Shown here: piece after piece, positions 1-64,000 of the stretch
How the letters are laid out: each line of letters opens with the position of its first letter
Position numbering within the stretch: position 1 is the first letter of the stretch
Assembly: GCA_963854735.1 (NCBI GenBank)
Contig: OY978108.1
Span: 806,001 to 870,000 of the forward strand
Source of the DNA: Marvania coccoides
Lineage: Eukaryota > Chlorophyta > Trebouxiophyceae > Chlorellales > Chlorellaceae
Reading direction: 5' to 3'
DNA: 64,000 bases
The notes under the pieces: generated by a model
What the model saw: only the letters and a program-made list of their open reading frames with translations
Told to the model about the DNA's origin: nothing
Databases searched by the model: none
Made by a program: the position numbers and the translations under genes

Positions 1-27
1 CTTGCTTTCTTGCTTTCTTCCTTGTAG

Positions 28-1440
<1,413 letters not shown>

Positions 1441-1678
1441 GGAAGGAAGCGGTAGAAGAAATGTGCCAATGAATAGCATATGCCAATTTTGTATCATACA
1501 TAGTTGCTGCTGATAAATGAAATAAACGAAACCATAAAATTATCTAAACGTGTAGATTTTGACTAAGCAAATTGAATACTTTCACCCATGCGTGAAAAGA
1601 CCAAAAGAAATCATTTTTTTTATTGTTCGCCTCCTAAATAAAACTGGGATTGGAATAGAGCATACGCGGGGCACATTT

Positions 1679-2368
1679 TTATGTATGCCATGGTGTGTTC
1701 AGAGCATTTTCGACCAACTCTTCCATTGCAGTGCATCGGCACCGCTCTAGACCTGTCTCCAGCTCTTTACTCAACGACCGAACATCTTGAAGCACAGATT
1801 TCATGAAAGTGTGACCAACAACTCTGCCGACCATGCACGGTATCCGCGTATCAGCTTCAAAAACAAAGAGCTGTCGCATTTCAAACCAGTCACTGCAAAA
1901 CATTGATTTTGGCAGCACCAGCTCCAAGCCTTCTGCGTCAAACACACAAAGCGCCGCGTTCGCAGCTCCCAGAGCATCCACGAGGGGTAAATTGCTGCTC
2001 AGCGGCGGTTGCTGAGACTTTTCAAACAGCGTGTTAATAGATTTCCTCGCAAGCTCTGCCTTGACTGCTCCGTCAACTGAGCCCTCCAAAAACATCGAAT
2101 CCAGGTAGAGAATGGCCCGGACATCTGTTTTGGTGGTGAGGGTGACGATGCAGGCTTCTGTGAAGCCACGTTCGAACTGATTGGGCAGGTAGGCGAGCGC
2201 TTGTTGAAAGGATAATTGAGGATAGATGCCGCCCCACTCCTGGCTGGGGCCTGAGTGCGTGGGGATGTCAAATGAGGCGGTAGGCAACGCTTTAAATCCA
2301 AACAACGTTCCTGCTGGAACTGTGAATGTGGAGAGGTGTTTCTTCACTGCATTCGGCGGCAGCGCCAT
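1679..2368 (-). CDS. Protein of unknown function, 229 aa
   Basis: An intact frame encodes 229 residues from the ATG at 2368 (MALPPNAVKKHLSTF). The open frame continues to 2554, but the upstream part is low-complexity and looks like 5' leader, so the internal ATG is preferred. There is no signal peptide or membrane segment. The protein has hydrophobic strand-like stretches (TEACIVTLTTKTDVRAILYLD) and a Cys/Arg-rich C-terminus. I do not recognise the family. It is transcribed away from the serine acetyltransferase gene, sharing about 500 bases of upstream sequence, and converges on GFAT with about 240 bases between them. Codon use resembles the less GC-rich genes of the window. It could be lineage-specific. 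Confidence 0.6.
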   Translation of the reverse strand: MALPPNAVKKHLSTFTVPAGTLFGFKALPTASFDIPTHSGPSQEWGGIYPQLSFQQALAYLPNQFERGFTEACIVTLTTKTDVRAILYLDSMFLEGSVDGAVKAELARKSINTLFEKSQQPPLSSNLPLVDALGAANAALCVFDAEGLELVLPKSMFCSDWFEMRQLFVFEADTRIPCMVGRVVGHTFMKSVLQDVRSLSKELETGLERCRCTAMEELVENALNTPWHT

Positions 2369-2882
2369 AGTTACCAATATTGGGCAGGCAGGCTGCCCAA
2401 AAATAAATAAAAATGGGGGGTTTATATTCGAATAGCTGGTGTTGGTGGACGACTTTGAAGAGGGGCAAAGATTGGGAGAGGGAAATGGATCGGATCGGAT
2501 TTTAAACAAAATGCGAACTGCACTGAAACCAGACCGCTGAGCAGAGAACTTCAACGCTGGGTGCTTGAATACTATTTTTAATGATTAATTTAACGCTTTT
2601 TTGTCCTCCAAAACCTCTTGTCGGCAATGGCGGCGCGCGCTTTTTTTGCTGTCGCTCACCTAAGCCTGATGGAGCACATTCGCCCTTCAGCTCGTCAAAA
2701 ATCAATTAATTATAATTCCAAGAGTTTTTTGGTCGGGCTTCCTTCGGGTCTCCGGGCTTTGAAGCAGCTCCGAAGCAAAAACAACATCTTTCACAAGGGG
2801 CCACGCGTCCACACCATTAACCCAGCACCCAGACTCACACGTTCAACGGAGTATGTCAATCTAAGAGCACCACACGGCATTA
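2369..2882. other. Divergent intergenic region, unknown gene / serine acetyltransferase
   Basis: AT-rich spacer of about 510 bases that must hold the promoters and 5' leaders of both flanking genes. A 90-codon open frame on the plus strand is not supported, because its best donor does not match the phase of the downstream exon. No recognisable promoter box was found. Confidence 0.4.
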
Positions 2883-4077
2883 ATGAGTGAGTTGCAGCCT
2901 CCCTTTTCCCTCCATCTTCCAATTTATTCTTGCTCTTTAGCTCACGCAGGTCCCTTTTACTGCAGATCATTGCTCGCGAGCTCAGCGGCTTGCCGCTGGG
3001 AACGCGGTTTCAACGTTCGCCCCTCCCCGCAGCCTCTCCCTGTCTGGGCGACGACCTTATTTTGCCGGCACAAGACCAGTGCTAGCAATTTCCGCTGACG
3101 TCGACCTCGAGGCCGCCACCGCGCTCAACGTGCGCGCCCAGCGCATCAACCAGCGCATCAACGAGCAGCTGTGGCAGGAGCGTCTCAAAACTATGGTGCC
3201 GCCTGTGCCCGGCCCTTCACTGCAGCTGCGAGAGGACGCCCTGCGCACCAAGCGATGGAAACCCGCGGCGCACCACCTCACCAAGAAGCAGCTCTGGGCG
3301 TGCATCCGCGAGGAGGCCGCAACCCACGCCTCCACCGAGCCCGTGCTGGCTTCGTTTCTCCACATGTCGGTGATCATGCACTCCTCCTTGGAAAAGTCCC
3401 TCTCGTTTCTCCTCGCCAACAAGCTTGCCAGCCCCACGCTGTTGGGCATGCAGCTCATGCGCCTCGTCATCGAGGCGTACGAGGACGACCCCGAGATTCT
3501 GGAGGCCTGCGTTGCCGACCTTCAGGCAGTCAGCGATCGGGACCCCGCCTGCGAGACCTACGTGCAGTGCCTGCTGTTTTTCAAGGGCTTCCAAGCCATT
3601 CAGGTGCATCGCGTGGCGCACTGGATGTGGGGCAAGGGCAGGCGGTCCCTGGCGCTCGCTTTACAAAGCCGCATGTCGGAAGTTTATTCGGTGGACATAC
3701 ACCCCGCTGCGACGCTGGGGAGGGGGGTCATGATGGACCACGCCAGCGGCATCGTCATTGGGGAGACGGCAGTGGTGGGAGACAACGTGTCCATGCTGCA
3801 CCACGTTACTTTGGGCGGCAGCGGTACTGGCAGCGGCACGCGCCACCCTACGATAGGAAATGGCGTGCTGCTGGGGGCGGGGGTGAGCGTGCTGGGCCCC
3901 GTGGTGATTGGGCACTGCAGCAAAGTGGGGGCGGGGTCTGTGGTGGTGACTAATGTGCCTGCAAACAGCGTGGCGGTGGGCGTGCCTGCTAAGGTGATAA
4001 AAAGGCTGGAGAAGGGGGTGGAGCCTAACCGAGACATGGACCAGATCCACGATTTCATTCTGGACTACGTGATTTAG
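2883..4077 (+). CDS. Serine O-acetyltransferase
   Basis: Converts serine and acetyl-CoA to O-acetylserine, the carbon skeleton for cysteine. The start is a tiny coding exon (2883-2886, ATG plus one base) with a perfect GTGAGT donor. It joins the exon at 2966 after CTTTTACTGCAG in matching phase, giving 371 residues. The first 45 residues are rich in Arg, Ser and Ala (SLSGRRPYFAGTRPVLA) and look like an organelle transit peptide. An N-terminal SATase helical domain is followed by a hexapeptide left-handed beta-helix carrying the active-site blocks DIHPAATLG, MDHASGIVIGETA and LHHVTLGG. The chain ends in DYVI. A C-terminal isoleucine is the known contact of this enzyme with O-acetylserine (thiol)lyase, so formation of the cysteine synthase complex is expected. 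Identification is firm. The start is inferred from splice phase. Confidence 0.92.
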
Positions 4078-4680
4078 CGGTTTGGAAAGAAAAAACCCTG
4101 CATTTGTGCAGAAATTATATGGTTTTGGGTTGTATCGTAAGATTTATTTTTTAGCGACAACAACTGTTTCCATGCTTTCAATATGTTTCTTTCTTTCTTT
4201 GCCGCCGTTGGCTTTAGGCTGCGTGGCACAATATCCATGATGGTGCTGATGATGCAGCTCAATGAACGCATGTGGTTATACAAATACAAAAAGAATTTCT
4301 TCTTTTTTCACCATTTTTTTTGTTGTTGCGTGACGACAGAGAGAGTACAATAAACCCTTCCTCTCAAATACTGTACTGCTATTAATTAAATAGTTTTTTT
4401 CTACTTTTCATGACAATAAAGTTTCACTGTAGAAATATACTGAAGTACTAGTTATTCACAAAGACATAGGCAGGGTGGAGTGAGAAACTGCTTCATTTTT
4501 TCCATCTCAATGCCTGCTTGAACGACAAGGGATTTAAAGGTAAAAGCTGATTTTCCAGGGTATAAATCAAATTGAAGGCGACGTCATAGCGGGGTGCCTC
4601 AAACGACTGCGTTAATAATTATTATTCCACGTGGAATACTACAACCCCCAAAACCAGGTGTACCTGCAATACAGAGGGTT
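4078..4680. other. AT-rich intergenic region
   Basis: About 600 bases between serine acetyltransferase and the LINE remnant. Several AATAAA-like motifs and homopolymer runs are present, but no gene or repeat was recognised. Confidence 0.5.
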
Positions 4681-6305
4681 GAGAATATGGGTTTAATGGG
4701 TTTAATGGGTTTAATGGGTTTACATCTGGTTGTTACGTCTCCTACAGAAGGTGCTCTTATAGAGACCTGCAAGGCGACGTGCCACTTCCCGCCACAGTAA
4801 GGCGGGTACCCCCTTCCATCCGCTGGGATCGACCCCCGGTACGGTGGACGTACGGATACTGCCACTACGCCGGTGACCGCTCCGCCGCCCACAGTTAAGG
4901 CTCTGGCCCCCGCCTTCCGGGGTCCCCCAGCGGCGCGACCGACTAAAATTAAGGGAAAAGCAGGGTTCTCCTGACGGCTACGGCCCGTCAGGTTTGGGGT
5001 TCGCGCTTGGGCAATGCTGGCCCGCCCAGCACCCCTCCCATCTACAGCGGTCACTCAACCCCTGGCTAAAGGGTTTTTGATGTAGTACCCGGTGTGCTCA
5101 CTGAAATAAGTGGCACCCGCCTTTTGTACCCGTCCATTAGAGACTGCGATACCACGGGGAAGTGATGCATCCGACGTTGCAGTGCAGTAAACTACCAAAG
5201 TTTACGCACTGGCAGCTTCAATGAGCTAACTAGTAGGGAGCGCGAACCACCGAACGTGTATGCATAATAAATGGAAGTTAAATAAACATACTCATCTTGC
5301 AAAGTTTCATCTCATAACTTGACTCTCTCTCTGTCTCTCTCTCCGTGCGCCAGTCTTGTACGCCTCCTACACGTCCTCCAGGATTGCCCGCACCAGGGCC
5401 GCCACCTGGGTGAGTTCTGCCTCCTCCAGCTCCAGCAGGCTTCTCGGCGTTGGTGATGCAGCCAGCGCTGCAGTCGCCGGAGCGCGCGCTTGGAGGAGGG
5501 CGGGGCAGGTACGCAGGATGTGCGCGTCATGGTGCTGGCCCTGCTCCGCGCAGAGCGGGCACTGAGCTGGTGGGTGCCAAACTCCGCTCTCCCCCGCTCG
5601 TGGGACACGAATCCACCGCACCCCAAGCCGAAAGCGCGACAGCGCTGCTCTGTCCGCTCGCTGCAGCAAGCTGAGGTGGCGGTGCTGCTCGTACGCCTCG
5701 ACGGTGAGCGGCATTTGGTACCAGGTGTCGAGGTAGTGGCGCATCTGCTGGCTGGGCGACGTCGTCAGTGCTGCCAGCCACTTCTCCTCAGCGTTGGTGT
5801 GCAGCAGCTCGGAGGCGTCGTCCTTGAGAGCCCCGGCAGTGGTCATGACACCCATCGCTTGCAGCATAGCGCGCGCCTCCGCTGCCCAGCACGGTGGTGC
5901 CGCCGCCCTCGGCGCCGCCGCCCTTGGCGCCGCCGCTTGCAGCCCAACCGCCGCCGCCGCCGCCGTCACCTCCACTGCTGCTCGCATCGCCTCATCTCCC
6001 TCCGCCATCTCCACGCTGGCCAGGAACGCCTGGCGGGCGAGGTGGTCCTCTGGGAGCTCGTGCAGACGAGTCCAAAAGCGCAGCACCGCTGTAGCGAAAC
6101 GGATTTCCACCGGCCACATCGCTGCCTCCACCAGCAGCGCCGCCGTAGTGATCCCCATCGTTGGAACCCCCAGCAGCGGGCGCAGAAAACACATGAGCAG
6201 GCGGTGGCTGCCTATATGGCTGCTGCCCAGCGGGTCTGCCGCCCACGCCGTCGCTGCTGCAGCCCCCCACACCTCCGTGCCGTACTCCAGGCATGGCAGC
6301 ACCAT
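4681..6305 (-). mobile_element. Non-LTR retrotransposon (LINE-like) 3' part with C-terminal ORF
   Basis: On the minus strand an open frame (6305-5367, 312 codons) begins with PCLEYGTEVWG, typical of the end of a LINE reverse transcriptase. It ends with a zinc-knuckle-like CPLCAEQG...HDAHILRTC and a leucine-rich tail. It is followed by a 3' region (about 5110-4725) that recurs in two other places in this window, and by a 3' tail of tandem 9-mers (TTAAACCCA on the minus strand, 4683-4723). The catalytic part of the reverse transcriptase is missing, so the copy is 5' truncated or rearranged and presumably dead. A CT-rich microsatellite lies at 5321-5344, between the ORF and the shared 3' region. 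Identification as LINE-like rests on these motifs and the repeat structure. Confidence 0.7.
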
Positions 6306-6776
6306 GGGACGCAGATGTCCACTACCATGATGGGCGCCGCGCCGCGGACTTGCACAAAAGCTGGGTCAACCCGGCAGATGAGCGCCACCAAGCGGTCTTC
6401 ATCCGCTGGGCGGTCCTTGCCATCCTGAACAATTGTCAGGAGGTAGCTCACCAGGGCGTGGGGGTCACGAATTCCATCGCGAAAGGCTGTGAAGGCTGAG
6501 GCGCCCTGGCAGGGGGAGAGCATCATCGAAGAAGAAATCAGCGATTTCTCGGGTCACATGTCGGCCGACGTCCAGGCACGCCTTCTGCCACCGGCCGCCG
6601 CTGACCACGATTCCCAGCTTCCTTGCTGCGTCTTCCTTGAAGGCGTCGAGTTTGGATGTCGGTACCTTGTGGAGGAGAGCTCTAACGGTGGAGAGGCGGT
6701 GGACGGCGTCGTCCAGGCTGCAAAAGAAGGGAGGGGGGAGGAAGGGGAGGAAGGGGGGAAAGGTTAATATTAGCAA
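6212..6776 (-). pseudogene. Broken coding region upstream of the LINE ORF
   Basis: Two minus-strand open frames overlap here out of register. 6776-6465 encodes a stretch including LDAFKEDAARKLGIVVSGGRWQ, and 6526-6212 encodes DGIRDPHALVSYLLTIVQDG. The second runs into the start of the LINE C-terminal ORF in a third register. The arrangement suggests one decayed coding region with frameshifts, possibly upstream retrotransposon sequence. I see no catalytic reverse-transcriptase box. It could instead be host sequence into which the element inserted. Confidence 0.35.
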
Positions 6777-6807
6777 TGCGTCGGTCTTGGGGACGTGACA
6801 GGAGGGT

Positions 6808-6970
6808 GCATCCGGCGAAATCGTGCTTCTGGCATCCTGCGAGATCTTGCATTCTGGCGTCCGGCGAGATCATGCTTCCGGCTTCTGGCCCACTTTGCCG
6901 GATATCCGTATATCCTCGTATAGCCTCCGTGGTATCATGCATCCGGCTAGTTCATGCTTCTGGCTAGATC
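6808..6970. repeat. Degenerate 24-25 bp minisatellite
   Basis: Three consecutive units of 24-25 bases start at 6808, 6832 and 6857 (consensus GCATCCGGCGAGATCATGCT plus TCTG). A fourth copy lies at 6939-6962 after a diverged interval. Units differ at a few positions each. No coding role is evident. Confidence 0.6.
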
Positions 6971-7205
6971 GTGCACCCCAGGCAGCCAGACGCGGTCAGG
7001 GGGGGGTGGCAGCCCCATCCATCGTGCCTCTGGCCCCTGTGAGGACGCGAATGAGCCTTCCGGCACCCGAAGTTGGCCGCTAGGGGTGCCATGGGTACAT
7101 CCGCGGCCTGGGGGTAAGATGTGATTCCGGCAGTACTCACTCAGCGATTTGCGGTTGAGTGGCCGGAATCGCTGGGGATGCGGGCGGCTGGGACATTGCA
7201 GCGCT

Positions 7206-8327
7206 TTATAGCTGGACGAGTTTAAGCACCGAGGAAATAAAAATAATAGTGAAATAACGAACAAGAAGAGATCATTGGCAAATTGTCGCTTTTCGTGGGA
7301 GCATACCAGCCAAAACAGAAGCTTAGGTCCTGGGGCAGAAGAGGCAGCCGTGGGCCCATCGCCATGGTCATGATCATCTTCATCATGATCGTGTTCGTGG
7401 CCATCGTCCCCGGCAATGTAATCTTTTAGTTCGACATTGAAAGCTTGCTGCAGAGCCTCGTCGTTAGGCAAGAGCGGATAGTCGAGGACGTGGATCAGAG
7501 ACTGCCACAGAAAGAAAGAAAGAAACGTAAGTTTGGGGATTTTCAAATGTTTATTCATTGGGAGCTTCACCAACCGACCTTGCAGGCTTCAATGTCACAA
7601 ATGATTGGATCAGAATCGACGAGGGCATGGGACCCGATATGCAAATGCACTCCATTGCAGGCAGCGTATTTGGGATCGTTTTCTTTTTTGAAATTGACTC
7701 TGATCTGAGCATCCGCAAGAGTATTTAGCTCTTCACCCTCGACAAGTTCCGAGGCCGTATGGGCAACTTCATGGATATGGTATTTGAGCAAAGTGGCGAG
7801 GTTCTCAAAGCCAAGTAAAGCTTCCTTGGTTCCGTTTACGCTTTCCAGGAACGTCGTAAATCCAGCGTTATTGGGGATGAATATGGTGGCATTAAGATTG
7901 GGATCATCAAGGAAACCTGCAGTTTTGTTCAGAGGCTTTCAGATTCCGATTTTAAGAACCTTTAAATGTATATATATAAAACGTACCAGCGAGCTGAGCC
8001 GCCTCTACCGCCTCGAGAGCAACGCTCAAAGTCGGGTCAGCAGACAATATTTGGTATGGAGTGCTGCAATTCGCTTGAGAAGAGACAGCAGTAATACCTG
8101 CGAGGTCGGAAATAATTGTGTTTAATGCCAAAACATCAAGGTTGGCACACGAGGCAAACGTGTCCACCGATCGAAACGCAGCTGAATTCCTGGCTTCATT
8201 CTTCATTATAATGACTTGAAATAGGAAATCGGGATTCCAGAACGCCGTGCACCCTCGAAACTGGCCGAATGAATCAAGAAAAAGTCTCACCTGCAGCCAG
8301 GGCGCAGATAATCAGCCTTACGCTCAT
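7206..8327 (-). CDS. Secreted fasciclin (FAS1) domain protein with His/Asp-rich tail
   Basis: FAS1 domains mediate adhesion in extracellular matrices and algal cell walls. Exons are 8327-8291, 8181-7987, 7916-7579 and 7501-7307, all in matching phase. A tentative last exon at 7211 would stop at 7206. The first 17 residues (MSVRLIICALAA plus AFRS) form a signal peptide. The domain shows the usual blocks: ALEAVEAAQLAG, LNATIFIPNNAGF, LLKYHIHEV and, across an exon junction, DIEACK-SLIHVLDYPLLP. After it, residues about 221-240 read GDDGHEHDHDEDDHDHGDG, an acidic histidine-rich segment likely to bind divalent metals. The gene is divergent from the LRR gene with about 250 bases between start codons. 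Domain call is firm. The C-terminus beyond residue 255 is uncertain. Confidence 0.8.
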
Positions 8328-8580
8328 GGTTATGGCTTGGAGACACTTGTCGCGACGAAATGGCTTATTCATTGGCGAATTAGTAAACCGAAGAGCAAAT
8401 ATGAGGTTTTGGGGATGGGCCAGCGATGGTTGACCCGGTGCTTTTATGGTCCTACGCAAATTTGCACACAGCAAGGCCCACCTTGTCCTGTCCACATATT
8501 TTTAGAAATCAAACGCTATCCCAGGTTTTCTGCTTTGTCCCCACTGGCAAAAGCATCGTCTCTTTTTCTCGAAATCTGAC
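8328..8580. promoter_or_regulatory. Shared promoter region of the FAS1 and LRR genes
   Basis: The 253 bases between the two divergent start codons must hold both promoters. It is moderately AT-rich, with no convincing TATA box on either strand. Both genes encode secreted or surface proteins, so coordinate expression is an inference from the layout. Confidence 0.4.
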
Positions 8581-10695
8581 ATGATGGGGAACATGTTCCC
8601 TCGCGTTTGCTTATTTCTGTGGTAAGAAACTATGAATGGCATATTGTGCTTAATCATTTCGATTAATGCCGATTTAGCTAGCCTTCGATGACTTTTTGTA
8701 GGATTTTCTTGAAGTTCACAGTGGCTCAAATTTCCCCGTTGCAACAACTGACCTCGGACCTCCACTCAACTGACCAGATGATGATTCGCGAAATATTCGA
8801 CGTTTGTTGCCTCAGCGATTCATCATGCTTGAAATGGAAGAACGCTTCAGAAAATGGGTCCTCGTTTTGCTCCGTTCCAGTCGCTTGCTCCCCGCAAGGC
8901 TATCTACTCACTTTGGACATGGCAGGTAAGAATCGCATGCCTCATTGCATGTCTGATCTGTGAACGTTAATATGAAAATACTTGTTTTTTGGCAGGCTTC
9001 GGGATGAAGTGCCCGTTGCCCCTTGCACAACTGGCGCAACTTCAAGCGTTGGAAACGTTGAAAATGGCGAAGAATGGCATACACGGGTCCATATCAGGAT
9101 TAAATGAAAATCTATTATGCTCTTTGGGACTGGTATGTTATTTTTTATTTTTTGCCTCCAATGCTCAAGGTTGCATCGCAAACCTTTTCTATAAATTGCC
9201 GTCGCCGCCGCACAGTTATTCTTCACGCGCGATATGCACCCATCCTTGATTTACATGCAGAATGCCATCAAATATATTGACCTGAGCTACAATCCAGTGG
9301 AAGGAGGTATTCCGGAATGCCTCTTTGGGGAAAACTCAAACGTCGAGGTTATGCTCTTCAGGTATTCAATGTATTATTTCATGAACCAATGCAAAATCTT
9401 ACAGCGTTCGCATACTATTTATATACTGGGCATATGATATCACGGTGAAACCTTGCCCAGAGAATTTCAAAAATCTTTTTTTTTTTACAATGCAGGGAAA
9501 CCAACATCAGTTCACTTCCCAGCTCGTTCTCACGCAAGTCTCGACTCCGTACCATAGACATTGCTGCGAGCTCTTTAAATGGCAGTCTTCCTCCTGCTTT
9601 GGCATTCATTCCAAATTTACAATATTTTGATTTGAGCCAAAACATGTTGGATGGCCAAATTCCGGAATTTGCTTCGCGGAACCTCGTATACGTCGACTTG
9701 AGCGGGAATAGATTGATCGGATCTATCCCCCACTCGTTGGCAGCTCACCAATCTTTACAAACTTTAAAGGCAACGAACAATCGTCTGACTTCTTTGCCCT
9801 TGGAGTGGACGCATTTGGTATACAACGCAACATCATTCTCATTTGCACTTGAGATGGTCGAGTTAACAAATAACTCGATTTCAGTAAGTTGTCCATTTTT
9901 TACTCAGATTCAACTCAATCTGGGATTGCATCCAGCCCGCACAAGCCGCGACCGACGGACTTGCCATTGACCCTTCCTCACCGCCCATTTCCTCCTCCTT
10001 CTTCATTTCTCAGGGTCCCTTTCCTGGTGGATTAGCATTCTTCGCTAACTTGAAGACACTTCAACTGTCGAAGAATGAATTGAATGGAACACTGCCCCAT
10101 TATGTCAACCCTTCAGCATTTCAAACTCTGCAAACACTTGATATTCGTAACAACAAGCTGGAAGGCCCGTTGCCAGCGTGGATTTCGAAAGTTACAACCC
10201 TTGAATTATCTGGAAATTCGTTTGATAATCGCGCTGACACCCCTGTGCCACTGGATGCTGCACCAAGGGGATCTACTGGAAACGAAAGCCGACCGGAAGC
10301 CTCGACAACGGCTGGTACGGATGCACCGTCTTCGTCTTCGGGGATAAGTGCAGGTGCAATAGCAGGCATAGTTCTGGGCTGTTTATCACTACTCGCAGGA
10401 TCGACAATGGCCTACATTTTGATAAAAAAACGAAATCAAGCGAAAGCAGATCCCAATCAAGGCCTTGGAACCTTCAATCGGTAATGTTAATTTGTTGATA
10501 ACCCTAAATACTAGGGCTGGCTTCCCTTTAAAAATCGGCGTGTTCTATTTTGGTTCATTTCTTCTAAATAGACGCTAAACATCGTATTTTTCTGTCCCAT
10601 TCTTGTCCTGCAGGTTTGAAGACGGTGAGACAGTCCGAAGCGATGTGCAACTTTCAAGCACAGGCACTGAGGTATCGCCCAACCCGTTTATCTGA
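8581..10695 (+). CDS. LRR receptor-like membrane protein without kinase
   Basis: Seven exons in consistent phase (8581-8621, 8702-8925, 8996-9132, 9261-9361, 9496-9883, 10014-10480, 10614-10695) encode 479 residues. A signal peptide (MFPRVCLFLWIFLKFTVAQ, split by intron 1) is followed by a Cys-containing N-cap and about eight plant-type leucine-rich repeats such as LQYFDLSQNMLDGQIPEF and LVYVDLSGNRLIGSIP. A Ser/Thr-rich juxtamembrane segment precedes one transmembrane helix at about 408-434, followed by KKR. The cytosolic tail of about 45 residues is Asp/Ser-rich and carries no kinase, so this resembles a receptor-like protein that would need a partner to signal. It is divergent from the FAS1 gene. 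Topology and LRR class are clear. Ligand and function are unknown. Confidence 0.9.
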
Positions 10696-11339
10696 ATGTG
10701 GTCCTGGGATAAGAGACTTTGCTCCAGTCCTTGGTCACGGCAAAGGAGCTCACAGCAGCAGAAATTGAGAGAGATTGGAGTCACAAGCATAAGAAATTGG
10801 AATATAGCAGAAGCTATGGAATGCAGCAGTGTGTAAGGACCCATATGGCAATGTGAGGGTTTGGGGATCCAATTCGAGTGAGCGACGTCAATTGGAAATA
10901 TTCGGGGTTTCACGTTCATTCGTCGTGGGCGAGTTTCCAGGGCAGGATACGAATCGCATGAAAGCAGCCTTTTGTGGCTGAATCAATACTCAGATAAACC
11001 ATAGTATCAAAATAGGCTCGAATGGATATTAAAGCGATACGCTGCTAGCTGACAGGGGAGTCAATCCGCACGTATAGCAACCGCTGCGTTCTGTCCTGTA
11101 TTTGCGGCGACTTGCAGCGCTGTCTCGCCTTCGCAAGTAGGGTTTAAGGCCACACAGCATACTGGCAAGCTTGGTCCTAACAATTAAGCCAGGAGCTTAC
11201 TGCCTCTACAGCTCCAACGCGATTGTCCTCCATGCACTCCGTTACAAAAAAATCCCACACAGATCGCATCATTCTTCATTGTCAAAAGAGCAACTACTTA
11301 ATTATTCCGAAAGCTTTTACAACAACATCGAGCGTTAAC
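10696..11339. other. Intergenic region with an ankyrin-like remnant
   Basis: About 640 bases between the LRR gene and the 3' end of KRI1. Apart from the minus-strand remnant listed separately, no gene was recognised. Confidence 0.5.
11062..11235 (-). pseudogene. Ankyrin-repeat-like fragment
   Basis: On the minus strand one frame reads NPTCEGETALQVAANTGQN before a stop, matching the ankyrin pattern G-x-T-A-L-x-x-A-A. Upstream, in another frame, lies ECMEDNRVGAVEA. The two pieces are separated by stop codons and are out of register, so this looks like a decayed gene end. An unsolved last exon of a real gene is possible. Confidence 0.3.
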
Positions 11340-11346
11340 TCATGTC

Positions 11347-11382
<36 letters not shown>

Positions 11383-13841
11383 CCCCCACGCTTCTGCGCC
11401 CTCTTCTCCGCCCGCTTCATATTCTTCCGCTGCGCTTTGCTCAGCCCTGCCGCTGCCGCTGCCTGCTGTGCCGCATGCTGCTTGTCGCTCCCCTCCGTCT
11501 TCCTCTTCCTCTTAGCGTCGCCATCCTGGGCGCGCGCGCCCTCCTCCCTGTCGCGCTTTTTCAAGCTGGGCACCCTAAAAGACGCCAGCCGCCGCTCCTC
11601 AGCTGTGGCAGGCTTCCGCTTCTCCAGCTCCCCCTCTCCGTCTTTATCTTCTTTCACCCCCTCTCCCTTCACCCTGTGCTTCTTCTCCCACTTCTTCCGC
11701 TTCTGCTGCTCCTTCTCCCGCCGCAGCTCGTTCAGCACGCCGAAGTTCGGGCGCAGTCGGCGACTTTCTTCGCGATAAGGTGCCGAAACTTTCTTCAGCC
11801 CCACCACCTGGTTCAGCTCCTTGTCGTCCATGACCAAGATCTCCTCCGGGGTCAAACCATACGTCTCAGGCGCCACCTGAGAGACAAAAACACACACACA
11901 CAGCGTTTAAAAAAAACAATTAAAAAAACCCTAAGGTAATATGTTTTCTTTTATAATTATTTAATGTTTGCAAAAAACTCTGGCGCACCTCTTTGTACCG
12001 GAATCGCGTAGGGATGCCGCCCACGTGGTCCTCATAGTTCAGCCTGTGGTACTCCTCCAGCATCCGCTTCAGGTCTGCTGCCGCCGCCTTCCCCTCCTCA
12101 CCGCCTGCGCCCTCCACCGCTCCCGTCTCTTCCGCCTGCTTCAGCCGCCGCTGCAGCGCCGCAAACGTCCCTTCAGCCGCCCCCTCGTCGTCGGTCTCGT
12201 ACTCCCCCATCGCCTCCAGCTCTTTGGCGAAATTTTCGTCGCCGACGTCGTCAACGTCTTCGTCCTCGCCGTAGTAATCCGCGCCGAAAGCGGCCGCCAT
12301 GGCTTTGTCATGCGCCTCCGGGTCGAAGTCGCCCTCCAGCAGGTCGTCTAGCAGCTCCGGCGGCGGGGCAGCCTGAATAGCGTTGGGACATGGAAGAAAA
12401 TGCGATGAGGGGAGGACTGATTGAATGGCCGGCGAATTGAATAAAAACATCAAAATAGCAGCAAGAAAATCCAAATATACACAGAATGCACATGGTACAC
12501 ATTCAAAATAAATTTGCATCGAAAAAAAAATTAAATAATAAAAAATATTTAAATTGTGAAAACTCACCGCGCCAGCCACCGCCTGCACCTCTTGCAGCCG
12601 ACCCTCAATCTCCGCCTTCTTCAGGTTCTTCAGCCGCTTCACCTCCGCCCGCCGCGTCTCCTCCTCGGCCGCCTTCCTCGCCGCCTTTTCCGCTCTGCCG
12701 CGTTTCCGCCGATCGTCCTCCTTCCGCACGGTGCCTTCGATCGTGCGCGGGTGGGTCACCAGCTGCGCGCCCCCGGGCTCCTCATACCTAAAGTTGTACT
12801 GCGCCTCGAATTTCTCGGCTTCAGCCCACGCCGCCTCATCTTCCTCGTCATCGACACTTTTATCGTAAAGCCCACCACCACGCTCTCCCCCCTCCTCGTC
12901 ATCCTCCTCCTCGTCGCCGTGCTCCACCCACCCCCTCTTCAAAATGTAGTCTCGCAAGAATTTATCTTCCTGCCTGAGTTCTTTCTTCCCGCCAGCGGTG
13001 AAATACGCATCCAGCAAGCCCTGCACGTCAGCCTCATTTCCACCATCGCCATCACCGTCACCGCCTTCTCTCTCGTCGTCTTCGGCTTCAGCAGCACCGC
13101 CCTTCTTCTTCCGCCGCTTCTTCAGCACTCCGCCAAAGGCGTCACCCTCCGCACCCTCCGCCTCCTGCTTGAACGCCTGCAAAAACGCGCTCTTCAGCTC
13201 CTGCTGCTCCTGGGTATAGGTCTTGGGCGCGTCACCTGCCCCCTCCTCGTCGGTGTCCGTCGCCAAGCCAGCTGCCAGCTCCATCGCTTCCTTATAAACC
13301 ATGTCCTTCAAATACATCGGCCGCTCCTTCTTCCCCTTCTTTCTTCCAGCAGCGCCGCGGTCACCGTCCTCTCCCGCGCCTCCCTCCTCCCCCTCCTCCC
13401 CTTCGCCGTCTTCATCGCTCGAGTAGAACTTTGCGTTCTTATCATAAATTGATTTGTCCTTCCGTTGAATCTTTACCAGCGTCTCTAGGATCTGCGCCTC
13501 GGTCTTGATGGAGATGAGGCCCTCGTCCTCCTCCTCGTCGTCGCTGGACTCTCCCTCTTCAGGAGCCGCGCCTGCCTTGACGTGGCGGGCGGCGACCTCG
13601 GGGTACTTTTCTTTCAGCCGGTGGAGCTCCTCACGCTTCTTGTTGTGCTGCAATGACGGCGCACAAAGAAAGAAGAGGTTGAGACGGCCCCGTGCATGTA
13701 AAATTTGTTTAAAAGTGGTGTGGCTAGTTTCAATTTTGGGGGGTCTCGCACCTCGAAGCGTCGGGCAAACTCCTCATTGACCTTGAGCTGAGGCGCCCTC
13801 TCCTGCTCAGGCGCCTCGTCAAAGAGACTCTTCCTGCCCAT
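11340..13841 (-). CDS. KRI1: KRI1-like ribosome biogenesis protein
   Basis: Nucleolar factor needed for pre-rRNA processing and 40S subunit assembly in yeast, where it partners with Krr1. Four exons, all phase 0 (13841-13752, 13647-12568, 12372-11989, 11876-11340), encode 696 residues. The N-terminus MGRKSLFDE...VNEEFARRFE-HNKKREELHRLKEKY and the KRI1 C-terminal block (RFRYKEV-APETYGLTPEEILVMDD, LNQVVGLKKVSAPYR) identify the family. The middle is highly acidic, and the end is a Lys/Arg-rich tail followed by a poly-Ala run encoded by a GCA/CTG trinucleotide tract (11348-11382). The gene lies head to head with another nuclear housekeeping gene (IWR1-like) with about 340 bases between them. Identification is firm. 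Confidence 0.92.
11348..11382. repeat. Trinucleotide (CAG/CTG) repeat in KRI1 3' end
   Basis: About eleven consecutive CAG units on the plus strand. In the KRI1 frame they encode poly-alanine just before the stop codon, so length variation would change only the C-terminal tail. Confidence 0.8.
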
Positions 13842-14178
13842 TGTTACGTGTGCAGCTTTTCCGAAAATAATGAATTTTGTATGTGTTTTCAGAAAAGTAA
13901 ATAATGCATGCTACTGGCACCCAAATTGCAGCGTGAGTGGCAGGCTTGGATGCAGTAAAGCTGTCAAATTTGCATATAAAAATCAATGTAAAATTGAAAT
14001 TAAACAGCTCGAGGAGGCACAAGAAGAGGGTTTTCGTCGCATTTCTTGGCGGCGCGGAATTTGTGTTTGTTTCCGCCTTCACAGCTCCAAGCGCATTTTA
14101 TTAATTTTATGCATCATCAATAGAACATAAACAGAGCGTCCCAACGACCGTTGCCCTGCTTTAGCTTCGAGATTCGAG
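13842..14178. promoter_or_regulatory. Divergent promoter region of KRI1 and IWR1-like genes
   Basis: AT-rich spacer of 337 bases between two start codons pointing outward. No clear TATA box. It must hold both promoters. Confidence 0.4.
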
Positions 14179-15332
14179 ATGTCAGTTGCGCCAGAGCAGC
14201 TGGCAGGAGGCCCAGAGCCCCAGCTGCGCGTGATTCGCGTCAAGCGGAAGCGCAACTCGGAGGCCCCATCTGACCTTGGTGCGTTGAATTATTATTTTTA
14301 CAGATCAATCAATCTTGCCGCCCTCTCACCCGCCCCGTTCCTTTTCTCTTCTCGGCTGCAGTCATCCATGAGGTTGTGGACGCTAAGAAGAAGCGAAAGA
14401 AGACGCTGGCCGACGCCTTGGGCCAAATGGGCCTCGGTGCGGCGCCCGAGGAGGGCTCTTCTGCCGGTACTGCTGCCGCCGTTGCTGCCAACGCCCTGCC
14501 ACGCCGCAAGCGTTACCGCAAGCTGGCCACCATGACGGCGGTGGAAATGATGGAGACAGATCCTCAGGATCTGCGCCAGCTGCTGGCTACCCACCCTCTC
14601 CCCTCTTCAGACGTGACTCTTATTGCTTCTTCCTCTGCTGCCCCGCAACTGCACCCACAGCAGCCCCCTGCCAAGGCTGCGCGGTACGAGCAGGTGCGCA
14701 TGCGCCGAGGGCTCACAAATTTTGAGATCACCGAGGCTGCTAGGGACCCATTACGTAACATTGCTGCTTTGCACGACGTGGTGCGTTTGGACCCGCTGCC
14801 TTCGCCAGACGCCGCTGGTTTGACCCCAGAAGACGGCGCGCTGCTGTGTAACTTTCTTCCTATGGTGCGGGAGTACCTGGGGCAGCAGGCGCACGCAGAA
14901 ACCGCAGCAGCTGCCGTCGGTGTCACCGCCGCCGCCGAGGAGGAAGAAGACGCCGAGGGCATGGAGTACGTGTACGATTTGTACGTGGAGGCTGTGGAGG
15001 AAGAAAAATCGGAAGAAAGCGAGGCGTGGTGGGAGATGCACGCGCGTGGGGGGGCGCCTGTGGTGCAGATTTTGGACGACGATTCATGGCTGGTAATGGA
15101 AGGCTCCGACGTGTCTGACAGCGATGCTTCCAGCGAAGACTCCAATGCCGAGGGGCACTACGGGAACGACTACCCCGAGGAGGGTTACCTTGATACCGAC
15201 GATGACAGCAGCATAGGGGAGGCGTGTGGGGCGTTTGGGCCTGCGGGTGCTGCAGCGTCTTCTGCTGGTGGGCGGAGGAGGAAAGAGTGGTACGACGAGT
15301 CGGCGAGTAGCGATGAGGAAACGTGGGATTGA
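14179..15332 (+). CDS. IWR1-like RNA polymerase II nuclear import factor
   Basis: Iwr1/SLC7A6OS proteins bind assembled RNA polymerase II and carry it into the nucleus. Two exons (14179-14278 and 14362-15332, phase 1) encode 356 residues. The N-terminus contains the characteristic LRVIRVKRKRN motif, followed by a second basic block (DAKKKRKK) that may act as nuclear localisation signal. The C-terminal third has the IWR1 signature: an acidic stretch with MEYVYDLYVEA, then SEDSNAEGHYGNDYPEEGY. The rest is low-complexity Ala/acidic. It is head to head with KRI1 and converges on NTRC. Family assignment rests on the two signature blocks and is good. Confidence 0.85.
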
Positions 15333-15890
15333 CGGCTAACGAATGCAACAAGACATAGAACGACTGCTTATCTATTTTTCCCTGCTTTTAATTTTTTACA
15401 CATGGTAGAGAAAGAAATAGGAGTAGAGGTTTAAGGGGAAAAGGGGGAGAATAAACAGCATGAAAGAAAGAAAGAAAGAGGAGGAGATCTTCTGAAGGGA
15501 AGAATAACGATTGCATCGATAAAACGAGTCGGGGAAGAGAAGCGTAAAACATTTGAAGGGAAACAACAACGGTAGACCCCCTTCCAGAGAGATAAAATAT
15601 TAAGATTTAAATCAAACATAGATTGATTCCCAGTCGCCTCATCGTGGCTGGCGGTTCTTCGCAGCAACAACGTCGACACACAAAAAAAAAAAAAAAAGGG
15701 ACAAGGCTGGAGAGGCAGAGAGAAAGAACTCAAAACACTCCCTCAGGGAGCTATGACAGCTCTCCACTCTCCCTTAAACCCAGCCCCCGCCCAAACGAAT
15801 GAATAAAATTCAAATACGACACGTGTGAGATGAAATAAAACGGGTTCTTTCTTAAGGCGAAATAATATTATTTTCTTCAATACTGCTACT
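15333..15890. other. Convergent intergenic region
   Basis: About 560 bases between the 3' ends of the IWR1-like gene and NTRC. It holds GAAA-type simple repeats near 15460 and an A15 run near 15685. No gene seen. Confidence 0.5.
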
Positions 15891-18161
<2,271 letters not shown>

Positions 18162-20055
18162 CTAAACGACGCTTCCCTCTCTCGAGGATGTTCGCTCATG
18201 CATGATGCCATGCCCCCGCGGCATAATAGGCCGCGTCTCAATCTCCCCTTCCTCCTCCTCCTCCTCCTCCTCCTCGCCTCCGTTTCCCTCCCCACCACGC
18301 TCACCCAGCTTGCCACTGCCCTCCAAAACTACAGCCGCCGGCATGCCCTTGCGGGTACCATCAGGGAACAACAAAATCCCCACCCCTCCCACCGCCAGCA
18401 CCCCAGCCAGCACGATCATCGCTAAATCATACGACCCACCTTTATCGGCCAAAAATCCCAACACAAAGGGCCCTATGAACCCCCCGAAGCTGCCCAGGGA
18501 GTTGATGAGCGCAAAGCCCAGCTGCGCCTCGTGCCCCTTTAAGAAAGCAGCAGGCCAGCTCATGAAGGGAGCATGGAATGCCCAGACGCAGGCGGCGGCG
18601 GTGACAAGGCTGAAGAAAGCAGCGATGGGGGAGACGTGGCGCAGCATGACGGGGGTGAGCGCCATCGCACCGGCACCCATGAGAATGGGGATGCCTGAAA
18701 AAATAAAGAAAGTGAGAAAAGAGAGAGACTGTGGATTATTTGGATTGATTAATCTTTGATAAACATAACTTGATGAAGCAATACGAACCTGCGTGGCGGT
18801 GGCGTTCGTTGGCTGCTTCCGCCCACTTTGCGTTCACCATCATTGCTGCCGCTGCGGCTGCAAATGGCACCATGGTGAGTAGCGCCACGCCTGCGCCAGC
18901 GCTGTGGCCATGGCCATCTCCACCGCATCCAGAAGAGTGCGCGGGGGCGGGAATAACAGGTGTCGTTGAATTTTCGGCAAAAGGCGACGGCGGCGGCGAG
19001 TGTAGGTCGGAAGGCGAGGCAGCGAAGAATGAAGAAATGATGAGGGGGGCGAAGAAAATGATGGAGTACATTGCTTGCGTGATGGAGACCCACAGCGCGG
19101 CCATGTAGAACACCCGCCAGTTGGCGCAAACTACACAAAGAAAAGGAAAACACGCTGTTTTCTTAAATTTTCTAGTGATACAAAAAGAACAATCCTAATA
19201 AACAAGGGATTTGCTTCACCTGCTACCAGAGATTTCATTTGCGTTTTGATGCTGGTGTCACTGGTGGAAGTGGGCTCCATGTCTTGCCGCCGCTGCAGCC
19301 AAGCCTGCTCCGAGGGCTCCAAAAACGCCGCCTTGGCAGGCGAAACAGCCAAGTTCCTGCGCAGCAGCACCCCAAACACGATGGTGGTGGAACCTTCCAG
19401 AATGAACAGCCACTGCCACCCTGCCACCCCCAACAGGCCGTCGAACGATAAAATTGCAGCTGCGACGGGGGCTCCTATGATTTGAGCGATGGCTGTGCTG
19501 GTGGTGACTGCGGCGTAGGCTCTGCCCAGCTCACGGGAAGTGTAAAATTTGGACAAGTGCGTCCTGCAAAATTATGCTTCACCGTAATTATTTGTGGAAG
19601 AAAGCGACGACGAAAATAAAATGGTTGTTGAACGTGAAATCTACTCACCAGATGCCGGGGAACGTGCCGCATTCTGCCAGACCCAGTGCCACACGCAGTG
19701 CAAGGAACATCGCCGTGCCTGTGGTCCACGCAAACGCCATGGCGACGATGCCCCAGACAATGACGGTAAGTGACAGCCAGAGGGGCGCGCCAAACCTCTG
19801 CAGCGCCATGTTTGAAGGGATTTGGAAGCTGTAGCCCAGAAAAAACAGCCCAGCTCCCAGGCCGTAGGACGAGCACGACAGCCCCAGTTCATTTGAAAGT
19901 TGTACCGCTGCAAAAGAAAGGTTGGTGCGGTCGAGGTAGCAGCAGATGCCAAGGGCAAAGAGCCAAGGAATCAGATGGCGGTCCACTTTGCGCAGGATGT
20001 CTGCCGCGGTGTCATCCACCTCCAGAGCTGAAGGGACAGGCCTGGCGATGCGCAT
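18162..20055 (-). CDS. Major facilitator superfamily transporter, anion:cation symporter type
   Basis: Four exons in matching phase (20055-19649, 19563-19220, 19130-18789, 18694-18162) encode 541 residues with about twelve hydrophobic segments. The first helix region (IPWLFALGICCYLDRTNLSFA) and the block GLGAGLFFLGYSFQIPSN followed by LGLAECGTFPGIW are typical of the ACS family, which moves organic anions such as vitamins, allantoate or sugar acids with cations. Exon 3 carries a Pro/Ser/Gly/His-rich loop of about 45 residues between two hydrophobic segments, unusual for the family. The C-terminus has a run of nine Glu from a CTC repeat (18245-18276). Substrate cannot be told from sequence. 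Family assignment is good. Confidence 0.85.
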
Positions 20056-20809
20056 GTTTGGGCAAGGAAGAGAGGAGACGGGGCTGAAAAAATAGCTCTT
20101 TCTGGCGCCAATCGCTAGTTTAGTTTATGATAGTAATCTGAGCGCGTCGTGTGAATACGAAGAGATTTTGGGGTGTTTTTTGTTGAAGATCAAGTTTGTT
20201 TTTTAATAATAAAATACCGAAACAAACCAATTATACGAAACTACTGTGCGCATATTCATTGCTACCAGTGACGAATGGATTAATTATTTTATTTCAGTCT
20301 GCAGCGAAGCTTTATAAAATAGGGCACCCTATTGCAGCAGGAGACAGTAGGACAGAGGTACTGCCAGTGGTTGGCCCTTTTGATGAACAGCAGAGTGTAT
20401 GCCATGCACAGCTCATGCTCAAACAGTAGCTCTGGCAATGCCGCTGAATGCGCTTGTAATCGACCAGCGCCAGCATCGCCGACACTCCTTAGTTCTCGCT
20501 ACCATCGGTGTTGAAGAATTCCTCCTGCTGGTCACCTTTAATATAGTACCCTTTACTTGCAATAGCAACGCTCATTTACAGAAGCGGAATGAAGGCTCAT
20601 GTACATTTTACAGAGACATATCACATTATTCATAGTAATAGTAGTAGGTAGTGATTTAACTCTAGTAATATTTAACTATAGTAATGGTAGTAGGTAGTGA
20701 TTGAAAAAAAATTTCAACTGTGTTCATTTATTTTTTATTTCAGTAGCTTGCAATGCTCTTTTTACCCCTTGCTCTCGTAAAAAGTTGAGCTCCTCTCTCT
20801 CCCTCTCTT
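20056..20809. other. AT-rich intergenic region with a short direct repeat
   Basis: About 750 bases between the MFS gene 5' end and the DnaJ-ferredoxin 3' end. The motif TAGTAGGTAGTGATT occurs twice (about 20641 and 20688). No gene recognised. Small open frames in the segment do not resemble proteins. Confidence 0.4.
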
Positions 20810-22237
20810 TCACCCATCAATAGAGATGCTGCTGCTCTCCGCTGAAAGCAACTTTTGTTCCCGCTGCCGCTTCACGCGCTGGAAGTCCCTCCACTTTCGC
20901 GCCGCTGCAGCCATGGCCACTGCGTTCACCTTGCGCCGCTGCCTCCCGCCCCTCCAGGCCTCTTCCTCAGCGTCTGACGTAGAGTCAGTGGACGACGCCG
21001 TTGACTGATTAGCTGCCGCCTGGCGAGCAGCCTCCTGCATGTTAGCCCCCGCTGCAGGCGCAAAATTATCTGCAAAGCCGCCCCACGCCCAGCGCGCCTG
21101 CAAAAATCCCAGTGCAAAAAGCTCAGCGCCTTTATTTTTGCATTTTACAATCAATTAAATTCATGGGAAAAAACAGATGGATTCCTCTCCTACCTTTTGC
21201 TCGCGCGCGCGGCGGTCCGCCTGCCGCTTCTCCCACGCAATGGAGGCTTCCGAGAAGACGTTGAGGTTGGCGCCCTTCCCCCCCCCGTTCATGAGGATCC
21301 ATGCGTCGATACGCTCCATGCGGGCCATAGTTTCTTCCAGCAGCGTCAGCTGCGGGGCGGACACCCAGTGGATGCAGCTCACGGGGCACGTGTCAATAGC
21401 CTGCACGTTATTAGGGGTTAAGAAAATTTTCTATCAGCATCAACTAGCATGCAAAAAAACTAAAAAGTCAAAATTTGGGGGTTGAAATAGGAAATTTTGG
21501 CTCACCTCCTGCAGTTTTTCGGGGGTATCAATCTCTTGCCGCATCACCCGCGCCCGCCCGTACTCCTCCTCCATGCTGAAGGTCTTGGGGCAGACGTTGT
21601 TGCAGTTGCGGCACCCGATGCACGTGAACTCGTCAACAAAGACGTATTCAGGGGGGTAGGCGGTGTCCACAAAGGGGTTGATGCCGGCGAAGCTGAAGCC
21701 GGAGATGAGGTCGTACTCTGCCCGCGAGTCGGGGTCCATGAGAGTCTCGTAGAGGAGGTTGAGAAAAATCGCGAATTCGTTGGTCTAGGCAAAAACGGGA
21801 ATGGGTTAAAAGAGGTGAGTAGAGAGTACAAAGCTTTTTTATTTATGCGAATACCGTGAATGGCTGCACCATTACAGACTATCAAATGTTTTGCATGCAG
21901 CCATCTAAGCAAGGAGCAAGAACCGTCTTCTTTCTCTGAATATGCATGTGCGTCTCCGCACCTCTTCATCGCCACTCTGGTCCGGGTGGTAGTCCTTCAT
22001 GAGGCGCCTGTAGGCTTTTTTGATCTCCGACGTTGAGGCGGTGGGCGGCACGCCCAGGATAGAGTAGAAGTCGCCCTGCTCGGTGGAGGTCGATGTCAAC
22101 GGGTCAGCGGCCAACCTCGCGGTGACAGTACGGCGCCTGGCGAGGCCCCCTCGCTTGAGTCCACCAGCAAGATGAGAATGCCTGAGGACCCTGAAGGGCA
22201 GCTGTGCGCTGAATACAGCACCTCGACAATAATTCAT
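20810..22237 (-). CDS. Chloroplast DnaJ-ferredoxin protein (CDJ3-5 type)
   Basis: Four phase-0 exons (22237-21962, 21784-21506, 21400-21194, 21097-20810) encode 349 residues. A basic leader of about 45 residues resembles a plastid transit peptide. The J domain follows, with the HPD tripeptide at 83-85 and its last helix encoded by exon 2 ([19 protein letters not shown]). A bacterial-type ferredoxin domain comes next, with [11 protein letters not shown] (Cys 147, 150, 153, 157) and CPVSC (190, 194). The C-terminus is Ala-rich with a basic coiled-coil-like end. The order J domain then Fe-S domain matches the Chlamydomonas chloroplast J-proteins CDJ3-CDJ5, thought to couple Hsp70 to redox or Fe-S chemistry. 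Identification is good. Which of the three it matches best is unknown. Confidence 0.9.
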
Positions 22238-22610
22238 ACTGCTTTTGTTCGTTTCCCAACCAAAAAAGGCGCTTGTTTTCTGCTACTATAAAGCCCGAAG
22301 ATGAAATGAAGCGACCGAGACCCCGAAACCGCTGGGTCTCAGGCTCTGGGCTGTAACGCTCTGTTCCTCTATTTATGGGCTTGGGGTTTGGAGGCGAGGG
22401 TGCGAAAAAATGGCAAAAGCCTTCTTCAAGAAGTTCTTGTCGTCCAAAAGCGAAGCACACATCGCATATTTTTTTGCTCAGCTTTCAAATGCCGGTAGTT
22501 CACAAAGATTCAGCATTGAAAAATCGATCTTTGAAGTGTACACGCGTGCTATATAAGAGAGATTAGCCTCGAACTGGAGTCTTGAATTTCAAATAAATTT
22601 CAAATAAAAC
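22238..22610. promoter_or_regulatory. Divergent promoter region of DnaJ-Fd and FANCD2-like genes
   Basis: 373 bases between outward-facing start codons. It contains a TATA-like box for the plus-strand gene (listed separately) and TTTATAG around 22284-22290 on the minus strand. Confidence 0.4.
22550..22557 (+). promoter_or_regulatory. TATA box of the short FANCD2-like gene
   Basis: TATATAAG lies 54 bases upstream of the ATG at 22611, which would place transcription start near 22580. Based on sequence match and spacing only. Confidence 0.45.
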
Positions 22611-23602
22611 ATGCCTAAAAAGAAATCTGCCAAGCGGCCTGCGCCTGAGCAGGCATCGCCTCCTGACGCCACCCGTGCTCGCCCAAATAGACCGTTGTTC
22701 GAGGAGCTGGCAAGTCGTGCTTTTTGTTTGTTTAAACAAAAACGGAAATGTTACCTGTTGCGGTTCTAAACCTTCTCCTTTCGCTTCATTACCTTGTCCA
22801 AACGCAGATGGAGGAGTGCGGCTGCGAGTCTGCCATCATTTTTCCAGATCACGAACCAGCCTATTTTGTCCAAGACCCCTCCAAGCTACGCTCCGCCCTT
22901 CAAGCAAGCCTCAGCGCCGACGGGTCGCTCTTTGCAGAGTTCTTCGACGGCCTGAAACAGTGCTTCCGTTCCCAGGCGATGCTGTTTAATGGACTAACTG
23001 TGCCCATCACTATCACCCCGCCCTGCTTGCCTTCCGCTGATCATTCTAGCCCCTCCAACAACTGCAGCCTCTTCCAACTGCTGCTCAGCGTGCCCTCGCT
23101 GCACGCACCGCTCACGGAATACTTGCACAGCAGGCTGAGCCCAGCGCCGCTGCCGCCGCTGCAGCCAATGCCCAACCTCATCGTTGCTCCGGCCTCCGAG
23201 GGAGAGTTCCGCATCCCTGCCAAAGCGTTTTTTGAGATGCTGCGCCGCGCGGCAGTGACGGGTGACCCTGCAGCAGGCGGCGGTATAGGCGATGGCCCCA
23301 CTGGTGCTCCGGCGTTTGTGTGTCCTTTTAGTACTGTTGATCCTACCGATCCGTACATGGCTGCTTTTGCAGACATGCAGGGGGGCAGCGTGGCGTACCA
23401 CGCGATGCCCAATCAATCCCAGCGAGAGGCGGCAATGTTTGCGACGGTGGAGGCTAAATTGCTCGATATCCAAAATATGGCACAACAAAATATGAGACAG
23501 CAACAACGCACCATCGTGCAGTTGTCGCAGATGCTGGCGCAATCGATGCAGCGGGCAGCAGCTGCTGTTGCGGCAGCGGAGGCGGCGAGGCCGGCGGCCT
23601 GA
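22611..23602 (+). CDS. Truncated, chimeric FANCD2 N-terminus paralogue
   Basis: Two exons (22611-22709, 22808-23602) encode 297 residues. The intron uses a GC donor (GAGCTG|GCAAGT) and a normal AG acceptor. The first about 140 residues match the N-terminus of the full FANCD2 encoded 540 bases downstream. Shared blocks include EEL-MEECGC against SEL-LEECGC, the DPSKLRSAL/DPRKLRRAL helix, a PITI/PMTI turn and a FQLLLSVPSLHAPLTE-type helix. Exon 1 is 33 codons in both genes. After this the similarity ends, and a different C-terminus follows: a Gly/Pro segment, then a Gln/Met-rich coiled-coil-like helix (IQNMAQQNMRQQQRTIVQL) and an Ala-rich end. It probably arose by partial tandem duplication plus recruitment of new sequence. 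Function unknown; it could compete with or bind FANCD2 partners. Confidence 0.75.
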
Positions 23603-24141
23603 GGCAGAGTGGTTGCTTCTGCATATTTAGACAAATTTATTTGAAGGGAATTGATAAAAATACCACTAAGAGTTCTTCGTTTTAATTCTCATTCTGCTTT
23701 GAGCGGCAGCCATAATTTATGCCGCCACCAAGTTAGCACTACCCCAACTCGGTATGTTCTAACGCCAGACCAGACCAGACCAGACCAGGGGAGAAGATCG
23801 AACGGCGGCAGGGCGGCTCTGGGAAATTACAAGTAAATACGCACACTGGGCAGCCTGGTGAGCGCTGCGAACGTGTACGTGCCCCAAACAATGAGCTCTG
23901 CTATGCCGCCGTGGTTCGGAAATGCGAAGTACTGAGCCAGCTGAGCCAAGCTGCAAAAAATGCAGCAAAGCAGGCGCAGCGGCCTTCAAGGGAAACAACT
24001 CAAACGCTGGACGCTGTAGCTTGTTTCGCACGAATTAAACGCTAGAACACAATGCTTAGACCTTGAACCTCCCAGCGCAGCGCAGAACAGCTCGGATGGT
24101 GCTGTAAATTTCCGCAGCTGCGATCAAAAACAAATCCGACC
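23603..24141. other. Intergenic region between the FANCD2-like genes
   Basis: About 540 bases holding the FANCD2 promoter. An (AGACC)n microsatellite lies at about 23765-23787, and a possible minus-strand last exon is listed separately. Confidence 0.5.
23834..23951 (-). other. Possible terminal exon of an unidentified small gene
   Basis: On the minus strand, after a good acceptor (GCATTTTTTGCAG), an open frame reads LAQYFAFPNHGGIAELIVWG followed by TYTFAALTRLPSVRIYL and a stop. It has the look of a small membrane-protein end. Upstream exons could not be joined with confidence, because only about 190 bases separate it from the FANCD2 start on the other strand. Product unknown. Confidence 0.3.
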
Positions 24142-27100
24142 ATGGACAAGCAGCAAACCAAGCGCTACCCTGGCTCCCTCGCGTCGCCCTCCAACCCAGC
24201 CAAACGCTCCCGCAATGAACCGCTGCCTTTCTCTGAGCTGGCAAGTTTTTTTTGTTGAAAATTCTCACATTCCCCCCCTCTGGTCTCAACAACCTCTGTT
24301 TCTGTCACAGCTGGAAGAGTGCGGGTGCCGGATCTCCAGCGACGCCGAAGAGTACCTCGTGGCCGACCCCCGCAAGCTACGCCGCGCCTTGGAGCGGCGT
24401 CTCACTCTGAACGAGCCTCAACGCCGGGCATTCTCAGACGGCCTGGAGGCGCACCTGGAGCCTCAAGCAGCCCTGCACGCGGCCCTGCGGCCCATGACCA
24501 TCACTGGCCCCTCCTCCGCAGACGCAGGAGACAGTTTCGTGCGCCTCCTTCTCAACACGCCCCCTCTGCAGCGCCACCTCACTCAGTTCCTGCTGGATCG
24601 AATCTTGCAGAACGATGCTGCCGGCGCCGCTGTTTCCACCGAGGCGCAGCTCATTCTGGGCCATTTCCGCTACCTCGATTGCCTGGCAGACGTTCACGAG
24701 CTGGTGGAGAAACTGCTCGAGGTGCTGCCTGCGCTGTCGCCGCAGGCGCAGCACGAAGCGGTGGCGCTGCTGGCGGAAGTGGCGCCTCCCGAGGACCATG
24801 CAGCGGTGCTGGAGATGCTGGAGGGGCTGGTGGGGGACGCTTGCGAATTTTTAATTCCGGCGCTGCGCACCGCTGAAAATTTGACGCTGGACGCAGCTGG
24901 GCAGGCGCGGCTGGTGGCCATGGCTGTGGAGCGGCTGCAGTCGGTGGAGGTGGGGGATCTGCCGGCGGTGGTGCAGTTTTTGCTGACAGAGGCCGGCAGT
25001 TCGAAAGACGTGCTGCCTGCGCTGCGTGTGACGCTGCTACTGGTCACCCCCGAGGACCCGCGACTGGCGGTGCCCGACAGGAAGGGCAAGGGCAAAGCGG
25101 CGGCGCCTGGGGAGGGCCCTGAACCTGAAATTATTGCGGCAGCAAAGCAGGCGCTGCAGTTCGGTAAAGGCTCGGCTGAGGCGATTTTAAAGGCGGTGAA
25201 GGGGCTGACCGCCCCGCAGGAGCACCAGACGCTGGATCTGTGGCTGCTGGCGGTGCTGGCTGGGCTGCACCCGGCGCACAAGCGTGCTGTGCACGACGTG
25301 ATTAGAAGAAAGTTCGCAGAGGGGCATGCAGACAGCGGGTGGCTGCAGAAAGCGATCTCAGGCCACAAAGACGCGCTGTCCACCCTCTTTGGGGAGCTGC
25401 TAAGCCTGGCGCAGCATCTCCTAGCCGATTCCACCCACCTGGGGGCTGTCACGGCGGGCTCGACCCTCTTTTTCTCCATTTTCAGCGAGTTTCCCGAGCC
25501 CTACTGCCGGCAGGAGATGCTCCGCGTGCTGATCGCGCGGCTGCACACCACGGGAGAACCTTCCTCGGCTGCCACCCCCGCTTTAAAGGTGCTGCAGCGG
25601 TTGGCGCACGAGTGTACCGCCGATCTCATGCAGTACGCTGGTTTCCTCACCGTTGTACTGGAAAAAGTGTCCAGCTTCGACGCCGACCAGCTGGCCACCA
25701 TGTTCGACGTATTTGCGGAGCTAGTGACGGGCGCGTGCCGCGAAGCTGGTGGCGGCGGCGGCATCGGTCGGTCTCGCCTAGAGGACGAGCTCTTCATTTT
25801 TTTGAGCAAAGAGATCAAGTCTGGAGGGCCGGAGTACCGGCGCGTGGGTGCTGTGGGTGTGGTGGCGCTGGTGTGCCGCCTGGGGAGGGAGGTTGAGCAG
25901 CACATCATGGCAGTGGACGCAGAAATTTTGGACAAAGAGGAAGAAAGGACAGGAGGGGCGATGGTGCTGGGCAATGGTGGTGGAGACGATTCTTCTACCC
26001 CGCTAGGTGCGCTTTATATTATATTATCTTATTCGTTAGTAATGCTCGATATTCAACCCTCCTATTCTCAATGAGCGGCAGCCCAAATTTGCATTCATCC
26101 CCCTTAATCCCATATTTCCCTTGATGCGAATCACTCACCCCCTCCCTTCCATTTCCCCGTTTTCTTTATGCATTGTCTGCAGTCCAGCAGTACAGGAAGG
26201 CTCGCATGCTGCTAGACGAGGCCCTCTCAGACTCCTCTGCTTGCCCCGACACGCAGGCCTACATATGCGACGCGCTGGCCGAAGAGGCGGCGCGAGGCAG
26301 ACTGTGCCGCGCCATGATGGAGTCGCTGCTGAACCTGCTGTCTGACGCCCTGGAGGCAAGGTTTCTGCGAGGCCACAGGGAATGGACGGCAGGGGAGGGG
26401 CAGCAGGCGTGGTGGGGGTACAATGGGGGCACGGAAGACATGGCCATCAGTGAGTTTACTATGTTCAGCTAAATAAATCTTAAATTAACTGTTAATGAAC
26501 CATCATTCGCCAATAAATTCCCCCGACTGGTACTGTTGTCGTGTTTTTTAAGTGTTTCCCACCACCGCATCTTTTTATTATTTTTATTATTAATAGTAAC
26601 ATTATTTCTTTTTGAATGCCAGGCCTGCTGCCGGATTCCCTCCCCGCGTCCGTGTTAACCACCACTTCCGCAGCCCAGCAGCAAAAAGCCGACAAGGTGC
26701 AGATGCTGTTCCCCGTCATTCGACTGGTCACCACTCTCAACTTCCAGCTCACAGGCAACCTGGTTGCGGTAGACAGCCTCTTGGGCATACCCTTGGGGCT
26801 GTTCCCGCAGCAGCACGCCTCACCCCAGACTTACGCCACCCTCACCGCTCCCGAGCAGCGGCGAGTCATTCTGGGGCTGTTCTACGGAGTTAACTGGTGC
26901 CGGGAGCTGGCGAATGCGTTCGCGCCGATGGTGGCCCGCGCGGTGGCGGAATCTGCGGCGCGGAAGAGCGGAAATCACCAGCGCAGCGGAGCAGGGGACG
27001 CTCCTTCAGGTGCTGGCGGCAACAACGGCAGCTTGAGGGTGTCAGCGGCAGATCTGCGCATGCACCACATGCTGATGGCTAGGGTGCGGGGAGCGTGCCA

Positions 27101-29481
27101 GATGGAAGCGGCTCTCAGTGCGCTGCTGCCTGGCGCCCCTCACGGCACAAGGCTGCCGACTTTAGCTGCGGGGCGGCCGCCGCAAGGCGGGGCTGCCGGC
27201 GCCGCCCTTTTGACGAAAGCAGCGGCTGGCAAGGGGAAGAAGAAGGGCGGGGCGAAGAAGGGGGCTGCTTTTAACGGCGCAGAAAACAGCAAAGGCGGCG
27301 GAGGGGGCGCTGCCACCTCTGCAGGGAGCCAACTGAGCGGCAGTGCCACCACCGCCACCGGCCACACAGGCGGCGGGGGTGCTGCGCACGCCCTGGAGGC
27401 GCTGCTGTCCACCGGCAACGTGCTTTCACCCACCGAGCGCGCCAAAATGCGCGCCCTGCTGCCGCATTCCCTAGCCACCTTCTCGGCGCTCGCAGCGTGC
27501 ACGCCGAAGGGCCCTCCCCACGCCGCGCTCCCCTGCGCGGCCTACCTGCTGGCCGACCTCGTGGAGAAGGCGCGCGCCAGCCTCGCAGGCCCCAAAAAGA
27601 TCCCCGCGTTTTGTCACGTGAAGGAAGAGCCCGCTGCGCTGCCGCCTGCCACCCTGCTAGGCGCGCTGTGCCCCGTGCTGCCCATGCTGCGGCAGCACCT
27701 GGACGCCGCGCAGTGCGTGATGCAGCGGCGGGCCTCTGACGAGACGCTAGCCGCTGAGGACCAAGCGGCTCTTCTCCCGCCAGGTGCTGCTTTGGGAGCA
27801 GCTGGAGGTGGATCAGCCCCGCTTTCAGCCTCTCTGGCGGCGAAAACCGACCTCGTGGGCGGCTCCCCCTCCGAGCTGCTCAGCGTGCTGCCCTTCTGCC
27901 CCGCTGCCGCCGGCGCGGTGTCCCCCAACGCTGCCGCTGCTGGCGTTCTTGCCGGCACCTTGGAGTGCGTGCGGCTGCTGCTGGTCTACCCCGCCGCCAC
28001 CCACCCTGAAGGCCTCAAAGCGCTGCAATCGACGCTCTCTGCTTTCTCCAGCAAGCCTGTGCCGTCTCCTGGGAGCGGCTCCCAGGGATCCCAAGCAACG
28101 ACGGCCTCCGATGGTTCGTTCATCGTCTCTCAATGGGAGCCTCCAGAGTTCGTGGAGGGCTGCACCAACGCCTTCAAGTACTTTCTCAAGCTGGCGCCCA
28201 CCGAGGACGAGGAGGACGGCCCTTCCGCCGCTGAAATGGAATCCTGGCCGGGGGTGCTGTCTGTCCTCGAGGCGCTGGTGAAGCTCGGCGAAAAGCTGAC
28301 TGCGAAGGCTGCTGGCGACGCTCGGGTGGCGGCGGCCTGGGCCAAGCGGCTGAGCCTGATGCGGAGGAAGCTGTGCGAGTCTGCGGGGCTGATGCTGCGC
28401 TGCGTGTGGCCCTCTGCGGACAACGCCATTGCCGCTGTACCCGCTGCTGGCGGGTGGAAGGGACGCAGCCCCCAGCTGACGGAAGCCCTCCGCCTGTCCA
28501 TTGCATACTCCAATACGCCCCTGGACGTGGTGAGCGATTACGTGAATCAAGGGGTATTGGCGGTGACACAGGGGCCCACTGGGAAAGAAAATTCGGAGCC
28601 GCTGGCGGAGTGGCCGTCGCTGTCTGGGATGACCCTGGCCACGTGGTACAAGGTGTGCTGGGAGGCGGTGCTGCTGCAGTGGAAGCAGGTGAGTCGAGAT
28701 TTGTTTTGGGTTTTGGGTGTTTGGGGGCGAAGGAACCAACAACACAATCTGACAATATTAGAGTACGATGAGCATCATTATTGACGTCTGTCACCGCATA
28801 CAATCAATGCTGTAGGTCACTGCTGCCGCCAAGTCGTGCAGCAACGCCAAGGCCTCCACCGACGCAGCTGCAGCGGCGGCAGACGTGGCAGCGGCAGCGG
28901 CGGCCGCCGCCACGGCGTTCAACGAGCTGGTGCAGGTGGTGAAGACGCACGACAGGCGCCACGCGGTGCACATCACCGCGGTCAAGGGCGGGTGCACGTT
29001 TGTTGAGGGTCTGCAGCAGGTGATGCCGTTTTGGGCAATGGCCCTGAAAGACCACAAGGAAGCCGTGCTGGACGCGGTGAGTGTAGCAACGTGTTGTTAT
29101 TTCTCTCTCAAAAAAAAAAATCAAAAAAATCCCGCTCCTCTCTTCACGCTCTTCTTTCCTTTTCATTTGCTCGCGCTGCAGATGAAGACCGTGCAAAAGG
29201 GCACCCGCATGCTGCACTCGCTGTGCGACGACGGCAAGAAGCGCAAGGACACCGTCATCACCGCCAGGGTGCCCCGCCTTAAGCGGGACATCGACAAGTG
29301 GATCATGGGCGCCACCGCGTTCCTAAAAGAGGAAGACCCCACGCTGGACGTCACTCTGGGCGAGCTCAAGCACCGAGACCTGGCTGGCAACGTGTTTTTG
29401 AGCAGCCAGATCTACCCCGAGGCGTCAGCGCCTGAGGAGGACGACGAAATGGAAGAGGAGGCTGAAGAAGCTGAGGAGTGA
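24142..29481 (+). CDS. FANCD2: Fanconi anaemia group D2 protein homologue
   Basis: FANCD2 pairs with FANCI and clamps on DNA during interstrand-crosslink repair. Six exons in matching phase (24142-24240, 24311-26006, 26183-26449, 26623-28688, 28816-29076, 29182-29481) encode 1562 residues; human FANCD2 is about 1450. Blocks matching the family include the helical repeats LDAAGQARLVAMAVERL...VGDLPAVVQFLL, GLFYGVNWCRELANAF, and near the end LGELKHRDLAGNVFLSS with an acidic C-terminus. Intron 1 has a GC donor. In the segment ungapped against human residues around K561 (human YKLIGIIGAV; here YRRVGAVGVV, residues 542-551) the lysine is arginine 543. A Gly/Ala/Lys-rich insert of about 80 residues (from 27180) is specific to this protein. 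Identification is firm. Confidence 0.93.
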
Positions 29482-29970
29482 GGGGGATTGGGAGAGGAAT
29501 GGCGTATATACGATATGCCGTGTATTTTATTTCATATGTATATAAATTTCGAGACTTCTGTGAGAGCGTTCTGGCCGACGTGAAATCATAAAGAGAGTGT
29601 GCTTTTAATGTGGACATGCAATCAGAAGATTAAAAAGAGAACATGAAGATAACGGCGTTTGGGGTTTTATTGAAGAGAGACAGCTGACTGGGTAAGAAAA
29701 AGAAAAACATCAGTTTGTATTGGTATCATCAACATGCGTGAGGTACAGGTAGAGGGGAGTAAAGGAAAGAAAGAAAAAAAGCGAGAGAGGGTACAAGGGG
29801 CTGCGTGCGCGCCACAAAAGGAAAATGTTAAATCATATAGGAAAAGAAAAAAATGGAAAAAATCAAAAGCTTCTGTAGGGGAAGAGAGAAGCGGCAGTGT
29901 TCTCACACAACCCCCGACGGTCAAATGCCCCTCTGCCACGCTCAGTGCATCAAACCGCCAAGCCGTGCTG
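29482..29970. other. Convergent intergenic region
   Basis: About 490 bases between the 3' ends of FANCD2 and the DeSI-like gene. Purine-rich (GA/A tracts around 29690-29900) on the plus strand. No gene seen. Confidence 0.5.
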
Positions 29971-30657
29971 CTATATCGTTGCTGGCGGCGCTGGCAACGG
30001 CAATTTTTCTAACGATTTGCTGCTGGCTGTCGGCGAAAAAGCTTGATTCCTCATGTTGCTGCCGACGCTGCCACCGTTTGCCAACGCTCCAGAGGACGAA
30101 GACGCCGCCAGCCGGTGGTCCGCCTCCAGCAGCACGCTGCGTTCGTCATCGCCCTGCGGCCCAGGCATGTGTTCCGCCGCCATCAGTGCCGTCGGCGGCC
30201 GCAGCGGCGGCACCCACCCTGGCGGCAGCAGGCAGTGCAGCGAAACCGCCAGATTGGCCAGCCGGTTGACCCACCCGGGGGTCTCGTTCCCCGTCAGCCG
30301 CGCGCACAGATCCTTGGAGAAAGAATTGCAGTTCATCTGCAGCAGGTGGTAGCGATTGCCTTTGTACTGCCCGCCCATTTCTTGAACCAGCTCGTAGACT
30401 TGCGTGGGCGACAGGTTGGTGCGGCCGACAAGGATGGCTTCTCGCCACGCTACGGTGCCTGGCGCGCCGCGGGGGTGAGTGGCGAAGACCCCAGGAGCGT
30501 CATAATCGTGACCACCAAAAGCGTACTCGACGCCGTACACCTCTACGCCGCTGTGGTAGACCCCCATGCCCGCCCAGTGCGCCCAGTTGTTCTGCTCTAC
30601 CAAGTCGTAGACGTTGAGGTAGACGTCGCTGCCGTTGCCGCTCGTTTGCGTGTCCAT
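29971..30657 (-). CDS. PPPDE/DeSI-type isopeptidase
   Basis: DeSI (PPPDE) proteins are small cysteine peptidases that remove SUMO or ubiquitin from targets. A single exon encodes 228 residues from the ATG at 30657; the frame opens slightly earlier, but only with GTG. The domain occupies residues about 10-145. The catalytic histidine is H35 in GVYHSGVEVYG and the catalytic cysteine C110 in LLQMNCNSFSKDLC, both in their expected contexts. The substrate-side block EYAFGGHDY is also present. The C-terminal 80 residues are Ser/Pro-rich, with a hydrophobic LLPPGWVPPL motif. The gene is head to head with proteasome subunit RPT5. Family is clear. SUMO versus ubiquitin preference cannot be told. Confidence 0.9.
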   Translation of the reverse strand: MDTQTSGNGSDVYLNVYDLVEQNNWAHWAGMGVYHSGVEVYGVEYAFGGHDYDAPGVFATHPRGAPGTVAWREAILVGRTNLSPTQVYELVQEMGGQYKGNRYHLLQMNCNSFSKDLCARLTGNETPGWVNRLANLAVSLHCLLPPGWVPPLRPPTALMAAEHMPGPQGDDERSVLLEADHRLAASSSSGALANGGSVGSNMRNQAFSPTASSKSLEKLPLPAPPATI

Positions 30658-31233
30658 TTTAGGTGACACTCTGAGGATTGAAAAAATGTCTGGAGGGTGG
30701 AAACGAAGGGAAGGCGAGGGCAGGGCCGGTGCGATGCGAGTGGCCTGTGTGTGAGGGTTGACGGCGTTATGGAGGGAGTTCGGGGGAGCAATGGTAGTGG
30801 CTCCAACAAAAAGTCAGAGTTTGTTTTTTATATTTTTTCAAATTTTTCAGGCGACGTTGCCCAATCTGGGGTCTACAACCGCGTCGCCCGCGTTCAGTTT
30901 TGTTAAAATAATACTCAGTTTGGCTGTACGCGTGCAGAGAGCTTTTTCGATCGTTGAATTTATTTTCAGAAGGTTTCTTCCTTCGAACAAACAAAAAGTG
31001 AGTTCTCTGCTCTCGTCGGCTTTCAAAATAAGACCCCGTTAAAAAAAAAAGTTGTCTCAGTGGCGGCTGTGGCTCGTTCATTTTATTGATCACAAACTTA
31101 TTTGGTTAAGTCTCGATCTTTTTCATTTAGCAGCTTTTGGAGCGCTTTTGAAGAAAAGTAGTATATAATTGTTTGTGACGCCCAGAGGCTCATATCTTCA
31201 GCGGCAACAGGCGTCGAGCTCCACGAAGCAGCG
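30658..31233. promoter_or_regulatory. Divergent promoter region of DeSI-like and RPT5 genes
   Basis: About 575 bases between outward-facing starts. A TATATAA sequence at 31162-31168 lies about 65 bases upstream of the RPT5 start and may be its TATA box. No other element recognised. Confidence 0.4.
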
Positions 31234-32622
31234 ATGGCTGATTTGGAAAAGGAAATTTTTGGCGAGGAGCAGGATGATCTGCCCGAGGAGTTCAAGACAA
31301 TGTCTGCAGATGACATTCAGCGGCGGTACGTGGGGCCGGGGACTTGAATGAGCACCTGCATTTCCCCTATATGTTCAGAACTGATCAACTTGCATGTTTT
31401 TCACCCTCTCGCTCTCACCACCTGCAGAACTCGTATGCTCGAGAACGAACTCCGCGTGCTGCGCGACGACTCCAACCGGCTGACCCACGAGAAGGCCGAC
31501 CTTGCGGGGCGCATCAAGGAGAACCATGAGAAGATCAAGCTCAACAACCAGCTGCCCTACCTCGTGGCCAACATCGTGGAGGTCCTAGACATGGACCCCG
31601 AGGAGGAGGACGAGGAGGACGGCGCGATAAGCTACCAGGAGGCCGGAGGCAAGCGCAGCAAGTGCGTCGTCGTCAAGACCTCTACCCGTCAGACCGTCTT
31701 TTTACCGGTGGCAGGGCTGGTGGACCCGGCGGAGCTGCGTCCTTCCGACATGGTGGGCGTCAACAAGGACTCGTACCTCATCCTGGACAAGCTCCCGGCT
31801 GAGTACGACTCGCGCGTGAAAGCAATGGAGGTAGATGAGAAGCCCACCGAGGACTATAGCGACATCGGGGGGCTGGACAAACAGATCCAGGAGCTGCGGG
31901 AGGCCATCGTGCTGCCCATCACCCACAAAGACCGCTTCTTGGCGCTGGGGATCAAGCCCCCGAAGGGTGTACTGCTGCACGGTCCCCCTGGCACCGGAAA
32001 GACGCTGATCGCGCGGGCCTGCGCGGCGCAGACCAACGCCACCTTCCTGAAGCTGGCGGGGCCGTCTCTGGTGCAGATGTTTATCGGCGATGGCGCCAAA
32101 ATGGTGCGGGATGCGTTTGCGCTGGCCAAAGAAAAGGCTCCTGCCATCATCTTCATCGACGAGATCGATGCTGTGGGCACCACACGGCGCGACTCGGAAG
32201 CCTCCGGCGACCGCGAGGTGCAGCGCACCATGCTGGAGCTGCTGAACCAACTGGACGGCTTCTCCTCAGCCGAGGACGTTAAAATCATCGCCGCAACCAA
32301 CAGACCCGACACCCTGGACCCAGCGCTGATGCGGTCTGGCCGGCTCGACCGCAAGATCGAGTTTCCGCACCCTAACGAGGAGGCCCGCGCGAAAATTTTG
32401 CGGATTCACTCTCGCAAAATGAACGTCAGCCCCGACGTAAATTTTGAGGAGCTGGGGCGGTCCACCGACGACTTCAACGCGGCGCAGCTCAAGGCGGTGT
32501 GCGTGGAGGCCGGGATGCTGGCGCTGCGGCGGGACGCGACGGTGGTGAAGCATGAGGATTTTAACGATGCCATCACTGAGGTACAGGCGAAGAAGAAGGC
32601 AAACCTGAACTACTACGCGTAG
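31234..32622 (+). CDS. RPT5: 26S proteasome regulatory ATPase RPT5
   Basis: One of the six AAA+ ATPases forming the ring that unfolds substrates for the 20S core. Two exons (31234-31325, 31428-32622, phase 2) encode 428 residues. An N-terminal coiled coil ([16 protein letters not shown]) is followed by the OB domain and the AAA+ module: Walker A GPPGTGKT, pore loop MFIGDGAKM, Walker [11 protein letters not shown], and arginine fingers in [11 protein letters not shown]. The C-terminus NLNYYA fits the HbYX motif that docks into the alpha ring and opens the gate. Sequence is close to plant and animal RPT5 over its full length. Identification is firm. Confidence 0.97.
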
Positions 32623-32691
32623 ATTTTTTTATATGCGTAGATAGAGGGGACGTGAGATTGGTGGTTTTCAAACATGTTTTTTTTTTTTAAT

Positions 32692-33999
32692 TCATTTGTT
32701 AAAGCTGTCATATCGACACAGTGCTTTGATGGTGTCCCAAGCGACCATATCATACGTCTTTCCTGAGTCTCCAGTGTAATGCACCCCGTCTCCATTCAAA
32801 TTCTGAAAGTAAGGGAGCAAGAGCAAAGGGAAGGGGTCAAGGACGGGAATGCCAAGCTCGCGCATCAAACGCTTAGCGCCCAAATTATAGCTCATAATCT
32901 TCTGGTTGTGAGTTATTTTGTGGTAGTACTTCGGCTGCTTGGCTGCGTAGACCGGCAAGCTGTTCACCCAAAGCAGGCGTTCAGGCGGAAAATGCTGCAG
33001 CAACTTGCCGGCATACTGGCGAAGGTTCGCCAAATAGGTTTCAGTGCTGCTGTCTTTCAGGGCCGTATCGTGCAGCCCCGTATTGAAAACGACGTACTTG
33101 GGCTTTGAGACTTGAGAAAGGTACCAAGCGACGTTCTCCTGGGTGGTGGGGTACTTGTCGCTCTGAATGCTAACATCTTTGGCAAATTCAACGGCCAAGT
33201 ACTCTATCTCCGCCCAAGCTTCAGAGTAGCCCTGCCTCCTGTCTCGACAGTTCATGAGGAAAGCGTTGCAGCCGTTGCAGTCGCGGCAACCTCTGCCAAA
33301 ATCTCGAAGTCCTACAGTGCATCAATACGATATATTAATTACAATATATATATATATATATATATGATGCACGTGAATGCGCAATTTTGTGATTAAATTG
33401 TGTATGCAGCTTGGGCTCTTTCTGCAGCCCGTCAAACGCCAACCGAAAATTCTACTTGAGCAAGTGTAGATGATCAGATGCGGTCTTACCGTGTGAAATT
33501 GGGCCCATACTTGCATTGGGACGCATGAACGTTTCAGGGCGGGTCAAATTGAAGTACTTTATGTCTTCTTCGCAGCGACTGCCCTGCCGAATGATTGTGC
33601 AATTGCCCAGCAGTCTCGTCATATAGTAGTGGAGTTTCCTGCAAAAAAAATTTTTTGTGCTTGAATGCACCCATAAAATGATTAAATAAAGCACGTCAAA
33701 ATTTACCCTGCTTGGGAGTCGCCGAGAACAGCGGTTCTTGAGTCGGTGAGGCATAGGAAGCGATTGCTTCCATCCAAACTTGCTTTATACTCGCGGGCAG
33801 TGCTTTGGTTGATAGCCGCCTCCTGAAATATAGAAGAGGAGACGCAGTAGTATTATGAGATGGACAGGGCATTCTTATTCCAACTTTAAGAAAAACCCCG
33901 CACCTCTGGGAAATGGGCTTGGATATTGCACTCAGAAAAATAGATATACAATAAAGTTAAAATTAATAAAACGATAGGAGCATTTATTCCATAATTCAT
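32692..33999 (-). CDS. SGNH/PC-esterase-like membrane-anchored protein
   Basis: Four exons in matching phase (33999-33904, 33822-33707, 33638-33490, 33311-32692) encode 326 residues. Exon 1 is a signal anchor (INAPIVLLILTLLYIYF). The SGNH nucleophile block appears as TAVLGDSQAGKLHYY, with the serine in GDS. A TGLHD segment may supply the block III residues, and the C-terminal NGDGVHYT supplies the Asp-x-x-His pair. Cysteines cluster in GRGCRDCNGC, suggesting disulfides. This is the fold of polysaccharide O-acetyltransferases and esterases acting in the Golgi or wall. It is one of three such proteins between 32.7 and 38.6 kb. Only 70 bases separate its stop from that of RPT5. Substrate unknown. 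Confidence 0.8.
33340..33366. repeat. (TA)n microsatellite in an intron
   Basis: About 11 TA units lie within intron 3 of the SGNH-like gene. Further simple repeats lie outside the gene at 34284-34298 (CATA) and 34379-34396 (TA). Confidence 0.7.
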
Positions 34000-35382
34000 T
34001 CAACGATTTTTCTGCCACACGCACGATTATCAGGTGGTGTGCCCTCACTGTGGTCTTAAAAGACGCTTTCTTGTATGCTTATTTTTTAAATAATTAATTG
34101 CATCATCGGAAATTCACAAAATAGGCCACCCAATTGCAAAAAATAAATTTGCGCAATAAAAATCAGTTCTTTAAAGTGATTTCCAACCGAAATTTCGGTT
34201 GGAAATCTCTCCAGAAAGGCAGTAAATGCGGCTAATGCGCACGCTCGATTATTAACTGCATATCACAGAGACGTAGGGACCATACATACATACATACATT
34301 ACAGCGTCCAAAATTATGGCACGTAATCTTTTGAGGCTTTCCTTCTGGGATCGACTGCCAGAGGCGTTGCTTTGTCTCTTATATATATATATATATGAAA
34401 GTAAAGTAATCATTATGATAACAAGCTTGATAATCATAAAGTATAACGTCAAAAGAGAGGTTTCCGCCGATTCTGGTGCCAGTCACGGTGGGAGGGACCA
34501 GGTCCTTGACGTCAGACTTCGCAGCGGAGTGGCTGATGTGCGCTGCGGGAGGTAGACCGCATCGTGCACGTTGTAGATTCACATTTTGACGGAACACACA
34601 CAGAGCAGCATGGCGACGGTGCCCGGCAGCATTGAGGCAGCTGGCAGAAAGAGCAGCAGCAGTTGGAGAAGATAGTGCCAATACCGCAGGAGAAAATTGC
34701 ACCCACCCGTCATGCCTCAGCGCAGCAAGAAATGAGCGCAGCCAACATTGCTGCGTGTTGTTTCACAGCTTCGTGCCAACGATAGAGGCGCCGGCTCAGA
34801 GCTGTCTCGCAGCCAGGTGAAGAAGGGAAGGTTGTGCAGTGCATGAACCGCTTGGCCAACCATAATGCCAGCAAGTCTAGGACGATGGGAAAGCCTGTTC
34901 AGATGCCGGAGGAATTCTGTGTTCGGGGCGTGCATGCGGCGCTGGTAGAAAAGAAAAATAATGCGTTGGCTGTGGGACCAACAAACCGAGGCTGAAATTG
35001 TGGCGGGGGCAAAACTTTACTAGTATCTTAAAGAAATTTTAGGAGAAGAGAGGATGGCAACGCGAAGGCAAGAGCATGGTCCATGGAGCAGAAGCAGCTT
35101 TCCAACTTCTCAGGTGACATGCATGCAACAAAAGTTCCTCCGTCATTCATACATATTTTTAAAACCCTAAAGTGATATTGATGTTTTTCATACATACATT
35201 TGTTTAAATTGAGCGCGCTTTTGATTCATTAAAAAACAAACATAATTTGAACTCCAGTATAAACAGTAATACTGGCCAATCAAGTCGGCGTACAACTAAT
35301 AGAAGCAGCAATTCTAATGCCTTTCAAGATATTTCAGATTCAATGTTGGTACAAAAAAATTAATGAAAAACAAAAAATAACA
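34000..35382. other. Long intergenic region with palindrome and a GC-rich island
   Basis: About 1.4 kb between the 5' end of the SGNH-like gene and the 3' end of the NXPE-like gene. It is AT-rich except for about 34450-34990, which has gene-like base composition but no convincing open frame on either strand. It may be a decayed gene or transposon. A perfect palindrome and TA/CATA microsatellites are listed separately. Confidence 0.4.
34178..34207. repeat. Perfect 30-bp palindrome
   Basis: GATTTCCAACCGAAA is followed directly by its exact reverse complement, with no spacer. It could form a hairpin or cruciform, or mark the junction of an inverted duplication. No neighbouring ORF explains it. 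Confidence 0.85.
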
Positions 35383-36921
35383 TTACAACCGATCCCTGGG
35401 CAACACGTTGAGGCACTTTGCGCGAGATATTCCAGTGGCATTGACCGTGAAAGCCATTAAAACTGGTGGGCAGTCTAAGCAAAATTTGAATGGGGCCGCT
35501 TTATTCTCTGAATGATTGACACCTCCTGACGATCGTGATGGCATGCTCATCGTGTGGAAGGCCACGTGCAGCATTTGCTGCACCGCCATGTCAGACACGG
35601 CCGAGCAAGAGTGCATCCCGCTCACGTTGCACGCCCGATGGTAGTGCAGCGAGAGGTGGTGCTGCGGACCTTTGAATGGGTCGTTCTCCATGGTGTGCCA
35701 GAATGGTAGCGCCATGTGCTGCTCATCAATGTACTGAATTCCAAGCTCAGGGTGGGCTTCAATCTCCTCGATCACTTTGCTCTTCTGAAACACTGCTCGA
35801 GAATAGTTTGGTAACCCAAAAGGCGGCTTTTGTATATGAACTAGAAAGTTGCCTGTCCAGTGGAGCCCAAACCACGACCGAATTACTGGAAGATCCTCAA
35901 ATTCTGCTCGCTCCGTATGCATCTGCAAGTAAAAAACATCCGGACCCCGGTTGTTGTTTTCTCGACTCAGGTGCTGAATCCCTTTAATAGCACGCGGGAG
36001 GTACGCAGGGTCCACACGCCTGGCTATATTCGGATTGATATCGAAAAGGTAGTTGTTGCGAAAGTCCAAGTACGAGACCCGCACATTGCCTTGCGTGAGG
36101 TCCATCCAGCCCCAACACTTCCAGAATGATGAATGCGTCAGGTTTCGTGCAGCCTGGGGGCCCAACATGGAGTCAACGAGGGAGAAAAAAGTGCCTCGGT
36201 GCACCGACGACCCGGCAATCACAATCCAAAGAGGTTTTGAGATAGCACGAAGTGTGGTGGGGTCATAATATGGGAAGTGACAATCGTGGGGTACCCATGA
36301 CCACCCTGTTCGAGGACAGTCAACTCCTGCTCCAGCACATGGCAGCCAACGCCCTGTCCTCCAGCTTGCGTCATGGCAAATACGGGTGGGAATGGAAACA
36401 TGGTCCTCGTTGCGCCCATTTTTTTTGGAAACAATTAAAGTAAAAGGGCTCCCACGCACCCGCATCATGCTCACATTTTGCTTCACAGCCCAAAAATTTG
36501 TGAAGACATCGACAAAAATTTCGTATTTTCCACTGTCGTTGGTCACATACTCGACGGTTGCTGTGGTGGAATTTCGAGTGATGTTCTGGGGGATGAAAAT
36601 CGATGGGCCCTGGAACCATACGTAAATCTCTCCACACTCACGAGGCGTGCACGGCAAACCAACGTAAAATTGCGACAGGCGGCCAGCAGTTGCGCGCTGC
36701 AGACCATCGCCCCAAACATTCGCACTCAAAGGCTCCACAATTTCAAGCTCGCGTGGAAATCGTTTTGCCGAGACGTTGAAAAATTGAGGGAACTGGCGAC
36801 GAACGCTGAAATTTCGGCATTTTGTGCAGAGGAGAAGACTAGGGTGAAACCATTCAATCCAAACCACACCCATCGATACGCAAATGATTAGAAAGGCTCT
36901 AAAGCTGGGTGCAGAAATCAT
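35383..36921 (-). CDS. NXPE-like protein: filamin-type Ig domain plus PC-esterase-like domain
   Basis: A single exon encodes 512 residues. Residues about 5-25 are a signal anchor (FRAFLIICVSMGVVWIEW), so the protein is probably type II in the Golgi. Residues about 75-165 form a filamin-type Ig repeat (YVTNDSGKYEIFVDVF, VRGSPFTLIV). A Cys-rich segment follows (ICHDASWRTGRWLPC...GWSWVPHDCHFPYYD), like the entry of PC-esterase and TBL domains, then an SGNH-like core with VIAGSSVHRGTF, where GSS replaces GDS, and a C-terminal DEQHMALPFW. Several N-glycosylation sites support a secretory location. This order recalls animal NXPE proteins. The changed nucleophile block makes activity uncertain. It is divergent from the TBL-like gene. 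Confidence 0.75.
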   Translation of the reverse strand: MISAPSFRAFLIICVSMGVVWIEWFHPSLLLCTKCRNFSVRRQFPQFFNVSAKRFPRELEIVEPLSANVWGDGLQRATAGRLSQFYVGLPCTPRECGEIYVWFQGPSIFIPQNITRNSTTATVEYVTNDSGKYEIFVDVFTNFWAVKQNVSMMRVRGSPFTLIVSKKNGRNEDHVSIPTRICHDASWRTGRWLPCAGAGVDCPRTGWSWVPHDCHFPYYDPTTLRAISKPLWIVIAGSSVHRGTFFSLVDSMLGPQAARNLTHSSFWKCWGWMDLTQGNVRVSYLDFRNNYLFDINPNIARRVDPAYLPRAIKGIQHLSRENNNRGPDVFYLQMHTERAEFEDLPVIRSWFGLHWTGNFLVHIQKPPFGLPNYSRAVFQKSKVIEEIEAHPELGIQYIDEQHMALPFWHTMENDPFKGPQHHLSLHYHRACNVSGMHSCSAVSDMAVQQMLHVAFHTMSMPSRSSGGVNHSENKAAPFKFCLDCPPVLMAFTVNATGISRAKCLNVLPRDRL

Positions 36922-37432
36922 TAAACACGCGCGACTTTTGGGTCGGACACCCGAAGGGTTTTTCTTTCAAACACCACTTTGAAGAGAACTACGATGGCAC
37001 CCCAATTGTACAGATTTAGATAGGGTTTCGTATATAAATGCACGAAACGTGTTTCGACTTCGCACCAACTATAAATACTCGATGAAGATGGGGGTCCCTC
37101 CTTTAAAAGTGTCTCCCGTCGTACTTTGATAGAATCTCATTCAAAATTACATTTGCAGACTATGGCTATTGATAATGACGGCCGTGCTAATTTTTTGCAC
37201 GTTTTTATAACTGGAACAATCTATTGTTTGTCATCATTGGGTGTCTAAGGAGATACAACAAAGAAAGTCCGTTTTGGGTGGGAGTTGTGTTGTTTTCTGA
37301 GAACCTTTTAAAGCCAGGCTGCGTGAAAAATGTAGGATTGAGAAACTGCATTTTTTCCCATACGAATGGCTGAATGACTTCATGATTGAATGTGAAAAAT
37401 GAATATTGTGATCTTTCTAAACAGTTTCTAAA
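36922..37432. promoter_or_regulatory. Divergent promoter region of the NXPE-like and TBL-like genes
   Basis: About 510 AT-rich bases between outward-facing starts. TATATAAAT at about 37030 and TATAAATA at about 37069 are TATA-like. Their orientation to either gene is uncertain. Confidence 0.35.
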
Positions 37433-38623
37433 ATGCAGCCGATTAAATCATTGATAGCCTCCAACTATGGCGTAGGAACATCAGCTTTATCGATCTCTCT
37501 GTTAGTTTCCATTTATTTAGTGTTGACTCCAGGCAAGGTGTTTCAGCTGCTATTTCCTCAAGGCAACGACGGCATTTTAACTGCCCATTCCCCCCCCCTT
37601 TGCAATCCGTTACAGTTGATGGGCGATTTAGCTGGCCAATGGAAACCCATCCCTCATCCGAATTCGTTTGGATTTTTTACGGCACGAGAGCTTGAAGTTT
37701 TTCACAAGTATTCGTGTCATGAACACTTCACTCATTTTTGCAGCCGACGGTCAGAACTTGAACTCCAACGGGCCAAATCGATGAGCATGTGGCGTTGGCA
37801 GCCGTCCGTTTGCGAGCTAAGCTACCCTTTCGATGCAATGAAATTTTATCGCGAGCACTTGAGCTCAAACCGGAGTAGGCTGATTCTCGTTGGAGACTCG
37901 ATTACAGAGGAGCATTTCATGGCTCTCAAGTGCCAGCTATCCCAGTTTGTGTCGAAGAGTACTCGCGTTCAACTCCCCGACGTGCCCAACCGCAGGGACC
38001 ACGACCGACGGGAAAAGCTGACCCTTTATTCTGGCGCGGAAATTTTCTACCACCGTGATGATTTTTTAGTGCACCCTAATAGCACAACGTTCCCGCCAAA
38101 GAACCTGTCAGGGCTGTGGTTTGATTTGCTTGAAGAGGCATCGGAAGGCCATTACGTGATGATCAACACCGGTGTTCACAGCGCGGGCACGAAAATATCC
38201 CTAGAAGAAAGGGCCACGCTGGCAGGCAAAATTTTGGATTTCGTGCATGCTCGTTTTAAAGGCGTCGTCATCTTCAGGGCAACTACAGCTGGCCATAACG
38301 ACTGCCTCAACTTCACCGGTCCAACGACAAGCGTCATAAATTCAACTTGGTTCAATTGGGGCGGGATAGAAAAAATAAACGAGATGTGGAGGAGAGTAAT
38401 TACGGAAAAGCGCTCCCAAGGACAACATCGTCTGTTTTATATGAGCACCACTCACATTCGATACCGGGCTGACGCCCATTCTGGGCTATTCAAGAACACT
38501 CAAACCTTCCCAGATTGTTTACACATCTGCTTGCCAGGCCCAATCGATGTTTGGAACGTATTGCTGAGTCACATGATTTCAAAAAACGATGATCAAAATG
38601 GCACAGTGGCTATCGAACATTGA
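37433..38623 (+). CDS. TBL/PC-esterase family O-acetyltransferase-like protein
   Basis: A single exon encodes 396 residues. A signal anchor lies at about 15-35 (ALSISLLVSIYLVL), followed by a Cys-containing stem and a TBL-type entry (MWRWQPSVCELSYPFDAMKFYREHL). The block LILVGDSITEEHF holds the nucleophilic serine in GDS, TGVHSAG resembles block III, and the C-terminal FPDCLHICLPGPIDVWN matches the Asp-x-x-His-x-Cys-Leu-Pro-Gly signature of trichome-birefringence-like proteins. These acetylate wall polysaccharides in the Golgi in plants. Several N-x-S/T sites are present. Family is clear. The acetyl acceptor is unknown. Confidence 0.85.
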   Translation: MQPIKSLIASNYGVGTSALSISLLVSIYLVLTPGKVFQLLFPQGNDGILTAHSPPLCNPLQLMGDLAGQWKPIPHPNSFGFFTARELEVFHKYSCHEHFTHFCSRRSELELQRAKSMSMWRWQPSVCELSYPFDAMKFYREHLSSNRSRLILVGDSITEEHFMALKCQLSQFVSKSTRVQLPDVPNRRDHDRREKLTLYSGAEIFYHRDDFLVHPNSTTFPPKNLSGLWFDLLEEASEGHYVMINTGVHSAGTKISLEERATLAGKILDFVHARFKGVVIFRATTAGHNDCLNFTGPTTSVINSTWFNWGGIEKINEMWRRVITEKRSQGQHRLFYMSTTHIRYRADAHSGLFKNTQTFPDCLHICLPGPIDVWNVLLSHMISKNDDQNGTVAIEH

Positions 38624-39410
38624 GATTTTTTTCTTCCGAACAGCACGCAGCGGAGAGCATGTACACTATTGGGCACGCATGCCCACCCTCTCCATGCCCT
38701 CATTCAACCACGCTATCATCTGAGCAGCGAGGCTAAACTTCACTGAATGCTGCGGGCATTTGACCATTTAATGATCACATTATTAGACCGGGGGCCAACG
38801 GAGAATGCTTCCTCGGCAGAATTTTTGGGAACCTTAATTTAATCATTTGTTTGATTGGTGTGATGGGAATGTTAGGTTCGTGGCCGGGTGAAAATAATAT
38901 GGTCAAAAAAAAAAATATGGTCCAAATTCATCAGCAACCGGCAGGCGTTTCCTCCTCCGCCAATTACATATTGAATGTATGCGTCTCAACACAGACCTGC
39001 ACTGTGTTCTTTTCAACGAATTGCCAGCGTCGCTGAGAGAGCGGGCAAAGGAGGTGATATCTTTTTTACCAGGGCAGTCTCTAACAGCTTTTGCTGCTCA
39101 TGCCGTTCATGGCTGAGATCAGCGATATTTCGGGCTTCTCAGCCTTGTTGAGAAGATAGAAACAAAATGCACTGCGGCAGTCAACTAACATTTTGTCGTT
39201 TTGCTTTTAATTTTGAAACTTGTGATGAAATGAATGAGGTGTGCAAATGGTAGATGATAAACGATCGTAATAAATATTATAATTAAAAAAGAAGGTCGTA
39301 AGACATCTTTCGACGGTAAAAGTCTTCACAACCCCTTTTTTTGAATTTGAAATCCGCAAATTTTATTCTGATTAGTTCTCCAAATGAATTTCGTATTATA
39401 AGAACCCAAA
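38624..39410. other. AT-rich intergenic region
   Basis: About 790 bases between two plus-strand genes. No gene, repeat or strong promoter box recognised. Confidence 0.5.
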
Positions 39411-40118
39411 ATGGAGCGCACCATCGATCTGCAATCTCTCCTGCCCCCGAAATTATTGAAGATTGATCCCCAAAATGATCAACTTTGTACGGAGGTGAAC
39501 AAGAGAGAGCTCAAGGGCCGTCACGTACTTTTGTACTTCAGCGCACACTGGTGAGAATCACACCCAGAGCCTTGCAACGCTTTCCCTCGGTTTCTCTCGA
39601 TGTTCAAATTTCTATTCCGCTCCGTCCTGCATCTTGTTTTTCATTTCCAATCCCGAATCCTGTCCTCTCTATACCTCCACAGGTGCCCGCCCTGCCGGGC
39701 CTTCACCCCGGAGCTCGCCCAGGTCTACCAGTCGTTAAAAAAGAAAGATGTTGACGTTGAGGTTATCTTCGTTTCCCATGACAACAATCTCAGCCAATTC
39801 GAGAGCTACTTCCACCACATGGCGCAGCTGGGCGGCGCCTGGCTGGCGGTGCCGTACGTGGACGGCAAGGAGCGTATGGAGCTGGCAAAGCAGTGCAGCG
39901 TGTCGGGCATTCCAACGCTCACCGTTGTGGGTCAAGATGGAAAAATTTTGGCGCCAAACGCGCGGAACGCGGTGATGAAGGACGGGGTGGAAGGGTTTCC
40001 GTGGGAGGGGGCGAGCTCTGGGGGCGGCACGCCCCCCGTGTTGATCCTGGTAGCACTGTTGCTGTTTACTTTCTTGCTGCCGAGGTTGTTAGAAACGTTG
40101 TTTTCGCGGGGCGGGTGA
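39411..40118 (+). CDS. Tail-anchored nucleoredoxin/tryparedoxin-like protein
   Basis: Two exons (39411-39550, 39683-40118, phase 2) encode 191 residues. The thioredoxin fold has the active site WCPPC, whose first codon is split by the intron, in the nucleoredoxin context AHWCPPCRAFTPELAQVY, followed by VIFVSHDNNLSQFESYF and the cis-proline region VSGIPTLTVVGQDG. The last 25 residues (PPVLILVALLLFTFLLPRLLETLF) form a hydrophobic tail anchor, unusual for nucleoredoxins and suggesting attachment to an organelle membrane with the domain in the cytosol. Family and topology are well supported. Target membrane and substrates are unknown. Confidence 0.88.
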
Positions 40119-40374
40119 GAGAGGGCTATTTTTTTTTAATTTATGTGTGTGTGTGTTAAGGTTGCAATGAATTTAATTTTGATGTATTGTGAAAGAAAAA
40201 AATTAATATAAAGAAACGAATGGCAGCAACAAAAGTATCATGGCGGAAGGTATTGGGAGGATCTGCAAAGCTAGGTCCCGTTGAGACTTTCTGATCAAGC
40301 TGCATTGGCGCGTAATGCATTCTGAATCTTGCAATATTTGACATTTGCATGTGGACTTCAAGTCCGACTTGTAT

Positions 40375-40630
40375 TCCTGCATGCACCCGTGCCTGTCTTT
40401 TGCACATGTATTTTGCTGCTCTGCACCTGTTTTCTTGTGTCGGTCGCGCCGTCGGGGACTCGGGGGCAGGGGCCAGAGCCCAGAACTGAGGTTGATCCGA
40501 CGGATGGAAGGGGGGCTCTGCCTTACTGTGGCGGGGTTTGTGGCACGTCGACTTGCGGTTCTCTATAGGGGTAACCTCGGTAGTAGACGTCAAACCATAT
40601 GTAAAACCTGAAACCTGAAACCTGTAATCA
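40375..40630 (+). mobile_element. LINE 3' end, copy 2 (5' truncated)
   Basis: About 250 bases closely similar to the reverse complement of 63.07-63.29 kb and, more distantly, of the LINE 3' region at 4.7-5.0 kb. Shared landmarks are the GTCGGTCGCGCCGTCGGGGA block, the GGGGCTCTGCCTTACTGT block and a CTATAGGGG block. It ends in a tandem tail AAACCTG AAACCTG AAACCTG (about 40607-40630). It contains no coding region. Confidence 0.8.
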
Positions 40631-41124
40631 AAGTTGAGAGGCTGCGCTGCCCGAAGCGGCGGTAATCCGAAAGAGGCTGTCCCTATTTCTTCTAAATCAC
40701 GATATACGTGGCTTATGTTTAACCGTTATTATCATTATATAGAATAGAAGAGCTCAAGCACTGCACACGGCGAGAGTTGATTAAAAACGGCAGGTAAAAG
40801 CAATTCCCCTTTTAACAACGACCGCACCCCTTAACATCAGTTAGAATGCAATTAACGGATTAAATCACAATAAAAACCCGTAAAACACATTTCGCTGCTC
40901 TCGCGATCATCAGAAACGTTCGCTTTCCTTTTCGAACCGTTGGCAACGACCCTGCATATTTATTATTTTATTATTCTTATTTACAAATATTTAACAGCAT
41001 ACACTTCTCTTCACATATCAAGTATCGGAACCCTAAAAATTCGCTGCGAAACAGAATTAATAATTCATCAGATTCCCAACCACGGTGATTACATTCCCAA
41101 TTGCAGCGAACTTGCTTTCGCACT
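40631..41124. other. AT-rich intergenic region upstream of the glycosyltransferase
   Basis: About 490 bases with the promoter of the GT77-like gene. No feature recognised. Bases 40119-40374, upstream of the LINE copy, are likewise featureless. Confidence 0.4.
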
Positions 41125-42216
41125 ATGGTGAAAAGAATATTTTTTCACTCTCCATCGCCCTATCGGGGGCATCTCAAACCCAGAAAAACGTACTACCTAA
41201 ATTGTTTCACTGCCACGTTTGGTGCTCTCCTTGCCGTTCTTTACCTGGGCTGGGCACTGTCGCTGTCTGTCTCCATCCCTGACGATACCGAGATAGACGC
41301 AGTGCGCAACCTCCCTGTGGAGAGCTTCGCCTCGACGTGCCTGGTTGCTGTATCGCCTCGTTGGGATGCCGGCCAAGTTTTAGATTGGTGCTCCCCCGCG
41401 CAAGGGCCTCTCGATTTTTGGGTCCCATGTGAGCAGCTCCAGCAGATTCACGAAGCACAAACCATCGTGTTGGTTCAAACAAATTGTGGGTATGTTGATT
41501 TTGCAATCAATTTGTGGCGCGCGTATGTCAAACTTGGGCGCCATAACATTTTGTTCATCGCCACCGATTGCCACGCGTACAGAGCTCTGGTGAAGCATGT
41601 CGGCGAGCTGCACGTCGCCAAGCCGCTTGCTTTTGCCGGGCGCTCCATGGTCGCAGCCCAGGCTTTCAACTCCTCCGACTACAGGCGCTTCACTGTGGGC
41701 AGAGCGATTTTGATGCAGTACTTTATTGACCGTGGCTTCAACGTTTTGTGGCAAGATGTCGATAGCGTCGTGATCAGGGACCCCTTTGATTTTTTGCCGC
41801 CTCGCACCCCCGCTTTGGACTTGATCGTCACCAACGACTCCGCCAACACCGCTAACCCCGCTGACAATCAAATGTGCTCGTGTTTCGTGTACGTTATGGC
41901 CAATCGCACCGGCAGCACGTGGTTTTTGAAGCGCTGGTACGATCTCACCCTGGAGGGCGCTGGGCTGAACCAGCCCTCAATGAACCGCGCAATGTACGAA
42001 GCGCTGGACCCCGAAATCTACGGGTCGCGTGATTTTGTGCACCTGGTATTGCCGAAGATGTTTTTCCCCAACGGAGCGACGATGTGGAAGTACAACCGTA
42101 CAGCATACTGGGCACATGCCAACTGGCGGGTGGGGAGGGGAGCCAAGCTGGATTTTATTCACAATTTTACCCAGTGGATGGCAGACGATGTCACGTGCCC
42201 TGCAAAATTTTCTTGA
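41125..42216 (+). CDS. GT77-like nucleotide-diphospho-sugar glycosyltransferase
   Basis: A single exon from the ATG at 41125 encodes 363 residues of a type II membrane protein: a basic cytosolic tail, then a signal anchor (CFTATFGALLAVLYLGWAL). The luminal domain resembles the nucleotide-diphospho-sugar transferase family (GT77) that includes plant arabinosyl- and xylosyltransferases of extensins and pectin. Seen are TIVLVQTNCGYVDFAINLW, NILFIATD, GRAILMQYFIDRGFNVLWQDVDSVVIRDPF with the DxD metal-binding motif, and a late NWRVGRGAKLDF. The first open codon of the frame (41101) is TTG, so the internal ATG is preferred. Together with the nearby esterase-like genes it suggests wall glycoprotein work. 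Sugar specificity unknown. Confidence 0.82.
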   Translation: MVKRIFFHSPSPYRGHLKPRKTYYLNCFTATFGALLAVLYLGWALSLSVSIPDDTEIDAVRNLPVESFASTCLVAVSPRWDAGQVLDWCSPAQGPLDFWVPCEQLQQIHEAQTIVLVQTNCGYVDFAINLWRAYVKLGRHNILFIATDCHAYRALVKHVGELHVAKPLAFAGRSMVAAQAFNSSDYRRFTVGRAILMQYFIDRGFNVLWQDVDSVVIRDPFDFLPPRTPALDLIVTNDSANTANPADNQMCSCFVYVMANRTGSTWFLKRWYDLTLEGAGLNQPSMNRAMYEALDPEIYGSRDFVHLVLPKMFFPNGATMWKYNRTAYWAHANWRVGRGAKLDFIHNFTQWMADDVTCPAKFS

Positions 42217-42848
42217 GCGCTTGTGGCTTTTCTTTTCTTTTCCGTGTCTTCTTTCATTTTAAACCATTCCTTTGGCGCGCTGGAAGTAGCCCGTGTTATG
42301 CCAGTGCCATTTCAAGTTACTTTTTTACCCTTGCAAAATTATACATTGTATTAGCTTAATTATACTCGAAGTACACTGGGCATGTGAAAAAAGTGTATAT
42401 GAATACTTCTTTTCTTTTGAAAAATCTTTACACCTAAGCAATTTGATGATTAGCAAGTTTAATGGAAGATGAATGCATAGATAAACAAGAATCATGCATG
42501 GTGGCTCAGAGAGGGTTAAGTATAATTTAATTCATTACCATGCGGCGCCGGTGATAAAATTGTTTAAGCCTTACAAAATACACAATAGGTTCATTCACAC
42601 TTCAAATAAAATAAAGGCTGCATACTAGCTCCTCTCCCAAACGGCGGCCCTCATGCGCAGCTCCTCAAGAAATGTTATTTTCGAAGAAAATCGCCTCAAC
42701 GAACACGCCCTGCATTCCGTTCCGCAAGCACTCTCCACTGCAAACCAAAAGCGCTCCATTTCACCGCCCACTGCACCCCCCCGCTGCTCTTTTCCCCTCA
42801 AAGTAGCGGGGAAGAAAGTAATTCCAACCCACCAACGTTGTTTCAAAT
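42217..42848. other. Convergent intergenic region
   Basis: About 630 bases between the 3' ends of the glycosyltransferase and ERV1. AT-rich; 42640-42848 is probably ERV1 3' untranslated sequence. No gene seen. Confidence 0.45.
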
Positions 42849-43508
42849 TCAGCGCCACCAGTCGTCTTTCACACCTTTGCCGCTTCCCGGCTGCTTCCGC
42901 AGCACACTGCCGTCCAGGACGCACGCGTTTTCTACCTCCCCTTCGCCACCACACTCCAGCCCCGCCCACCTCGCCTCCACCAAATCGCAGTTAAACGTGG
43001 GCTTGTCCAACGAGCGGTTCACCACGTTGTGCACCCGGCACATCCACCGCGAGAACTCCGCGCGGCTGCCCACCTCGGGCGGGTGCGCCGCCACAATCTC
43101 CTTGAAATGCCGGGCGCACTCTCCGCAAGGGTACATGCGCGTCAGCACGTCCATGAGCGTCTTTGCGTCCTTCTTTTGCTGCCGCGTAGGGCGCTCCGGG
43201 TACTGCGCTGCCAGCGTGTGCAAAAATAGCCACGTGGCGCGGCCCACGTCCTCCCTTGTGGGAACACCGAGAGAGGGAGTGATGGCAGCGGTGGTAGCGG
43301 GCTGCTGCTGCTTGGTGGAAGGGGGGTGCTGCAGCTGTGGGGTGCCGAAGAAGGCGGCGGTGGCGCTGGCGGGCCGGGGGCGCGCTGTTTGGAGGAGGTG
43401 ACGGGGGGGCGCTTGCAGTTGGCGGTGCAGCGTTGACAAGGCGTGCTGGCAGCGGCGTAGGAGCTGGGAGCAGTGGCGCTGCAGCTCCTGGACACATTGA
43501 TCGTTCAT
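42849..43508 (-). CDS. ERV1: ERV1/ALR-type FAD sulfhydryl oxidase
   Basis: Oxidises Mia40 in the mitochondrial intermembrane space, driving disulfide formation in imported proteins. A single exon encodes 219 residues. The Erv/ALR domain (about 85-175) has GRATWLFLHTLAAQYPERPT, the redox pair CGEC at Cys128 and Cys131 next to the flavin, and RWMCRVHNVVN, which binds FAD. The N-terminus lacks the Cys-x-x-Cys shuttle of yeast and animal proteins. The C-terminal FNCDLVEARWAGLEC resembles the plant enzymes, which carry the shuttle pair at the C-terminus, although the spacing here is larger than Cys-x4-Cys. A Gln/Pro/Thr-rich linker precedes the domain. Identification is firm. Confidence 0.9.
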   Translation of the reverse strand: MNDQCVQELQRHCSQLLRRCQHALSTLHRQLQAPPRHLLQTARPRPASATAAFFGTPQLQHPPSTKQQQPATTAAITPSLGVPTREDVGRATWLFLHTLAAQYPERPTRQQKKDAKTLMDVLTRMYPCGECARHFKEIVAAHPPEVGSRAEFSRWMCRVHNVVNRSLDKPTFNCDLVEARWAGLECGGEGEVENACVLDGSVLRKQPGSGKGVKDDWWR

Positions 43509-43773
43509 ATATCGCGGCGTGCGCTAGCGGGTTGGGTTCACAGCTGCTGAGTCGGGATTTTGGAAGATTGATTGCGATTACAAAGCTTATAAATCTCGCT
43601 GAAATGTGAAATTAAGCGTGTTCAGGTGCAGAGTATCGACAGAATATACGTATTTGAATTTAAAATATTTGCAAATGGCACAAATAAAAGAGAATATATG
43701 TTTTTTTCCGCTGGACACGAAGCAGGCACTGCGGTGCCGCCGCTTCCCCCAATAATTCAAACCTGGTAAAGTT

Positions 43774-44454
43774 TCAAGGGTGCTCGGGCGGGCTCTGGTA
43801 GCTGCCCCTCTCGCGCACAAATCCCTCCAGCCCGGGGTTGTACGATTCACGCGGCGAGCGCTCGCCCAGCGCCGGCGGACCGCTGCCGTACTTGCCGGCG
43901 CCGTAGTGCTTCAGCACGTCCTCAGGGTAGATTCCCTTCTCCTCGGTGGCCCCGTACTTGCCTTTCGCCTTGCAGTAGCTCAGAGGGGTCCACCCTTTGG
44001 GCGTGGTGGCGTCCAGCTCCACCCCGTAGTCCACAAACAGTTTTATCATTTCTACGCCGCCGTCGATGGCCCAAAACACCGTCAAATCGCCCGCGCCGTT
44101 AATGTAGTTGGGGTCAGCTCCCGCGCGCAGCAGCGCCTTGGCGCACTCCAGGCGGCCGCGGTGTGCTGCCACCATGAGGGGGGTGTAGCCTTCGGGGCAG
44201 CGGTAGGCGCGGCCGAAGACAAAGTTAACGTCAGCGCCGTCCTCGATCTTCTTGTACACGGCCTTGATGTCGTTCTTCACGATGGCGTTGTACAGCTCCT
44301 CGGTCTCGCGGGTAGCCTGCGGCATTTCCAGCAGTTGCGCATAACTTAATAAATTTATATTTTAGAGGAGCCCCACAGAAACAAATTAAAGAGGCGACGG
44401 GTGGTGCACGCAATAATGTACTGCCCCAGGTCATTGAATATACATTTCCCTCTT

Positions 44455-44496
<42 letters not shown>

Positions 44497-44627
44497 CTCA
44501 CCTTAACCATGTCCTCGCCCACTGCCTCTGGATCATAGTCAGGGTGGTGGGACCCCTTGCCGCCGTCCCATTGCTCCTCGTAATTTTTCTCAATCTCCTT
44601 CTGACGCTTCTTCATGATCTCCTCCAT
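43774..44627 (-). CDS. Ankyrin-repeat protein
   Basis: Exon 1 (44627-44502) encodes a charged helix (MKKRQKEIEKNYEEQWD). The best phase-0 acceptor downstream is CCGCAG before 44319, giving about 222 residues, although an ATG at 44325 would also start the ankyrin part alone. Three to four ankyrin repeats follow (ELYNAIVKNDIKAVYKKIEDG, YTPLMVAAHRGRLECAKALL, LTVFWAIDGGVEMIKLFVDY, WTPLSYCKAKGKYG), then an unstructured Pro/Gly/Ser tail. The intron starts with a CAG repeat. A 5' untranslated exon upstream ends at GCTG|GTAAGT (about 44801). Partner unknown. The ankyrin call is firm, the exon 1-2 junction moderately so. Confidence 0.78.
44458..44494. repeat. CAG/CTG trinucleotide repeat in intron 1 of the ankyrin gene
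   Basis: Twelve consecutive TGC units (GCA on the coding strand) lie 8 bases inside the intron, just after the GTGAGAGA donor. If the intron were retained, it would encode polyglutamine before a stop. Confidence 0.8.
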
Positions 44628-45210
44628 GGCGCTGCGTGTTTCCCGGTCTGCAAAAATAAATGTTGGGAGATGAGAAGACAGGAGGCATGAAAATGTAACA
44701 AAAGCGGGATGATCGATGGGTTGGGGGGAGCCTCAGCATTGTTAATATACGATCGTTGGGGTTGCTGCACGCAGAAGGAGGCTTTTGACTTACCAGCGAG
44801 CAACACAAATCAAAGTTGACTTTACAAAGCGATGGGCGCGCTGAAAAGTCCCTTTTAGTTTTCTCTACAATTATGGAATAAATTCTGTCTGCTGCTTTAC
44901 CTTATAGCCGCTACTATATCAAATTTCGAGCTCTGAGGAGGCTGCTATGCTCGATAAAAGTTTGGTCAACGTTTTCTTCCCAGCAAAGACCGGCTTTTGC
45001 GAGGTCTTTCGCCAATATTGCAGCACAATTTCAGCTAAGGATTATTTATAAGACACTGTTGCATCTGTGGGCAGCGGTACTGGTGCTCCAAGGCGCTTTT
45101 TGCCACCCTCGCCTACTTGCAGATCGATTTTGCACGCTGCAAACTTCATTGCCGTAGAAGATTTAATTGCATATAGCATTTTTTTAATTCACCAGCACCA
45201 GTGTCAATCG
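44628..45210. promoter_or_regulatory. Divergent promoter region with a 5' UTR intron of the ankyrin gene
   Basis: About 580 bases between the ankyrin and TPR start codons. On the minus strand a donor (GTAAGTC, about 44800) and an acceptor (TTTATTTTTGCAG, about 44648) define a likely intron in the 5' leader of the ankyrin gene, as no upstream ATG is in the exon before it. Confidence 0.45.
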
Positions 45211-46436
45211 ATGTTTGGAGGCGACATGTTTGCTGGCAACCAAGGGAAGGCCATGGTACGTTGCGTTTTGAAAGAATTGCTCATTTCTATTGCTGTCTTC
45301 CGCACAATTATCAACCCTACAACGATTCATGCAGGAAGCTAGCTTCAAAGAGTTCCTCTCCCGCCCCGAGAACCGCCCCTTGGTGGAGAAGCACCAGCGG
45401 CGAGAGGTGAAGCAGGCGGTGCAGCTGCAAGAAAAGACGGCGGCGCTGCGATTCAGGGACAAGGTGCTGGAGTCGGACTACGAAGCCCAGGTGGCCATCG
45501 CGCCTTTCATGAAGAACCGCGTCCTGCGCCGCGTCATCCAGACTTTCTGCAACGACCCCCGGGGCGATTTCGCAAAGTGGGCCACCAACCCTCGGGTGAT
45601 TGAGATGCTGCAGGCGGCGCAGAAGCTGATGGATGAGGGGCGGCTGAGCGAGGAGGAGGTGGAGGAATTCATGCTACGCACGCTGCGGGACCCGGCCAGT
45701 GAGCATCACGCCGAGTTTGCCGCAAAGAGCAAGCAGGTAGCAAGGCTGCCGACGGACCAACTCGTGGAAGCCCTCAATGAACACGTACGCCCATCATTTT
45801 TTTCTATTCTTCCCCCCACTTATTGCATGTGCACTTCCTTTTGTTCACCACTAATAGCGCTGGTTCTGGCACCCTTTTTTAGTAGCGTGTCTTTCGCTTA
45901 CTCTTTCTTAATGCTAATCAATAAATCTACTGTCCCGCCTGTTCACTCTTGTTGTTATAACACCAATTTTAATTTTGTTGCAGTTGTCCGAGCGAAGGCA
46001 GGGCAACTCCGCGTATCGCTCTGGCAATTACGGCACCGCCCTGCAGCACTACGAACGCGCCCGCGCCGTCGTGGACCTCGTGCGCGGCCTCAGCCGCGCA
46101 GACCAAGCCGAAGTTGACCTCAACCGCGTCGCCGTGCTGTGCAACATCGCTGCAGTGCGGCTGGCGACCAAAGACTTCGGCGCTGCTGCTCAGGTCTGTT
46201 CCGAGGCGTTAAAACTGGACCCAGGCTGCGTCAAAGCCATGGCGCGCAGGGCCAAGGCCATGCTCGGGAGGCATGAGTACAGGGCAGTGCGGGCGGATGT
46301 GGCGGCTCTGCGGCTGATGGGTCCCCAAGGGGCGCACGAGGCAACGGCCCTGGAGGCGGCGCTGCGGCAGGCCGTAGCTGCCGACGCCCAAGCTGAAAAG
46401 GCCACTTTTGCAAACATGTTTGAGCGCAGCACTTGA
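45211..46436 (+). CDS. TPR co-chaperone-like protein
   Basis: Three phase-0 exons (45211-45255, 45335-45784, 45984-46436) encode 315 residues. Residues about 60-165 form a helical region including KWATNPRVIEMLQAAQKLMDEG, which recalls STI1/DP-type co-chaperone repeats. Residues about 165-290 form a TPR array: GNSAYRSGNYGTALQHYERA, VLCNIAAVRLATKDFGAAAQVCSEAL, VKAMARRAKAMLGRHEYRAVRAD. The second and third repeats carry the Asn and Lys/Arg positions used in carboxylate clamps that hold Hsp70 or Hsp90 tails, so a co-chaperone role is likely but inferred. The N-terminus is Gly/Phe/Met-rich. Confidence 0.75.
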
Positions 46437-47061
46437 ACAGAAATTGCGGTTTATTCCTGAAGTTGAATTTTTTTAACAATCTCGATATATCTTATCTTCT
46501 TCTTCTTCCCTGATGTATTATCTAATTTTAAATGGAATCTGACAACAGCATTCTGAGCCTCATTTTAAATTATATTTAATTTTATTAGTTTTAATGGGAC
46601 GCGGCCTGAACTGCTCCCCACCGGTCTCTGCACATACCGCTTGTCCTCATCCCCAGCTTTACTCCAGGAAGCGCTGCTCGACAGTGCCTATGATACGGCG
46701 TTCGAATTAGCGACGTTTAGCTAGAGACACCAACTTGATGTGAACATCCAATTTCAAAATATTATAAAGCGCGGCTGATGGGCGTCTAGAACTCCGAAGC
46801 GCTTCGTATAATACCCTTCAACGTTTATTATCTACTCTCGTATCCTCCCCCGTACGCCCTACGAGTCGCAGCTGGAAACTATTTTGGAGGAAGGGATCTT
46901 CTTCGGCCCCCCTTCGGCCCCGTTCCGGAAAATTGGAATGTGAATTTTCATTGTCGATTCATTTACGACAGCGCAGGGGTCTCCGATAGAAGCGAAGTGC
47001 CCCTTAAACCACGCAGACCTGCGTCACTCATTTTCATTTTTCAACTTGGCTGCTACTCGTG
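46437..47061. other. Intergenic region carrying a copied gene fragment
   Basis: About 625 bases between the TPR and ATPase genes. Apart from the DNAJC8-derived fragment listed separately and a TTCGGCCCC direct repeat near 46900, nothing was recognised. Confidence 0.45.
46601..46662 (-). pseudogene. Fragment copied from the last exon of the DNAJC8-like gene
   Basis: About 62 bases match 49893-49955, the C-terminal coding part of the DNAJC8-like gene 3.3 kb away, with roughly eight differences. One is a missing C that breaks the frame. Same orientation as the source. It has no open frame of its own. Confidence 0.7.
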
Positions 47062-49289
47062 ATGCAGCGCAGCCCATTTGGCCATGGGCGACTGCCAAAC
47101 CTCCAATTGGGAGTCCAGCGTGCCTCTTCTGCCACCCACAGCGCTCAACACGCCTTTGGTAGGGTTTCTCTTGTCGATCGGCGCCCAACTTTTGATGGGA
47201 CGATAAACCCGCCACAGGCTCCCTGGCAAGCTCGCCAGCACGGTCATGTTGCGTTTGCTACTGGAAAGGAATCCCATTCAAACGAGTTTGCTGCTCAACC
47301 AAAGGCAAGCATCGCTGCTCCACGTCTTTCTCTGGTAGACCCGAAGCTTGTCGCTTTCAAGGCGCCGCCAGGAATCGAATGGGTGCCGCCAGCTGAAGAT
47401 GTGTTTCCGGCGGAGGGAGGCGTGAATGCCACGCAAGCGGACGCGGGAGTAGGGTGGCGGTTTCTCGACCGCGGGTACGAGCTTGATTACTTGCGTCGTG
47501 GCTTCGTGGGCTCACCTGAGCAGCCTTTAGTGCTCGTCGGCCCCAGAAATGGCGGGAAGACGGTGAGTGGTATTGACGAACGTTGCTTTTGTTGTTGCTA
47601 TCTGCTTGCGTGTTTCTTTGGCGATTTCATTTGAATGCCCGGTCTCATTTGAATGGCCCTTCAGGCGCTTCTGAAAGAGATTCAGCGGGTGGAGGGCCCC
47701 CGAGCTGATCTTAAACTGTGGAATGACGCCTGTGTGGAGTCCAGAGCTGGTGGCTGAGGCTTTGCGCGACATGGCACGGCAAATCCCCTCCGGGATGGGC
47801 TGGGAGACTGTCATGGAGGCTATCCCCCAGCTTGAGAAGGTTCCAGAGCTCCTCATACAGGCTGTCAGCGCGCTCATCACCACCGACACCACCAACATTT
47901 CCGACACAGTGGAAACTACAGAAGAGAGTGCTTTAGATGCTTTCATGAAAGCTTTCTTCCCTGAAGAGAAGGCCAGTAATCTGGTGGCAGTCATCAATTC
48001 GTATAGAATCCTGCTGGAGAGCAACACCAACCTGAAGGGCCAAGTGAATCCCGTCATTGTGATAGGTGCGATTTCTTATTCTCTTGCTTAGTTTTCTATT
48101 TGCATGCACACTCTGACTCGGTTCACGCCCTCGACGGCTCCACTAACTGCAGACGAGGTCAATGCGATGAAGCACTGTAAGACCTTCGCGCTTGAATTCT
48201 TCAGGCGCACCTGCACAGCGAACTGGGCGCACCTTGTCTTGGCCACGTCCGATTCGTCCATGGTATCCTGGCTGAGCACGCGTAAGTTGGCGTCTATTGA
48301 ACTACTACTGGTGGCGTCTTTGGGTGCGCTTCAAGTCTCCTTTGGCACTCAACGAATGGCGATTGCAGTGTGCGGTGGCAGGCTCCTGGCTTTATTGCCA
48401 GGACCAAAGCTTGCCTCTCTGTTGTGTGGCCTTTGTTGCCTTCTCTGTGCGGAGTCCAAACTTTCAAATGTATATTTGTTGTATTCGCCTGCAGATGGTT
48501 TCTCCGGCACGCTGCGAAACGTTGAGGTGCTGGGGGACTTCTCTCGTGAGGAGGCGCTGCGGTTTGTTCGTGGCGGGGGCCAGGATTCGATGGACCAAGA
48601 GTGGCCCGGCCTGATCAGCCAGTTTGAGGACGGCAAGCCTGAGCTGCGCAGAGAGGACTGGGAGAAGGTGTGGGGGGCTTGCGGCGGGAACCCCCACTTG
48701 CTTAGCGTCTGTGTGTCCAATGCATGGCAGTTCAAAGATTGGGGTGAAGGTATTCCCCGATTTATTTTGCCTCTCCGTTTCTGTTTCAAGTTTGTGTTTT
48801 TTTTCCTTTGATTTTATCATTGCGTGTTTCCCCTCGCGTGCTGCAGCTGTGCAGAAGGTACTTGCTGCGCCTGCTGCTGACGTGGACAACGCTCTTGAAG
48901 CCCCTGAAACCATTGGCCCTCCTGAGGGCGGCAGCCCTGCCCTGTGGACTGCAGTGGATTACAAGGCCGCCTTGCGTCTGATAACCGCTGCTGCACCCTC
49001 CTTCGCAGTCCCTAAAATAGTCTTGCAGTCTGGGCTTGCGAGCGACAGCCGCCTGGCAGAGGCAGGGCTCACCGGTGCCCAAGTTTTTCTCTCCATGATC
49101 GAGTACAACCTCCTCTCCGTGCGGCCGTACTCGCAGCTGGAGAGAGACATCCCCCAAGGCGTGTTTTTTAGGAAGATCAAGGGAGTGGGGGGCGTGGTGG
49201 AGGAAATGGAGGACTCTCTGGTGAGGATGCCGTCGCCTGCGCACCTCCACGCTGCTCTGAAAAACAGCCGCTTAGGGATCTTGGGGTGA
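47062..49289 (+). CDS. Archaeal-type P-loop ATPase, apparently frameshifted
   Basis: Five exons (47062-47562, 47665-48065, 48153-48281, 48495-48749, 48847-49289) would encode about 575 residues if a one-base excess in a run of five C (47697-47701) is ignored. In the sequence as given, exon 2 opens with ALLKEIQ straight after the Walker A GPRNGGKT but must shift by one base to continue as PELILNCGMTPVWSPELVAEAL. All later junctions then agree in phase. Walker B is VIVI-DEVN across an exon junction, and LVLATSDSSM fits sensor 1. The pattern matches the ATPase family common in archaea and bacteria (Pfam ATPase_2 type). An N-terminal extension of about 140 residues could be organellar. It is either a recent pseudogene or has a sequencing error in a homopolymer. 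Confidence 0.65.
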
Positions 49290-49875
49290 GGGCTGTGGAG
49301 CCCCTTTTGTAACTGCATCCACCCACCTGCATGCGTATCGTGTGAATTCTTTGTTTACCATTCTAAGTTAGGGCTGAACCGTTCTAGAGTACAAGGGAAC
49401 TGACCCTGTCTGTCTGGAGGCTTGTTCTTACAGAGAAAATAATGAATAATTACCTATTGACATGAGGATAGAGGGTCGTATCTAAAGGGATTTAAGGAAG
49501 AAAGTGTCCATGCCGTACGTAGAGAGCCTAATTCCAACTCAAAATCCAGTACATTCGTGCATATAAATGCGGTCTGATTCTGTAAGTGCTTTGTAATTGC
49601 AGTCATCCACACCGTCTGCAGAGGTGGCAGCCAGGGGCAAGGTAGACTGCTGCTGGCGGGAACATTTGTCGGACGAGGAAGGCAACCCAATCTGCTTACG
49701 CTGACGCTGCAGCGGCGATGGGCGGTGGCCCAGCATCTGCAGGGGATTAATGCTTAACACGATACAGCCCTCACTGATCCCCTCTCTCTCTTTCGCTCTC
49801 TCTCTCGAAACTTGTTTACTTTCCTCCCCCGAATTAATTGTCAATATTGATGGATTAACAAAAAAAATGCCAATC
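49290..49875. other. Convergent intergenic region
   Basis: About 590 bases between the ATPase and DNAJC8-like 3' ends. A CT-rich tract lies at 49783-49803. No gene recognised. Confidence 0.5.
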
Positions 49876-51232
49876 TCACTTTTTCAGGGGAGGCGGCCTG
49901 AACTGCTCCCCCACGGGTCTCTGCACGTACCGCTTGTCCTCATCCTCAGTTTTGCTCTTAGGCGGCTTCAGTCCGCCCACCGCCGCTCCGCCTTTGCTGT
50001 TTGTTTTGCTCTTTTTCGTCTTATTGGTGACAAAAGAGCGCCAGGAACCCACCCGGTCTTCCCTCCCCGTCTCCCAGGCCTTGTCCTGCTGCCTTTTACG
50101 CTTGGACTCGTCTTTTTCCTGTTTGAATTCTTCCTTGGCCCTCGTCTCCTCCTCCTTCATCTGCAGCGGGTTCAAATAAAAGAGCACAATGCAGTTAGAT
50201 CTATTACTTTCATACAGACAGAAACGCAAACAACATTCACAGCCACCACAATTCATCGCAAACTTTAGAAAGAAATGTGGCACACACGTCTCCTCCGGTA
50301 AATCCATACCAGCATTTACTTTATACCGCAAAACTCACCCTCTTGGTCATCTTTCGCCGCTTCCACTCCGACTTGGCCAGTACCTCCCGCGCCTTTGTCT
50401 TCCACGCCTCGTGAAACTCCGCCGTCGCCTCCCAGCTGGCCTGCACCCCAGCCTTCCCTGCGTCATCCAGCACCGCCGCCAACCGCGCTGCAGCGTCATT
50501 TTTTGCCGCTTTCTTCCACGTTTTCAGCACCTCCTCCTTCGCCAGCCCCAGAATGAAGTCTAGGTGCTGCCGCTTCTCCTCGTCCAGCAGCTCCTTCTGC
50601 GCGTGGCCTATGGTCTCAAAGGCGTCTTTGGCTCGGGGGTGCGTGCATTTGTCAGGGTGTACTGCCAAAGACACTTTTCTGTACTGCCGCCGAATGTCTT
50701 CGGGGGTGGCGTCAAATCGCAGCGCGAGCGCCTCAAAAGGGTTCAGCTTGAAAGCGCCCAGGATGCGGTTGACTTCGTTTTCTCGGTCCACCTCCCGCAT
50801 GTCAGAGTAAAAAGCCTGAAGCAGAGGGGCGCAATTGAAACCAGTCAGTTCAAGGAGAGTGCGTTGAGGGAACACATGGATTTAAAGGAGGAGGATGGGT
50901 TTAAAATTGCGTGCGGCTGGGCTTTCAGGAGCATGTTTCTGCAGCGAAAAAATACCGAGATAAATAACAGTTGTTGTTTTCACCTTCATGTCAGCGTCGT
51001 CGTAAGGTTTGATATCTGCAGCCTCGCTGAGCGCCTTTTCTCGGTCCTCCTGCTCCCGCTGCGCGATGACCAGGGGATCCTCCTCTGCCCCCTCCTCTTT
51101 CTCTTCCTCTCCCTCCTCTTCTTCTTTTATTGTCGGCGGCAGAGCGGAAGCTGAGGGTCCGGCAACCTCAGCGCCTGTAGGAGCTGGCAACGCTGCCGAC
51201 GCGCCCTCCTCTGCCTTGATTGCGGTTTCCAT
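49876..51232 (-). CDS. DNAJC8-like spliceosome-associated J protein
   Basis: DNAJC8 (SPF31) is a nuclear J protein found with spliceosomes. Three phase-0 exons (51232-50984, 50815-50339, 50160-49876) encode 336 residues. An acidic low-complexity N-terminus precedes the J domain: VNRILGAFKLNPFEALALRFDATPEDIRRQYRKVSLAVHPDKC, with HPD intact. A long helical region with LAKSEWKRRKMTKR follows, then a Lys/Glu-rich helix. The C-terminus RYVQRPVGEQFRPPPLKK is conserved in this subfamily. A degenerate copy of this last part lies at 46.6 kb. It is divergent from the SANT/MT-A70-like gene with about 360 bases between starts. Identification is good. Confidence 0.88.
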
Positions 51233-51590
51233 TGTTGATGGCGCAGCTGTGGCCACCGAATGGTCAGGTCTTGGCAAATCCAAAAGGTAAAAATGTTGTT
51301 TGCAGGCCAAAGTGCTGATGCGCCGCGTCTGCACGATTCTTAAATTTCTGGAAATTAGATCATTTGTGCCGAGCAAGCTGTGCTCGCCGAAAACGCCCTT
51401 AACATGCAGCATTCGAAGCACGCTTTTGCAAAATCGAGTTTTCTGCTCGCAGCACAGCTAAAATAAACCAAAATTTAAATTTATAATACATGCACAGGTT
51501 GTTCAACCTCTTAGAAAACTGCAGGAGCGCTGCGCCATGGCCTGGCCCCGACTTTTTGAATGATGTTATACAACTTTTCTGTTCAATCCA
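51233..51590. promoter_or_regulatory. Divergent promoter region of DNAJC8-like and SANT/MT-A70-like genes
   Basis: About 360 bases between outward-facing starts. No TATA box recognised. An in-frame extension of the DNAJC8 frame upstream to 51421 is considered leader. Confidence 0.35.
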
Positions 51591-53914
51591 ATGACGAACC
51601 GCCTGGAGAACGTGTTCAGCCAAGCAGCTGTAGCTGGCTGGTCGGAAACCATCCAGCAAGCATGGCGGGCCCGCATCACCAGGTAAGGCAACACCAGAGG
51701 CTTCTTTTTCCTCTGCCGTCTGAACACTCAACTTACTGTTACCGCTGCAGTCCTGATGCTTATCTGCGTGCTCTCCCAGCACCTGGCCAGCGCCTGGCCA
51801 CTGGGCCTTGGACCACTTCAGAGGAGGCTGCCTTTGAGGGGCGCCTGGCAGAGTTTCAGCAGCAGGGCTGGCCTCTGGCCTATTGGGTGAGTTGAGCAGC
51901 AAAAATAAACCCCTATCACGCTCTAAAATTATTTATCGAATTTAAACATCTATTATCCATTCTAATTGCTCATAATACCACTCTAATGGACTACTTTCCC
52001 CCGGCACTGCGTCAAGAATTTCTTTCGCACGTTTCCACCCTTTCTGGCCCAAACCAACGTCGCAAATTCGCAATGCTTAATTGATACGCGGAACCAACCA
52101 AACCAACCATTGATCTCCCCCTCTGCGCAACGCAGGGCATCTTCTCGCTGGCGCTGCCCCACCGCAACGGCGCCCAGTGCCGCACTTTTTACCGCAATTC
52201 TCGCTTGTTCCGCCCCACCGAGGAGCAGTATCCGCCGCTGGCAGCCGTGAGCTCTTGCCTGGCCCACCACAAGCTGGAGCTGCACACGATGTGGACCTCT
52301 GCTGTGGCGGAGCAAGTGGCTGCCAAAGTCGACAGCTGGCTCAGCAGTAGCAGTGCCTCGGAAAATCTCGTCCAGGCGCTAGCCATCAATGTCGGCAGCA
52401 GCGTAAAATGCTCGGGTAGCAAGGGGCTCGGTGGGCCGCTGCAGCAGCAGGATGGAAGGGTCTCAGTGTCTCCGGCTGTGCCTGCTGCTGCCGCTGCTGC
52501 GCAACAGCCCATGCAGCAGCAGCAGCAGCGCCAGTCTGTGAAGAGAAAGCAGCCGCTGCAGGGAACGCCCTCCCTGCCACAGCAGCAGCAGCTGCAGCAG
52601 CAGAGCGGCGGGTCAAAGCCTGCAAACGCTCCTACCGCCCCCAAATGGGGCCCTCCAGCAGCCAAGAAGGAGAAACCCGTCCCCGCAGCTGCCGCAGCCA
52701 ACGTCCGGGTGTTTGTAAAGAAGGCAGCCAGCAGCAGCGATGACGATGATGACGCTGATGACTTTGTGGCTGGATCGCTGCGCAACAGACCGACTGCGAC
52801 ACTGCCTGCTCTCTCTTCAGAAGAGAAGCAGCAACAGAAGCAACTATCCACCGTCGCTGCTACTTCCAGCAAAACCAGCAACGGGACAACGGCCAGAGCT
52901 CCGGCTGCGCGGAGAGGGAAGGTGAATCCCGGTGCAAAGAAAAGGCGGCTGGGGCGGGTGCACAAGCACGCCGCATTTGACGCCGCTTCCGGAGCCACCA
53001 CCGTCACGGCGGAGGCACTGCTGGCTGCCGCAGACCCTCTGGACGGCTCTGAGCGGCTCACCATCGTGCGGCTGGACAAAACGCGCACGCTCCCCGGCTG
53101 GGCGCGTCCTGTCCTGCCGTACTGCCCTCCTCTGCCGCCCATCGCAGCTGAAACTACCGCTGACGGCGCTGTGGTCCTCACTCAAAGCATCCTGGACCAT
53201 GATTTCAGCGCTCTGCCCTCCGCTGGAGGCATCACCGGCGTGATCATCAATGCCCCGCTACAAGACAGTGCGGCCAGCGCCAAGAAGAGAGAGCCTTCAG
53301 CAGATGGCGTCGCCAGTGAGGAGTCCAGTGGCGTCACTGCAGAGCAGCTGGCAGGGCTGCGACTGGGAGAATGCCTGGCTTCAGACGCGATCGTGTGCGT
53401 GTGGGCGCGTAAGCGGCAGGTGGGGTCGGTTATCAAGGCGATGGCAGAATTCTGGGGGTGCAAGTACGTGGAAAATTTGACGTGGGCGCAATTAGAGCCC
53501 AGTGGTGCAGTTTTCGCCGCCCCTTCGCCGCTGTTTCAAGCCTCCCATATGACGCTGGTGATGGGGCGTCGAGGGGGCGGCGGGAACGCTGAAAAATGCG
53601 GCAGTGGGGACAAGAGTGGCAGCAGCGGTGGCGGTGGCGATGGCGGTGGCAAGAGTTTAGAGCTGCGACATCAGCGCAGTGCTGACGTGGTGATGGCGCC
53701 TGCGCTGGGCGGAGGGCGGTTCCCTGACGCGGTGCGCGAGGCGCTGGAGACACTGCTCCCGCCGCCGCTCGAAAATCGGCAGCAGGGGGAGGGCAGCAAC
53801 GGTGGAACAGCGAGCGCTGTGTCAGGCGGGCCGCCGAGGCTGCTGGAGGTGGCGTTTCATGGGGCGGAGCCGGGGGTAAGGCCTGGGTGGGTAAAGCTGG
53901 TGCAAGCAGGCTAG
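51591..53914 (+). CDS. SANT/Myb domain fused to a degenerate MT-A70-like domain
   Basis: Three exons (51591-51682, 51751-51886, 52136-53914) encode 668 residues. Residues about 45-100 resemble a SANT/Myb domain (GPWTTSEEAAFEGRLAEF, WGIFSLALPHRNGAQCRTFY). A Gln/Ala/Ser-rich, Lys-containing linker follows to about 360. The C-terminal part follows the MT-A70 methyltransferase pattern: ILDHDFSALP, then VIINAPL where active enzymes have DPPW (residues 448-451 read NAPL), AIVCVWARKRQVGSVIKAMAEFWGCKYVENLTWAQL, HMTLVMGRRG and RLLEVAFHG...GWVKL. The changed motif suggests a non-catalytic partner, as METTL14 (EPPL) is for METTL3. A role in RNA or DNA adenine methylation is inferred. The MT-A70 match is by pattern only. 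Confidence 0.7.
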
Positions 53915-54127
53915 CAGCTGTCAGGAGTTAATGGGAATGTAAAGGAGAGTTCAGCAGGGAGGAGCGGCGGCCCAGCAGACTGTCTCTATCTATTTCATGC
54001 TCGTAATTACATTTTTATTTTTTATTTCTATTCGGTGTGAGCACATTTGCTTTAAGATACTAGCAAGGCCTAGCCCACCGAATTTGTTTTTAGTAAAGTT
54101 GAATTGAATTCTGCGCCGCCTCTGTAG

Positions 54128-55532
<1,405 letters not shown>

Positions 55533-55930
55533 GAAAAGAGCTGTAAAGGGGATTGTAAATTGAAATAAGGTTGAAATTGGGTGGATGGCGGTTGGTTTGG
55601 CGTCTGTGATATTTCTGGTGAGGTCTGGGCGCTTGCTGGTCTAGCCACGCAGCGTGAGAGCACGTTGATGCCTTGACTACACCGCTCGAATTTCGTGAAA
55701 TGGGCTCTGCATGAGTCAGTGTGCCAAGGCCCCAGCTGGAAAGATTCAGATATTGCTAAACAATGATTGAATCGAGCATTTTTTTCGCGTCTGATCAAGC
55801 ATCGCATTAAAATAAATAAATTCCAAGTATTTTAGATCGCGATCCACAGCTCATCGCCCCAGATTTCTCTAAATTCACGCACTTTTTGCGAAAGATCTTC
55901 ATATAAACCACCCACTCCGAACCCATCACG
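55533..55930. other. Intergenic region upstream of TL29
   Basis: About 400 bases between two plus-strand genes. It holds the TL29 promoter; CATATAAACC at about 55901 may act as a weak TATA element. Nothing else seen. Confidence 0.4.
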
Positions 55931-57477
55931 ATGCTCGCGCAGACCTCGCTGGTGTCCACCACTAAGCCCTTTCTGGCTGCCACCCGCGCCGCGCGTCGCT
56001 CGCAGCAGAGCAGCCGCGCGGTGGTGTGCTCTGCAGTGCTGGAGCCTCAGCCTGCCCGCCGCTCCATCATGCTGGCTGGCCTCGCTGCCCTCCCGCTGCT
56101 TGGCATGGCACCGGCTGCCGAGGCCAAGCTGATTGACAAGGTCATCCCCGCCAAGTCGCTGTCGGCTTTCCAGCGCAAGGACCTACTGTCGGACTTCCAG
56201 GTAATTTTTTTTTTTTGATAATTATACTACAGCGAACTAGAATAGTTTTTAATGCAACAGTCCAGGTTATAAACGAAGCTGGCAAAAATATTCTCCTTAA
56301 CCATTTTTGGCGGCAATGCAACCCCCTTCCTGCTTTTTTTTCTTCCTCAACTGCGATACCGTCCTAAATTATAATTCGATTTTTCATCATTTTTTTTCCT
56401 GAATTGAAACTTCCTCACGTAAATCAAAATTTAATGCTTTGCAGGCCCGCGCTGAGGCTGAGATCAAGAAGGTGGTCACCAGTGCAGACGGCCCCGCTGC
56501 CATGCGCCTGCTCTTCAACGACGCAGCCACCTACGACGCTGTCGCCAAGACCGGCGGCGTCAACGGCTCCATCGTCACCTCTGAGGAGCTCTCACGCCCC
56601 GAGAACAAAGACCTGAAGGAGCTGACGGGGCGTCTGGACAAGGCACGCAAGGCGCTCAAAGCGACGGGCAACCCTGGGCAGAAGGAGCTGACGTGGGCCG
56701 ACACCTTCGTGCTGGCTGCCAAGGTGACGCAGCAGATGAACTGGCGTGCGGAGAAGGTGGCCAAGAACCCCAAAAACGGAGAGTACCTGGTCAACAGCTT
56801 CGGTGAGTTAACGAGCTAATTTGGAAAGAAAATGACTAGGTATTAATAATTAATAGTAATATTTATGGTGGTGTTAGTTATGGGAGAGATGAATTGTTCA
56901 TTTAGAACCGGCCATTAATTTTTATTAATACAGCCCTTTTTTTTTGAACTTCCCAAGTTTCAGCTGTGGAAACAAACAGCCCTTCGTTTTCACCAGTCGT
57001 TTTTAATCGTAACAAATAATGAATCCCCACCTTTCTTTTCAACCTTATTTAATCACAGGCAACCCCTTCACCGTCCGCCTGGGCCGGCCCGATACCACCA
57101 CCCCTGACGCCCCCGGCCGCTTCCCCGGCCCTGGCGCTTCCGCAGCCGACGTCCTCGCCTTCTCGCAGACCTTCGCAGTGAAGGACCCCGCTGAACTGTC
57201 CGGCCCCTTTGGCAAGAAACCGCCCTTCTGGGAGCGCATCATGTTTGTGCTTTGGACCGCTGCCCAGCCCGACCCTGCCGCAGCCGAGGCCATGCTGGCC
57301 GCAGAGCCCGCGTTCGCGCAGTACAAGGAGAAGTACGACAAGAGCAGGGCCACCAACTTCCGCCAGGACTACGAGATCGACTTTAACCAGTTCTTCAACC
57401 AGCTGGCGGATCTGGCCAAGGTGGACACTGGGTACTACCTGTACGACGTCACTATCAAGGTTCCCGAACGCCTGTAA
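55931..57477 (+). CDS. TL29: Thylakoid lumenal 29 kDa protein (APX-related, TL29/APX4)
   Basis: A lumenal protein of the ascorbate-peroxidase fold associated with photosystem II; in plants it has lost peroxidase activity. Three exons (55931-56200, 56445-56802, 57059-57477) encode 348 residues. The N-terminus is a bipartite lumenal targeting signal: a Ser/Arg/Ala transit part (TRAARRSQQSSRAVVCSAV), a twin-Arg-like RR, a hydrophobic core (MLAGLAALPLLGMAPAAEA) and an AEA cleavage motif. The mature part keeps APX-type blocks (MRLLFNDAATYD, NGSIVTSEELSRPEN, LTWADTFVLAAKV, FWERIMFVLW). The distal His and other haem-pocket residues of active APX are not seen at the expected places (RLLFNDAATYD where APX has RLAWHD). 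Identification is good. Confidence 0.9.
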
Positions 57478-57762
57478 ATGGAAGATCGATGAGCGATGTT
57501 TTCCCCCCATTTTTTGTGACAGAAGCTTTTTGGCAAAACGGGTTCGCTGTGAGCTGCGGATGGGGAGCAGCAGCAGCATGGTGGGGTATTATTTGAATTG
57601 CTTGATTTTAACGATTTTTAGGGCACAAAAAATAGTAAAATAATAAATGAATACCACCATTAAATGAAAATTGGCGCGGTTGACAAGTAACGAAGTACAA
57701 TGTATCAATCAATCATTACCGCTGGAAGAATGAATCTGTTAAAATTGCACTCAGGACTACTA

Positions 57763-60729
57763 CTACTTCTGCTGAACCTGCTGCAGCTTGTACTTGGCCT
57801 CCAGCTTTTCCAGCACGGCTGCCAGATTTACCCCCCTCCGCAAAATCACAAACTGGCCGGGCCGGACCAGCTCCACGATGGTAGAGCCCTCCCTGCCGGC
57901 GGCAGCAATCTCCCCGCCGTCAAACACCGCGTCGCAGCGCGGCCACAGCGCCGAAAATTCTTTTACGCTCAGTGCACTGCGCTCTCCGCTCAAATTCGCC
58001 GAAGTCAACGCAAGCGCCCCCCTGTGCTGCCTGCACACCGCGCGAATGAACTTCGCGTCGGGGATTCGCACGCCCAGAGAGCTGGGAGCACTGCCCACCA
58101 GGCCAGGCGCCAGGGGGGCCTCCTCCCGGCGCGGCAGCACCACCGTGACAGCGCCAGGCAGCAAATCTTCCAACAGTCCTGTCGGGAGGTGCCCCACGTG
58201 CGCGTACTTCGCGATATCTTCGTGGTCTGCCACGCAAATAGCCAACGGTTTGTGATCCGGGCGGCCTTTGGTGCCAAAAATTCGGGCCACAGCGGCTTCG
58301 TTGCTAGCGCAGGCGGCCAGGCCGTAGATGGTGTCGGTGGGCACCGCCAGCATGCCTCCTTGGCCTAAAAGCTTAGAGGCAACGCCGACGTTGTACATTT
58401 CGGCAGGAAGAACGCACCCAGGGCCAGTCACTGCATCGCCAATCCCGCCACTGCCGCCGCTGCCCTCATTGCCACCAGGCTCGGTAGCATCCACAGAAAA
58501 AGTGGCGCTATCACCACCCCCCACGATACTGCCTGTACTGCCAAAAGATGACGTGAAGCGGAGGTCTGCCACGACCGCCAAGTGGTCAGAAGGGAACTGT
58601 CGGTTGGGAATAAAGCCTCCCAGGGACGGTACGGGCGGCACTGGAATGACACGATCGACGGCGAGCCTCCCGGGCTCGTACCACACGTAGTCCAACAGAC
58701 CCTGGTAGCCGTTCACGTAGTTCGTCACCCCTCCTTTCAGCTCCCCCGCTGCTGCCAGCGCAAAAGGAGCCTCCAGGTCGACTCCGATCACTATTTCACC
58801 TGGGCTGCCTGGGCGCAGACCCTCCACCTCTGTGTGCATCATTTTGGCCACTTCCCCGCCCTCTGCCGTGCCAGCTGCGGTGGTGGTGACGGGTGCGGTT
58901 AGGGTCCCCTCTTCGTCCTTATCCCACTTGAAGCGCACCCCAAACGCCCAGTCCCAGTGGCTGGCGGGCAGTTTGCCCGCAGAAAGCAGCTCGATGGCCC
59001 CAGGGATGCCGTCATTTAGGTCGCTGTTGAGGTCGCCGCAGAACAGCATCGCCGGCTGCTGGGCGCCATCGCCGCCAGAGTGCGCCGCCGCGAGCGCAGC
59101 GGCCTCGTGCAAGATTGCCCAGACGTGCATTGTGCGGATGTGGGGCGCCGCGTAGTGAAAAAACAGATGCGTGTTGGCAACGCACAGCAGCTGCTTGGAA
59201 GAACTTGAATTTGAATTTGAGCCCACGGGGGCGAGGAGGAGGAGCTGCGCGATGGTGGCCACGCGCTGCAGGGCGGTGCACAGAGCGGGGGAGGAGCGCA
59301 GCATGGGGCCAAACGCAGCGCCGCAGGGCGCAGCAGCCACCGCCGCTTCTGCCGACGATTTCGGAAACAAATCCTTCAAGGCCACGTCCCTGCGGTCCAC
59401 CAGCCTGAATCGGTCGCGCCGCCAGAACGCCGCGGCACCCTCCCGAACGCTGCCCGCTTTATTCGTGAAAACGCCATCGAAGCCTGCTAAAGCCAGCGCA
59501 GGCTCCAAACAAGAAGAGAACATTCGATCGTCAACCTCTTGCAAGCACAACACGTCCGCGTTGTAGCGCAGCAGTTCCCCTAGGATCAACGGCCGGCGGT
59601 AGGCGGGCACCAGGCACTCTGCGGGGCAGCTGGCAAAGAGTTGGTTTTTTGCTGCATCGGTGGAGGCATACTGGTCAGCCAGGATGTTGTAGGTTACCAC
59701 GCGGAAGCCAGGGCTTGGTATAAGTGTGGCGGTGGCAGCGTACCGCTGCGCTTGCGCGTGCGGCAGCGGCGGCGCCGGCGCAACGGCAGCCGGCGTTTCG
59801 GTCTCGGTGGTGTTTCCCACCTCAAGCCCCTCCCCCTCGGTACTGCTGCTGTCAGCACGGGTGGGAGTGCACGCCACGCGCAGAACGCACCCCATGTCAT
59901 CTTGTACTGGAATGTACTGCTGATATACTGCCCCCGAAATTTCTTCCCACGCAGCTGCGGAGTTTTGGGCAAAGCGTCGCTGCCGCCACCACCGCCAGCG
60001 GCAGTCTGCCACCGCGGCGAAGCGCAGCTTCGGCACGGCGACCACGGGGATGCCCACAAAGGGCGTGCCGTGGGTATCTACGCGCTCCACGGTGGGCGGA
60101 TTAACGTGAAGGGTGTACTCAGCGTCGCCTACTCTCAACAGCCGCCCCGGCAACCAGGCTTCTCCGTTAAGGGTCGTTTCGGGGTCCAGCAGCGGGTAGT
60201 CAGCCGTGGGGCCAGCGTACAGCCCCACAAACAGGGCTGCGGGTGCTGCAGAGGGGGCATTTGTGGTCCCCGCTGGTGCTGCGATTTTGCGTTGTTTTTT
60301 TCTGTCCGGCGGGGCTGCAGCCGACTTTTGGATGCGCTGCAACGGCTTGACCAGCGGTTCGGCTTTGGAGCGGTCTAGGTTTCGTTCCCTGCCCCCCACT
60401 GTGAGCGTGATTGTGAGGTTTGGCTCGTCAGGCAGCGAGCGGACAACAGCCTGAGGGTGAAAAGATAGGATTTGCATTGTAGGAGGATCAGAAAACGACA
60501 TAGGACGACCCCCAAAGCATGTTTGGGCTATTTAAAACTATGCTTACATATAAAATCGATCAAATTTTTTTTTTGTAAAATCTCTCACCCGCTGACTTGC
60601 TGCCATCGCAAAGAACAGGGCTGAAGCCCGCGGGCGGGGCTGCTGCCTGAAGGATGTGCGACCTCTGATCAGCGTATTGTAGGTCACCGATGTAAGTAGA
60701 CGAGCAAACAGCTTGGATGTTCGAAACAT
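57763..60729 (-). CDS. Fusion of PDE12-like 2'-phosphodiesterase and YrdC/Sua5 threonylcarbamoyl-AMP synthase
   Basis: Two exons (60729-60589, 60450-57763, phase 0) encode 942 residues. Exon 1 gives a basic leader (MFRTSKLFARLLTS, RTSFRQQPRPRAS) typical of mitochondrial import. Residues 41 to about 690 match PDE12 along its length: the N-terminal block AVVRSLPDEP, then the nuclease with VTYNILADQYAS, E352 in CLQEVDDR, VANTHLFFH, D520 and N522 in CGDLNSD, and FPSDHLAVV with H670. PDE12 trims adenylates from mitochondrial RNAs. Residues about 735-930 form a complete YrdC domain (AVPTDTIYGLA, KGRPDHKPLAI, LLPGAVTVVLPR, GVRIPD, LTSANLSGE), which makes the t6A precursor for tRNAs. Exon 2 spans both domains without a stop. 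All recognised catalytic motifs are intact, so both activities are expected. Confidence 0.92.
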
Positions 60730-61804
60730 GTGAATTTGAAGTTGGTTCGAAAAAGCCTCTTTGCCTTGCTGATTTAGAGATCGAATGGTGTGCGCATCCC
60801 AGATTCTTTTCAAATTGTTTTAATTCGTTTTTTTCAATCACAGTAAAAGGCCCCACAGAGGGCTGGCCCTGGTCCATGCACAAATTTCCCCATGTTGCAG
60901 CGCTTCACAAAGACAATCGTGAGAATCTGCGTTGAACAGGATCGTGTGCTGGCCCTCCCCCTGCGAGTCCATCATCAGCGGCACGTCTCTGCACATCGCA
61001 CTTACTCTACGAGGGGCGGGGGCCCCCTTTTGACTTTTGCCGTAATGGAAATTGGCCCTGGTCTCTACCGGAATTTTACTACGAAGGGTCTTTAATGTGT
61101 CAAGACAACCCCCATTTATTTACATGCGCTGCGTATCGCACTTGCTCGACGGTGCTTGTGCACCGAATCTGTAATAGTGAGACCTTGCTCTATTGAAAGT
61201 GATTTACAAGACGAAATTATATAAATGCCAAATGCTTGATTAGGTATCGAAAGGGGCGGAGATTCAGACTTGAGTGCAAGGGGAAGGCACAAAGCAAAGC
61301 AGAAAGTTACGTTGACTTTGGTTAAGAGTTAAGAGGGAAAAGAAGAAAGACAGAGCGGCATATATGGGACGTTTGAGGAAAGGGCTATTTAATTCAATTG
61401 GCAGTAAGAGAAATAAAGTAGCGCAGCTTGCTACAAAATCCAAGTTCAGCTAACATTTTTGAATTGAAGAATATCGAAAATGGGGAACGTATGCGTATCT
61501 ATAATTTCGAAAGCAATCAAAACAATTTAGAAAGAAATATGAAGGGAAATAATTCTGAATTTGGGAAGCAGTTTTCAATTTTTGAAAAAAGAAAGTTTTT
61601 GTCCTGGAACTTGAAGATTATTGGAAAAAGGGAAACTCATAAGCGTCTATCATTTTGAAAACAATATGAACCAATTTAGACAGAAATATGAAGGAAATTA
61701 TTCGAATACGGGAAGATATTTTCATTGAAAAGAAGTTGTTCGTCTTGAAAAAAGTTGTTCAGAAGCACGAAAGAAGAGGATAATGGCATTAATATGTTAA
61801 TGGA
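60730..61804. other. Intergenic region with an A-rich tandem duplication
   Basis: About 1.1 kb between the PDE12-YrdC 5' end and the C39-like 3' end. The right half is A-rich with a diverged tandem duplication (listed separately). No gene recognised. Confidence 0.45.
61460..61760. repeat. Diverged 150-bp tandem duplication
   Basis: Segments beginning GAAGAATATCGAAAATGGGG (about 61466) and GAAGATTATTGGAAAAAGGG (about 61613), and further pairs such as AAATATGAAGGGAAAT and AAATATGAAGGAAAT, repeat with a period near 150 bases. A-rich, non-coding. Confidence 0.5.
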
Positions 61805-62917
61805 TCAAGGCGCTGTAGTGCGCACCGCGCGGAAGACTGCAGTCTCATTGGACAGAATCCTCACTGAAGCAGAGAAAGTCGGTCCTACCCCTGCAGTGAT
61901 GTTCCACTTGCGAGTGGCAAGGTTTGCTTGCAGATTGAAGTTGGAAACAGGGACAGAAGTGAATTTATTGTACATGAACAGTGTGTAAGGAACTGTTTGA
62001 TCCGGAATTCGGACAATTGCTACCAGGTCGACTGCAATCGGGACTTTGGGGGCAATGTTCCCTGCGAGCATTGTGGGTTCGTAGTCCACGCTCGTAGTGA
62101 GTCTCACAGGCACGGTCACACCGCCAGTGTCTGCGACACCAGTGATAGCAATGCCGTAGTTCGCGATATTGTTGTTCAGGGAGTAGATGGGCGCGGTGGG
62201 AGCGTTTGCAGCCCGGCGGCTGAGGAAGAATGAGCTGGTCTTGCCGCTGAAACAGTAGGGAGGCGAGTTTTGGGGCGCCCACAAGCCATTGTCGCTAAAT
62301 ATGAAAGTCTCGTTGGTTAAACCAGCCGATACCACACCGGTTACTGGCACTATATGATCGTAATCAGGGTCACCAGCGAGTGTGTTGGTAGATCCGTAAA
62401 ACCTATTCTCGTTGGTGAAGACCCCGATGCTAACAGGACGGCCCAACAGCGTCTGGGCCTTCACCCAGGTGAGGAACTCCAAGCTGTTCCTCTGTGCAAT
62501 GGTGTTCCACTCGAGGTACTTCAGACGCATTCCGGTCGCCGCTTTGGCGGCGTTGACGCCAAGCAAAAGCTGAGAAGCCACTCTGTTTTGCGCGACACCG
62601 GGAGCTGCAAGAGACCGGGCCTGAACATAAGGGAGGGAAACTAGGTCATCAGAAATAGCCCTTTTCAAACATTTGTAGAATGTTGTCAATTGGTCAAGAT
62701 GACTGCTTACCTGAAATTGAGAACAATATTGTCCAAAATTGAGGCCCGCGCTTATCATTGAAACTTCCCCGCAATAGCCATAGTTTGCGTTCCATTGCAG
62801 CCGGCTAGGGATGCTTAATGTTGAGCCAGGGCAGAGGACTGCGAATACTGCCGGAATCTCAGCCGCGAGGCAAAGACATCCTAAAATAATTGCGAGCGAT
62901 GTGGCGGCACGTGCCAT
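61805..62917 (-). CDS. Secreted C39-like cysteine-protease-like protein
   Basis: A signal peptide (MARAATSLAIILGCLCLAAEIPAVFA) leads into SRLQWNANYGYCGEVSMISAG, which fits the Gln...Cys active-site start of papain-fold C39-like peptidases with C49 as nucleophile. Later DYDHIVPVTGV supplies a His and FIFSDNGLW an Asp/Asn context. A 90-base segment (62710-62621) has a strong donor (CAG|GTAAGC) and acceptor (CTTATGTTCAG) but also stays open, so the protein is 340 residues if spliced and 370 if retained. Splicing is more likely. The C-terminal 140 residues look beta-rich, with several N-x-S/T sites. It is probably extracellular. Catalytic assignment is by pattern only. Confidence 0.7.
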   Translation of the reverse strand: MARAATSLAIILGCLCLAAEIPAVFAVLCPGSTLSIPSRLQWNANYGYCGEVSMISAGLNFGQYCSQFQVSSHLDQLTTFYKCLKRAISDDLVSLPYVQARSLAAPGVAQNRVASQLLLGVNAAKAATGMRLKYLEWNTIAQRNSLEFLTWVKAQTLLGRPVSIGVFTNENRFYGSTNTLAGDPDYDHIVPVTGVVSAGLTNETFIFSDNGLWAPQNSPPYCFSGKTSSFFLSRRAANAPTAPIYSLNNNIANYGIAITGVADTGGVTVPVRLTTSVDYEPTMLAGNIAPKVPIAVDLVAIVRIPDQTVPYTLFMYNKFTSVPVSNFNLQANLATRKWNITAGVGPTFSASVRILSNETAVFRAVRTTAP

Positions 62918-63069
62918 AATTGCAAAGACGCTTGAGCTGCTGCACCCCGCTGCAATCTATCCAACAACTGGGATATAAAAAATGTGCCGGGCTGAAACCG
63001 ACCGTCAAATTTGGGGTTCATATGCAGATGATCGATCATCTGGAAAGTCTGGCGAGTTCGTATTTTTTT
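62918..63069. other. 5' flank of the C39-like gene
   Basis: About 150 bases with the gene's promoter. GATATAAAAAA at about 62971 could be TATA-like only on the opposite strand. Nothing firm. Confidence 0.25.
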
Positions 63070-63490
63070 TCAATAGGTTTAAGGTTTAAGGTTTTACAGA
63101 GGTTTCACGTCTCCTACCGAGGTTGCCCCTATAGAGATGCGCAAGGCGACGTGCCACAAACCCCACTACAGTAAGGCAGAGCCCCCCCTCCTCCGTCGGA
63201 TCAATCCCAGTTAATAGGCTCTGGCCCCTGCCCCCGAGTCCCCGACGGCGCGACCGACATAAAAACAGGTGCATGACAGGCACAGGTGCATGCAGAAATG
63301 CAAATCATGCACAGAAATGCAAATCATGCAAGACGCTCCGGACGGCGAGATACGCGAACCGTCCGGTCAAGGTACAGCTTGGGCAAGCTGAGACGCCCCA
63401 GCCCCCTCTCGTCCACAGTGGTCACCCAACCCCTGGCATATAGGGTTTTTGATGTACTACCCGGTATGGTCACTTCAAATGTGCTAATAG
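63070..63490 (-). mobile_element. LINE 3' end, copy 3 (5' truncated)
   Basis: On the minus strand this is a third copy of the LINE 3' region, colinear with 4.72-5.11 kb. Shared landmarks are the CAAGGCGACGTGCCAC block, the GGCGCGACCGAC block and CAACCCCTGGC...AGGGTTTTTGATGTA on the plus strand. The 3' tail is a short AAACCTT tandem (about 63077-63095). It contains an extra CA-rich repeat, AGAAATGCAAATCATGC, twice at about 63295-63330. No coding region. Confidence 0.8.
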
Positions 63491-63542
63491 TAATGGTACC
63501 TGGCAAGTTTGCATTTTTTCTTCTTCATTATGATGATCTGCT

Positions 63543-63668
63543 GCGCTTGCGCGTGCGGCCTCGGCGCAACGGCAGCCGGCGATTCGGCCTCGGTGGTGTT
63601 TCCCACCTGAAGCCCCTCCCCCTCGGTACTGCTGCTGTCAGCACGGGCAGGGGTGCACGCCGCTCGCG
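63543..63668 (-). pseudogene. Copied fragment of the PDE12-YrdC gene
   Basis: About 120 bases match 59748-59879 of the PDE12-YrdC coding region with around ten substitutions and a 9-base deletion, in the same orientation. It lies about 50 bases upstream, in element orientation, of the truncated LINE 3' end. It includes a region encoding SSTEGEGL and VGNTTE. It lacks the rest of the gene. Confidence 0.8.
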
Positions 63669-64000
63669 TACCACACATCTTCTTCGGGTGAACCCAATAC
63701 CTTGATTGGACCCAATCCCTTCCCTTTCGTCCCCATCAACCGCCTGTCTACTGTTTCTAACGACTTGAGGAGCGCTGTGCGTCGCTCCTATCGCCTTGTG
63801 GTGAGTGCATCTATGGATAGTTTGCACATTCTTCCACCAACGACTCCCACGTGTTTCGCCACATCTAATAATTTTTGTGGTTCCATGAGCCAAATATCCA
63901 TAGGCACGACGGCCGATGCGAATAGCCGTTATCTGGTCGTCATTTGCGGCTGCAACACCCGTACTGCGGGACCGTATTCCGTGAAGACGCTCCAATGGCC
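63669..64000. other. Window end, unassigned
   Basis: About 330 bases. One plus-strand frame stays open from about 63716 to the end of the window, but has no recognisable motif. Minus-strand frames are interrupted. It could be part of the copied sequence or a gene extending beyond the window. Confidence 0.25.

Follow-up and report, generated by a model that had tools for sequence, protein, structure and literature searches.

Why would a green alga join an RNA exonuclease and an enzyme of tRNA modification in a single polypeptide? This question is raised by a gene on the reverse strand of the window analysed here, a stretch of 64 000 nt from the genome of Marvania coccoides (contig OY978108.1). 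The first-pass annotation had described a PDE12-like nuclease and a YrdC domain in this gene, both of them complete and preceded by a mitochondrial-type leader, and had proposed that the fusion links two maturation or quality-control steps of mitochondrial tRNAs. The tRNA modification t6A37 is essential and near-universal. The reading that we favour, and which comparison of sequences makes fairly probable, is that the gene encodes a bifunctional PDE12–TC-AMP synthase (TC-AMP, threonylcarbamoyl-AMP), which would be the sole source of the t6A37 precursor and would be dual-targeted through two start codons, Met1 and Met42.

Structure of the gene

The open reading frame, the 942 aa spliced product and the domain matches (Table 1) all bore out a single gene that holds both enzymes in full. 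From its N-terminus the product consists of a basic leader, a PDE12-type N-domain, an EEP nuclease, a linker and a TsaC/YrdC domain, and in-frame stops were found 5′ of Met1 in the genomic reading. The predicted splice is supported by the proteins of relatives, which continue across the same point (for example P0010, MQQAVVRSLPNE), and by our reading of its printed prefix the predicted protein P0008 apparently translates through the intron at this position. The spacing between the SDH motif of the nuclease and the PTDT motif of the synthase ranged from 37 to 109 residues across 75 sequences, a variability that fits a flexible tether.

Table 1. Features of the fusion gene, with positions counted from the first letter of the window
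Feature	Position	Strand	Basis or remark
Whole gene, exons 1 + 2	57763-60729	-	Spliced product 942 aa
Open frame, 922 codons	57763-60531	-	ORF reading of genome
Exon 1, 141 nt: leader codons 1-41, Met42, on to codon 47	60589..60729	-	GT donor after codon 47
Intron, 138 nt, GTGAGA...CCTCAG, phase 0	60451..60588	-	Predicted from genome
Exon 2, 2,688 nt (895 codons + stop); both catalytic domains entire	57763..60450	-	
PDE12-like N-terminal (Ig-like) domain, PF21171	59851..60099	-	E 1.5e-5; 25.4 bits vs curated cut-off of 27
EEP nuclease domain, YNILAD to strand after PSDHL	58555..59691	-	Profile, structure-sequence match, motifs
Gly/Ser-rich inter-domain linker	58417..58554	-	SDH-to-PTDT, 84 residues here
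TsaC/YrdC domain, PF01300 (TC-AMP synthase)	57832..58371	-	Family models and motifs
KxR of YrdC domain	58261-58269	-	
SxN of YrdC domain	57994-58002	-	
Start Met1	60727..60729	-	Weak context (-3 C, +4 T)
Internal in-frame start Met42	60604..60606	-	Strong context (-3 G, +4 G)

The nuclease half

The exon 2 frame matched PF03372 (E 3.3e-11) and carries the nuclease motifs YNILAD, LQEVD, NTH, GDLNSD and SDH. The best solved structure for the N-terminal part of the protein was PDE12 (E 3.6e-49, vs 9.9e-21 for CNOT6L), which aligned from residue 139 onward, through the N-terminal Ig-type domain. The model of this domain, PF21171, scored 34.2 bits in the fused relative P0068, above its cut-off of 27. 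We aligned 53 fusions, namely the window protein and 52 of the 68 two-domain relatives described below (16 were omitted, P0051 and P0071 among them), and found YN, the QE and D of LQEVD, NTH, the GD and N of GDLN, and SDH to be invariant in 53/53. A tree of hand-picked rows, built without Nocturnin and Angel and raising long-branch warnings, split the PDE12 side from a CCR4 set of two CNOT6L proteins and two loci of the same genome with support of 100/100.

By sequence, tree position and retained N-domain, the EEP half is classed as PDE12-like. It has the same N-domain, and the same EEP core with all catalytic motifs, as PDE12, the human mitochondrial poly(A) exoribonuclease, and differs in the C-terminal TsaC/YrdC domain that the fusion adds, as PF01300 was found in no named animal PDE12 row among the matches listed. 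The half would be a PDE12 orthologue, a predicted Mg-dependent 3′ exonuclease acting on short adenylate tails, and would most likely remove the 3′ adenylates of tRNA and rRNA, as PDE12 is described as doing in human mitochondria (PMC5544427, PMC9181182). A search for OAS1_C, of the 2-5A pathway, gave no match and is uninformative, since its control was also silent everywhere.

The synthase half

The same frame matched PF01300 (E 7.2e-42) and scored above the cut-off of TIGR00057, L-threonylcarbamoyladenylate synthase (125.6 vs 123.2 bits), and the best solved structures for the C-terminal part were MTH1692 and threonylcarbamoyl-AMP synthases. The synthase motifs PTDTIYG, KxR and SxN are all present. 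Across the 53-row alignment the P, D, T, Y and G of PTDTxYG, the K and R of KxR and the S and N of SxN were invariant in every row, which upholds the first-pass claim that the catalytic motifs are whole in both halves.

The KxR/SxN tetrad was whole in 69 of the 71 YrdC domains of a separate alignment, which comprised the query and 70 relatives matching PTD[TS]xYG. The exceptions were Tetradesmus P0071, without the KxR stretch, and Trebouxia C0005 P0051, without SxN, and their defects represent either faulty gene models or genuine decay. Four PF01300 rows were dropped by the PTD[TS]xYG filter; three of these (P0038, P0046 and P0061) sit in the 53-row alignment with the tetrad present, and the fourth, P0077, has KGR and SAN together with a PTETVYG variant. 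The residue before SAN was Thr in 69 of the 71 domains and Ser in the other two, and we read this column as the published signature residue of TsaC, as opposed to the Pro of Sua5. A domain scan of the protein gave no match to Sua5_C (PF03481). LPGA replaces the usual LPGP in the window protein, with A at this site in 2 of the 71 domains and P in 62. As far as sequence can tell, both halves of the protein are preserved as working enzymes.

The tetrad, the Thr before SAN and the TIGR00057 score above cut-off are features shared with YRDC/TsaC, which is free-standing in Klebsormidium, Calypogeia and animals, whereas here it forms the C-terminal domain of a nuclease. The nearest named stand-alone relatives of the domain were those of streptophytes, followed further down by that of Mantoniella.

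Other candidate TC-AMP synthases

Two YrdC-family loci were found when the 22.46 Mb genome was searched with PF01300 and with the YrdC of Klebsormidium (E up to 10). The second of these, L007, was nearest to YciO (E 2.4e-19, with MTH1692 at 7.7e-15 and Escherichia coli YrdC at 3e-4) and retains only the K of the tetrad, R, S and N being absent. YciO is reported not to replace TsaC in vivo and, in vitro, to fall short of it by more than four orders of magnitude (PMC12506659). We rejected a second TC-AMP synthase gene, as the family and protein searches gave this YciO-like locus only; no other tetrad-bearing YrdC was found in the assembly searched, where a gene in very short exons, or one absent from the assembly, would escape detection. 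Sua5_C had no match in the genome (control positive in 5/14).

Two TsaD genes were identified, one (L023) scoring best with Kae1 models and the other, the pair L024+L025, with bacterial TsaD; the loci were scanned as exon pieces, which fell below the family-specific cut-offs, and L023 exceeded the broad TIGR00329 cut-off. We take the pair, on these scores, to be an organelle-type TsaD, and its recovery though split in two exons indicates that the genome search detects split genes. One tetrad-bearing YrdC alongside two kinds of TsaD suggests that the YrdC domain probably supplies the cytosol too, and that the fusion is probably the one TC-AMP synthase of the cell, with several compartments to supply. 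The YrdC half would produce TC-AMP in every compartment reached by the protein, and would thereby make the t6A37 precursor for both the cytosolic Kae1/KEOPS route and the organelle TsaD route. TC-AMP synthase itself is described as leaving tRNA unmodified, the modification being the step of TsaD/KEOPS (PMC9654439).

Leader and start codons

The leader of 41 residues has eight K/R and no D/E. The mitochondrial-type leader of the first-pass annotation stands on this basic, acid-free composition and not on amphipathicity, since the hydrophobic moment was no higher than that of shuffled sequences (647/2000 as high), and the mitochondrial assignment hence rests on composition and PDE12 homology. 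Among the 16 leaders tested, that of P0049 alone stood out (32/2000 shuffles as high). Plastid import of the leader is also possible; chloroplast tRNAs are reported to carry t6A likewise (PMC8877259), so that the fusion may have a role in the plastid.

Met42 is the first ATG after Met1. An internal Met lay between leader and core in 15/15 fused proteins with at least 40 residues before the core, the window protein included. The remaining 16 of the 31 readable N-termini (those of 101 rows to which a loose N-terminal pattern could be fitted) have fewer than 30 residues before the core. Most of these start close to the second Met, a feature that may reflect lost first exons or a genuine absence of the leader. 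The same basic leader and internal Met ahead of the conserved core were seen in the PDE12 of several fish, for example P0230, P0235 and P0244, and this layout thus possibly predates the fusion.

A similar layout is known from yeast Sua5, in which one gene serves the cytosol and mitochondria, two AUGs giving a long mitochondrial form and a short cytosolic form (PMC5951830). Yeast Sua5 differs in having Sua5_C (PMC9654439), which was found neither in this protein nor in this genome, and in having no nuclease. Initiation at Met1, in its weak context, would yield a mitochondrial form that carries the leader, and a cytosolic form would result from leaky scanning to Met42, in its strong context; two products from a single mRNA would be the most likely arrangement. 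The simplest cause of the fusion would be that YrdC acquired dual targeting ready-made.

Distribution of the fusion

Relatives of the entire protein were examined for both domains together, as the first-pass annotation had proposed, and 68 of the 100 in the list carried PF01300 and PF03372 (hand count; scoring covered the 8000 candidates with most words in common). Twelve of the 68 are named chlorophytes (hand count): two Micractinium, Elliptochloris, Myrmecia, two Trebouxia, Apatococcus, Auxenochlorella, an Ulva-labelled model, Bryopsis, Raphidocelis and Tetradesmus. Taxonomy look-up placed Elliptochloris, M. conductrix and Apatococcus in the Trebouxiophyceae, Ulva mutabilis in the Ulvophyceae, and Raphidocelis and Tetradesmus in the Sphaeropleales, Chlorophyceae. 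Two others of the 68, P0045 and P0068, stem from MMETSP transcriptomes and hold both domains in a single complete frame. Stand-alone YrdC relatives came from streptophytes (Klebsormidium, Closterium, a Mesotaenium-labelled model, Calypogeia and flowering plants) and also from Mantoniella; we take the labels Ulvmu1 and Mesen1 to denote Ulva and Mesotaenium. This distribution of fused and stand-alone proteins indicates that the fusion most likely originated at or near the base of the core Chlorophyta, and we judge it to be old and retained. The architecture had been thought undescribed, and a text search, with most subscription journals outside its reach, found no paper on a PDE12–YrdC fusion; it is not unique, however, being widespread in core Chlorophyta.

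An alignment query of 12 divergent fusions gave no new PDE12–YrdC fusion among the 7999 candidates scored, and retrieved the known fusions together with PDE12-like proteins that are not fused, among them those of animals, Capsaspora and an oomycete. P0102, a protein of 229 aa that is 60 % identical and has no EEP end, may represent a genuinely free-standing YrdC from a close relative. P0103 and P0104 are fragments of fusions, since the terminal part of an EEP domain is present in both.

The fusion was recovered as a single clade in neither the YrdC tree nor the PDE12 tree. The fused label took four changes in the YrdC tree, a quick and weakly resolved tree of hand-picked rows with a very long outgroup branch, in which P0102-P0104 and P0107 were entered as stand-alone. 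It also took four changes in the PDE12 tree, three of them forced by starred branches, and 0 % of 200 bootstraps gave a single change; these counts are affected by the Chlamydomonadales, by the broken models P0084 and P0234, still included in the PDE12 tree as unfused, and by the uncertain placement of the oomycete and P0255. P0068 was placed among long branches in the PDE12 tree, beside the oomycete protein. We considered P0234 and P0084 as losses of the fusion beside the Trebouxiophyceae and rejected this, as their tails are unlike PDE12 and resemble frame slips.

Probable loss of YrdC in the Chlamydomonadales

No PF01300 was found in five named records, from Volvox, Haematococcus (two), Edaphochlamys and Sanguina (hand count), all of which are Chlamydomonadales by taxonomy look-up. 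Past the SDH motif, four of these records continue for at most 24 residues; the remaining one, a partial Haematococcus entry, has a dissimilar tail of about 50 residues. Six unfused green rows of the PDE12 tree, four of them named Chlamydomonadales, formed the sister group of fused Raphidocelis and Tetradesmus (100/99), and these rows together nested in a green clade of mainly fused rows. Given this nested position, loss of YrdC in the Chlamydomonadales is the simplest reading.

Chlorophyceae, such as Volvox carteri, are reported to be the only chlorophytes with Sua5, which is nearest to that of a Mucoromycota fungus (PMC10321239). To us this suggests that an incoming fungal-like Sua5 made the fused YrdC dispensable in the Chlamydomonadales. 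The mutual exclusion of Sua5 and the fusion is imperfect, because the fused Sphaeropleales are Chlorophyceae too. Within the Sphaeropleales the tetrad is intact in Raphidocelis P0050 and KxR is missing from Tetradesmus P0071; stepwise decay of the fused YrdC following the arrival of Sua5 would explain this difference.

Discussion

Among the structure matches was PDB 8ide, a protein of 1008 aa with a built-in YrdC domain, which we take to be Pandoravirus TsaN. A YrdC/TsaC domain is described within a longer enzyme, as here, in TobZ and HypF (PMC9654439) and in TsaN (PMC12506659). In TobZ and HypF it is joined to a Kae1-like domain that consumes its product, whereas the partner in the present fusion is an RNA exonuclease.

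That the fusion couples steps of mitochondrial tRNA maturation, uniting the removal of 3′ tails with the supply of t6A37 for end-mature tRNAs, was the proposal of the first-pass annotation. The fusion is real and both halves are retained intact; human PDE12 is reported to clear spurious A tails off mitochondrial tRNAs, with Lys codons as the main sites of stalling (PMC5544427), and mitochondrial tRNALys is also a t6A tRNA (PMC9654439). However, confinement to mitochondria is too narrow, as the cytosol is probably supplied too: no separate cytosolic TC-AMP synthase was found in the genome, and there is an internal start at Met42. The synthase also lacks the tRNA-modifying step, which belongs to TsaD/KEOPS (PMC9654439), the linker varies threefold in length and the named Chlamydomonadales keep PDE12 without YrdC, and we consider a specifically mitochondrial coupling quite unlikely. 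The tolerance of separation in the Chlamydomonadales and the low-complexity, variable linker would suit two independent enzymes whose joining was fixed by chance and without advantage. Such a neutral fusion seems unlikely to us, as the joined form has been kept in Trebouxiophyceae, the Ulva-labelled model, Bryopsis and Sphaeropleales, and YrdC would gain a dual-targeting leader from it.

It is very improbable that the EEP half serves as a regulator acting on the YrdC product or adenylate by-products, through TC-AMP hydrolysis or AMP disposal, and not on RNA. EEP substrates do vary, Nocturnin probably acting on NADP(H) (PMC9181182), but the PDE12-like sequence, the tree position and the retained PDE12 N-domain speak against this role, as does the presence of PDE12 without YrdC in the Chlamydomonadales. 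The chance of an artefact is negligible. An assembly join at about 58.4 kb, or two adjoining genes mis-annotated as one with a transcript break between the domains, found no support and was rejected, given that one open frame crosses the linker and that the architecture is repeated in many independent sequences, the transcriptome-derived P0045 and P0068 included. A checkpoint can also be pictured, in which the protein would sense or trim tRNA 3′ tails and supply TC-AMP locally, so that t6A37 is favoured at 3′-end maturation throughout core chlorophytes, the Chlamydomonadales having been uncoupled after uptake of a fungal-type Sua5. We regard this scheme as distinctly unlikely; some chemical or regulatory coupling of t6A to the removal of tails is no more than possible.

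Database names cover one half of the protein, 'Threonylcarbamoyl-AMP synthase' in UniRef and '2′,5′-phosphodiesterase 12' in NCBI, and a putative algal t6A enzyme is consequently hidden under the latter. A review describes the enzymes of t6A37 in the chloroplast tRNAs of Chlamydomonas reinhardtii as still unknown (PMC8877259). Should many core chlorophytes have no TC-AMP synthase other than this fusion, one gene would tie tRNA modification in multiple compartments to an RNA 3′-end nuclease. The Chlamydomonadales, with PDE12 alone and with the acquisition of Sua5 reported for their class, would then offer a natural experiment.

Duplication beside the fusion gene

Our analysis revealed a partial duplicate of the PDE12-YrdC fusion gene, which lies 3.8 kb from its original and adjoins a dispersed repeat. 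The copy was seen as a match of 122 nt at 89 % identity, together with an overlapping match of 27 nt at 93 % identity. Among the genome matches listed for window positions 63300-64000, 39 of 41 fell inside the repeat, with identities of 85-100 %; this count is a lower bound, as it was based upon scoring 40 of 121 candidates.

The start of a 383-codon open frame looks signal-peptide-like on our reading of its sequence, and a Pfam scan of positions 61808-62923 within this frame returned zero matches at E values up to 0.01. An rRNA adenine dimethylase gene neighbours the fusion (54708-55532, + strand; PF00398, E value 8.5e-36).

Coordinates of the features described (window positions unless a contig is given)
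Feature	Position	Strand	Remarks
Copy of fusion-gene stretch 59745-59890	63540-63676	same as original	sequence identity
Dispersed repeat, ~185 nt	63300-63485		genome matches
Open frame, 383 codons	61805-62956	-	
L007, second YrdC-family locus of the genome; YciO-like protein	G000:C2 1420-2121	+	lacks R, S and N of KxR/SxN tetrad

Irregular relatives

Two related proteins depart from the fused arrangement or its motifs. The YrdC domain of the fused Tetradesmus obliquus protein P0071 lacks the KxR-bearing stretch, which indicates either a faulty gene model or decay of the YrdC domain in Sphaeropleales. P0102 is a YrdC protein of 229 aa with 60 % identity to the fused YrdC domain, and its gene model has no nuclease part; it represents either a fragment of a gene or a genuine stand-alone YrdC copy in a close relative.
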